Shown: positions 1 to 40,645 of the stretch, piece by piece
Layout of the letters: every line of letters begins with the position of its first letter
How positions within the stretch are numbered: the stretch's first letter is position 1
DNA from: Phascolarctobacterium sp.
Lineage (GTDB): Bacteria; Bacillota; Negativicutes; Acidaminococcales; Acidaminococcaceae
Direction: 5' to 3'
Length of the DNA: 40,645 bases
Assembly (NCBI GenBank): GCA_017467905.1
Contig: JAFUKD010000008.1
Location: 1-40,645, forward strand
Program-made: the position numbers and the translations under genes
Notes under the pieces: model-generated
Database searches by the model: none
Seen by the model: only the letters and a program-made list of their open reading frames with translations
Told to the model about the DNA's origin: nothing

Positions 1-90
1 ACCAATATTACGCCCTGCAGCTAAAAAAGATAGACGTTCCTCACAAACTAATTTTACTGCTTTTAATTTTTCTTCAAAAGTAAATGCCAT
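1..90 (-). CDS. Partial IS3-family transposase OrfA (N-terminus only)
   Basis: The gene runs off the left edge. The minus strand reads 30 codons from an ATG at 90: MAFTFEEKLKAVKLVCEERL followed by SFLAAGRNIG. This basic, alanine-rich start resembles the helix-turn-helix N-terminus of IS3/IS150-group OrfA proteins, which bind the element's ends and are joined to the OrfB integrase by frameshifting. The flanking DNA on the start side has an IS150-like end (see next entry). OrfB is not visible. Another HTH protein is possible because so little is seen. Confidence 0.5.
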   Translation of the reverse strand, partial: MAFTFEEKLKAVKLVCEERLSFLAAGRNIG

Positions 91-145
91 AAAAAAATAA
101 CCCCCAATCGTTGTTTGTCCAACAATTGGGGTTCACTTCACTCCG
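1..145 (-). mobile_element. Left end of an IS3/IS150-group insertion sequence (truncated by window edge)
   Basis: Just upstream of the partial OrfA, bases 100-140 form a near-perfect hairpin with arms AACCCCAATTGTTGG and CAACGATTGGGGGTT. A leader of the type GTGAACCCCAATTGTTGGAC is typical of IS150-group ends. The exact terminal base and the target duplication cannot be fixed because the other end is outside the window. Bases 146-297 hold nothing else I recognise. Confidence 0.45.
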
Positions 146-297
146 GTAGTGCCTCTTTGCACCTTCATTATACTGCACATTTTTTGTTCTTGTCAAATTT
201 TGCTTTATCCCGTTGCATACACAAAAATTTATTGTCATATTCCATTACTGCGGCAACAACTTCGTAATGCTTTATTCAAGCAACTATTTTGTGCTTT

Positions 298-981
298 TCA
301 CTTCATTGCAAATAGCGATTCTTGGTAGTGCTGTGCTGACAACCTTCCTAAGAAAAACAGCTTTTGCCATTTAGAAAGAGCATTATCTTTAAGAGGACGC
401 TTTAGCCATTTAATTTCTAAACTTTGCGGATTAAAGAGTAATAAGCCAACGTTCAGTTCAGTAAACAGTTCCAGTCTTTCTTTCAGTACTTCTTCCTCGT
501 CAAAGGGGCGCACTGCTACGACATAATTTGCAAAGGCTTTGCATAATGTTGACTGCTGTAAGGCACGCTTCCAGTTGGGAGCTTTAATATCAAATGCCCA
601 AATATTATCATTTTCCTGTACAAAGCTTGGTGAAAGAAAGTACAGGTTTTTCTTTTTAAGCAAAAAGTCATTAGCCTTTAGTTCCCGCAAGGTACGGTTA
701 AGCACTGTGTCTACAATGCCTGTTCTCTCTTTGATGTAGTCCTTTGTTCTGCCAGAATTATATTTTAAGATGGATAGAACAAGGCTACCATGCTCCAAGG
801 AAGAAAGTTTGGCGAAGTCATAAGTGCCTATCAATTTTTCGTGAGGGAAGCCAACAAAATCTGCACCGCCTTGCAGCTCGCGGTACACACTCTCGAAGGC
901 AGGAAGCTCTTTTACCAAGGAAGCTTTAAGTAGATGTTCAAAGGCATCTAATGTTTCCTGTTCTAAGTATTCCATTGGCAA
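298..981 (-). CDS. Hypothetical winged-helix plus PDDEXK-nuclease-like protein
   Basis: A 227-residue soluble protein that I cannot name. Residues about 65-115 look like a winged helix (SGRTKDYIKERTG, then a recognition-helix-like stretch and a lysine-rich wing). Residues 127-155 (IWAFDIKAPNWKRALQQ) resemble the core of PDDEXK-like proteins, in which an acidic-x-Lys strand is followed by a W-K-x-A-L-x-Q helix; here that is D131 and K133. A strand-like GLLLFNP segment follows. The start is probably a TTG at 981: GGGAGGAG sits six bases upstream, while the next ATG (975) is too far away. It is monocistronic and points away from tatD's terminator. Role unknown: sequence-specific DNA binding with a degenerate nuclease fold is inference. 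Confidence 0.55.
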   Translation of the reverse strand: MPMEYLEQETLDAFEHLLKASLVKELPAFESVYRELQGGADFVGFPHEKLIGTYDFAKLSSLEHGSLVLSILKYNSGRTKDYIKERTGIVDTVLNRTLRELKANDFLLKKKNLYFLSPSFVQENDNIWAFDIKAPNWKRALQQSTLCKAFANYVVAVRPFDEEEVLKERLELFTELNVGLLLFNPQSLEIKWLKRPLKDNALSKWQKLFFLGRLSAQHYQESLFAMK

Positions 982-1102
982 ATCACTCCTCCCAAAATAA
1001 TCCTTTTGTATATTATATCATCTATGCAGAAATTTTTTTCATTATCTACTACCAAAATTTAAAAAAAGCAAAATCTCCCGCAAGCTTGCCTACGAGAGCA
1101 TA

Positions 1103-1138
1103 TTATAAAAACAGCTCACTCCAAAAGGAATGAGCTGT
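1103..1138 (-). terminator. Rho-independent terminator of the rsmI-metG-tatD operon
   Basis: On the minus strand a 12-bp stem (ACAGCTCATTCC / GGAGTGAGCTGT, one mismatch) with a TTTT loop is followed by TTTTATAA, directly after the tatD stop codon. Confidence 0.8.
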
Positions 1139-1144
1139 TAAAAA

Positions 1145-1924
1145 CTATTTTATTTTTTTGAATAAGCGCCTTACATTGGCAGTGGTCTGTGCCGCCAGTT
1201 CGTCAAACTCCACGCCCAAAACCTCTGCTGCATTGCGAGCAGTCAGTTCCACGTAGCCGGGGTTATTGCGTTTGCCGCGATAGGGTACGGGGGTAAGATA
1301 GGGGCAATCGGTTTCGAAAAGGATAAGATCGCGAGGAACAAACTGCATTACCTCGCGCACCTTTTGCGCATTTTTGTAGGTAGAAGTACCGCCAAAGCCA
1401 AAGTAGTAGCCTCGTTTCGCCAGCTCCTTCGCCATTTCTACAGAACCAGAATAGCAATGGAACACTGCCTCCACGCCAGTTACTTCCTTTTGGAACATTT
1501 CCAGCATATCGCCATGAGCGTCGCGGTCATGGATGATGATGGGCAAATCAAAATGTTTTGCCAGCTCAATCTGCTCCATGAAAACACGCTTCTGTACTTC
1601 CTTGGGCTCGTTTTCCTTCCAGTAGTAGTCAAGGCCAATTTCGCCAATGGCAACTACTTTAGGATGCACAGCCCACGCCGCCAGCATATCCAGATAGTTA
1701 GCAGGCATACCGGTTAAGTTTTCCGGATGCCAGCCTACTGCGGCGTAGATGAAATCATATTTTTCTGCCAGCTCTACGGCAAAGGCACTGCTTTCTACGT
1801 CGCAACCGGGGTTAACGATACCTTCAAGCTCTGCTTGGAGGTTAGTAATCAGCTCATGCCTGTCGCTGGTAAAATAGTCAGAGTCTAAGTGGGCGTGGGA
1901 ATCCCACAATCCTGTTCTGCTCAT
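1145..1924 (-). CDS. tatD: TatD-family metal-dependent DNase
   Basis: 259 residues, the normal length for TatD/YcfH hydrolases (TIM-barrel amidohydrolase fold). The N-terminal metal motif is DSHAHLDS; further metal ligands lie in EIGLDYYW, IIHDRDAH, VFHCYSGS and ETDCPYL. Members are 3'-5' exonucleases acting on DNA, with proposed roles in repair and quality control; D-aminoacyl-tRNA deacylation has also been reported for the wider family. It starts one base after the metG stop, so the two are translationally coupled, as in Bacillus subtilis (metS-yabD). It is the last gene of the operon. Confidence 0.9.
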   Translation of the reverse strand: MSRTGLWDSHAHLDSDYFTSDRHELITNLQAELEGIVNPGCDVESSAFAVELAEKYDFIYAAVGWHPENLTGMPANYLDMLAAWAVHPKVVAIGEIGLDYYWKENEPKEVQKRVFMEQIELAKHFDLPIIIHDRDAHGDMLEMFQKEVTGVEAVFHCYSGSVEMAKELAKRGYYFGFGGTSTYKNAQKVREVMQFVPRDLILFETDCPYLTPVPYRGKRNNPGYVELTARNAAEVLGVEFDELAAQTTANVRRLFKKIK

Positions 1925-1925
1925 C

Positions 1926-3881
1926 TTATTTTACGCGGCTACCGCTTGCCATACCGGGAGCATCTGCCAGAACAAGGTTGCCGTTGCCATCGGAAGCAGC
2001 CAAAAGCATACCAAAGGATTCGATACCAAAAAGTTTAGCAGGAGCCAAGTTAGCAATTACGATTACGTTACGACCGATAAGGGATTCCGGTTCGTAGTAT
2101 TGAGCAATACCACTTACAATGGTGCGTTCTTCTTCGCCAATCATAACTTGCAGTTTCAAAAGCTTCTTGGATTTTTTAACTTTTTCTGCAGCTTTAACAG
2201 TGCCTACGCGCAGATCGATTTTTTCAAAAGCGTCAATGGTAATTTCTTCTTTAATCGGTTCCATTTCGATTTTGGGTTCTTCCACTGCTGCAGGAGCTTC
2301 TTCAACCTTAGGTTCATAGCGTTTGCCACCAATGATGGTTGCGCCGTCTTCTGCGATTTCAATACGCGGATAGAGGGGATCGCCTTTTTGAACCTTGGTG
2401 CCATTTGCCATTTTACCCCATTCAGCGTCAGCCAGGAGGAATTCAGCAGGAACTTCCAAGCCAAGTTGGGTGTAAATTTTGGGGCTGGTGGAAGGAATGA
2501 AGGGAGCAACCAGAATTGCTACAACGCGCAGGGTTTCTGCCAAATTGTACATAACAGTTTGCAAACGAGCAGCTTTTGCTTCGTCCTTCGCCAAAATCCA
2601 GGGACCGGTTTCGTCAATGTATTTGTTAGCGCGGCTGATGAGAGCCCAAACGCCTTTAATTGCGCTGTTAATTTCCATAGCGTCCATATCTTTTTGGAAG
2701 TTAGCTACGGTGGTGTTTACAAGAGCAATCAAGTCTTCGTCAACTGCTTCGCTTACGCCAGCGTTAGTAACTACGCCGCCATGGTATTTTTCAATCATGC
2801 TAACAGTTCTGTGGAGCAGGTTACCCAAGTCGTTAGCAAGGTCGGAGTTGATACGGGTGATAAGTGCGTCGCGAGAGAAGTTGCCGTCATTACCGAATAC
2901 AATCTCGCGGAGCAGGAAGTAACGGATAGCGTCTGCACCAAACTCGTCAATCAAAGCCAAGGGGTCAATAACATTGCCTTTGGATTTGGACATTTTGTCG
3001 CCATCAATTACCAGCCAGCCGTGGCCGTAAACTTTTTGCGGCAGCTCTACGCCCATAGCTTTCAGCATGATGGGCCAAATGATGGTGTGGAAACGTACAA
3101 TTTCTTTACCAACAAGGTGCAGGGATGCAGGCCAGAATTTGTTGAACATTGCATCATCAGTACCATACTTAATACCAGTCAAATAGTTGAGCAGTGCGTC
3201 GAACCAAACGTAAACAACGTGTTTTTTGTCAAAGGGTACAGGAATACCCCAGTCAAAGGTGGTACGGGTAATGCACAAATCTTCCAAGCCTTGTTTTACG
3301 AAGTTAATCATTTCGTTACGACGGCTTGCCGGTTGGATGAAGTCCGGGTTTTCTTCAATAAATTGCAGCCACCAATCTTGATATTTGGAAAGCTTGAAGA
3401 AGTAGCTTTCTTCTTGCATTTTTTCTACAGGACGACCACAATCCGGGCATTTGCCATCTACCAATTGGCGTTCCAGCCAGTAGGATTCGCAGGGCACGCA
3501 GTACAAGCCTTCGTAGTTCTTTTTATAGATATCCCCTTGTTCAAAAATTTTGGTCAAAACATCTTGAACAACCTTGTGGTGACGTTCTTCGCTGGTGCGA
3601 ATAAAGTCGTTGTTGGAAATGTTCAGCTCATTCCAAAGTTGTTTAAAGTTAGCGATAATAGCATCTACATATTGAATAGGGGTAATGCCTTTTTCTTGAG
3701 CCTTGCGTTGAATTTTCAGGCCATGTTCATCACTACCGGTGAGGAAGAAAACGTCTTCACCCTTTGCGCGGTGGAAACGAGCCAAGGTATCTGCAATGGT
3801 GGTGCAGTATGCATGACCAATATGCAGTTTATCACTGGGGTAGTAAATAGGGGTGGTAATATAATAAGTCGGTTTAGTCAT
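1926..3881 (-). CDS. metG: Methionyl-tRNA synthetase with C-terminal tRNA-binding domain
   Basis: 651 residues; charges tRNA-Met for translation. The class I signature KLHIGHAY lies at residues 18-25 and the second signature is DKMSKSKGN. A zinc-knuckle pair (CVPC and CPDC) sits in the connective insert. After the anticodon-binding region an acidic, proline-rich linker (EEAPAAVEEPKIEMEP) leads into a C-terminal EMAPII/Trbp111-like OB-fold (IDLRVGTVKAAEKVKKSKKL), which aids dimerisation and tRNA binding. GGAGAAGGG precedes the ATG. The start overlaps the rsmI stop by four bases (ATGA), indicating coupling. Confidence 0.96.
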   Translation of the reverse strand: MTKPTYYITTPIYYPSDKLHIGHAYCTTIADTLARFHRAKGEDVFFLTGSDEHGLKIQRKAQEKGITPIQYVDAIIANFKQLWNELNISNNDFIRTSEERHHKVVQDVLTKIFEQGDIYKKNYEGLYCVPCESYWLERQLVDGKCPDCGRPVEKMQEESYFFKLSKYQDWWLQFIEENPDFIQPASRRNEMINFVKQGLEDLCITRTTFDWGIPVPFDKKHVVYVWFDALLNYLTGIKYGTDDAMFNKFWPASLHLVGKEIVRFHTIIWPIMLKAMGVELPQKVYGHGWLVIDGDKMSKSKGNVIDPLALIDEFGADAIRYFLLREIVFGNDGNFSRDALITRINSDLANDLGNLLHRTVSMIEKYHGGVVTNAGVSEAVDEDLIALVNTTVANFQKDMDAMEINSAIKGVWALISRANKYIDETGPWILAKDEAKAARLQTVMYNLAETLRVVAILVAPFIPSTSPKIYTQLGLEVPAEFLLADAEWGKMANGTKVQKGDPLYPRIEIAEDGATIIGGKRYEPKVEEAPAAVEEPKIEMEPIKEEITIDAFEKIDLRVGTVKAAEKVKKSKKLLKLQVMIGEEERTIVSGIAQYYEPESLIGRNVIVIANLAPAKLFGIESFGMLLAASDGNGNLVLADAPGMASGSRVK

Positions 3882-4741
3882 TCTGAAATCCCTTCTCCTT
3901 CTGAAATAAGTTGATTATATAGTTCCCTTTTGGGGATTCTATGCTTTTTAGCTACTTGCGCCAAGGCTGTTTTCTTATCTGTACCATTGGCAATTAAATT
4001 TTTCACCTCGTCCAAGGGGTCAAGCCCTTCGCCTTCTTCCGCAGGCTTGCCTTCGCCGGGTGCTAATACCAAGCAGAACTCTCCTCTCGGTGCTTGCTGC
4101 TCCAGCCATTCCAAACAGCTTGCTACTGTTCCACGATAGAATTCTTCGTGGAGTTTGGTAAGCTCCCGCGCCGCCGCCATGGGTCTATCGCCCCAACATT
4201 CTAAAATGTCTTGGAGCACTTCCTTAATGCGGTGAGGTGCTTCGTACAAAATTATGGTCGCAGGGATGTGCCGCCACAATTCTAACTGTTCCTTACGGTT
4301 GCGCCTGCTCTTAGGCAGGAAGCCTCCGAAGAAAAACGGATAGGCAGGAAGACCAGAGGCGATAAGCGCACACAGAGCTGCATTAGCCCCAGGTACGGGC
4401 ACGACCCTTATTCCTGCGTCAATGGCTTCTTTCGCCAAAGCTTCGCCAGGATCTGCAATACCGGGGAACCCTGCATCACTTACGAGAGCAATGTTCTTGC
4501 CGTCCAGCAGCTCGCCTAAAAGGTAAGCCCCTTGCTTTTCCTTGCTGTGTTCGTCATAGCGCACCAAGCGACCTTTAATTTCAAAGTGGTTTAAAAGCTG
4601 TAAGGTATGACGGGTATCCTCCGCCGCAATAATATCTGCTTCACGCAGCATGCGGATGGCACGAGGGGTCATATCCTCCAAATTACCGATGGGCGTCGCA
4701 CACAAGTACAGAGTTCCGTATGTAGTTTTTTCTGTTGTCAC
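3878..4741 (-). CDS. rsmI: 16S rRNA (cytidine-1402-2'-O)-methyltransferase
   Basis: 287 residues, typical length. It is a SAM-dependent tetrapyrrole-methylase-fold enzyme that 2'-O-methylates C1402 in the ribosomal P site. Family motifs: TLYLCATPIGNLEDMTPRAI near the N-terminus, AAEDTRHT, then SDAGFPGIADPG and PVPGANAALCALIASGLP, with the usual FFGGFLP in the middle. The start is a GTG at 4741 with GGAGG seven bases upstream. The order rsmI-metG-tatD matches B. subtilis yabC-metS-yabD. Confidence 0.95.
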   Translation of the reverse strand: MTTEKTTYGTLYLCATPIGNLEDMTPRAIRMLREADIIAAEDTRHTLQLLNHFEIKGRLVRYDEHSKEKQGAYLLGELLDGKNIALVSDAGFPGIADPGEALAKEAIDAGIRVVPVPGANAALCALIASGLPAYPFFFGGFLPKSRRNRKEQLELWRHIPATIILYEAPHRIKEVLQDILECWGDRPMAAARELTKLHEEFYRGTVASCLEWLEQQAPRGEFCLVLAPGEGKPAEEGEGLDPLDEVKNLIANGTDKKTALAQVAKKHRIPKRELYNQLISEGEGISE

Positions 4742-4823
4742 TGCTTCGCCTCCAGTAAATTATTTAAGCCAGCACACACTGACCCATAATATAGTTATTT
4801 TATCACAAGGGAATAGTAAGAAC

Positions 4824-4855
4824 AAGAAAAAGCGTGCAACTATTGTCACACGCTT
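4824..4855 (-). terminator. Terminator after the broken acyltransferase gene
   Basis: Minus strand: stem AAGCGTG / CACGCTT with a 12-base loop, followed by TTTTCTT. It lies just below the 3' end of the acyltransferase pseudogene and insulates rsmI. Confidence 0.7.
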
Positions 4856-4868
4856 GGAGATTTACTTT

Positions 4869-5978
4869 TTATTCCGCTGACGAATCAAGAAGTGATTTGC
4901 CATTCTTGTTATATATGTACCTGTCGTATAGATATTTTCCCAATAAAGGAACTATAATTCCCGCAGCAGAATAAAAAATTAGAAACTGCCACTTTGCCGG
5001 ATGATAGCCATACCAGGCATTAGTTTGAAACTTTTCAATGGAAAATCCTCTCAAATTTATATAGGGAAGTAAGCTGAAAAAAGCAAAATTTATTAGGAAG
5101 AATATAAATTGGTGATGCGCCATTACGGTCCAGGTATTCTGCCCAAGATATTGAATATATTTTGATTTAGCAAGTACAGGTGCTAAGATTTTACTTATTC
5201 TTAACCAGAACATTATTCCAGTCATTGAAGTTATATACGGCAATATAATCTTAGACGGATAATAGTTTGTTATCGCATTGAAAGTAATTTTCCCATACCC
5301 TTTTAACAACGCAAACTGAATAACAAAAATTATCGCAAAATAAATTAATGAGTTCAATTTATCTTTGGCTTCCAACTTTATTCTATACAAATATCCAAAA
5401 TGGAAGAACGGTAAAAAGAATAGAGTTCTGAACAGAAATCTACGCCAATGATTAGTAACATAACCATGATTAACTAACCATACTGAACCCAGCCCTAATA
5501 TTAAAAAACACAATAGCCAGAATCATTCATTGTCAACTACTTTAACTTCCTTTTTTACTTTTCTAAAAAGTACATAGATAACCTGAATGGCAAAAAGTTG
5601 TGGAACAAACCACATCGCCACGTTCAAACTGAATTGATGCCCATGAACAAAAGGCATTACAAAGAAATTATAAGCATCAAACTTTGCACCAAATTTTACA
5701 ATGTCAAAATACTTTAATGCCACCACTAATAAGCCGTAAAATAGATTCCACATATAATAGGGAATCATCAAATGCCTAAACTTTTTAATAATATAATCTT
5801 TGATGCTATCGACGTAATTCTCTTTGAATAAGTATCCCGCAATAAACATAAACAATGGCATATGAAATGAATAGTATGGAAACCAATCAGAAAACAATCC
5901 AATACCGCCCTTATGCCCTAAAACAACAAAAACAATCCCAAAAGCCATCAATAATAAAATATTATCATTTCTCTGCAT
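4869..5978 (-). pseudogene. Acyltransferase-3 (OafA/WecH-like) membrane protein interrupted by one in-frame TGA
   Basis: Two ORFs in the same frame (5523-5978, 151 aa, and below it to 4869) join through a single TGA at 5523-5525 to give about 369 codons, the normal size of acyltransferase_3 integral membrane proteins, which O-acetylate or O-succinylate surface sugars. The N-terminal part has the family hallmarks: IVFVVLGHKGG (catalytic-His helix), FHMPLFMFIAGYLF and RHLMIPYYMWNLFYG. The rest is a series of hydrophobic segments. The frame is continuous (DNE, stop, FWLLCFLIL), so this is a nonsense change rather than a frameshift. It is AT-rich compared with the neighbouring housekeeping genes, suggesting acquisition. 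The downstream half could restart at a TTG but has no clear ribosome binding site. Confidence 0.8.
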
Positions 5979-6132
5979 TTTAACTCCCCTATCGAATATA
6001 AGACTTTACCTTTGTATATTTTATATCACGAGGCATAGCTTGTAAACATATTTTATGTTATGTTTTATGTTGTATTCTTTAATATATTTTTATCACTACT
6101 CCTTTTATATCATAGAGCGAGAGGTGATTATC

Positions 6133-6327
6133 ATAGCTAACAAACTAATTATTACGTCCAAACATCTTAAAGGAGAAGATGGTTACAGGGTTTTCTCCAT
6201 AAGAGTTAAAGAAAATATTATCGGTAAAATCGATGTTATGGCATCTGATACAGGTCGTAGCAGAAACGAAATTATTTCTATGCTACTGGAATATGCCTTA
6301 GATAATTGTGAGATTAAACTAAAATAA
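6133..6327 (+). CDS. Small ribbon-helix-helix (Arc/CopG-like) DNA-binding protein
   Basis: About 64 residues. The C-terminal 45 residues fit a ribbon-helix-helix fold: a strand (RVFSIRVKEN), helix A (IIGKIDVMASDTG), then the turn and helix B (SRNEIISMLLEYAL). Such dimers bind operators with the paired strands and are common in plasmid and toxin-antitoxin regulation. Start choice is odd: AGAGGTGATTATC places a Shine-Dalgarno six bases before an ATA (6133), where family-like sequence begins (ANKLIITSKHLK). The alternative is a GTG at 6124. It is followed by a terminator and five 40-bp repeats that may be its binding sites (inference). Confidence 0.65.
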   Translation: MANKLIITSKHLKGEDGYRVFSIRVKENIIGKIDVMASDTGRSRNEIISMLLEYALDNCEIKLK

Positions 6328-6331
6328 AAAT

Positions 6332-6374
6332 AAACGCTCTGCACTTTCCAATCCAGTGTAGAGCGTTTCATTTT
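6332..6374 (+). terminator. Rho-independent terminator of the RHH gene
   Basis: Stem AAACGCTCTGCACT / AGTGTAGAGCGTTT, nearly perfect, with a 9-base loop and then CATTTT. It directly follows the RHH stop codon. Confidence 0.8.
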
Positions 6375-6380
6375 ACCCAA

Positions 6381-6567
6381 AAGTTTCAGTTATAATTGAA
6401 ACTTTCCTGATTTTCACCAAGACTTTCAGTTATAATTGAAACTTTCCTGATTTTCACCAAGACTTTCAGATACAACTGAAACTTTTCTGATTTTTACCAA
6501 GACTTTCAGTTATAATTGAAACTTTCCTGATTTTCGCCAAGACTTTCAGTTATAACTTAAACTTTTT
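6381..6567. repeat. Five head-to-tail 40-bp repeats, each with an internal dyad and TATAAT
   Basis: Units begin at 6381, 6421, 6461, 6501 and 6541 (exactly 40 bp apart); the last is partial. Each carries TTTCAGTTATAATTGAAA, an imperfect palindrome. In unit 3 the arms become a perfect pair (TTTCAG / CTGAAA), a compensatory change. The other half of the unit (CTTTCCTGATTTTCACCAAGA) is equally conserved, so this is a tandem repeat and not a repeat-spacer array. The same core occurs in the promoter of the neighbouring minus-strand gene (8087-8110). Likely an operator or iteron-like array. Confidence 0.85.
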
Positions 6568-6583
6568 CCAGGAGATGTCGCAT

Positions 6584-6618
6584 AAAAAATACACGCCTTG
6601 CTAAATCGCCAGGCGTGT
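6584..6618 (-). terminator. Terminator of the pRiA4b-ORF3-family gene
   Basis: Minus strand stem ACACGCC / GGCGTGT with a 14-base loop, followed by ATTTTTTATG, 23 bases after the stop codon. Confidence 0.75.
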
Positions 6619-6640
6619 ATTTCCCTTTTATCATTAAATT

Positions 6641-8059
6641 TTATAACAGCGTTTTCGGATTGGGCACTCTGTCCTTCCATTTCACATCTTCCACAATCTC
6701 TTTAGCATCTGCCAAAACTATAGGGTCATCAGAATTATATTCTCTTAAAAATTCGCAGAAGCCTTCAACCCCGCCGATATTGTCGAACACTTTTACCCCA
6801 TCACAGGTAATACACAAAGGAGCTTTATCCGTAGAAACCTTATGCACCGCGTCGTAAAGCTTAGGCTCTACTTCTACTTCTTCTGCATCAATGAACATAG
6901 GCTGCTCGCTATCTTCAACCTCGCCACCGATATAAACATTTTTACAGGTAATACGCACCTGCCAGTCATCACCATAATCATAATGGTAAACAAGAGTATC
7001 GGTAAAGGCATTCACCATTACATTAAAGGCTTCCAAAAGCATTTGCCTAAACTCAACGGCTTCCTTTGCTTTTTCCAATTCTTCCTTCAGCTCTTCCTGC
7101 AACTTGCGAGGTACGCCCTCTTTAAACTCGCCATCTTCATCACAATATTTTTCCATAAGCTTTTCGCCCGCATCAATACAGCGCTCGAACATGGCAAGCT
7201 CTCGGTTAGCTTCCTTACCATTCATGGCAAGAATATCCTTTACCAGCTCTTTCATACCTTTACGCCAAGAAGGGTACTTGGGAACTCGTTTGCTTGTGGT
7301 AAAAATTTCACCAATGGGTAGCCTTGTCAAAATACTATTGATATTTTCGTCAAAGCCTGCGCCGCGTTGTAAATCTGTAATGCTTGCTTTAGAAAGCTCT
7401 ACCTGCTTACCGCCAAAAAGCTTTAGAGTTTGAACATTGTTGAACAAATCTCGCACTGCCTTTTGATTAGAAATGTAGTGGTCTCCCTCGCCAGCGTATT
7501 CCTCTTCGGTAGTATATTTTTCACGAAACCAACTTCTCAAAGACCGGTTACGCCTATATCCATAGTCATACCAATACAAATCTTCTTCGTCACCAAAAGG
7601 ATAACGGAAGATGATACCGCACAGCTCTCCCCAGGTTTTGGGGCTGTCCTTGGTAATTTTTTTGAAGCTTTCTTCCGGCAGGGAAAAGCGGTGTAAATGA
7701 CTATTGCTCCAGCCAAAAGCTTGTTGAATTATATAATGAAGCTGCCACAGCAGGGTGTGTCCTGTAACTAAAACCTTGCGTGAAATGGATTCCTTAACAC
7801 CGCCAAAAATTTTTAAGGCTTCTTTTCCCGAAGCAGCAAGCTCCTCTTTTTTTAGATTACTTCCCACCAGCTCCATTTCCAATTCGTAAACATAGCTGTA
7901 TTCGCTTGCGTAACCACTCAGGAAAAATCCCTGGTAATCGTCATCAGAGAAATCATCTTCCAAAAAGATATCCTCCTGCTGATTTAGGCTTTCATTAACT
8001 TCAATGCCCCGTTTTTCTTGCAGGGCACGCTTTCTGCTTTCAAAATCAATGATGGTCAT
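6641..8059 (-). CDS. Plasmid pRiA4b ORF-3 family protein
   Basis: 472 residues. Two segments carry the signature of the pRiA4b ORF-3 family (Pfam PF07929): LLWQLHYIIQQAFGWSNSHLHRF (about residues 103-125) and LVYHYDYGDDWQVRI (about 368-382). In most members the two lie close together; here about 240 residues of charged, largely helical sequence (KLQEELKEELEKAKEAVEF) separate them. The molecular function of the family is not established; it is common on plasmids and genomic islands. GAGGTAATGGATT precedes the ATG. It stands alone between its own promoter (8087-8110) and terminator (6584-6618), inside the accessory insertion. Confidence 0.8.
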   Translation of the reverse strand: MTIIDFESRKRALQEKRGIEVNESLNQQEDIFLEDDFSDDDYQGFFLSGYASEYSYVYELEMELVGSNLKKEELAASGKEALKIFGGVKESISRKVLVTGHTLLWQLHYIIQQAFGWSNSHLHRFSLPEESFKKITKDSPKTWGELCGIIFRYPFGDEEDLYWYDYGYRRNRSLRSWFREKYTTEEEYAGEGDHYISNQKAVRDLFNNVQTLKLFGGKQVELSKASITDLQRGAGFDENINSILTRLPIGEIFTTSKRVPKYPSWRKGMKELVKDILAMNGKEANRELAMFERCIDAGEKLMEKYCDEDGEFKEGVPRKLQEELKEELEKAKEAVEFRQMLLEAFNVMVNAFTDTLVYHYDYGDDWQVRITCKNVYIGGEVEDSEQPMFIDAEEVEVEPKLYDAVHKVSTDKAPLCITCDGVKVFDNIGGVEGFCEFLREYNSDDPIVLADAKEIVEDVKWKDRVPNPKTLL

Positions 8060-8086
8060 AATCCATTACCTCACATCTTTAATCGT

Positions 8087-8110
8087 GTGTTCAATTATAA
8101 CACGAAAGTC
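8087..8110 (-). promoter_or_regulatory. Promoter/operator upstream of the pRiA4b-family gene
   Basis: Minus strand: GACTTTCGTGTTATAATTGA then ACAC. It contains a perfect -10 (TATAAT, bases 8094-8099) inside a dyad GTGTT-N7-AACAC. The block GACTTTC...TTATAATTGAA is shared with the 40-bp repeats 1.5 kb away, so one regulator could bind both. No strong -35 is visible, which fits an activated or repressed promoter. Confidence 0.5.
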
Positions 8111-8118
8111 TCCAAATT

Positions 8119-8149
8119 ACAAAAACGCCCTACAAAATGTAGAGCGTTT
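8119..8149 (-). terminator. Terminator of the tmk-holB-yaaT-trmN6 operon
   Basis: Minus strand: AACGCTCTACA / TGTAGGGCGTT stem with a short T-rich loop, followed by TTTGTAA. A second small hairpin (GGCACGT / ACGTGCC) lies between it and the trmN6 stop. Confidence 0.7.
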
Positions 8150-8195
8150 ATTTTCTACGCAAGTTAAGGCACGTCAGACGGTGCTTATCACGTGC

Positions 8196-8903
8196 CTACT
8201 CATAGAATTTCTGGACTTGTTCAGTATAACTACCATCCTTCTCATACATAATCAAAGGCGGCAGCACGTCCATACCATAGCTTCCACCTTTAACCATTTC
8301 CATCAAGAAAATCCAGGCAGGCTTATCAATGGCAGAATGTACCCACTGTAATTTTTTAGGCTGCAAGCCGTATTTGAAGGCAAGCTGCATGCTTTCAGCA
8401 AAGCGTTCCGGAAGCTGCACTAAGGCGAAGCGCCCACGATAGCGTACTGCGTAAGCCGCAGCCTTGAAGAAATCTTCCAGAGTAGCAGTAACCTCGTGGC
8501 AAGCAATGGTTCCCACTTGGCGCTGGTTCCCGCTGTTGCGATAAGGAGGGTTCGCTACGACAAGGTCCATGCTTTCGGGCTTCACATAGTCTTTAATATT
8601 GCAGATGTCCCCATCAACGACGGTGAACTTGTCCTGCAAATTATTATCTTCCACGCTACGGCGTAGCAGGCCGGTAACCGCAGGGTTGCAGTCAATGGCA
8701 GTCACATGGCTGGCACCGCGATGTTCCACCAGCATACTGATAGCACCTGTTCCACAGCCTAACTCCAAAGCCTTCGCCTTATTCACCACGTGGGGAAAGT
8801 TGCCCAAGAACACAGCGTCCGTTGTAAAACAGAACTGCCCCCCGTCCTGCCAAATCTTATATTGACAGCCAGGTACGTAGTCACATCTAATTTTTTCTTC
8901 CAT
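8196..8903 (-). CDS. trmN6: tRNA1(Val) (adenine-37-N6)-methyltransferase-like protein
   Basis: About 235 residues; Rossmann-fold SAM-dependent methyltransferase of the YfiC/TrmN6 (YabB) family, which makes m6A37 in tRNA-Val in E. coli. Motif I is LELGCGTGAISMLV, the acidic post-I residue lies in AIDCNP, and the N6-adenine catalytic motif NPPY is in DLVVANPPYRNSG. The start is most likely the ATG at 8903, which lies immediately after the yaaT stop; a longer start at 8927 would overlap yaaT. Gene order matches B. subtilis yaaT-yabA-yabB, without a yabA here. Confidence 0.85.
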   Translation of the reverse strand: MEEKIRCDYVPGCQYKIWQDGGQFCFTTDAVFLGNFPHVVNKAKALELGCGTGAISMLVEHRGASHVTAIDCNPAVTGLLRRSVEDNNLQDKFTVVDGDICNIKDYVKPESMDLVVANPPYRNSGNQRQVGTIACHEVTATLEDFFKAAAYAVRYRGRFALVQLPERFAESMQLAFKYGLQPKKLQWVHSAIDKPAWIFLMEMVKGGSYGMDVLPPLIMYEKDGSYTEQVQKFYE

Positions 8904-8904
8904 A

Positions 8905-9744
8905 TTATACATCAGCTTGGGATGCATCTACAATTTCATCCCACTCTACTTGAATGATGTTATCAGGAGCAAGCTGTACGGAAGCAGTACGTTGGCCACG
9001 GTTAATACCGGTAACCTTGCCTTCGCCCAAGGGAGTAACAACCATGGAACCCAGCTTGGGAATTTCTACACGTTCACGCTTACCGCAGCCCTTACAATCG
9101 TTCTTGCAATACATATGGTTTTCGTATTTAAGGCAGCACATCAAGCGACCGCAAATACCGGAAATCTTAGTGGGGTTCAGGCTCAGGTTCTGGTCCTTTG
9201 CCATACGGATGGAAACAGGTTCAAAATCTCCCAAGAAGGTTGCGCAGCACAAAGGTCTGCCACAACCGCCAATGCCACCCAAAAGCTTCGCCTCGTCACG
9301 CACACCAATCTGGCGCAGCTCGATACGAGTGCGGAACACCGCCGCCAAATCCTTAACCAGCTCGCGGAAGTCAATTCTGCCATCTGCAGTAAAGTAGAAA
9401 ATAATCTTGTTCACGTCAAAGGTGAACTCTACATCAATAAGATGCATGGGTAAATCGTGGTTTTTAATTTTACGCAGGCAAATATTAAAGGCTTCTCTTT
9501 CACGAATTTTGTTCTCTGCCAATTTCTCTGCGTCTTCCTCGGTAGCCTTGCGCATTACAGGTTTCAGGGGAGCAACAATACTGCTTTCCTCCACTTCGCG
9601 GCTGCCAATGACAACCTCACCATATTCTACGCCGCGGGCAGTTTCCACAATGGCGAAATCACCTTTTTCTACACCACTGTCCACCGGGTCAAAATAATAT
9701 ATTTTAGCTGCTTTTTTAAATCTAATACCTACAACTGTCGGCAC
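8905..9744 (-). CDS. yaaT: PSP1-domain protein YaaT/RicT
   Basis: About 279 residues. The PSP1 C-terminal domain family includes B. subtilis RicT (YaaT), part of the Y-complex that promotes RNase Y mRNA processing, sporulation and competence. Conserved cysteine clusters GGCGRPLCC, GICGRLMCCLKYE and YCKNDCKGCGKRERV are consistent with Fe-S or metal binding reported for the Ric complex. The start is probably the GTG at 9744, eight bases after AAAGGAG; the GTG at 9753 is too close. It overlaps the holB end region, so translation is coupled. Confidence 0.9.
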   Translation of the reverse strand: MPTVVGIRFKKAAKIYYFDPVDSGVEKGDFAIVETARGVEYGEVVIGSREVEESSIVAPLKPVMRKATEEDAEKLAENKIREREAFNICLRKIKNHDLPMHLIDVEFTFDVNKIIFYFTADGRIDFRELVKDLAAVFRTRIELRQIGVRDEAKLLGGIGGCGRPLCCATFLGDFEPVSIRMAKDQNLSLNPTKISGICGRLMCCLKYENHMYCKNDCKGCGKRERVEIPKLGSMVVTPLGEGKVTGINRGQRTASVQLAPDNIIQVEWDEIVDASQADV

Positions 9745-9749
9745 TATAT

Positions 9750-10742
9750 TCACTCCTTTCGGAAAGTATCTATTTTCAGGGCTAAGTTTTCCATTACCAG
9801 CCTTACGCCCGTACTGGTTTCCAAAGCCTTATAAGCATCGTTCACCGCCGCCAAAGATTGCTTCAATCCCTGAGGCTGCCAGCCGTCACTAAGTACGACC
9901 AAGTTTTCCTGCATATCGCAGTTATATAAATTAGCGGTCATCCCCACTTTTACAAAGAGCATATCCCGCAATAAAAGCTGTAATAATTTTACAAACAAAA
10001 TGGCTTCACTGCGCTCGTACTTTTCTACCCACGCACGTCCTGCCAAATAATTAAGAGGCAATTCTAAAGGCAAAACTTCCAAAAAACTAATTGCTGTTTG
10101 CCTGTATTCCAAAGCCTGTTGTTGATGCAGGTTAAGCGCCGCCCCAACACTGCCTTCACTAATGCGCGCTAAAACCTCGCTTTCAGCTTCGTCAACGCCT
10201 CGCGCCAGCAAAAGCTGCTTTACATCTGCCACCGTTAAAGGGTTAAAACGCATCTTCACCACACGGGACAAAATGGTAGAAAGCAGCTTGTCCTCACTGC
10301 TCGCCAATAAAATAATCAGCCAGCCTTCGGGAGGCTCTTCCAACAATTTTAGAAAGCTGTTGGCAGCAGCTTCCTTCATTGTATCTGCATCTTCCACAAT
10401 GCAAATTTTATTTTTAGAAAGCACCGGTGCAAAGGCTGCCTGTTTTGCCAAATCACGCATTTGGTCAATCAAAAGCTCCCGCTTTTCCGGCAAGCGCTCC
10501 ACCATGATAAAATCCGGATGGCTCACATTGCCATCAGCAAAGTTCAGCAAACGACAAGCCTCACAGCCATCATTACCCTTTCCGTTTAGGCACAAAAAGG
10601 TTTTGGCAAATTCCAAAGCCAGCTTCTTCTTGCCCAAGCCTTCTGCCCCGCAAAAGAGTAAAGCGTGAGGGCGAGCCTGTGCTTTCAAAAAGCTCTGTAA
10701 AAATTCCTTATTCTGTTCGTGTCCTAAAACACTATCCCACAT
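9750..10742 (-). CDS. holB: DNA polymerase III subunit delta'
   Basis: 330 residues. It is a clamp-loader AAA+ subunit that opens the beta sliding clamp together with delta and tau/gamma. Visible motifs: P-loop-like GAEGLGKKKLA, the zinc-binding cysteine group (CLNGKGNDGCEACRLL), the Walker-B-like region KICIVEDADTMKEAAANSFLKLLEEPP (sensor-1/SRC area) and LLASSEDKLLSTILSRVVKMRF. The C-terminal half is the helical collar domain. It abuts tmk and overlaps the start region of yaaT, the same order as B. subtilis tmk-holB-yaaT. Confidence 0.92.
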   Translation of the reverse strand: MWDSVLGHEQNKEFLQSFLKAQARPHALLFCGAEGLGKKKLALEFAKTFLCLNGKGNDGCEACRLLNFADGNVSHPDFIMVERLPEKRELLIDQMRDLAKQAAFAPVLSKNKICIVEDADTMKEAAANSFLKLLEEPPEGWLIILLASSEDKLLSTILSRVVKMRFNPLTVADVKQLLLARGVDEAESEVLARISEGSVGAALNLHQQQALEYRQTAISFLEVLPLELPLNYLAGRAWVEKYERSEAILFVKLLQLLLRDMLFVKVGMTANLYNCDMQENLVVLSDGWQPQGLKQSLAAVNDAYKALETSTGVRLVMENLALKIDTFRKE

Positions 10743-11381
10743 TTAAGCCTTTACCTTCTTTAGCAGGCTGTTAATCTCCTGCATTACTAAAGCCTGCACT
10801 TCCGCCTCGTCGCCTTCTGCATTAACAATTTTAATGCGCTCCGGCTCCGCCTGCGCTAAAGCAACAAAGCCATTACGGATGGCGTGCTGAAAATCCAAGC
10901 CCTTGTTTTCGTATCTATCGCTTACACCACGAGCATCACGTCTGCCAAGCAAAACCTCCGGCGCGCCGTCAAGAAGCAGGGTCATATCCGGAACCAAACC
11001 ATTGCTGGCAAATTCGTTCAGCTGGCGCAGCTTGGTAAGCTCTTCAATTTTAAGACCGCGTGTCAGCCCCTGATAAACCAAGGTGGAATCGCTAAAGCGA
11101 TCGCACAAAACAATCTTCCCTGCCTTCACCGCAGGAACAAGCACCTTTTCCACATGCTCACTACGCGCCGCCAAATACAGCAGCACTTCTGTAATATTGT
11201 TAATGGGTAAATCCGGATCCAAAACAATACTGCGTACCTTTTCTGCCAGCACAGTGCCACCGGGCTCGCGACTTTCCAAAACGTCATAGCCCTGCTCCCG
11301 CAAAGCTGCCGCCGCCTTTTTCAGTTGGGTTGTCTTGCCGCTGCCGTCAGGCCCTTCAAAACTGATAAATACACCCTTCAT
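10743..11381 (-). CDS. tmk: Thymidylate kinase
   Basis: 212 residues; phosphorylates dTMP to dTDP. P-loop FEGPDGSGKTTQ at residues 8-19; the DR(Y/F) motif is CDRFSDSTLVYQG; the substrate site includes ESREPGGT; the lid region is GRRDARGVSDRYE. The start overlaps the decarboxylase stop by four bases (ATGA), so the two genes are coupled, as are yaaO and tmk in Bacillus. Confidence 0.95.
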   Translation of the reverse strand: MKGVFISFEGPDGSGKTTQLKKAAAALREQGYDVLESREPGGTVLAEKVRSIVLDPDLPINNITEVLLYLAARSEHVEKVLVPAVKAGKIVLCDRFSDSTLVYQGLTRGLKIEELTKLRQLNEFASNGLVPDMTLLLDGAPEVLLGRRDARGVSDRYENKGLDFQHAIRNGFVALAQAEPERIKIVNAEGDEAEVQALVMQEINSLLKKVKA

Positions 11382-12820
11382 CTTTTCACCACCCGTATGG
11401 TTCTAAGGCTTCCATCTGCGGGACCGCTCACCGGTAAGCCCAAGCCCTTCATCATTGTACAATAGGCAATAATTTCTTCGGTAATTACTTCACCGGGAAG
11501 CAGTACCGGTATTCCCGGCGGGTAAAAGCTTACCTGCTCACCGCAAATCCTGCCGGCACTTTCTTCCAAAGCCACCGCTTCCTTGGCGCCGTAAAAAACT
11601 TCCCGCAACGGGAGCGCCATCTGGGTAACCGGTACTTCTAAAGCACGTTCAGCCTGTGCCTTGCTACGTTTGCACTGCTCCATTCTGCTAAGCACCGCAT
11701 CTATTTTTTCTAAAGCAACGTCATAATCTTTAGTTACATCTGCGTAAGTAACTAAGAACAATACATTTTGGGCATCTACTAATTCTACGGCAATGCCTGC
11801 CTGACGCAGCAGCTCCCCAGCTTCAACACCGGTGTAGCCCCACTCTGCAAAATTTACCGTAACCTTGGTAACATCTAATTTTAGGCCGCCGCAATCCGCT
11901 TCCGTCAAAAGCTTCAAGCCTGCGTGCCTACTGCAAATATGGCGAAGCTTCTGCGCCGCCAAAACTGCTGCTTCTGCCATCTCCCTGCCACGCTCCTCTA
12001 CTTGGGCGCGTGCTACATCCAAGGATGCCATCAAAAGATAATTGGGACTGGTAGTTGTCAGCAGGCTCATTACATCTGCCGCACGTTCCACACTAAGGCG
12101 CTGCCCCTGAACATGCAGCATACTGCATTGGGTCATGGCACCTAAAATTTTGTGAGTACTTTGGGCGCAGGCATCAGCGCCGCATTGAAGCGCAGATTTA
12201 GGAAGCAAATCGCTAAACCCTAAATGGGGACCATGGGCTTCGTCAACAAGAAGCACCACCTTACGTTCGTGACAGATTTTCGCAATAGCCTCAACATCTG
12301 CCGCCACACCATAGTAATTGGGACTGGTCAAGAGCACCGCTTTAATAGAACTATCTTTTTCGAGAGCAGCTTGCACCGCCTTGGGCTGTACTTGAAAATT
12401 GATACCAAACTCCCCGCAGTAATCAGGCTGCATAAAAACCGCTTCAATCCCCCCAATGATTAACCCTCCTGCCACGCTACGGTGAGCGTTGCGGGGAAGC
12501 AGTACCTTTTCTCCAGGCTGCAAGGCTGTCATCAGCATAGCGTGAATTGCCTGGCTGGTTCCGTTCACCGCCCAAAAGCAGGCGTCGCTACCGTAAGCTT
12601 GCGCCGCCAAAGCCTGTGCTTCCTTGATGTAGGTTTCCGGCTCGTGAATATCATCCAGCTCACTCATAAGGGACACATCCATCACAACGCTTTCACCCAA
12701 TTCAGAGCGCAGGCTTTGCTCTACGCCACGCCCCCCTTTATGACCGGGAGTGTGAAAGGGATAGATATTTTCTTGTTTATATTTAAGCATCGCTTCCATA
12801 AGCGGCATCTTTATTTTCAA
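11378..12820 (-). CDS. Orn/Lys/Arg decarboxylase-family PLP enzyme (fold type I)
   Basis: 480 residues. It belongs to the short YaaO/SpeA-type group of the aspartate-aminotransferase-fold Orn/Lys/Arg decarboxylases. The PLP lysine is K224 in STHKILGAMTQ; LVDEAHGPHLGF holds the PLP-pyridine aspartate; the N-terminal substrate loop is FHTPGHKGGRG. Members make agmatine, cadaverine or putrescine; the exact substrate cannot be read from sequence. The start is a TTG at 12820 with GGTGGAG upstream. A plausible promoter (TTGTGC, 18 bp, TAAAAT) lies between it and the terminator at 12889-12921. Confidence 0.88.
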   Translation of the reverse strand: MKIKMPLMEAMLKYKQENIYPFHTPGHKGGRGVEQSLRSELGESVVMDVSLMSELDDIHEPETYIKEAQALAAQAYGSDACFWAVNGTSQAIHAMLMTALQPGEKVLLPRNAHRSVAGGLIIGGIEAVFMQPDYCGEFGINFQVQPKAVQAALEKDSSIKAVLLTSPNYYGVAADVEAIAKICHERKVVLLVDEAHGPHLGFSDLLPKSALQCGADACAQSTHKILGAMTQCSMLHVQGQRLSVERAADVMSLLTTTSPNYLLMASLDVARAQVEERGREMAEAAVLAAQKLRHICSRHAGLKLLTEADCGGLKLDVTKVTVNFAEWGYTGVEAGELLRQAGIAVELVDAQNVLFLVTYADVTKDYDVALEKIDAVLSRMEQCKRSKAQAERALEVPVTQMALPLREVFYGAKEAVALEESAGRICGEQVSFYPPGIPVLLPGEVITEEIIAYCTMMKGLGLPVSGPADGSLRTIRVVKR

Positions 12821-12888
12821 AGCAGTATCTCCACCACATAGATATCCATAGTATCATTTTATTTTACCACACCAAAGGTAATACGCAC

Positions 12889-12921
12889 AATAAAAATAAG
12901 CTGCCCCACGAAAGGCAGCTT
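12889..12921 (-). terminator. Terminator closing the cas9/array transcript
   Basis: Minus strand: AAGCTGCC-TTTCGTGG-GGCAGCTT, a perfect 8-bp stem, then ATTTTTATT. It follows repeat A by four bases, so transcripts that run through cas9 and the mini-array would end here. Confidence 0.85.
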
Positions 12922-12925
12922 GGGA

Positions 12926-13015
12926 ATGTAAGTTTATCAATATCCAACAAGGGACTAAAACAAATAAATACTTTAGTTAAGCATAAGCTTATCAACATCC
13001 AACAGAGACTTTTTC
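12926..13015 (-). CRISPR. Minimal type II-C CRISPR array: two repeats, one 19-nt spacer
   Basis: Read on the minus strand in the direction of cas9: a degenerate repeat B (13015-12981), a 19-nt spacer TTAACTAAAGTATTTATTT (12980-12962), and repeat A (12961-12926). Repeat A begins GTTTTAGTCCCTTGTTGG, the same first 13 bases as I recall for the Campylobacter jejuni II-C repeat, and is 36 nt. Repeat B keeps the core (GTC.CTGTTGGATGTTGATAA) but has lost the GTTTTAG stem. A crRNA of guide plus repeat A would pair with the tracrRNA over a 7-bp lower stem, a U/UU bulge and a 27-bp upper stem. The 19-nt spacer is far shorter than the usual 30 nt. Confidence 0.8.
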
Positions 13016-13025
13016 AAATCACTTC

Positions 13026-15458
13026 TTAATCTTCTTGGGGAAGAATCCCTAACGGCACAAAGCTCTTTACCTCGCCACCAATCCTTCCAAGAATATCAAC
13101 GTCATATTTTTTGAACACGTCCTTTTGCGTTACATAGACATATTCATCCTCTTCAGCATGTACCTTCCTTACATTGAGCAGGTTTCGCGTAACCGCCTTC
13201 ACACTTCTATAAAAGCCTGCGAATTTTTCATTGCCTTTAGCATCACAAATCTTTATATAATCGTTGGGAAAAAGATACATTACATGCTCAAGATAGTTTT
13301 CCGGATAGGGCACTGCTAAATACAGTTTTTTATCCCTCTTTACCAAATCAACATAACGTATTCCCCGCAAGGCAGTACGCTTTTCCCAGTCCTTATAGAT
13401 TTCTACGCAGTAATATTTGCTTGCGCTCAATACTGTTTCGTTACCATATTCATCAAGCTTGACAATGGAGCTTGGCTTACGCTTCTTTTTAGCAAGGGGG
13501 TTATCATCGGTAAACTGTCCTTGAAACTTTTTGTTTTGCTTGTAAGATACCAGCGGCATTTGTAACCCTTCTGCAAAGATAATATTTTTATAACGCTGCT
13601 CATTGCCGGCAGTGCTACTTGCTAAGGCAACAGCATTCACCGCACGAAGAAGCTTTGCGCTATTATTATTTCCCAAATAAGCAAAACAACCGCTTTTTAA
13701 AATCTGCTCACTTATTGTAGAAGCAGTACTGCTTTTAGCAAGATAAACCTTTTTATTTTCACTGCCTGCAAAGTACAGATTATCTTCCAGATAACTTGCA
13801 ATGTAACGGGCAATATATCCTTTGTTCTTTACAGCGACTTCCTTGCGTCCGGCACGGTTAAGCCTTGCCAGCTTTTGCCTTTCCTTAAAGCTAAGCCCTA
13901 CTTCGTCAGCAATTTCTACATTAACATACGCAGGCGAACCATACTTACGGATAATGGCATTAGTAACCTTGCGCACTTCATTGATAAGCTTAAATGCCAC
14001 AACATCCCTGACAAGCTCTTCATCCGTAGCCTTAGTAAAGGCAGGTAAAATTTTTTGCTTCTCTCCTTTATCGACAGAACTTCTCTTTAATAAAAGCCTT
14101 GCCTTGACATTGGTAATAGCTTCGCCACGCAAAAAACATTTGATAACATCCACCATGTAGCGTTCACAAACATCAACAGTACCGCCAAAACTTTTATGCT
14201 GTAGCGCCTTGCACAAGCTATCATTATAACCATTAGCTTTTAAAATACGCTCCCTGCGCTTGGGTGTAATATTTTCGCAAAGAAGTAAGCTCAATTTTTG
14301 CAGCCTTGATGGCGCATCCAAATTAAACTGCTCTTCCGAAAGAAGCTCTGCGTAATCATAACCGCTCTTTTCCAGGCACGTCTTTAAAATTCTTAATGTA
14401 GCAACAGTATCGGCAAGCTTTGCCTTTGACTTTATCTTTCTAACCAGCTTCAAGCCAAAGCCTTTTAAAATTGCTTTAACGCCTCTTTCGCTAATATCCG
14501 CTTCCCGTAGAGCGTAGTCTAAAATTGCCTTCGCTACGTCCTGCGGCAGAATAACCTTATTGTTTTCTTCATTAACATATGTATATTGAGATAGATGGCT
14601 CACCAAAGCATAAACATCACCAATTACAGTAGTCCTAAAAGCGCGCTTTTCTTCTTTATAAAACCTGCACCTGCCTACAGAATCTAAGAAGCTCATAAAC
14701 TTACGCTCCTTATCATTCTCATCACCAGGACCAGATTCAAAATCTCGTTGAGCAAAAACTATCTTGTCACACAAAAAATTGATATTGCCTTCTGTAAGCT
14801 GGTGGTAATACCTAGATTGCGTGTGCAAAATATCTAAAAGTTCCTTCCTAATATATGCACGCTTAATCAAAACGTACCTACCGCTATTCTTATGGTTGTG
14901 GTAATCGGGAAAGCTTGTTTCCGTTTTAAAAGCTTCGTCGTGTAAAACCATATCCGCAACACTGCGGTACTGCCCTGTCTGAAAGCGCTCTTCAAATGCT
15001 GCCAAGCCTGCTTTTACCAAGCCAGCATCCTTAGAGCTAATCTCTTCATTATAATATTCGCTATAACCACGATGATTGCAGATATGAATAAGTGAATTTG
15101 TAATTTCTTCTACAGCAAGCTTTTCAGATAACCCTTTCAGCCGAACGGCAAAAATATTTTGGTCGCCATGCTTTTCCTGCCACAGCCTTAACTGCTCGTC
15201 AGAAACAAAATTTATTTTTTGTAAAAAAGCCTTTACCCGCTCCTTGCGATGAACGCGACGGCGAACCATTCTTCTAAAATTACGATACACCCTGCGCTCA
15301 TGACTCTTGCGTGCTTTGTGGTCGGCAGTTTCGCCACTATCAAAAAACCTTACTCCAAAATCCTCAACACATGCATCAACATTAGAGGTTGGAGCGATAA
15401 CAGCAAAACCTATATAGCCAATACCAATATCTAAACCGATACCATATTTCCTTGTCAT
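13026..15458 (-). CDS. cas9: HNH-less, RuvC-inactivated type II-C Cas9 homologue
   Basis: Numbering is from the longer start at 15464 (812 aa). The likely start is M3 (15458), six bases after GGAGG. RuvC-I: GIGLDIGIGYIGFAVI, Asp12 kept. Arg-rich bridge helix 50-80 (SHERRVYRNFRRMVRRRVHR). REC lobe about 81-490, with HRGY and GRCRFYKEEKRA as in II-C proteins. RuvC-II: YVNVEIADEVG, Glu517 kept. The HNH nuclease should follow, but after a linker of roughly 20 residues the sequence resumes at the post-HNH helix (GYIARYIASYLEDNL). RuvC-III reads LLRAVNAVALA where active Cas9 has HHAxDAxVIA: the catalytic His is Arg607 and the Asp is Asn610 (codons CGT and AAT). The PAM-interacting domain (about 680-812) looks intact up to YDVDILGRIG. 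Active II-C Cas9s have about 980-1100 residues. The 2.4-kb frame is open throughout. No cas1, cas2 or csn2 nearby. It should bind guide RNA and DNA but not cut. Confidence 0.9.
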   Translation of the reverse strand: MTRKYGIGLDIGIGYIGFAVIAPTSNVDACVEDFGVRFFDSGETADHKARKSHERRVYRNFRRMVRRRVHRKERVKAFLQKINFVSDEQLRLWQEKHGDQNIFAVRLKGLSEKLAVEEITNSLIHICNHRGYSEYYNEEISSKDAGLVKAGLAAFEERFQTGQYRSVADMVLHDEAFKTETSFPDYHNHKNSGRYVLIKRAYIRKELLDILHTQSRYYHQLTEGNINFLCDKIVFAQRDFESGPGDENDKERKFMSFLDSVGRCRFYKEEKRAFRTTVIGDVYALVSHLSQYTYVNEENNKVILPQDVAKAILDYALREADISERGVKAILKGFGLKLVRKIKSKAKLADTVATLRILKTCLEKSGYDYAELLSEEQFNLDAPSRLQKLSLLLCENITPKRRERILKANGYNDSLCKALQHKSFGGTVDVCERYMVDVIKCFLRGEAITNVKARLLLKRSSVDKGEKQKILPAFTKATDEELVRDVVAFKLINEVRKVTNAIIRKYGSPAYVNVEIADEVGLSFKERQKLARLNRAGRKEVAVKNKGYIARYIASYLEDNLYFAGSENKKVYLAKSSTASTISEQILKSGCFAYLGNNNSAKLLRAVNAVALASSTAGNEQRYKNIIFAEGLQMPLVSYKQNKKFQGQFTDDNPLAKKKRKPSSIVKLDEYGNETVLSASKYYCVEIYKDWEKRTALRGIRYVDLVKRDKKLYLAVPYPENYLEHVMYLFPNDYIKICDAKGNEKFAGFYRSVKAVTRNLLNVRKVHAEEDEYVYVTQKDVFKKYDVDILGRIGGEVKSFVPLGILPQED

Positions 15459-15477
15459 TGCCATCCTCCAAACTTTG

Positions 15478-15506
15478 TTGACACACTAATTTACAAATGT
15501 TAGAAT
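15478..15506 (+). promoter_or_regulatory. Sigma-70 promoter for the tracrRNA
   Basis: A perfect -35 TTGACA (15478-15483), a 17-bp spacer and -10 TAGAAT (15501-15506). Transcription would start near 15513 and run away from cas9 through both anti-repeats to the terminator at 15698. It sits within the 5' leader of cas9, so the two divergent units share this region. Confidence 0.8.
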
Positions 15507-15512
15507 ACTGAT

Positions 15513-15698
15513 GAACTTAGAGTCATTGTTGTGTAGGTTTATCAACATCCAACAGAGACCACTTATTGCAAACTTGTAAGTTTATCAATATCCAACAAGG
15601 GTTCTAAGATAAGGCCTTATGTGCCGTAGGGTATAGCGGTATCCCGAATAATTCCGCTCTTTGAAAATACAGCCGTTGCACTTCGCAACGGCTTTTTT
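15513..15698 (+). ncRNA. tracrRNA with two anti-repeat segments
   Basis: From the promoter above, the RNA contains anti-repeat C (15533-15560), then anti-repeat D (15576-15610), a nexus-like region and a terminator hairpin. D is identical to the complement of repeat A over 27 bases (15575-15601), then has UU (bulge) and CUAAGAU, which pairs with the GUUUUAG of repeat A: the lower-stem/bulge/upper-stem form needed for Cas9 loading. The next bases, ATAAGGCC...ATGTGCCG, resemble the Neisseria II-C tracrRNA, and AGCGG/CCGCT can form another hairpin. A mature RNA would begin near 15573. C pairs instead with the degenerate repeat B. Confidence 0.85.
15672..15698 (+). terminator. tracrRNA terminator
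   Basis: Perfect 8-bp stem GCCGTTGC-ACTTC-GCAACGGC followed by six T residues. Confidence 0.9.
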
Positions 15699-15707
15699 GT
15701 TTAGAGG

Positions 15708-15896
15708 TTAGTTTTGCTCCAACCTCGTTTTAAATTGCCTACACATCTTAAAATCATCTTTGCACCAATTTTTATTTAAAATTTCAGCAACACATATTGC
15801 CTGCATAAGTAAGCTTATCCAATCAGATAATGCGATAATCAGTATACTTGGCAAGCAGATAAAATATAGAATTAAAACTAATAAATCTAACACCAC
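15708..15896 (-). CDS. Possible small membrane protein, perhaps frameshifted at its start
   Basis: A 62-codon frame starting at GTG, with a hydrophobic N-terminal half (LDLLVLILYFICLPSILIIAL) and a basic, cysteine-containing tail. The only good ribosome binding site (AGAGGTG) leads to an ATG at 15916 in another frame (MTIIITSGV), so the gene may have lost one base near its start. No family recognised. It could be a decayed neighbour of the toxin-antitoxin region or a chance frame. Confidence 0.25.
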   Translation of the reverse strand: MVLDLLVLILYFICLPSILIIALSDWISLLMQAICVAEILNKNWCKDDFKMCRQFKTRLEQN

Positions 15897-15943
15897 TGGT
15901 GATGATGATTGTCATAATACACCTCTTTAAATAAATTAGCCTC

Positions 15944-15972
15944 TTGTTGTACGTGTAAATACGTGCTATAAT
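15944..15972 (+). promoter_or_regulatory. Promoter/operator of the hicA(vestige)-hicB unit
   Basis: -35 TTGTTG (15944-15949), 17-bp spacer, -10 TATAAT (15967-15972). The spacer holds the dyad ACGT-N6-ACGT within GTACGTGTAAATACGTGC, a plausible operator for the HicB C-terminal DNA-binding domain (inference). Confidence 0.65.
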
Positions 15973-15994
15973 AATTATCACAGGAGGCGATGCA

Positions 15995-16021
15995 GTGAAG
16001 CCGAAAGAACTTATTAAATAA
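15995..16021 (+). pseudogene. hicA: hicA toxin vestige: eight codons and a stop
   Basis: After GGAGGCGATGCA, a GTG start reads MKPKELIK and then TAA. MKPKELI is the usual start of HicA mRNA interferases, which normally continue for about 60 residues with a conserved GSHH catalytic histidine. Here the body is missing and the hicB ribosome binding site (GGAGCTTATTGAT) follows at once. This fits an internal deletion that removed the toxin but kept promoter, start and antitoxin. Confidence 0.7.
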
Positions 16022-16034
16022 GGAGCTTATTGAT

Positions 16035-16430
16035 ATGGAAAAAAGAATTTATCCTGCAATATTTCATAAAGAAGAAGTTGGCTACTCCGTAACCTTTCCT
16101 GACCTTCCCGGTTGCATAACAGAAGGCGATACTTTAGAAGAAGCCTTTACCATGGCACAAGATGCTTTAGGCATTTATCTCTACACCTTAAAAGAAGATA
16201 AAGTAGATTTACCCAAATATGTTGCGCCAGAAGTTTTGATTCTTGATAAAGATAGCTTCATAACCCTTGTTGAATGGGACGAACTGAAGTACCTTAAACG
16301 CACAAGTAATAAATCTGTCAAAAAAACTCTAACAATTCCCGAATGGCTTAACACCAAAGCAGAAGAAGAAAATATTAACTTTAGTCAAACTCTACAAAAA
16401 GCTTTATTAGAACAATTAGAAGAAGCTTAA
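16035..16430 (+). CDS. hicB: HicB-family antitoxin (orphan)
   Basis: 131 residues. N-terminal HicB-like fold: YPAIFHKEEVGYSVTFPDLP then GCITEGDTLEEAFTMAQDAL, the signature of the partly degraded RNase-H-like antitoxin domain that covers HicA. The C-terminus (KKTLTIPEWLNTKAEEENINFSQTLQKAL) is a ribbon-helix-helix DNA-binding domain for autoregulation. It follows the hicA vestige by 13 bases. With its toxin gone it may act only as a repressor or protect against other HicA proteins (inference). Confidence 0.88.
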   Translation: MEKRIYPAIFHKEEVGYSVTFPDLPGCITEGDTLEEAFTMAQDALGIYLYTLKEDKVDLPKYVAPEVLILDKDSFITLVEWDELKYLKRTSNKSVKKTLTIPEWLNTKAEEENINFSQTLQKALLEQLEEA

Positions 16431-16526
16431 CTTCCACTCCCCTGCCTCAATGAAACAACCATTAGTCGCATTAGAACAGGAGGAATTGCTGTGAATAATA
16501 CCATAGAATATAAAGGAGGCTTCCCC

Positions 16527-16706
16527 ATGTCCAAGACAATCTCTCAATCCGAGTACATTCGTAACTACGATGACCTCACCGCCAGACTGGAACTCTATGA
16601 CGAACTCAAAAAAGGCTTAGATGATATCGAAGCAGGTAGAGTTCATTCTGAAGAAGAAGTTAATGCCATGCTAGATGCTATGTTCGAAGGATATAACTTA
16701 AAATGA
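16527..16706 (+). CDS. Antitoxin of the ParE/RelE-type module
   Basis: About 59 residues from the ATG at 16527 (GGAGG seven bases upstream); an in-frame GTG at 16491 also has GGAGG at good spacing and would add 12 residues. Sequence: MSKTISQSEYIRNYDDLTAR, then LELYDELKKGLDDIEAGRVHSEEEVNAMLDAM. The last part (KKGLDDIEAGRVHSEEEV) is the toxin-wrapping tail seen in RelB/Phd-like antitoxins of ParE toxins. Its stop overlaps the toxin start by four bases (ATGA), the usual coupling. The same tail is found again fused to the toxin. Confidence 0.75.
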   Translation: MSKTISQSEYIRNYDDLTARLELYDELKKGLDDIEAGRVHSEEEVNAMLDAMFEGYNLK

Positions 16707-17296
16707 TATATACCATCAAATACTCTACAACTTCAAAACATGATCTTCAAAAAACTGTAGATTATATCAACAATGTTCTTCAAAATCATTTTGCAGGAAA
16801 TAGGTTACGTATCAAAATACAATCAACAATCAAAAATCTAAAAACATTCCCTCACAAATATCCTCTTATCGACGACCTAATGCTAACTCCGTATAAAATT
16901 AGGTTTTTTCCAATAAAAAATTATCTGCTCTTCTACACAATCATAGAAGAAACTAAAACAATATACATCATTCGCTTCTTGTACTCTCGTAGAAACTGGC
17001 AACATATTTTACAACACACTGTCCAATATGACGAATATCTTTCACAAAACACTGGTGGCTACGTCCATGAAGAGCAAGAAGAATACGGTAAGCAATTCAA
17101 AAAGGGGCCAACATCTATGACAGAAAGCCCAATCACAGCAAACGATAACATAGAATTTGACGAAGACATTGCTCGCCAAGAACTACTTAACGAACTACAA
17201 AAAGGTCTCGATGATATCAAAGCAGGTCGCACAATTCCAGCAGAAGAAGTATATGTAAAACTCGCCAAAAAATTTGAAGAATATGATTTCGAATGA
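16703..17296 (+). CDS. ParE/RelE-family toxin fused to a second antitoxin domain
   Basis: 197 residues. Residues 1-105 are a RelE/ParE-superfamily toxin (YSTTSKHDLQKTVDYINNVL, then LMLTPYKIRFFPIKNYLLFY, TKTIYIIRFLYSRRNWQHIL). Such toxins normally stop near residue 105-115. Here the frame continues through an acidic linker into MTESPITANDNIEFDED and LLNELQKGLDDIKAGRTIPAEEVYVKLAKKF (139-197), which closely matches the tail of the separate upstream antitoxin. AAAGGGG before the in-frame ATG at 17117 could give the tail as a separate protein. So either a stop codon between toxin and a second antitoxin was lost, or this is a self-neutralising fusion. Confidence 0.8.
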   Translation: MIYTIKYSTTSKHDLQKTVDYINNVLQNHFAGNRLRIKIQSTIKNLKTFPHKYPLIDDLMLTPYKIRFFPIKNYLLFYTIIEETKTIYIIRFLYSRRNWQHILQHTVQYDEYLSQNTGGYVHEEQEEYGKQFKKGPTSMTESPITANDNIEFDEDIARQELLNELQKGLDDIKAGRTIPAEEVYVKLAKKFEEYDFE

Positions 17297-17305
17297 AACA
17301 GTCTC

Positions 17306-18484
17306 TTACTCCCCTACCTCAACGGTTTGGGAGTTTTTATTTTCCTTATACACTTCTTTAATAACTGCATCCCACTTGTTCCAAATCACTTCTGGTGCAT
17401 AACACTTCATATCTTCCCTAGCATTACTACCATATTTTAATCTCAGGTTATAATCTGACATCAATTTACTCAAAGCTTCTGAGAAAGAATTTATGCTTGC
17501 TTCACATAAAATACCATTATGTCCATCTTTAATAATTTCATTTACCGCTGGACAATTTCTAAAGCCAACACTAGCCAATCCCATACTCATCGCCTCAGTT
17601 AGAGCTAAAGGAAATCCTTCAAACGCTGAAGGAAATGCAAAGATAGATGCTTCTTTGAGTTTACTCACTATATCATTTGTAGTACCACAAAATTTAATGT
17701 TTTTTAGTTTATTTTTTCTGATGAATTCTTGCATACTATCAAAATACTCTTTATCCAAATGTGTTTCCCCATAAATTTCTACCTGCCAATCAGGGTACCT
17801 ACTTGCTATTTTCGCAAAAGCTTCTATTAAAATATGCTGTCTTTTTTGCAAAGGACATACTCTTCCTACTGTAATAATAGTTTTTGTTTCTAAATCTGAA
17901 TGTTTGTCATATTGAGGAACAACATTAGGAATAGTCACAAATTTCTTAGCATTTATATACTGGGATGTTATAACTACATCTCTATCCAATAACGTTTGTA
18001 TACATTCAGTCTCTTTAAGTGCAGAAAGCGATAATTTATTGTCATTAATAATATGCTCAGCATTAAAGTGATACATTGTAATTACGGGCTTGCTTGTTCT
18101 TACGAAGTTTTTTAATATGGCAGTCCCTTCAACAGTAAAACTAATTATTACATCTGGATTTATTTGTGATAAATATGGTCTAATCTTTTCGGCTATCCTT
18201 TTGTTTTTATAGTTATATCTTTTAATATGTCTATTATGTTTGCTTATTGAAAACAGTGCTATAAAATTGTTTATTAAGTTATGAGAATTAAATCCTATAC
18301 CTGCATTAATCAATTCAACTCTACTATCTAAAGGAAAAAATGGTTTTCCTTTTTTATTTTCAAATATCAAAGCAGTTACTTCATATCCCAAGTTCACCAA
18401 AGCATTCGCCATATTGCAAAACACTTTTTCTGTTCCACCTTTTGCATCTATAACCCTGAACGTATCATAAAGTAAAACCTTCAT
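17306..18484 (-). CDS. GT4-family glycosyltransferase
   Basis: 392 residues, GT-B fold, retaining GT4 type. N-terminal acceptor domain (GGTEKVFCNMANALVNLGYEV); C-terminal nucleotide-sugar domain with TVGRVCPLQKRQHILIEAFA and the E-x7-E region FAFPSAFEGFPLALTEAMSM. No signal peptide. It transfers a hexose from a nucleotide sugar to a surface glycan; the sugar is unknown. Closely related in sequence to the GT4 gene at 21617-22771, suggesting an old duplication. It is the last gene of the cluster and is more AT-rich than the genes upstream. Confidence 0.88.
   Translation of the reverse strand: MKVLLYDTFRVIDAKGGTEKVFCNMANALVNLGYEVTALIFENKKGKPFFPLDSRVELINAGIGFNSHNLINNFIALFSISKHNRHIKRYNYKNKRIAEKIRPYLSQINPDVIISFTVEGTAILKNFVRTSKPVITMYHFNAEHIINDNKLSLSALKETECIQTLLDRDVVITSQYINAKKFVTIPNVVPQYDKHSDLETKTIITVGRVCPLQKRQHILIEAFAKIASRYPDWQVEIYGETHLDKEYFDSMQEFIRKNKLKNIKFCGTTNDIVSKLKEASIFAFPSAFEGFPLALTEAMSMGLASVGFRNCPAVNEIIKDGHNGILCEASINSFSEALSKLMSDYNLRLKYGSNAREDMKCYAPEVIWNKWDAVIKEVYKENKNSQTVEVGE
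17308..17344 (+). terminator. Terminator of the toxin-antitoxin operon, inside the 3' end of the GT4 gene
   Basis: Stem ACTCCC / GGGAGT with a 15-base loop, then TTTTTATTTT on the plus strand. It overlaps the last codons of the convergent GT4 gene. Confidence 0.6.
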
Positions 18485-18637
18485 ACCTGTTTATCCTTTC
18501 AAATATTTATAAGCATCCTACTTTAATTTATGGTAAAAGCTAAAAAACTCTACGCCTTCAACGAAACAAACAATATGCTACTTATTTCTACACAATAAAA
18601 AGATTTTCACATCACTTATTACTCGATTTTTTCTTAG

Positions 18638-19406
18638 TCATATTCCTATTGCATCAATAAATTTTTGACAAATTTGTTTTTTAAGCTTAACCTCATCTTC
18701 CAACATTATCGTCTTAGCTTCTAAAATCCTGTAATCTTTATCATGTAACCAGACATTGAAAAGCCTTTCGCTTAGGAAACCAAAGATCCTAGATTGATAA
18801 GCATCATAAGTACTAATATCAACTATCTTTTCAAGTTCAAACAATATCGCAAATAGCCATTGACAATAGTCAGATAAAATATTTTTTCTTGTAACAAACA
18901 TATTTGTAAAATATCCTGAGTTAGAATTCATTACTAAATCAAAACTCAAAAGATACTCTGGAGTTTTTGCCTGTATAATGTCTCTTACTTTCAATAAATC
19001 ATTTGCATAATGTGATGATGCATATTGTTCTCCTAAGGTACAATCTTCAAAACTCATTTTTCTAGGAAGTAAAATATCGCAATCACACAAAAGTTTTTCG
19101 TAATCGCTTTTTTTTGAAAATCTGTTCTTTTTCCTCTCTTATATAAGTTAAAAAATTACTGCTTTTTCCAAAATATCTTCTATAATGACATAACCCTATA
19201 TACTCACAATCCAAATTTTTCCATGCCCAATACAAGCCTGTCAGTTCACAGTAACTAGCATTCTTGTCAGAAATATTATCACCAGTATTATCACCCATAT
19301 AACCTAAATCTTCTTTGCCATCTCTACCTACATGTAACGGCAAATATACTTCATCTTCTGGCATCCAATATTTCTTATGTGTTGCTACCAAAATTTTAAT
19401 ATCCAT
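18638..19406 (-). pseudogene. DUF4422 glycosyltransferase-like gene split by a one-base shift in an A8 tract
   Basis: The N-terminal frame (start M at 19406, after GGAAAGTGAG) gives MDIKILVATHKKYWMPEDE, then LYWAWKNLDCEYIGLCHYRRYFG, typical of DUF4422 proteins linked to capsule and O-antigen loci. The C-terminal frame (18638-19090) continues the family: LCDCDILLPRK, VMNSNSGYFTNMFVTRK, YDAYQSRIFGFLSERLFNVWL. The frames would join if the run of eight A on the coding strand (plus-strand T8 at 19108-19115) were seven, giving FKKSDYEKLLCDCD and about 255 residues. This could be a true pseudogene, a phase-variable tract or a sequencing error. Confidence 0.8.
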
Positions 19407-19553
19407 AAATCTCACTTTCCAAGTTAATATAAAATTATTTTTAACTCTAAAATCATAGCATTTTAAAGAATTTGTACTTCAAACTTTAAATATTTATCCT
19501 TTCATCAACAACTAACTATATACAAGTTAGTTGCACAGCAATTAATACTATTT

Positions 19554-20456
19554 TCAAAGCTCTTCTAATATTTTTTTGAAAGAATGCTTCGTAGAAATTA
19601 TTACTGCACCATGTGAACTAGATACTTGCTTAGGAATTATGTAGTCCTTACCATAACATAGGGTTAAAATTTGATGATAATCTTTCGGAACCGGCAATTT
19701 CATTCCTTCAAATTCCATCAAACATACTTCACTGTACCATTTTCTTTTTTGCCTAATACAATCTTCAGCACTATTTCTAAACATCAATATTTCAACATCT
19801 TCACTATCACTATATCTTTTTGCAATTTCTTCGAAAGCACAATACTGTTCTTTAACGCTACCGAAAATAAATGATACAAGTTTTGCCCTCACTGTTCTCC
19901 ATACCTTTCTAAAAGAACTACCCTTATTTCTATATGCAATGTAACGCATTTTTCTTTTTATATTTTGCATTTCATGAAACTGCTCTTGTAATAACTGCAT
20001 ATCATTTACCAATCCATCCAATATAAAAATATCTAAAAATACACCTTGATTAAATTCCACAACCTTTGCTTCATGAGGTAACATCATACATGTTTTAGTA
20101 TTTCTCAATTGCAGATGTCCCCTCATATAGTTTTTATCAGTATAGGCGGATTGCAATAAATACACGTCCTTGAATTCCTTTTCTGAAATACTTAATAATT
20201 TTTCATAATCATCACGGAAAATAACAATGTCTATATCATCATCCCAGGGAATAAACCCCCTGTGTCTTACCGCACCAAGTAGAGTCCCATATGCCAGGAA
20301 ATACTTAATATTGTATTTTTTGCATACTTCATCAAACTTCGCCAAAAGATCCAACTCAACAGCCCATAATTTTTTTATATCACTAGTTACTAGATATCCA
20401 TCTCTGTATTCTTCATCAAAAAAAACGTCTCCTAAGGCAAGTCTTATCGGTAGCAT
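19554..20456 (-). CDS. LicD-family phosphotransferase
   Basis: About 300 residues from the ATG at 20456 (GGAGG six bases upstream). LicD proteins, first known for attaching phosphocholine to surface glycans, belong to the nucleotidyltransferase fold. The signature is complete: YFLAYGTLLGAVRHRGFIPW followed by DDDIDIVIFRDDY, in which the WDDDIDI acidic residues bind metal. The C-terminal KWYSEVCLMEFEGMKLPVPK and LCYGKDY match the family. Likely decorates the polysaccharide built by this cluster. It lies 26 bases downstream of glf. Choline need not be the substrate. Confidence 0.9.
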   Translation of the reverse strand: MLPIRLALGDVFFDEEYRDGYLVTSDIKKLWAVELDLLAKFDEVCKKYNIKYFLAYGTLLGAVRHRGFIPWDDDIDIVIFRDDYEKLLSISEKEFKDVYLLQSAYTDKNYMRGHLQLRNTKTCMMLPHEAKVVEFNQGVFLDIFILDGLVNDMQLLQEQFHEMQNIKRKMRYIAYRNKGSSFRKVWRTVRAKLVSFIFGSVKEQYCAFEEIAKRYSDSEDVEILMFRNSAEDCIRQKRKWYSEVCLMEFEGMKLPVPKDYHQILTLCYGKDYIIPKQVSSSHGAVIISTKHSFKKILEEL

Positions 20457-20482
20457 TATTATCCTCCAATCATCAACTGACA

Positions 20483-21601
20483 CTAATCATTCAGTTCCTT
20501 CTCCACTAATTTCAGCGCACTGTCAATTACAGCGTCCATATCATAATATTTGTACTCGCCCAAGCGTCCGCCAAAGATAACTTTGCTTTCTACTTCAGCA
20601 AGTTTCTTGTATTCTGCATAAAGCTTGCTGTTACGTTCATCATTAACTGGATAGTAAGGTTCGTCCCCTACTTTCCACTCACTACTGTACTCTCTACTGA
20701 TTACAGTCTTAGGCAAATCGTTACCTGCTTCATCTTTACCAAACTCAAACCATTTATGCTCAATGATTCTTGTCCAAGGAGTTTCTCTATCCGTATAGTT
20801 CACTGCAGCATTACCTTGGAAGTTTGGTTTATCAAGCACTTCGTTTTCAAAACGCACGCTTCTGTATTCTAAGTTGCCAAGCTTGTAATCAAAGTAAGCA
20901 TCAATGGCACCGGTATAAATTACTTTGTCAGCAAGCTTATCCAGCTCTTCTTTATTTTCTAAGTAGTCAACTCCCAAGCGCACTTCAATACCATCAAGCA
21001 TATTAGCAACCATTTTGGTATAACCACCAATAGGTATGCCTTGGTATAATGCGTTAAAGTAGTTGTTATCAAAAGTCAGACGTACAGGCAAACGGGTAAT
21101 GATAAATGCAGGCAGCTCTGTACATGGTCTTCCCCACTGCTTTTCCGTATAGCCTTTAATAAGTTTTTCATAAATGTCAGTACCTACTAAGGAAATTGCC
21201 TGTTCTTCTAAATTTTTCGGCTCACTAATTCCGGCTTTATGCTTTTGTTCTTCAATCTTAGCCTCTGCTTCTTCCGGAGTTACTACGCCCCACATTTTAT
21301 TGAAGGTGTACATATTAAAAGGCAAGCTAAATAATTCTCCTTTGTAATTTGCAACAGGAGAATTGGTGAAGCGGTTAAACTCTGCAAATTTAGTAACGTA
21401 ATCCCAAACATGTTTCAAATTAGTATGAAAGATATGTGCACCATAGATATGCACGTTAATGCCTTCTATTTTTTCAGTGTAGACGTTACCGGCAATGTTG
21501 TTGCGCTTGTCGATAACCAAAACCATTTTGCCTTTAGCCTTTGCTTGCTGTGCAAACACAGCACCAAATAAACCACTGCCAACTACTAAATAATCGTACA
21601 T
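20483..21601 (-). CDS. glf: UDP-galactopyranose mutase
   Basis: About 372 residues from the ATG at 21601 (GAGG six bases upstream). It converts UDP-galactopyranose to UDP-galactofuranose through a flavin adduct. The FAD Rossmann motif is YDYLVVGSGLFGAVFAQQAK; further signatures are HIYGAHIFHTN, YTEKQWGRP and PVNDERNSKLYAEYKKLA. Its presence implies galactofuranose in the surface glycan. Confidence 0.95.
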   Translation of the reverse strand: MYDYLVVGSGLFGAVFAQQAKAKGKMVLVIDKRNNIAGNVYTEKIEGINVHIYGAHIFHTNLKHVWDYVTKFAEFNRFTNSPVANYKGELFSLPFNMYTFNKMWGVVTPEEAEAKIEEQKHKAGISEPKNLEEQAISLVGTDIYEKLIKGYTEKQWGRPCTELPAFIITRLPVRLTFDNNYFNALYQGIPIGGYTKMVANMLDGIEVRLGVDYLENKEELDKLADKVIYTGAIDAYFDYKLGNLEYRSVRFENEVLDKPNFQGNAAVNYTDRETPWTRIIEHKWFEFGKDEAGNDLPKTVISREYSSEWKVGDEPYYPVNDERNSKLYAEYKKLAEVESKVIFGGRLGEYKYYDMDAVIDSALKLVEKELND

Positions 21602-21616
21602 GCTATACCTCATGTT

Positions 21617-22771
21617 TTATAACAACAAGATTATATTTTCCCACTGCTTATAAATTACTCCATCATCCCATTTCTTCATATCCCATCTTCCCCGCATCCC
21701 ATAAACACCTCTTAACTCCTCATTATTAATCAATATTTCCAATGCTTTAGCAAAATTTTCAGCACCATCATCACAGAGTATTCCATTTACTCCGTCAACA
21801 ATTAATTCATTTACTGCAGGACAGCTTTTGAACCCAATTACAGGTAAACCCATACTCATTGCTTCTGCTAATCCTAAGCCAAATCCCTCAAAAGCAGATG
21901 GAAAAGCAAAGATAGATGCCTTTCGTAATTTGCTTGGTACGTCATTTGTTTTTCCCATAAGAAAAACTTGACGCTCTAAGCCATACTTCTTTATTAAGCC
22001 TTTTAATTTATCCTCATAGCTTTTGGGCTGACTGTCTCCACCCCAAAACTCTACTTTCCAATCAGGATACTTATGGGCAATTTTTGCAAAAGCTTCTATT
22101 AATAAATGTTGTCTTTTTTGGGCCCCATCTAACCTACCAACATGTATTATGATATTTTCCTTTTCAATAGAATTAGCAACTTCATATTGAGGTACTACAT
22201 TACCAATGTGTACAACCTTTTGATAACCTCGTTTTAATAAATGTTCTCTATCCGAATTCATTAAAACTTGTACACACCCTACTTTTCTTAAAACTTCTTC
22301 TTGTTTGTTACTTAACGAATTTAAAATATTTACTGTTGTTGAGTGAAACATCACTATCACTTTATTTAAGTCATAACCACATTCTTCAACAGCTACCATA
22401 GACCTCATTTCATAACAGATAACAACATCTGGCTGAATAGTATCTATGTAATTTTTCAACCTTCCATTAATTTGTTGCCTTACAAATTTTTCACGAGGAA
22501 ATTCTATCTTTCCACCACTTTGCTTCACTACCCTTGCAAGTTCATTTTTAATTTTTACTACAAATGGTATTTTTAGTTTTTGTCCTCCTGTAAGGTTATA
22601 AAACTTTACAGAAGAATCCAGTTTATAAAAAGGTTCACCATCAATCCCATCACAACAAACATCAAACACTTGATGTTCTTTGCAAAAATGATTACTCATA
22701 TTACAATAGACTTTTTCAACACCACCTGCACTATTTATGATAGGAGTAAAACAAATCTGCATTATCTTCAT
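21617..22771 (-). CDS. GT4-family glycosyltransferase
   Basis: 384 residues, GT-B/GT4. N-terminal GGVEKVYCNMSNHFCKEHQV; C-terminal IIHVGRLDGAQKRQHLLIEA and FAFPSAFEGFGLGLAEAMSM with the E-x7-E motif. GGGGA precedes the ATG. It shares its plan and many exact stretches (QKRQHLLIEAFAKIA, FAFPSAFEGF, GFKSCPAVNE) with the GT4 gene at 17306-18484. Lies 15 bases upstream of glf, in the same operon. Confidence 0.9.
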   Translation of the reverse strand: MKIMQICFTPIINSAGGVEKVYCNMSNHFCKEHQVFDVCCDGIDGEPFYKLDSSVKFYNLTGGQKLKIPFVVKIKNELARVVKQSGGKIEFPREKFVRQQINGRLKNYIDTIQPDVVICYEMRSMVAVEECGYDLNKVIVMFHSTTVNILNSLSNKQEEVLRKVGCVQVLMNSDREHLLKRGYQKVVHIGNVVPQYEVANSIEKENIIIHVGRLDGAQKRQHLLIEAFAKIAHKYPDWKVEFWGGDSQPKSYEDKLKGLIKKYGLERQVFLMGKTNDVPSKLRKASIFAFPSAFEGFGLGLAEAMSMGLPVIGFKSCPAVNELIVDGVNGILCDDGAENFAKALEILINNEELRGVYGMRGRWDMKKWDDGVIYKQWENIILLL

Positions 22772-22786
22772 TTCAGTAAAATCCCC

Positions 22787-23749
22787 TTACTTTAACTTCT
22801 TACTCCACATTGACAGCTTTCCATAAACCGTATTAATCAAGTGGCAGTTTTTAGCTCCCCAAAGCAATAACTTGTTTTTGCCGCTCAGGAATTTAACGTC
22901 ACCAACATTATCTAAAAAGTTTTTCAAGACTTTCTTGTCTTCTGCTTTTATGCTCCCGCATCCGACACTTTCAGCAGTAATTGCAGAAAGCGCTGTTTTC
23001 ACTGCAAACATTTTGCATTTATCTACTGCGTCCTTACAATGTACTTGGGCAAATTCATAACGTTCTTTGTAGCCTAAGAAATTTTCAAATCTACGTTGCG
23101 CATCAAAAGACAACGCAATGGCACTGCCTTCTCTTTTCAAATAATAGTAGAAGGCTTTTTTCATATAACCAACCTTGGCAGAGTTATGAAAAGTTTTGTA
23201 GATAGTTGCAACATCTTCAAAACGTCTGCCAACAGGAAAGCGTACTCCTTCCCAAACAGTTTTCTTATAAACCTTGTTGCAAGGGGAATTGTCGATAATA
23301 TCTACTAAGATATTTTTTAAGGCAGTTTGTCCATCCATAACTTTATCTTCATTAAATCTAAAGCTTGCAGAACATTTACTGCCTTTTACTTCGTAAACTT
23401 CAAAACAAGCAACATCCAATTCGTTTTGGTCTACGAAGCTAAAAAGTTTTTCGTACATATCCAAATCAACCCAGTCATCGGGATCAATAAATGAAATGTA
23501 TTCTCCTTTTGCTTCATCAATGCCTAGATTTCTAGCCTGGCTTACGCCACCATTCTCTTTATGGATAACTCTTACCCTTTTATCCTTGGCAGCGTATTCA
23601 TCACAAATCTTACCGCAGTTATCCGGTGAACCATCGTCAACAAGGATGAGCTCAAAATCTGTAAAGCTTTGGTTCAAGATGGAATCCACGCATTTATGAA
23701 TATACTGTTCTACTTTATATACAGGCACTATGATAGAAAGTTTAGGCAT
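22787..23749 (-). CDS. GT2-family glycosyltransferase
   Basis: About 320 residues from the ATG at 23749 (GAGGAAAAG upstream). GT-A fold: PKLSIIVPVYKVEQYIHKCV, SILNQSFTDFELILVDDGS, then the metal-binding DxD-type motif in YISFIDPDDWVD and the EDVATIYK region. It resembles EpsJ/CpsO-like transferases of exopolysaccharide loci. No membrane segments, so it acts at the cytoplasmic face. Its start overlaps the preceding GT2 gene's end by a few bases. Confidence 0.88.
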   Translation of the reverse strand: MPKLSIIVPVYKVEQYIHKCVDSILNQSFTDFELILVDDGSPDNCGKICDEYAAKDKRVRVIHKENGGVSQARNLGIDEAKGEYISFIDPDDWVDLDMYEKLFSFVDQNELDVACFEVYEVKGSKCSASFRFNEDKVMDGQTALKNILVDIIDNSPCNKVYKKTVWEGVRFPVGRRFEDVATIYKTFHNSAKVGYMKKAFYYYLKREGSAIALSFDAQRRFENFLGYKERYEFAQVHCKDAVDKCKMFAVKTALSAITAESVGCGSIKAEDKKVLKNFLDNVGDVKFLSGKNKLLLWGAKNCHLINTVYGKLSMWSKKLK

Positions 23750-24497
23750 GTTTCTTTTCCTCATCTATAAGTTTTAACTTTATATATTTGTTTAAGGTAT
23801 AATTAGCGTAGTTAAGACACAACACAAAACCAAGCCATCCTTCCAAAAAACCTAACTTCAAAACATACATCTTGATAAAGGCAAAGAACGGTCTAAAGAC
23901 AAAGTCTCTGATTACGCTAACCTTTTTGTTTTTAGCTTTATTATTTTGCGCGCCAATGGCGGCATAGGAATTCATTTTGCTTAGGTACTGGCTAAAGTCT
24001 TTGTAAGTATAGTGTTGAATAAATCCCTGTAAAGTTTTTACGGGCAAGTCCCCTACTGGTCTTTCATGTACTTTTCCTTCCCATTTAACCAAGCCTAACG
24101 GAAACATTCTTACAACGCTATCCGGACCTAAAACTCCGTATTTAAACTCTCTGCCAAAAGCACTGTTTCTTCTAATAAAACGATACATCGCCTTGTGTGG
24201 AGCTTGCATTTCTTTTTTTATAGCACTGGCAAGCTCATCGTTAATGCGTTCATCTGCATCAAGGTACAATACCCATTCGGTATCAACATGCTCTAAAGCA
24301 AAGTTGCGCTGTGCGGCAAAGTCATTATCCCACGCACGATAAACCACTTTCGCACCATTTGCTTCAGCAAGTTCCACAGTTCTATCCGTACTGCCGGAAT
24401 CTACTACCAAAATTTTTTCTGTAACCTTGTAGGCATTTTCAATAACTTCTACAATATTTTTCTCTTCGTTTTTTGTTAAGACAACAACGGTAAGCAT
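23742..24497 (-). CDS. GT2-family glycosyltransferase of the WaaE/KdtX type
   Basis: 251 residues. MLTVVVLTKNEEKNIVEVIE, VDSGSTDRTVELAEANGAKV, then ERINDEL preceded by the DADE metal motif (LYLDADERI), and HERPVGDLPVKTLQGFIQHY near the C-terminus. This is the pattern of beta-1,4-glucosyltransferases that add glucose to the LPS inner core and of related proteins. First gene of the glycan operon; a promoter lies at 24621-24648. Supports a diderm envelope. Confidence 0.85.
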   Translation of the reverse strand: MLTVVVLTKNEEKNIVEVIENAYKVTEKILVVDSGSTDRTVELAEANGAKVVYRAWDNDFAAQRNFALEHVDTEWVLYLDADERINDELASAIKKEMQAPHKAMYRFIRRNSAFGREFKYGVLGPDSVVRMFPLGLVKWEGKVHERPVGDLPVKTLQGFIQHYTYKDFSQYLSKMNSYAAIGAQNNKAKNKKVSVIRDFVFRPFFAFIKMYVLKLGFLEGWLGFVLCLNYANYTLNKYIKLKLIDEEKKHA

Positions 24498-24620
24498 TTT
24501 CTTTATTCCTACTAACGCTTTCTAAATTTATAAGAGCTGTAAAAATTAAGGTTTTTCCTTTTTGAAAAGCACTTTAATTTTTTCCAAGCCCACTTCGCCT
24601 TTACATATATAGTTAAATAA

Positions 24621-24648
24621 ATTATAGCACCCTTGTCCCCCCCGTAAA
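24621..24648 (-). promoter_or_regulatory. Promoter of the surface-glycan operon
   Basis: Minus strand: -35 TTTACG (24648-24643), 16-bp G-rich spacer, -10 TATAAT (24626-24621), giving a start near 24613. Confidence 0.55.
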
Positions 24649-24836
24649 GACACTTCGGTTTAGTAACTGCCCTAATTTTACTGTCTTCCCGAAGTGACTT
24701 ACTATTGTTCGCAGTGATAGCAAGTTCGTTTTAAGGCAAGCCTTTAATTTTACAGCTCTCTTTGCCACAGCTAAACGCAGTAAAGTGGGACAAGCGCCAG
24801 CAATTTTCTCAAGGCTTGGCAAATTCTAAAAAGGCA

Positions 24837-24884
24837 TAAAAAAATACCCTTCTTACTGGTTTATCCAATAAAAAGGGTATTTTT
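24837..24884 (-). terminator. Terminator of the ABC importer operon
   Basis: Minus strand: AAAATACCCTT / AAGGGTATTTT stem with a run of T (TTTTTTTATG) after it, about 65 bases beyond the ATPase stop. Confidence 0.8.
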
Positions 24885-24948
24885 CATTTTGTAACAATCC
24901 GTTTTAAAATGGTTAATGCCAAAGGCACTATTAAATTGCTATAAAATT

Positions 24949-25743
24949 TTATCCCAACAAAAGCCTGTCGCTTGTAAGGGCGTCGCCACTTGCCTTTTCA
25001 AACATAGCCAGCAAATCAGGAATTTGCAGGTTTTTCTTTTGCTCGCCTTCAACGTCAATAATGACGCTGCCATTATGCAGCATTACCAAACGATTCCCAA
25101 AACGCAAAGCGTCACGCATATTGTGGGTAATCATTAAGGTAGTAAGATTATCGCGAGAAACAATCTTATCCGTTAGGTTCAAAACCTTTTCTGCAGTTTT
25201 GGGGTCAAGCGCAGCAGTGTGCTCGTCCAAAAGCAACAGCTTGGGTTTTTTCAGGGTTGCCATTAACAGGGTTAATGCCTGGCGTTGACCACCGGAAAGC
25301 AAGCCAACCTTGGCAGTCATGCGGTTTTCCAAACCCAAGTCCAATTCTTTTAACAGTTCTACATAACGGTCATGCTCTGCTTCATTAAAGCTCCAGCCCA
25401 AACCGGGAGTTTTACCACGGCGGGAAGCAATGGCAAGGTTTTCTTCAATCATCATGCCTGCCGCAGTACCAAGCATAGGGTCTTGGAACACGCGACCAAT
25501 ATATTTAGCACGTTTGTGCTCTGCTTGTTTAGTTAAATCTTCGCCATCAATAATAATCTTGCCGCTATCAATGGGGAATACACCTGCAACGGAGTTAAGC
25601 ATGGTAGATTTACCTGCGCCGTTACCGCCAATTACAGTAACGAAGTCGCCCGGTTTCAAATGCAGGTTCAAATGCTGTAAGGCACGCTTTTCGTTAATGG
25701 TGCCAGGGAAGAAGGTTTTAGAAATATTTTCAATGCGCAGCAT
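24949..25743 (-). CDS. ABC importer ATP-binding protein (TrpZ-like)
   Basis: 264 residues. Walker A GGNGAGKSTMLNS, signature LSGGQRQALTLLMATLKKP, Walker B LLLLDEHTAALDP and the H-loop in TLMITHNMRDA. It energises the permease encoded just upstream (stop and start abut, 25743/25744). With the three binding proteins it forms an importer of the kind known as TrpXYZ in streptococci (tryptophan/tyrosine uptake). Substrate here is inferred, not shown. Confidence 0.9.
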   Translation of the reverse strand: MLRIENISKTFFPGTINEKRALQHLNLHLKPGDFVTVIGGNGAGKSTMLNSVAGVFPIDSGKIIIDGEDLTKQAEHKRAKYIGRVFQDPMLGTAAGMMIEENLAIASRRGKTPGLGWSFNEAEHDRYVELLKELDLGLENRMTAKVGLLSGGQRQALTLLMATLKKPKLLLLDEHTAALDPKTAEKVLNLTDKIVSRDNLTTLMITHNMRDALRFGNRLVMLHNGSVIIDVEGEQKKNLQIPDLLAMFEKASGDALTSDRLLLG

Positions 25744-26628
25744 TTAGTCTACCACCTTTCTAGAACCAAATTTGCTTTTAATCAAAGGCATTGCCAGAGC
25801 AAAAGCAACCAAGATGGAGGTAAAGAGTTTTAAATCGTTAGGCGGCATACCCATTTGCAATACAAGGGCAATAACAATGCGATACACAACGGAACCCAAG
25901 ATTACAGAGATTACGCAATTCAAAAAGCTACGAGTACCAAAGAGCACTTCGCCAATAATTACAGAAGCCAAACCGATAACGATAGTGCCTGTACCCATAC
26001 CAACATCCGCAAAGCCATTGCTTTGAGCAACCAGCGCACCGGAAACTGCAACAAGGGCATTGCTGATAAGCAAGCCAAGCATAATGGTAATATCCGTATC
26101 AACGCCTTGCGCACGAATCATTTGCGGGTTAAAGCCTGTAGCACGAATGGCAGCACCAATTTCGGTACCAAAGAACCAGTACATAAAAATGCTTACCAAG
26201 ACAGTAGCGACCAAGCCAACAACTAAAGTAGTATAAGCACTGTTCATACCCAACATATCTCTTACAATGGTAAAGGTAGTATCCGTACCCAAAAGGGAAA
26301 GGTTTGCCTTGCCCATAACGCGCAGATTTACGGAGTACAGGGCAATCATGGTCAAGATACCTGCCAAAAGTGCAGGGATTTTCATTTTAGTATGCAAGAT
26401 GGCGGTTACAACACCGGAAAGCATGCCGGCAATGGCAGCCACTACAAAAGAGGGAATGGGACCGTAACCTGCAGAAAGCATAGAAGCCGCCACAGCTGCA
26501 CCCAAGGGGAAGCTGCCTTCCACTGTCAAATCGGCAATGTCAAGCACCCTGTAAGTAATATAAACACCTAACGCCATAACAGCCCAAAGTAAACCTTGCG
26601 CCGTTGTTGGCACTAACAACTCAATCAT
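25744..26628 (-). CDS. ABC importer permease (TrpY-like)
   Basis: 294 residues, about eight to nine hydrophobic helices. COG4120-type permease, distantly related to branched-chain amino-acid permeases: TTAQGLLWAVMALGVYITYR, DLTVEGSFPLGAAVAASM, and the cytoplasmic coupling region GAAIRATGFNPQMIRAQGVD. Lies 15 bases downstream of the first binding-protein gene. Confidence 0.9.
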   Translation of the reverse strand: MIELLVPTTAQGLLWAVMALGVYITYRVLDIADLTVEGSFPLGAAVAASMLSAGYGPIPSFVVAAIAGMLSGVVTAILHTKMKIPALLAGILTMIALYSVNLRVMGKANLSLLGTDTTFTIVRDMLGMNSAYTTLVVGLVATVLVSIFMYWFFGTEIGAAIRATGFNPQMIRAQGVDTDITIMLGLLISNALVAVSGALVAQSNGFADVGMGTGTIVIGLASVIIGEVLFGTRSFLNCVISVILGSVVYRIVIALVLQMGMPPNDLKLFTSILVAFALAMPLIKSKFGSRKVVD

Positions 26629-26643
26629 CTAATTCATCCTTCC

Positions 26644-27645
26644 TTATTTTACAGCTTTTTTGAGAACATCTTCGGGAATGGTCAAACCAATTTTTTTAGC
26701 ATTGTCTTCATTAATAACAATGTTAAACTCTGTTTGTGCCTGAATGGGCATATCTGCCGGCTTGGACTTGCCACTTAAAATATCTGCTGCCATACTGCCA
26801 GTTTGTACGCCCAATTTATAATAGTCAATACCAAAGGTAGCTACGCCGCCACTTTTTACAGAACCGGCATCACCGCAAATAACAGGAAGGTTTACTTCCT
26901 CGGTAATAATAGCCAAGGCAGGAATTGCAGAAGCCAGTACGTTATCAGTAGGAACATAAATAAGGTCAACCTTGCCCAGCATGCTGCGAGCTGCCTGCTG
27001 AATATCATTTACATTATTAACAGTTGCTTCAATAATACCTACGCCCTTTTTCTTAGCAGCGTCTTTTAGGATTTCTACTTGGAATTGAGAATTGACTTCG
27101 CTGGAATTATAAATGGTGCCAATGTTTTTCGCACCGGGAACAAGCTTCAAGGCAAAATCCAACTGCTCAATTACAGGGTTCATATCTGTTGTGCCGGTTA
27201 CATTGGTTCCCGGTTTAACATTATCCTTAATAAGCTTTGCAGCCTTGTAATCTGTTACCGCAGTTGCAACTATGGGAATATCCTGAGTAGCACTTGCCAC
27301 AACCTGTGCTGCAGGAGTGGAGATAGCGCAAATCAAATCAACCTTGTTATTTATAAAATGATGGGCAATATTGTGCATATTGGATTGGTCTGCCTGTGCA
27401 TTTTGTCTGTCAAAGGTAATGTTTTCTCCTTCTTTAAAGCCTTTAGCAGCCAAACCATCTACAAAGCCCTTGCTTGCAGCGTCAAGTGCGGCGTGCTCTA
27501 CGATTTGCACAATGCCTACACTAACCTTTTCTTTTTTTGCAGCTTCCTTCTTTTCACCGCCACAACCAGTCATCAAACCCATTGCCAAGGTGAGCATGAT
27601 GCCTGCCGTCAACATCTTTAACTTTCCACGCTTCAAATTAAGCAT
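26644..27645 (-). CDS. ABC substrate-binding lipoprotein (copy 1, next to permease)
   Basis: About 334 residues from the ATG at 27645 (GGAAGGATGG upstream). Lipoprotein signal: basic N-terminus, MLTAGIMLTLAMGLMTGCGG with the lipobox LMTGC. The mature part is the ABC_sub_bind family (PF04392), two-lobed: VSVGIVQIVEHAALDAASKG, ICAISTPAAQVVASATQDIP, GTTDMNPV, IYVPTDNVLASA. The same operon as the permease. Closely similar to the next two genes. Confidence 0.9.
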   Translation of the reverse strand: MLNLKRGKLKMLTAGIMLTLAMGLMTGCGGEKKEAAKKEKVSVGIVQIVEHAALDAASKGFVDGLAAKGFKEGENITFDRQNAQADQSNMHNIAHHFINNKVDLICAISTPAAQVVASATQDIPIVATAVTDYKAAKLIKDNVKPGTNVTGTTDMNPVIEQLDFALKLVPGAKNIGTIYNSSEVNSQFQVEILKDAAKKKGVGIIEATVNNVNDIQQAARSMLGKVDLIYVPTDNVLASAIPALAIITEEVNLPVICGDAGSVKSGGVATFGIDYYKLGVQTGSMAADILSGKSKPADMPIQAQTEFNIVINEDNAKKIGLTIPEDVLKKAVK

Positions 27646-27770
27646 AAACGTCCATCCTTCCATTCTATAAGACAACATATTTGCCTTGTATTAAATCTAC
27701 GGATGATTTCATTGTATTATTTTTCCTCGAAATTGTAAACAAAAATTAGTTTTTTAGAAAAATTTGCTAA

Positions 27771-27804
27771 ACAAAAAGGCACGAAGCTTTAAACCTCGCG
27801 CCTT
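27771..27804 (-). terminator. Terminator or attenuator after binding protein copy 2
   Basis: Minus strand: AAGGCGCGAGGTTT / AAGCTTCGTGCCTT imperfect stem followed by TTTTGTT. It lies between copies 2 and 1, so copy 1 with permease and ATPase probably has its own transcription as well. Confidence 0.65.
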
Positions 27805-27824
27805 CTTGCAAATAAGTTTAAAAA

Positions 27825-28826
27825 TTATTGCTTAGCTTTTTTAAGAACTGCTTCCGGAATGGTCAAGCCAATTTTTTTAGCGCCTTCAAGATTTACGATA
27901 ATGTCAAAGTCTTTTTGAGCTTGGATTGCCATATCAGCAGGTTTAGATTTGCCATTCAAAATATCTGCTGCCATTTCGCCGGTTTGTACGCCCAGTTTAT
28001 AGTAGTCAACGCCAAGAGTTGCCAAGCCGCCAGCTTTAACCATGCCGCCTTCACCGCAGATAACCGGAAGTTTTGCTTCTTCAGTTACCATAATCAAAGT
28101 GGGCATTGCAGATGCCAGTACGTTATCAGTGGGAACATAAATTGCATCAACTTGACCAACCAAGCTGCGAGCTGCTTGTTGAATATCGTTTACAGTAGAA
28201 ACAGTTGCTTCTTTAATTTCTACCTTTTTAGCTGCTGCTGCTTTTTTGAGAATGTCAACTTGCAATTGAGAGTTAACTTCGCTGGAGCAGTAGATAGTGC
28301 CAATAGCTTTAGCACCCGGAACTAATTGCAAAGCCAAGTCAAGCTGTGCTTCTACAGGGTTCATATCTGTAGTGCCGGTTACGTTGGTACCGGGTTTAGC
28401 GTTGTCCTTTACAAGTTTTGCTGCTTCGTAATCGGTAATAGCAGTGCCAACGATGGGAATATCTTTAGTAACATTAGCTACGGTTTGCGCAGCCGGAGTA
28501 GCAATAGCGCAAATCAAATCAACTTTGTTATTGGTAAAACGATGTGCAATGTTTTGCAGGTTGGATTGGTCTGCTTGTGCATTTTGTCTATCAAAGGTAA
28601 TATTTTGACCTTCTTTAAAGCCTTTGGAAGCCAGGCCATCAACGAAGCCTTTGTTAGCAGCGTCAAGAGCAGCGTGTTCAACCAATTGTACGATGCCTAC
28701 ATTAACTTTTTCTTTTTTGGCAGCTTCTTTCTTTTCGCCGCCGCAACCAGCCATAAGACCCATTGCCAAAGTAAGCATTACGCCTGCGGTCAACATTTTA
28801 AATTTTTTGCTTTTCAAGGTAATCAT
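27825..28826 (-). CDS. ABC substrate-binding lipoprotein (copy 2)
   Basis: About 333 residues from the ATG at 28826 (GGAAGGGAA upstream). Lipobox LMAGC in MLTAGVMLTLAMGLMAGCGG. Same PF04392 layout as its neighbours: NVGIVQLVEHAALDAANKGF, ICAIATPAAQTVANVTKDIP, GTTDMNPVEAQLD, YVPTDNVLASAMPTL. It differs from copy 1 mainly in the hinge and pocket (for example CGEGGMVKAGGLATLGVDYY), which may change ligand choice. A promoter is visible at 28854-28881. Confidence 0.9.
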   Translation of the reverse strand: MITLKSKKFKMLTAGVMLTLAMGLMAGCGGEKKEAAKKEKVNVGIVQLVEHAALDAANKGFVDGLASKGFKEGQNITFDRQNAQADQSNLQNIAHRFTNNKVDLICAIATPAAQTVANVTKDIPIVGTAITDYEAAKLVKDNAKPGTNVTGTTDMNPVEAQLDLALQLVPGAKAIGTIYCSSEVNSQLQVDILKKAAAAKKVEIKEATVSTVNDIQQAARSLVGQVDAIYVPTDNVLASAMPTLIMVTEEAKLPVICGEGGMVKAGGLATLGVDYYKLGVQTGEMAADILNGKSKPADMAIQAQKDFDIIVNLEGAKKIGLTIPEAVLKKAKQ

Positions 28827-28853
28827 AATAAATTCCCTTCCTTCCATACTACA

Positions 28854-28881
28854 ATTCTACCTGTGGACTTGCCTTCCACAA
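28854..28881 (-). promoter_or_regulatory. Promoter of binding-protein copy 2
   Basis: Minus strand: -35 TTGTGG (28881-28876), 16-bp spacer containing the dyad TGGA...TCCA, -10 TAGAAT (28859-28854). Confidence 0.5.
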
Positions 28882-28933
28882 TTTATTAGGATGATTACAT
28901 TTTAGTCTTTTTACAACAAAAAGTAAACTACTA

Positions 28934-29926
28934 TTACTTGCCTGCTTTCTTGAGGATTGCTTCAGGAATGGTCAAGCCAATTTTCTTAGCAACGCCTTCA
29001 TTAACAATTACAGCAAAATCCTTTTGAGTTTGGATAGCCATATCAGCAGGTTTAGATTTACCGCTCAAAATATCTGCTGCCATTTCGCCGGTTTGTACGC
29101 CCAATTGATAGTAGTCAATTGCAATGGTTGCTACGCCGTTAGGATCTTCCCAACCGGTAACTACCGGAAGCTTAGCTTCTTCGGTAACAATGGACAGGGT
29201 GGGCATTGCAGAAGCAAGAATGTTATCGGTAGGAACATAAATTGCATCAACCTTGCCAACCAAGCTACGAGCAGATTGCTGGATATCATTTACAGTGGAA
29301 ACAGTTGCTTCCTTAACTTCGATACCCTTTTCTTTAGCACAAGCCTTGAAGATATCTACTTGCAGCTGGGAGTTAACTTCGCTGGAGCAGTAAATTACGC
29401 CAAAGGTTTTAGCATTGGGAACCAGCTGTTGCATCAAATCAAATTGAGCAGAAATCGGGTTCATATCGGTAGTGCCGGTTACGTTGGTGCCGGGTTTAGC
29501 ATTGTCCTTTACAAGTTTTGCTGTCTTGTAATCTGTAATAGCAGTACCAACAATGGGAATATCCGGAGTCATGTTGGCAACGGTTTGCGCAGCCGGAGTA
29601 GCAATAGCGCAAATCAAATCAACTTTATTATTGATAAAGCGTTGTCCAATATTTTGCAGGTTGGATTGATCTGCTTGAGCATTTTGTCTGTCGTAGGCAA
29701 TGTTTTCGCCTTCCTTATAGCCTTTAGCCGCCAAGCCATCTACAAAGCCTTTGTTAGCAGCGTCGAGAGCAGCGTGCTCAACCAATTGTACAATGCCAAC
29801 ATTTACTTTATCCTTTTTAGCAGCTTCTTTTTTCTCGCCGCCACAACCAGCCATAAGGCCCATTGCCAGGGTGAGCATTACGCCCGCTGTCAGCATTTTT
29901 AATTTTTTTCCTTTTAGACTAATCAT
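28934..29926 (-). CDS. ABC substrate-binding lipoprotein (copy 3)
   Basis: About 330 residues from the ATG at 29926 (GGAAGGGTG upstream); the frame stays open 59 codons further, but that stretch has no signal peptide or ribosome site. Lipobox LMAGC. PF04392: NVGIVQLVEHAALDAANKGF, ICAIATPAAQTVANMTPDIP, GTTDMNPISAQFD, IYVPTDNILASAMPTL. The pocket loop differs most from the other copies (VTGWEDPNGVATIAIDYYQL in place of CGEGGMVKAGG), suggesting another ligand. Confidence 0.88.
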   Translation of the reverse strand: MISLKGKKLKMLTAGVMLTLAMGLMAGCGGEKKEAAKKDKVNVGIVQLVEHAALDAANKGFVDGLAAKGYKEGENIAYDRQNAQADQSNLQNIGQRFINNKVDLICAIATPAAQTVANMTPDIPIVGTAITDYKTAKLVKDNAKPGTNVTGTTDMNPISAQFDLMQQLVPNAKTFGVIYCSSEVNSQLQVDIFKACAKEKGIEVKEATVSTVNDIQQSARSLVGKVDAIYVPTDNILASAMPTLSIVTEEAKLPVVTGWEDPNGVATIAIDYYQLGVQTGEMAADILSGKSKPADMAIQTQKDFAVIVNEGVAKKIGLTIPEAILKKAGK

Positions 29927-30054
29927 CAGAATACACCCTTCCGTTACATAAATTAAAGTGCTTAGTTCACCATACAGTTTTAGATATTTACATTCTATTA
30001 CTTTATACGTCAATTGTAAACAGAAACTTAACTTTTCAGCAAGCAACTTTAGTA

Positions 30055-30109
30055 AACAAAAAGCCGCTGTACAAAAATTAACACTTTTGTGAATTTTGTA
30101 CAACGACTT
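30055..30109 (-). terminator. Terminator after the kinase-Hpt-DhaK operon
   Basis: Minus strand: AAGTCGTTGTACAAAA / TTTTGTACAGCGGCTT, a 16-bp stem with wobbles, then TTTGTTT. Confidence 0.8.
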
Positions 30110-30124
30110 ATATTCTTACAATTT

Positions 30125-31114
30125 TTATTTTTTTAAATACGGTGTAAAGCAGGGAGCGTTCCAATAAGCCAGCAGCTCTTCATCCATACGGGCAACGCAC
30201 AACTGAAAGCCTGCCATTTCCTGAACAGTCATCAGCTCACCCACATGGCTCGCCACAACGACGATATCCTTCTGCACCAAGTAAGCATAGCAGCTGCGGA
30301 AAATTATCAGCTGTTCCATTAAGCTTGTAGCACCACTGCCATTTACAATTACCAAAAGCTTTTCCTCTGCCTGCACATTCAAATCTTCAAGCAAGGCATC
30401 CAGCATCAGGGCAACAGTTTCATCAGCAGTTTTCATAGCCTTAGCATTGCCTGCCTCACCGTGCAAGCCTACGCCCACTTCCATATTACCGGCAGCAACC
30501 TGCGCAATGTCCATTCCAGTTACAGGATTTGTAGCACCACTTACCCCAACGGCCAGAGTAGCCATATTATCTACAAAGCTTTGGGCAATGGCAGTAACCT
30601 CTTCTAAAGATTTTCCTGCGTGCGCAGCAGCACCGGCGATTTTATACAAGGGCACACAGCCAACCATACCGCGACGATTGTGCGCTTCCTCCCTTGTGGC
30701 ATTGGCGATATCCTCTTGCACAACTACCTTAGCCACCTTCAAGCCAAGCTTTTCTGCCTGCTTCATTGCCAAATTACCGGCAAGCATATCGCCTGCGTGA
30801 TTAAGTACTACCAAAAGTACACCCTTGCCTTTATCTGCCAGCTTGATTGCTTCAATGCAGGCTTGTGGTCCCGGAGCGGCAAACACGTCACCAACAACGG
30901 CAACATCCACCATGCCTTCACCTACGAAGCCACACAAAGCAGGCTCGTTACCGCTGCCACCCAACGTAACAATGGTTACGCGGTCTGCTTCTGCCAATTT
31001 TTTATTTACTACTAAATTGCCAGCTTCCAAGGTAATAAGCTCAGAATGAGCAAGGAGCAAGCCTTGCAACATCTCTTCCGTCAAAGTATCAGGATTATTG
31101 ATAAATTTTTGCAT
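30125..31114 (-). CDS. DhaK-like dihydroxyacetone kinase subunit, His56 replaced by Asn
   Basis: 329 residues, DhaK fold. In E. coli DhaK, His218 binds dihydroxyacetone covalently and His56 and Asp109 assist phosphoryl transfer. The same numbering holds here: His218 (VGLHGEAG) and Asp109 (LNHAGDML) are kept, but the GGSGHEP motif reads GGSGNEP, so position 56 is Asn. No dhaL or dhaM gene is present; instead it lies 15 bases downstream of an Hpt gene and a hybrid kinase. It may be a low-activity kinase subunit, a DhaQ-like sensor of dihydroxyacetone, or act on another carbonyl compound. Confidence 0.8.
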   Translation of the reverse strand: MQKFINNPDTLTEEMLQGLLLAHSELITLEAGNLVVNKKLAEADRVTIVTLGGSGNEPALCGFVGEGMVDVAVVGDVFAAPGPQACIEAIKLADKGKGVLLVVLNHAGDMLAGNLAMKQAEKLGLKVAKVVVQEDIANATREEAHNRRGMVGCVPLYKIAGAAAHAGKSLEEVTAIAQSFVDNMATLAVGVSGATNPVTGMDIAQVAAGNMEVGVGLHGEAGNAKAMKTADETVALMLDALLEDLNVQAEEKLLVIVNGSGATSLMEQLIIFRSCYAYLVQKDIVVVASHVGELMTVQEMAGFQLCVARMDEELLAYWNAPCFTPYLKK

Positions 31115-31129
31115 ATCTTTTCTTCCTTA

Positions 31130-31486
31130 TTATAGTTCTTGAATAAAAGCCAACACCTGGCGCAGCTTATTGCCTGCGTCATCAATGTGTGCCTTTAGCT
31201 TAGCTTCATCAGTTTCGCCGCCACGCACCATTGCCACAACATTACCGAACTTGTCGCTCAGCTCTGTCAAGCCCAAGGTAGCACATACACCCTTTAAAGT
31301 GTGCGCCTTTAATTCAATCCCCTTGATATCGCCGCTGAGCAATGCTTCCTTTAATTGACCGTAGTTGGCATCCGTCAAAAGCTTTTTCAGAAATCTAACA
31401 TACAGTGCTTCGCTCCCCATGAAGCGTTCCTCCAAGGTAGTAGCCACATCTGCGCCGGTGATACGTTCCAAATCCCAAATGTTCAT
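31130..31486 (-). CDS. Histidine phosphotransfer (Hpt) protein
   Basis: 118 residues, a stand-alone four-helix Hpt domain. The phospho-accepting residue is His62 in LKAHTLKGVCATLGL, the canonical HxLKG motif. It lies 20 bases downstream of the hybrid kinase, so it is the likely next step in a His-Asp-His relay from that kinase. No output response regulator is encoded in the window. The DhaK-like gene follows. Confidence 0.9.
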   Translation of the reverse strand: MNIWDLERITGADVATTLEERFMGSEALYVRFLKKLLTDANYGQLKEALLSGDIKGIELKAHTLKGVCATLGLTELSDKFGNVVAMVRGGETDEAKLKAHIDDAGNKLRQVLAFIQEL

Positions 31487-31506
31487 CTTAAAACCCCTTT
31501 GCCTAA

Positions 31507-34047
31507 TTATTTAACAATATATTGAACCATAGTTTTTTCCAAAGCCTTGAAGTTAATCGGTTTAGAAATATGAGCATTCATGCCTGCTGCTGTCGTCGCA
31601 GAAATGTCTTCTGCAAAAGCGTTGGCAGTAACAGCAATGATGGGTACCTTAGTTGCATCATTGCGCTTCATGCTTCTAATAACTTGCGCAGCTTCGCAGC
31701 CATCCATTTCAGGCATTTGCATATCCATCAAAATCAAGCTGATTTCTCCTTCAGCAGATTTTGCAAAGGCTTCCACTGCCTCTCTGCCATTCCAGGCCTG
31801 AATGACTTCAACACCCTTCATACCTAACAGCTCGGTTACAATTTCCATATTGATTTCATTATCTTCTGCCACCAAAACCTTAACGCCTCTTAAATCAATA
31901 GCCTCTTCGTTAACAGCTTTATGCTTAGCAGAACCCAACTTGCATTGCTCACCGCATTTGGTACATTCCCCTTGCAAATTCAACGGCAACGTAATTACTA
32001 CGCAGGTGCCTTTATTCAATGCACTACTAATTTCAATATCACCGTTCATTTGGGTTACCAAATTTTTAACAATGGTCATACCAAGCCCCGTACCCATAGC
32101 CTTACGGGCACCAAAGCGCATATCACGTTCAAAAGGAACGAATATTTTTTGTAAAAATTCTTCCGTCATACCAAAGCCGGTATCTGCAACGGTGAATTGA
32201 TACTTGCTGATAGTTCCCCTATAGGCAATCTCTTTTACAGAAAAGGCAATCGTGCCGCCGGCAGGAGTGTACTTAATCGCATTGGAGATAATATTATTCA
32301 AAATTTGTCCTATTCGCGGAAAATCTCCACAAACAAGATTATGCTCTACATTATATTCATAGATGAAATCCTTATCATCTTTGTGAGCCTGCAATTCTAA
32401 AGGCGCAATGTAATCTTCAATAGAAGAACGTAAATCAAAAGGTTCATCATTAGTTTGCAGCTTGCCATATTCCATCTTGGACATATCCAAAATATCATTG
32501 ATTAAAGACAGCAGCTGCTTACTGGAATTATTAATCTTCTGCAGGTATTCTTCAACCTTATCAGGCTCGTTGATATGAGCACTTGCCAGTTCGGAAAGGC
32601 CAATAATACCATTCAAAGGGGTACGCATATCATGGGACATACTGGAAAAGAACATATTTTTCGATTCCGTTGTCTTTTTGATAGATTCCAAAGCATCCTC
32701 GGTAATTTGCATGTGTTCCAGCTGGATACGCTTTTCTGCTTCCACTTCTCTAAAACACATAATGACCTCACCACGTCTTAACTGCGCATCACACAAGAGG
32801 CGAATGTTTACCCAACGATACTCCGTACCATACCAACCACGGAAGTCACCGCCAAAATCCCAAATCTTTCCGCGTACTAAATTACGGATATTATCTAAGG
32901 AAAAAGTATTGGCAAATTCTTCGGCAGTATCCTTGTCTACATACTTAACCATCTTTTGCAGCAAGTCATCGTAATTACCCACTTCCGGAGTATTGGCACC
33001 GAGATGGTCGCTGCCCTTCATTCTTATGTAAGTACCATTTTCGTAATCCACACGATAAACTGCGTAATAAACATTTCCTAAAACGCGAACTACCTCATTC
33101 ATGGATTCCACAGTTTCACTCATACGACGACTGCGCATATACATAAACACAGCAAACACTATAAATACTACCAAGGTCAGCGAATACCAAAACAGTAAGC
33201 CTTGATAATCTTTTAAGATGTACACATAGGGAATGGTTACAATGGATACCCAGCCATTATTTGCCTGCACATAATATACGCCACGCTGATTGCCTTCCAA
33301 ATCTATAACATAATTGGAAGAGCTTTCGTCATAATAGCCTGCCTTGATTTCCTGTACAATATGGTCAACATAGGGCTGCAGTTTATCTAAAGTTAATTGA
33401 CGATTACCAATAGAATAAATAATGTTACCATTGTTATCACACAAATAATAGTAGCTATTAGGCGGAAGCATACCATATTGCATTTGTTTTTCTTCTGTGT
33501 GCGTATAAATATTAAGAACAATTATATTATTGGAACCTTCGATACGAATGGCTTTGGTTAACACGCGCCTATCATTGCGCCCCAAACGATGCAAATCAGT
33601 ATAGACTACCTCGCCTGCCTTCTTCGTCAAAACATCATGATACCATTGTAAATCTTCAAGACGTTCAGAGTTATCCCACAGGTCGCCGCCAATAACTTTG
33701 CCATCAATTACCGCACACATATCCGCAGTGCCAATGGTAAGTATATCGTTAATAACTCTGGTATATTTTTCCAAGTGCACCTGAATTTCTTCTTCCATAT
33801 TATAGGGCTGCAGGACAATAATTTCCTGCACACTTCCTGCTGCACTTTTCAATACAATTTCTTGCGTATGTATTCTCGCCATTTCTCTGTCAATGAAACG
33901 AGCTGCTATACTTTGCCCCATAACCTTGGAGCTGTTAAACAATTTATATTTAACAACGTTAAGACTGAGAATGGACAGAGCAATTACAAATACCAAAAAG
34001 ACCGTACCCAATGCATACATTTTCATATTTGAATCACTTGAACGCAT
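31507..34047 (-). CDS. Hybrid sensor histidine kinase with extracytoplasmic sensor
   Basis: About 846 residues; the start M13 of the longer frame (34047) follows AAGGGGGC. Numbering here is of the long frame. Membrane helix about 24-45, extracytoplasmic sensor 46-290 (dCache/CHASE-like: YYYLCDNNGNIIYSIG, SNYVIDLEGNQRGVYYVQAN), second helix about 295-316, a PAS-like region 330-445, HisKA with His484 (SSMSHDMRTPLNG), HATPase with N box (NNIISNAIKYTP), G1 (DTGFGM) and G2 (GTGLGM), then a cysteine-containing linker (CTKCGEQC, 707-714) and a receiver with Asp787 (LILMDMQMPEMDG). It phosphorylates its own receiver, then probably the Hpt protein. Ligand unknown. Confidence 0.93.
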   Translation of the reverse strand: MRSSDSNMKMYALGTVFLVFVIALSILSLNVVKYKLFNSSKVMGQSIAARFIDREMARIHTQEIVLKSAAGSVQEIIVLQPYNMEEEIQVHLEKYTRVINDILTIGTADMCAVIDGKVIGGDLWDNSERLEDLQWYHDVLTKKAGEVVYTDLHRLGRNDRRVLTKAIRIEGSNNIIVLNIYTHTEEKQMQYGMLPPNSYYYLCDNNGNIIYSIGNRQLTLDKLQPYVDHIVQEIKAGYYDESSSNYVIDLEGNQRGVYYVQANNGWVSIVTIPYVYILKDYQGLLFWYSLTLVVFIVFAVFMYMRSRRMSETVESMNEVVRVLGNVYYAVYRVDYENGTYIRMKGSDHLGANTPEVGNYDDLLQKMVKYVDKDTAEEFANTFSLDNIRNLVRGKIWDFGGDFRGWYGTEYRWVNIRLLCDAQLRRGEVIMCFREVEAEKRIQLEHMQITEDALESIKKTTESKNMFFSSMSHDMRTPLNGIIGLSELASAHINEPDKVEEYLQKINNSSKQLLSLINDILDMSKMEYGKLQTNDEPFDLRSSIEDYIAPLELQAHKDDKDFIYEYNVEHNLVCGDFPRIGQILNNIISNAIKYTPAGGTIAFSVKEIAYRGTISKYQFTVADTGFGMTEEFLQKIFVPFERDMRFGARKAMGTGLGMTIVKNLVTQMNGDIEISSALNKGTCVVITLPLNLQGECTKCGEQCKLGSAKHKAVNEEAIDLRGVKVLVAEDNEINMEIVTELLGMKGVEVIQAWNGREAVEAFAKSAEGEISLILMDMQMPEMDGCEAAQVIRSMKRNDATKVPIIAVTANAFAEDISATTAAGMNAHISKPINFKALEKTMVQYIVK

Positions 34048-34386
34048 AAGACCGTGCCCCCTTGATAAATTGTATTTTGCCAAAGAATACTACTAAGTTA
34101 GCTTTATTATAGTCGAAATTTCTTTATGACACAAATGTTAAAAATCATTTTTATGCAACTTATACACTCTTTTTACAAACAGCACACATAAAACACACAA
34201 AGCACCAAAAATAAAACTGCACTCATAAAAATTTAATATAAAAAAGGCATACCATACAGCCTCTTCTAAAATAAGAATGGACTATATAATATGCCTTCGT
34301 TGTCAAACTAAGTTTGGTTATAACTTCTTTTTAGCCGTAGCTGCTTAACCAAGAAGAAAACCATACTATTTTTGCTATTCAGTTTA
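34048..34386. other. Intergenic region, AT-rich
   Basis: Contains the terminator of the Lys/Orn decarboxylase gene and the promoter region of the hybrid kinase. No coding frame or RNA gene recognised. Confidence 0.5.
34238..34297 (-). terminator. Terminator of the Lys/Orn decarboxylase gene
   Basis: Minus strand: AAGGCATA...TATAG closing with CTGTA...TATGCCTT, then TTTTTATATT. A long, interrupted stem about 90 bases after the stop. Confidence 0.65.
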
Positions 34387-35526
34387 TCAAAGAGTTAGCT
34401 TTTCCCACACTACGAATTGCGCTTTGCCAAAACCATTAAAGGTAGTCGCAGATGCAGAGGTGTACGCGCCGCAAGAGGGAACAAGGAGTAAATCTCCAAC
34501 ATCCAGAGGAACAGTCATGCGCCCGCGGAACATAATATCCAAGGAATCGCAGCTTGGTCCGGCAAAGGTTGCCGCTACACGCTCGTCACCTTCCTTAAAG
34601 CTAATCAGCTTGAAATCCCATTGGTCAAAGATTACACCGGAAAAAGTTCCGTACAAGCCATCGTCCAAGAAATACCAAGGCTGACCGCCACGCTCTGTAA
34701 CGCCGATAACACTGGTAATGAGGTTAACCGCAGTACCACAAATGTAACGTCCGGGCTCTGCCCAAATTTCTATTCCGGGAAAATCCTCGTCAAGACGAGC
34801 GCTGATTTGCTTGAGCATTTCCGGTAAGTTAAATTTCATGGAAGGTGTCGGGATAGGGAAGCCACCGCCGATATCCAAAATGCGTAGCTTCAAGCCTGCA
34901 GCTTCTGCTTCTTCAAAAACTTCACGGGCAACATCAAGAGCCTGCAAGTAAGGATCTGCCATAATGGTTTGGCTGCCAACGTGAAAAGCAATGCCTGCCA
35001 TATCCAGTCCTGCTTCCTTAGCCTTTAGCATCAATTCCACAGCACGTTCCCTGCCAGCGCCAAATTTTTTGTTCAAATCCACATGAGCAGAAGAATTATC
35101 AATACGTAAACGCAACAGCACAGTTGCATTGGGGCAGCCTGCTTTTATCTTGTCAATTTCACTGGCGCTGTCAAAGGTCATTCTGGTTACACCACAATCC
35201 TGACAAGCCTTTAGGCCCACGCCTGTCTTAACAGGATTAGCATAAATAAAACGCTCGCCACTTACACCCATTTCACTTAGGGTACGAATTTCTCCGTCAG
35301 AAGCAACGTCAAAGCAAGAGCCTAAATCTATCATAGTTTTTAAAATTTCGGGATGGGGGTTAGCCTTAATGGCATAAAACACGCGAACGCGCGGCATATA
35401 TTTTCTCAAACATTCATAGTTTGCTTTTACCTGATCCAAAGAAAGAACTAACAGCGGGGTACCGTATTCCTGCGCTAATTTTTCTACAGCAGTCTGATTG
35501 AGTTGGAAAATTTTATCTCTCTTCAT
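34387..35526 (-). CDS. Lysine/ornithine decarboxylase (PLP fold type III, eukaryotic ODC-like)
   Basis: About 379 residues from the ATG at 35526 (GGGGAGAG upstream). Alanine-racemase-fold decarboxylase. The PLP lysine is K54 in VFYAIKANPHPE; DIGGGFP and EPGRYICG bind the phosphate and glycine-rich loop; the catalytic cysteine of the partner subunit is in GPSCDSLDIMF, closer to ODC (GPTCD) than to diaminopimelate decarboxylase. In Selenomonas and relatives such an enzyme makes cadaverine or putrescine that is linked to peptidoglycan and anchors the outer membrane, which fits the diderm Firmicute reading. Monocistronic. Confidence 0.88.
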   Translation of the reverse strand: MKRDKIFQLNQTAVEKLAQEYGTPLLVLSLDQVKANYECLRKYMPRVRVFYAIKANPHPEILKTMIDLGSCFDVASDGEIRTLSEMGVSGERFIYANPVKTGVGLKACQDCGVTRMTFDSASEIDKIKAGCPNATVLLRLRIDNSSAHVDLNKKFGAGRERAVELMLKAKEAGLDMAGIAFHVGSQTIMADPYLQALDVAREVFEEAEAAGLKLRILDIGGGFPIPTPSMKFNLPEMLKQISARLDEDFPGIEIWAEPGRYICGTAVNLITSVIGVTERGGQPWYFLDDGLYGTFSGVIFDQWDFKLISFKEGDERVAATFAGPSCDSLDIMFRGRMTVPLDVGDLLLVPSCGAYTSASATTFNGFGKAQFVVWEKLTL

Positions 35527-35701
35527 ATCCACTCTCCCCTTGCACAGCATTTTTTATGATATAAGTATACCACCTACGCAGGAAAGTACAATAGGAAAAC
35601 GAAAGAAAGCGGAAAATATTTGAGGAGTTTAAGAAATTTTAAAAAATACGCAGGATTACTCCAAAATACAGCAGAATATCCCAAAATTCCAAGAAATTTC
35701 C

Positions 35702-35735
35702 AAAGAAAAAGCGCTGCTCGCAAGGAACAGCGCTT
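35702..35735 (-). terminator. Terminator of serS
   Basis: Minus strand: AAGCGCTGTTCC / GGAACAGCGCTT-type stem (AAGCGCTG with CAGCGCTT, 11-base loop) followed by TTTCTTTG. Confidence 0.8.
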
Positions 35736-35771
35736 GAAATTACACAATCTAAAAATCGTTAGAAGTGCTTA

Positions 35772-37046
<1,275 letters not shown>

Positions 37047-37120
37047 TCATGCCTCCAAACAAATTCGTTCATAAAAATTATTTTATCACAAATTCGCTTA
37101 GGAAAAAAGCCAAATTGCGA

Positions 37121-37993
37121 TTAATAATTGATCTCTTCGTCACGTTTTGCCAGATAACGAATAGCACTCAGAGCAGCCTTTTGGCCTTGGCCTGCAGCAC
37201 GATTACATTGCCACGGTTGGCCTGTGCAGTCGCCACCTGCAAATACGCCTTCAATATTAGTTTGGGCTTGGTCATCTACATATACACTACGACCACGAAT
37301 TTGCAATTCAGGTAAGAAGCTGTTTAGCGGGTCGGTAGCACGGAACATGAACACTGCTTGTACACCAAAGAAATCGGTATCAGTGTGCAAGCCGGTAACT
37401 CTATCGGTGCCGGTAATTTCTGTAGGAGGTTCAATAACAATGGTAATATTTTTTCTCTTAGGCGGTCTAAAGCCACTATAACGCGGGAACAGGTATACAT
37501 GCTCACAGTAGTCTGCCAAAATTTCTATTTCGTCCATTGCGTCATCAGTAGTAGCAATTGCCGCAACACGTTTACCTTTATATTTTACGCCATCAACTTT
37601 TGCACAATAGCTTACGCCACGACCCATAAATTCTTTTTCACCAATCAACAAGTTAGAGCGGGAAACACCAGTGCAAAGCACAACAGCATCTACTTCAAAG
37701 TTACCACTGGGAGTGCCGATAACGAAGCCTTCGCCAACTTCTCTCAAAGAAACAACTTTTTCTTCAACAACAAATACATCAGTTCTGGAAAGATGCGCAA
37801 CGAAATGATCCATCAATTCAGTGCCGGACATGGGACGAAGACCCAGATAGTCATTTACTTCAGTAACGCTGCGTAAACGGGGGCTGAAACCGTGTGCTTC
37901 AAAAAGGACAACCTTACGTCCTTTGCTTTGTGCTGTGATAGCTGCTGCAATGCCTGCAGGACCGCCACCGATAACCGCGATATCAAATTTCAT
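37121..37993 (-). CDS. Thioredoxin-reductase-like flavoprotein lacking the redox CxxC and NADPH motif
   Basis: About 290 residues from the ATG at 37993 (GGAGG eight bases upstream). The FAD Rossmann motif (DIAVIGGGPAGIAAAIT) and C-terminal FAD motif (GVFAGGDCTGQPWQ) are intact. Where TrxB has CATCDG the protein reads C130-A-K-V-D-G, so the second cysteine is missing, and the NADPH motif GxGxxA is replaced (VAAIATTDDAMDE). It therefore cannot work as an ordinary NADPH-thioredoxin reductase. It may take electrons from another donor (ferredoxin- or flavin-linked relatives exist in anaerobes) or serve another redox role. Confidence 0.85.
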   Translation of the reverse strand: MKFDIAVIGGGPAGIAAAITAQSKGRKVVLFEAHGFSPRLRSVTEVNDYLGLRPMSGTELMDHFVAHLSRTDVFVVEEKVVSLREVGEGFVIGTPSGNFEVDAVVLCTGVSRSNLLIGEKEFMGRGVSYCAKVDGVKYKGKRVAAIATTDDAMDEIEILADYCEHVYLFPRYSGFRPPKRKNITIVIEPPTEITGTDRVTGLHTDTDFFGVQAVFMFRATDPLNSFLPELQIRGRSVYVDDQAQTNIEGVFAGGDCTGQPWQCNRAAGQGQKAALSAIRYLAKRDEEINY

Positions 37994-38106
37994 AGAAAAA
38001 TCCTCCGTAGATTTATTTTGGACAAACTCCACTAATTTTATTTTATGTGTTTATAGGCGGATAGTCAATTTTTTTCTTTAAATGCTCGATTTTTTCAAAA
38101 AAAGTC

Positions 38107-38138
38107 TTGCCAAACTGCTGAAAATCGTGTAATATAAT
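38107..38138 (+). promoter_or_regulatory. Promoter of the tRNA cluster
   Basis: -35 TTGCCA (38107-38112), 17 bp, -10 TAATAT (38130-38135), overlapping a TATAAT at 38133-38138. Confidence 0.65.
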
Positions 38139-38154
38139 CAAGTAACATCACTAC

Positions 38155-38230
38155 GGCCCATTAGCTCAGTTGGTAGAGCACCTGACTCTTAATCAGGGTG
38201 TCGTAGGTTCGAGGCCTACATGGGTCACCA
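38155..38230 (+). tRNA. tRNA-Lys (CUU)
   Basis: Acceptor GGCCCAT / ATGGGTC, D arm GCTC...GAGC, anticodon loop CTCTTAA (anticodon CTT), T arm GTAGG-TTCGAGG-CCTAC, encoded CCA. Confidence 0.95.
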
Positions 38231-38234
38231 ATCT

Positions 38235-38309
38235 GGCCGGTTGGTCAAGCGGTTAAGACACCGCCCTTTCACGGCGGTATCAGGGGTTCGATTCCCCTAC
38301 CGGTCACCA
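38235..38309 (+). tRNA. tRNA-Glu (UUC)
   Basis: Acceptor GGCCGGT / ACCGGTC, anticodon stem CCGCC / GGCGG with loop CTTTCAC (anticodon TTC), T loop GTTCGAT, encoded CCA. Confidence 0.95.
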
Positions 38310-38314
38310 CATAT

Positions 38315-38390
38315 GGTCGCTTAGCTCAGCTGGGAGAGCGTCTGCCTTACAAGCAGAATGTCGGCGGTTCGATCCCGTCAGCGACCACCA
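38315..38390 (+). tRNA. tRNA-Val (UAC)
   Basis: Acceptor GGTCGCT / AGCGACC, anticodon stem TCTGC / GCAGA with loop CTTACAA (anticodon TAC), encoded CCA. Confidence 0.95.
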
Positions 38391-38414
38391 TTTTCCATGT
38401 AACCTCATAATTAT

Positions 38415-38491
38415 GGCCCGGTGGTTCAGTTGGTTAGAATGCCGCCCTGTCACGGCGGAGGTCGAGGGTTCGAGTCCCTTCCGGGTCGCCA
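38415..38491 (+). tRNA. tRNA-Asp (GUC)
   Basis: Acceptor GGCCCGG / CCGGGTC, anticodon stem CCGCC / GGCGG with loop CTGTCAC (anticodon GTC), discriminator G, encoded CCA. Confidence 0.95.
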
Positions 38492-38495
38492 ACAT

Positions 38496-38571
38496 GCCTC
38501 GGTAGCTCAGTTGGTAGAGCAAGGGACTGAAAATCCCTGTGTCAACAGTTCGATTCTGTTCTGAGGCACCA
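38496..38571 (+). tRNA. tRNA-Phe (GAA)
   Basis: Acceptor GCCTCGG / CTGAGGC (one mismatch or wobble), anticodon stem GGGAC-type with loop TGAAAAT (anticodon GAA), encoded CCA. Confidence 0.95.
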
Positions 38572-38583
38572 TTGGAAATTAAT

Positions 38584-38609
38584 ACACTCGCATTTGCGGG
38601 TGTTTTTTT
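38584..38609 (+). terminator. Terminator of the tRNA cluster
   Basis: Stem ACACTCGC / GCGGGTGT (one wobble), loop ATTT, then seven T. Confidence 0.85.
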
Positions 38610-38643
38610 ATATCTATAATTTTTGAAAATAAAGGAGCATGCC

Positions 38644-38871
38644 ATGTTTACCGAAGAAAGTTATTTTGAGCGTATGTCCCACGAAGTTTCTAATCCCTAT
38701 TTATGGGTAATCATTTTCCTGCTCGCCTTGCGCGGTGTTTATTCTAACACCAAAAAGCAAGACTACGGTCACGCAGCAGCATTCGGTTTCGTACTTATAG
38801 TTTCCGGCTTCTTTGCCGGCATAGGCTTGGGTATCATTCCTGCCAGCACATTAGATGCATTGTTCAATTAA
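38644..38871 (+). CDS. Small two-helix membrane protein
   Basis: About 75 residues from the ATG at 38644 (AAAGGAG upstream). Two hydrophobic helices: NPYLWVIIFLLALRGVYS and AAAFGFVLIVSGFFAGIGLG, separated by a short basic loop (NTKKQDYGH). No known family. It has its own terminator and lies right after the tRNA cluster, so read-through from the tRNA promoter is possible. Function unknown. Confidence 0.65.
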   Translation: MFTEESYFERMSHEVSNPYLWVIIFLLALRGVYSNTKKQDYGHAAAFGFVLIVSGFFAGIGLGIIPASTLDALFN

Positions 38872-38884
38872 GCACCAATAAAAC

Positions 38885-38930
38885 AAGCAGATGAAGCATT
38901 AGTTTTTTAGCTATGTTTCATCTGCTTTTT
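38885..38930 (+). terminator. Terminator of the small membrane-protein gene
   Basis: Perfect 11-bp stem AAGCAGATGAA / TTCATCTGCTT, then TTTGTTTTT. Confidence 0.85.
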
Positions 38931-38991
38931 GTTTTTATAGATATTTTAAAAGAGAAGTCTTTGCTATATCTTGTCCTAATATCTTATTCGA

Positions 38992-39168
38992 CTATGTCTT
39001 AATAGTTTGCAACTTTAAGAAATCAACCAATGATTCTATTTCTTGCCTATCATCCCATGCTTCCAAGGTCTCGAAATATTCCTTCCTATATTCTATTTTT
39101 ATTCTATCTTCAATATTTATGATACTCTTTAATATAACATTCTCCTTTGTAATACTCATGATTTCCAT
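38992..39168 (-). CDS. Small 58-residue protein downstream of fic
   Basis: MEIMSITKENVILKSIINIE, then DRIKIEYRKEYFETLEAWDD and RQEIESLVDFLKLQTIKT. GGGAG lies four bases before the ATG. It follows the fic stop by 45 bases on the same strand and has the charge pattern of a soluble alpha-helical protein. I do not recognise a family. Its place next to fic suggests a cotranscribed partner, but Fic here already carries its own inhibitory helix. Confidence 0.5.
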   Translation of the reverse strand: MEIMSITKENVILKSIINIEDRIKIEYRKEYFETLEAWDDRQEIESLVDFLKLQTIKT

Positions 39169-39213
39169 AAAGCTCCCTCTTTTTAAGCTTCATACATCTA
39201 TTGCTTTTACTCC

Positions 39214-40371
39214 TCAACCTATCTCCGTACCTCTGCGCAGAATTTGCAGATAGTCCTCGTAAGCATACACTCTATTCTTACTTTTAGTATTAGTTTGTCT
39301 AAGCAAGCCTAATTTTACAAATGCCTCTACAAGTCTTGCCATAGTATTATATGCCAAACCAAGCTGTTGCGCAGTTTTAGTAATATCTATAATTGGATTT
39401 GCTTCTAAATAAGTGAACAGTTTGCCTGCATTTTCCAGCTGCCTTTTAGGAATACCAGTCAGCAAAACAGCAAAACTCTTCTCGTGTAACGCTTTCAACT
39501 CATCAATCGTAGCGATAGCATCTTCTGCAGATTCCACAAAGGCTTGTAAGAAAAACCTTATCCACTGTTCATAATCGCCAGTTCTACGTACTTCCATCAT
39601 TCTGTCGTAATATTCCAAGCGGTTACGTTTCAGAAAATAGGATATATAAAGAGCGGGAACACTAAAAATTTTTTGCTCCAGCAGAAACAAAATTATAAGC
39701 AAACGTCCCACTCGTCCGTTTCCATCTAAAAAGGGGTGTATAGTTTCAAATTGATAGTGAAGTAATGCAACCTTTACCAGAGGCGCAGTGCCATCATCAG
39801 AATTAATGTACTTTTCAAAATCAGACATTGCTATTTCCATATCTTCTACATTTGGCGGAATGTAACGTGCATTCTTTAAAATACTTCCCTGTCCGCCAAT
39901 CCAATTTTGCGAACGTCTAAATTCACCAGGATTTTTTTCTTGTCCACGCACATTTTCCAAAAGCACCTTATGAATTTCTTTTATCAATCTATTGCACAAC
40001 GGAAGCTCATTCAAACGCTTAACCGCAAATTCAGTTGCCTTAATATAATTGATAACATCACTCACATCCGTATTAATGTTACTATCCAATAAAGGGTCAA
40101 AAATATCATCTAAAGTTGCCTGCGTACCTTCTATTTGAGAAGAAAGCAAGGCCTCCTTGCGTACATACATAGATACAAATAAATTTATATTGGGTATACG
40201 AATAGCCAAGCCTTCCAACAAAGTTAGCTTGCTATTTGCCTTTATAAGTAAGTCTAATTCTCTATGCGCAATACTAATCGGAGGTACTGGAGGTAAAGGG
40301 ACAGGCACAAAGGAATTATAAGCCATTTCTCCTGTTAGATTTCTTCTATAAAATCCTGCTCTATTTTCCAT
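39214..40371 (-). CDS. Fic-domain protein AMP-transferase with N-terminal inhibitory helix
   Basis: 385 residues. Fic enzymes transfer AMP (or another phosphate-linked group) to hydroxyl side chains of target proteins. The core motif is complete: HPFLDGNGRVGR (212-223) with catalytic His212. The inhibitory motif (S/T)xxxE(G/N) is present upstream of the core as SSQIEG (77-82), so this is a class II, self-inhibited Fic. The C-terminal 100 residues (LEANPIIDITKTAQQLGLAY onward) form a winged helix, probably DNA-binding, as in the Fic-DOC family of about 370 residues. AGGGGGTG precedes the ATG. The upstream operator boxes suggest autoregulation. Confidence 0.92.
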   Translation of the reverse strand: MENRAGFYRRNLTGEMAYNSFVPVPLPPVPPISIAHRELDLLIKANSKLTLLEGLAIRIPNINLFVSMYVRKEALLSSQIEGTQATLDDIFDPLLDSNINTDVSDVINYIKATEFAVKRLNELPLCNRLIKEIHKVLLENVRGQEKNPGEFRRSQNWIGGQGSILKNARYIPPNVEDMEIAMSDFEKYINSDDGTAPLVKVALLHYQFETIHPFLDGNGRVGRLLIILFLLEQKIFSVPALYISYFLKRNRLEYYDRMMEVRRTGDYEQWIRFFLQAFVESAEDAIATIDELKALHEKSFAVLLTGIPKRQLENAGKLFTYLEANPIIDITKTAQQLGLAYNTMARLVEAFVKLGLLRQTNTKSKNRVYAYEDYLQILRRGTEIG

Positions 40372-40394
40372 AACTACACCCCCTAAAATAAAAA

Positions 40395-40487
40395 TAGTGG
40401 AAATTCCAAGCCTATTATATCATTTGTATTTCCACTATTCAAGTTTAGTGGAAATATAGCCTCCATTTTCTTTCTTATATTTCCACT
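40395..40487 (-). promoter_or_regulatory. fic promoter with four AGTGGAAAT boxes
   Basis: Minus strand promoter: -35 TTGAAT (40442-40437), 17 bp, -10 TATAAT (40419-40414). AGTGGAAAT-type boxes lie at 40395-40404 (plus), 40428-40437 (minus), 40446-40455 (plus) and 40479-40487 (minus), so there are two inverted pairs 51 bp apart. One box fills the spacer between -35 and -10. A repressor binding here would block transcription; the Fic winged helix is the obvious candidate. Confidence 0.65.
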
Positions 40488-40538
40488 TTTTCCATAACAA
40501 AAAGGAGGCTGAGACAAAACCTCTTAACAAGAACTAAA

Positions 40539-40590
40539 AAGGCAGACGAACATTAGTGTTGTACTAATAATTCGTCTGCCTTCTTTGTTT
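40539..40590 (+). terminator. Strong hairpin, terminator or end of a mobile element
   Basis: Perfect 12-bp arms AAGGCAGACGAA / TTCGTCTGCCTT with an inner TTAGT/ACTAA stem, followed by CTTTGTTTTT. The preceding GAGGCTGAGACAAAACCTC looks like sequence found at ends of some transposon families, so an IS boundary is possible. No gene seen from 40488 to the end. Confidence 0.5.
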
Positions 40591-40645
40591 TTGTAGTAAA
40601 ATAATATAAGAACACCCCAGCAAAATAAAATCAAGATTTAATCAC

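What the first reader, a model, noticed from the sequence alone, without database searches (positions are those of the whole stretch)
13026..15458. Natural Cas9 with no HNH domain and a mutated RuvC site
The frame is open for over 800 codons and keeps the guide-binding and PAM-interacting parts, yet both cutting sites are gone. HNH is cleanly absent between RuvC-II (Glu517) and the post-HNH helix (about residue 548). RuvC-III has Arg607 and Asn610 where active enzymes have His and Asp (CAT to CGT and GAT to AAT are single transitions). Asp12 and Glu517 remain. A decaying gene would gather stops and frameshifts; here loss is limited to catalysis. This points to selection for RNA-guided binding, as in TnpB-derived repressors, but on a Cas9 scaffold. 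I know of no named system of this kind.
Basis: partly seen in the sequence, partly recalled or inferred. Interest (0 to 1): 0.94.

Follow-up and report, generated by a model that had tools for sequence, protein, structure and literature searches.

The report
Natural nuclease-dead Cas9 with mini-guide
This gut bacterium carries three copies of a Cas9 that has lost its DNA-cutting parts over evolution but keeps its RNA partners, so nature appears to have made its own version of the laboratory gene-silencing tool dCas9, placed at the edge of the genes that build the cell's sugar coat.

Summary
The frame at 13026-15458 (minus strand) encodes an 810-aa Cas9 with no HNH domain; RuvC-III His and Asp are Arg607 and Asn610. 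It is not an isolated deletion. The same genome has two more HNH-less paralogues, and a sister species has orthologues of both. All five form one clade (support 100) apart from full-length relatives. B and C go further: RuvC-III is deleted and the RuvC-II Glu is Ala or Gly. Both orthologue pairs have dN/dS of about 0.21-0.23, equal to an active Cas9 pair, so this is not decay. Between species this element is 67/68 identical, while nearby 4-fold sites are 18/47. Cas1, Cas2 and a true array are absent. Every copy ends a surface-polysaccharide island that two congeners lack at the two sites checked. Best reading: an exapted, RNA-guided, non-cutting DNA binder (natural CRISPRi). Its target is unresolved: guides share the 8-mer TATTTATT, but no convincing site was found. 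New variant of a known kind; the polysaccharide-switch idea is open.

The parts
13026..15458 (-). dead cas9 copy A (810 aa): RuvC-I Asp12 and RuvC-II Glu517 kept, HNH absent, RuvC-III His/Asp to Arg607/Asn610, arginine-rich bridge helix, REC and PAM-interacting C-terminus kept (numbering from the ATG at 15464)
15456..15469 (-). ribosome-binding site GGAGG and start ATG
12981..13007 (-). R1: degenerate CRISPR repeat, 5' GTTTTAG lost, core CTCTGTTGGATGTTGATAAGCTTATGC conserved (one variable position) in all five copies; pairs best with AR1
12962..12981 (-). mini-array spacer (putative guide) CTTAACTAAAGTATTTATTT; 3' TATTTATT shared by all five copies
12927..12961 (-). R2: well-preserved repeat GTTTTAGTCCCTTGTTGGATATTGATAAACTTACA, complementary to AR2
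12898..12921 (-). terminator hairpin after the mini-array
15478..15506 (+). tracrRNA promoter TTGACA-17-TAGAAT (11 of 12, with TG before the second hexamer)
   Evidence: consensus match only
15531..15560 (+). anti-repeat AR1 of the tracrRNA
15575..15610 (+). anti-repeat AR2, including the lower-stem partner of GTTTTAG
15611..15698 (+). tracrRNA nexus, tail and terminator, similar to the tracrRNA of active relatives; the only tracrRNA of this kind in the genome
17306..24497 (-). surface-polysaccharide cluster (glycosyltransferases, LicD, UDP-galactopyranose mutase) upstream of the dead cas9 on the same strand
24621..24648 (-). cluster promoter TTTACG-16-TATAAT with a 7-G tract in the spacer (8 G, 17-bp spacer in the sister species' island)

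Best explanation
A type II-C-like Cas9 was exapted into a non-cutting, RNA-guided DNA-binding protein, a natural counterpart of dCas9. Proposed working: the mini-array RNA, from its own promoter or from the dead-cas9 mRNA tail, pairs with the single tracrRNA (R2 with AR2; R1 with AR1, possibly to let RNase III free the 5' end). The dual RNA loads the dead Cas9, and a short guide ending in UAUUUAUU places it on chromosomal DNA, where it blocks transcription. Shown by sequence: catalytic loss, one origin, purifying selection on protein and mini-array, intact dual-RNA pairing, one tracrRNA for three proteins, and location at the end of polysaccharide islands. Inferred: binding, repression, promoter use, processing, and the link to polysaccharide expression. 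Not known: target and PAM.
For: HNH-less paralogues and orthologues. One clade, support 100; independent further damage to the catalytic site in A, B and C while REC and C-terminus stay. dN/dS 0.228 and 0.209, against 0.226 for an active pair and 0.065-0.098 for neighbouring core genes; fewer amino-acid-changing than silent differences per site, p 5e-44 and 1e-24. Mini-array in all five; 67/68 identical between B and B2 against 18/47 nearby 4-fold sites, p 8e-14; 70/74 against 41/56 for C and C2, p 9e-4. R2:AR2 pairing -48 to -52 kcal/mol with the tracrRNA of the same genome, against -40.5 for the active repeat with its own tracrRNA. Matching changes in repeat and tracrRNA at unlinked loci: R2 of C is CCC with AR2 GGG in G000, CCT with AGG in G003; R1 of C is GATG with CATC, then GATA with TATC. 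No array of this repeat in the genome, only three mini-arrays and one tracrRNA. Precedents: a phage-borne RNA-guided repressor works with guides as short as 6 nt (PMC13418256); CreA mini-arrays also have R1 more diverged than R2 (PMC9458426).
Against: No convincing target: apart from its own locus the 20-nt guide of A has only one match with up to 3 mismatches, and these fall in the seed. Hits to a shared 10-mer pattern are hardly more frequent than for the reversed control (53 vs 47 in G000; 65 vs 64 in G003). No protospacer was found, so no PAM. No confident structure model. The matching repeat/anti-repeat changes could reflect gene conversion between copies. No expression data. Known in only two species, both draft genomes.
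Confidence: 0.68

Rival explanations
1. Decaying remnants: HNH-less Cas9 genes on the way to loss.
For: Catalytic parts are lost to different degrees in A, B and C, and two congeners lack the genes.
Against: No internal stops in five genes, dN/dS about 0.21-0.23, mini-array more conserved than silent sites.
Confidence: 0.05
2. A CreR- or tracr-L-like autoregulator whose guide once matched the tracrRNA promoter of an active ancestral locus; the dead genes keep that circuit or its relic.
For: The A guide's last 10 nt GTATTTATTT occur at the tracrRNA -10/start region of both active relatives (shuffle p 0.0035 each, before correction for about 10 regions).
Against: The present tracrRNA promoters beside A and C2 match at most 4 nt from the guide's 3' end; the active relatives are different species and show no mini-array of this kind.
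Confidence: 0.12
3. A decoy that ties up crRNA or tracrRNA of an active Cas9, like the phage II-C2 Cas9 with dead RuvC (PMC10910872).
For: Tighter repeat:anti-repeat pairing than in the active relative; nuclease loss without loss of RNA-binding parts.
Against: No active Cas9 or array of this repeat type in the genome (the other Cas9 has unrelated repeats); chromosomal, no viral homologue found in IMG/VR; it has its own conserved guide element.
Confidence: 0.07
4. A residual RuvC nickase without HNH, as in IsrB.
For: A keeps Asp12 and Glu517; IsrB is a natural HNH-less nickase (PMC9581776, title and abstract only).
Against: A lost the RuvC-III His and Asp; B and C lost RuvC-III and the RuvC-II Glu, and C has Glu for the RuvC-I Asp.
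Confidence: 0.03
5. The gene serves mainly as a homology anchor for swapping polysaccharide islands.
For: dS between B and B2 rises from 0.27 at the 5' (island) end to 1.16 at the 3' end, as expected if island-side segments are exchanged.
Against: An anchor needs no protein-level constraint or conserved RNA pairing.
Confidence: 0.05

Closest known systems
Type II-C CRISPR-Cas9 of the same family (full-length Cas9 in G004 and G039)
   Same: 49-51% identical protein in the main alignment, same tracrRNA plan with two anti-repeats, related 36-nt repeat
   Different: Those have HNH, RuvC-III and 8-12-spacer arrays; here all are lost and only a two-repeat mini-array remains
TldR, TnpB-derived nuclease-dead repressors (PMC13418256)
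   Same: RNA-guided nuclease inactivated by evolution, kept by selection, next to surface-structure genes (flagellin there, polysaccharide here)
   Different: TnpB/RuvC-only scaffold with one guide RNA, against Cas9 scaffold with crRNA plus tracrRNA; the TldR target is known
Phage II-C2 Cas9 with dead RuvC (PMC12669027, PMC10910872)
   Same: Naturally crippled type II-C Cas9 without an array, tracrRNA nearby
   Different: That one keeps HNH, is phage-borne and has no guide of its own reported; this one lacks HNH, is chromosomal and has conserved mini-arrays
CreA and CreR crRNA-like regulatory RNAs (PMC9458426, PMC12737573)
   Same: Mini-array with a more diverged first repeat and a better second one (CreA)
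   Different: Described there for type I and V-A with active effectors; here type II with a dead effector
scaRNA and tracr-L with active Cas9 (PMC13431127, PMC11417352)
   Same: Cas9 with an RNA from outside the CRISPR array used for gene regulation
   Different: Those Cas9s still cut with normal crRNAs; here the protein is dedicated

Membership tests
Cas9 (type II effector) | Matches Cas9 profile over RuvC-I, bridge helix and REC | tested here: met
   TIGR01865 253 bits against cut-off 100; PADLOC Cas9
Cas9 (type II effector) | HNH nuclease domain | tested here: not met
   Absent in all five by alignment and Pfam, present in three full-length controls
Cas9 (type II effector) | RuvC catalytic set D/E/H/D | tested here: not met
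   A: D, E, R, N; B: D, A, deleted; C: E, G, deleted
Type II CRISPR-Cas system | tracrRNA complementary to the repeat | tested here: met
Type II CRISPR-Cas system | Array of several repeats with varied spacers, and cas1/cas2 | tested here: not met
   Only two repeats per locus and none elsewhere in the genome; neighbouring ORFs by inspection are core or island genes, no cas1/cas2 seen
TldR | Derived from TnpB | tested here: not met
   Cas9 homology over the whole length
TldR | RNA-guided repression of a known gene | not testable with these tools
   No target found; needs experiment
CreA/CreR | Two ectopic repeats, first more diverged than second | tested here: met
   R1 lost GTTTTAG, R2 kept it (A/GTTTTAG), in five of five
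CreA/CreR | Spacer partly complementary to a cas or toxin promoter | tested here: inconclusive
   10 nt in active relatives' tracrRNA promoter (p 0.0035 uncorrected), at most 4 nt in its own
Phage II-C2 RuvC-dead Cas9 | Active HNH, phage-encoded | tested here: not met
   No HNH; chromosomal core-gene context; no viral homologue found

The most novel reading that the evidence does not exclude
Three paralogous dead Cas9s, each at the end of its own surface-polysaccharide island and served in trans by one tracrRNA, are natural CRISPRi regulators that select or silence surface-coat clusters, a Cas9-based antigen switch.
Probability: 0.25. Interest if true: 0.97.

Novelty: new variant of a known kind. 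Interest (0 to 1): 0.9.

Why it matters
dCas9 is usually thought of as a laboratory product. A selected, three-copy natural family without HNH and without a working RuvC would show that Cas9, like TnpB, can be exapted into an RNA-guided binder. It offers naturally evolved compact dead Cas9s (about 750-810 aa) with natural RNAs, and makes directly testable how far the nuclease lobe can be removed without losing binding.

Tried and rejected
Target search: GTATTTATTT in the genome (14 sites, read); RTATTTATTW in both species (118 sites listed; contexts read). Recurrent families there are a surface-protein 5' region (ATATTTATTACAAAGCTTC) and a repeated element with TGTTTCACGTGAAACA; the total does not clearly exceed the reversed-pattern control, so neither is claimed. 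Best orthologous single site: 11-12 nt match of the C/C2 guide upstream of an aminotransferase-like gene (L175, L159), not significant by itself. Island promoter: 8-nt seed match at the -10 of the A and B islands in G000 (p 0.06-0.10), absent in the G003 island, so not supported. PAM from spacers of active relatives: no hits in phages, IMG/VR or family genomes beyond their own arrays and chance-level matches. Rfam: nothing. Literature searches found no natural HNH-less, RuvC-dead Cas9; the library is open-access only, so absence is weak evidence. Idea that R1 plus a -10 sets a 10-nt guide: spacing is not constant among copies; left open.

Full report
What is there. The frame at 13026-15458 (minus) encodes a Cas9-like protein of 810 aa with a good ribosome-binding site. 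NCBIfam names it Cas9 over residues 7-542; it matches solved type II Cas9s with E-values down to 1e-33. HNH and a valid RuvC-III are absent by Pfam, while both are found in full-length controls. D12 and E517 remain; RuvC-III has R607 and N610.

It is a family. The same genome (1.84 Mb, 41 contigs) has two more HNH-less copies, here B (751 aa) and C (787 aa), plus one distant full-length Cas9 (28% identity) with its own unrelated repeats. A congener, Phascolarctobacterium sp. RGIG3958 (G003), has orthologues of B and C. Two other congeners have none, and elsewhere in the family only full-length Cas9s were found. The five dead forms are one clade (bootstrap 100), with A closest to B. Within the clade the catalytic site was damaged in different ways: A by substitution in RuvC-III; B and C by deletion of RuvC-III plus Glu to Ala or Gly in RuvC-II; C also Asp to Glu in RuvC-I. 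The bridge-helix arginines and the C-terminal domain are well kept.

Selection. dN/dS is 0.228 (B) and 0.209 (C), against 0.226 for two active relatives and 0.065-0.098 for neighbouring core genes. Free drift would have put on average 8-28 stops in a gene of this length. This argues strongly against simple decay. A itself has no orthologue to test; the neighbour gene of its site was not found in G003, which is 89% complete.

RNAs. On the plus strand upstream of the gene lies a tracrRNA with two anti-repeats (AR1, AR2), promoter TTGACA-17-TAGAAT and terminator. Its plan is the same as in the active relatives. Downstream of each dead cas9 is a mini-array: R1 (GTTTTAG lost), a spacer of about 13-20 nt, R2 (intact), and in A a terminator. 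The genome holds just eight copies of this repeat: three mini-arrays and one tracrRNA, so B and C must use the tracrRNA beside A in trans. R2 pairs with AR2 better than the active repeat does with its own, and R1 prefers AR1 in its own genome, though for B with the G000 tracrRNA the preference is small. Repeat and anti-repeat changes match within each species at unlinked loci, by pairing or by gene conversion. The mini-array is 67/68 identical between B and B2, while nearby 4-fold sites are 18/47.

Setting. Every copy lies at the downstream end of a surface-polysaccharide cluster on the same strand. Congeners G001 and G002 have the empty sites: lysA next to the decarboxylase gene (A), and glyS next to priA (B). 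The island thus came in, or was lost, with dead cas9 at its edge. The C site was not checked in congeners. dS along B rises from the island side to the core side (0.27 to 1.16), which suggests exchange of the island with breakpoints in dead cas9. The three islands whose start could be read begin at a promoter whose -35/-10 spacer holds a run of 7 or 8 G (16 or 17 bp spacing), a likely phase-variable switch.

Target. All guides end in TATTTATT plus T or A. No convincing site was found in either genome. The best lead is 10 nt at the tracrRNA promoter of the active relatives (p 0.0035 before correction), which fits an autoregulatory origin as in CreR or tracr-L, but the present promoters beside A and C2 no longer match. 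PAM is unknown. Since TldR works with 6-nt guides (PMC13418256), a short match may be enough, and sequence alone cannot choose.

How it most likely works. A dedicated dead Cas9, loaded with a constant short-guide dual RNA, binds chromosomal sites and blocks transcription. The nuclease loss, selection and RNA anatomy are shown by sequence; binding, repression and target are inferred.

Known or new. It resembles TldR in kind, CreA/CreR in RNA layout and the II-C2 phage Cas9 in being crippled, but belongs to none of them by the tests made. In the 2025 classification a term search of the main text found only the RuvC-dead, HNH-active phage variant. I found no report of a natural Cas9 without both nucleases in the open-access library, which is limited.

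Noticed in passing
24621-24648 (minus); L045 about 2340-2370; L056 about 1393-1420: Polysaccharide-cluster promoters with a G7 or G8 tract between -35 and -10, giving 16- or 17-bp spacing: probable slippage-driven phase variation.
   Followed up: partly
L180, L190, L191, L034 (own genome), L125 (G003): Dispersed intergenic element with TGTTTCACGTGAAACA (parS-like) followed by a conserved AT-rich block; several copies.
   Followed up: no
L105, L113, L115, L186, L188, L192 and G003 loci L109, L112, L114, L145, L148: Paralogous family of secreted or surface proteins (MSKKMLKRSLALGALMAFVITGSAMA) with near-identical 5' regions including a hairpin; at least six copies in the own genome.
   Followed up: partly
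15940-17296 (plus): Remains of a hicA start, a HicB-like antitoxin gene and a probable ParE-like toxin gene between dead cas9 and the island; related modules sit beside B2 and C2 in G003.
   Followed up: partly
26644-30103 (minus): Three tandem, very similar ABC transporter substrate-binding lipoprotein genes.
   Followed up: no
L056 about 518-1270 (minus): First glycosyltransferase of the B island in the own genome has one in-frame TAA in its reading frame.
   Followed up: no
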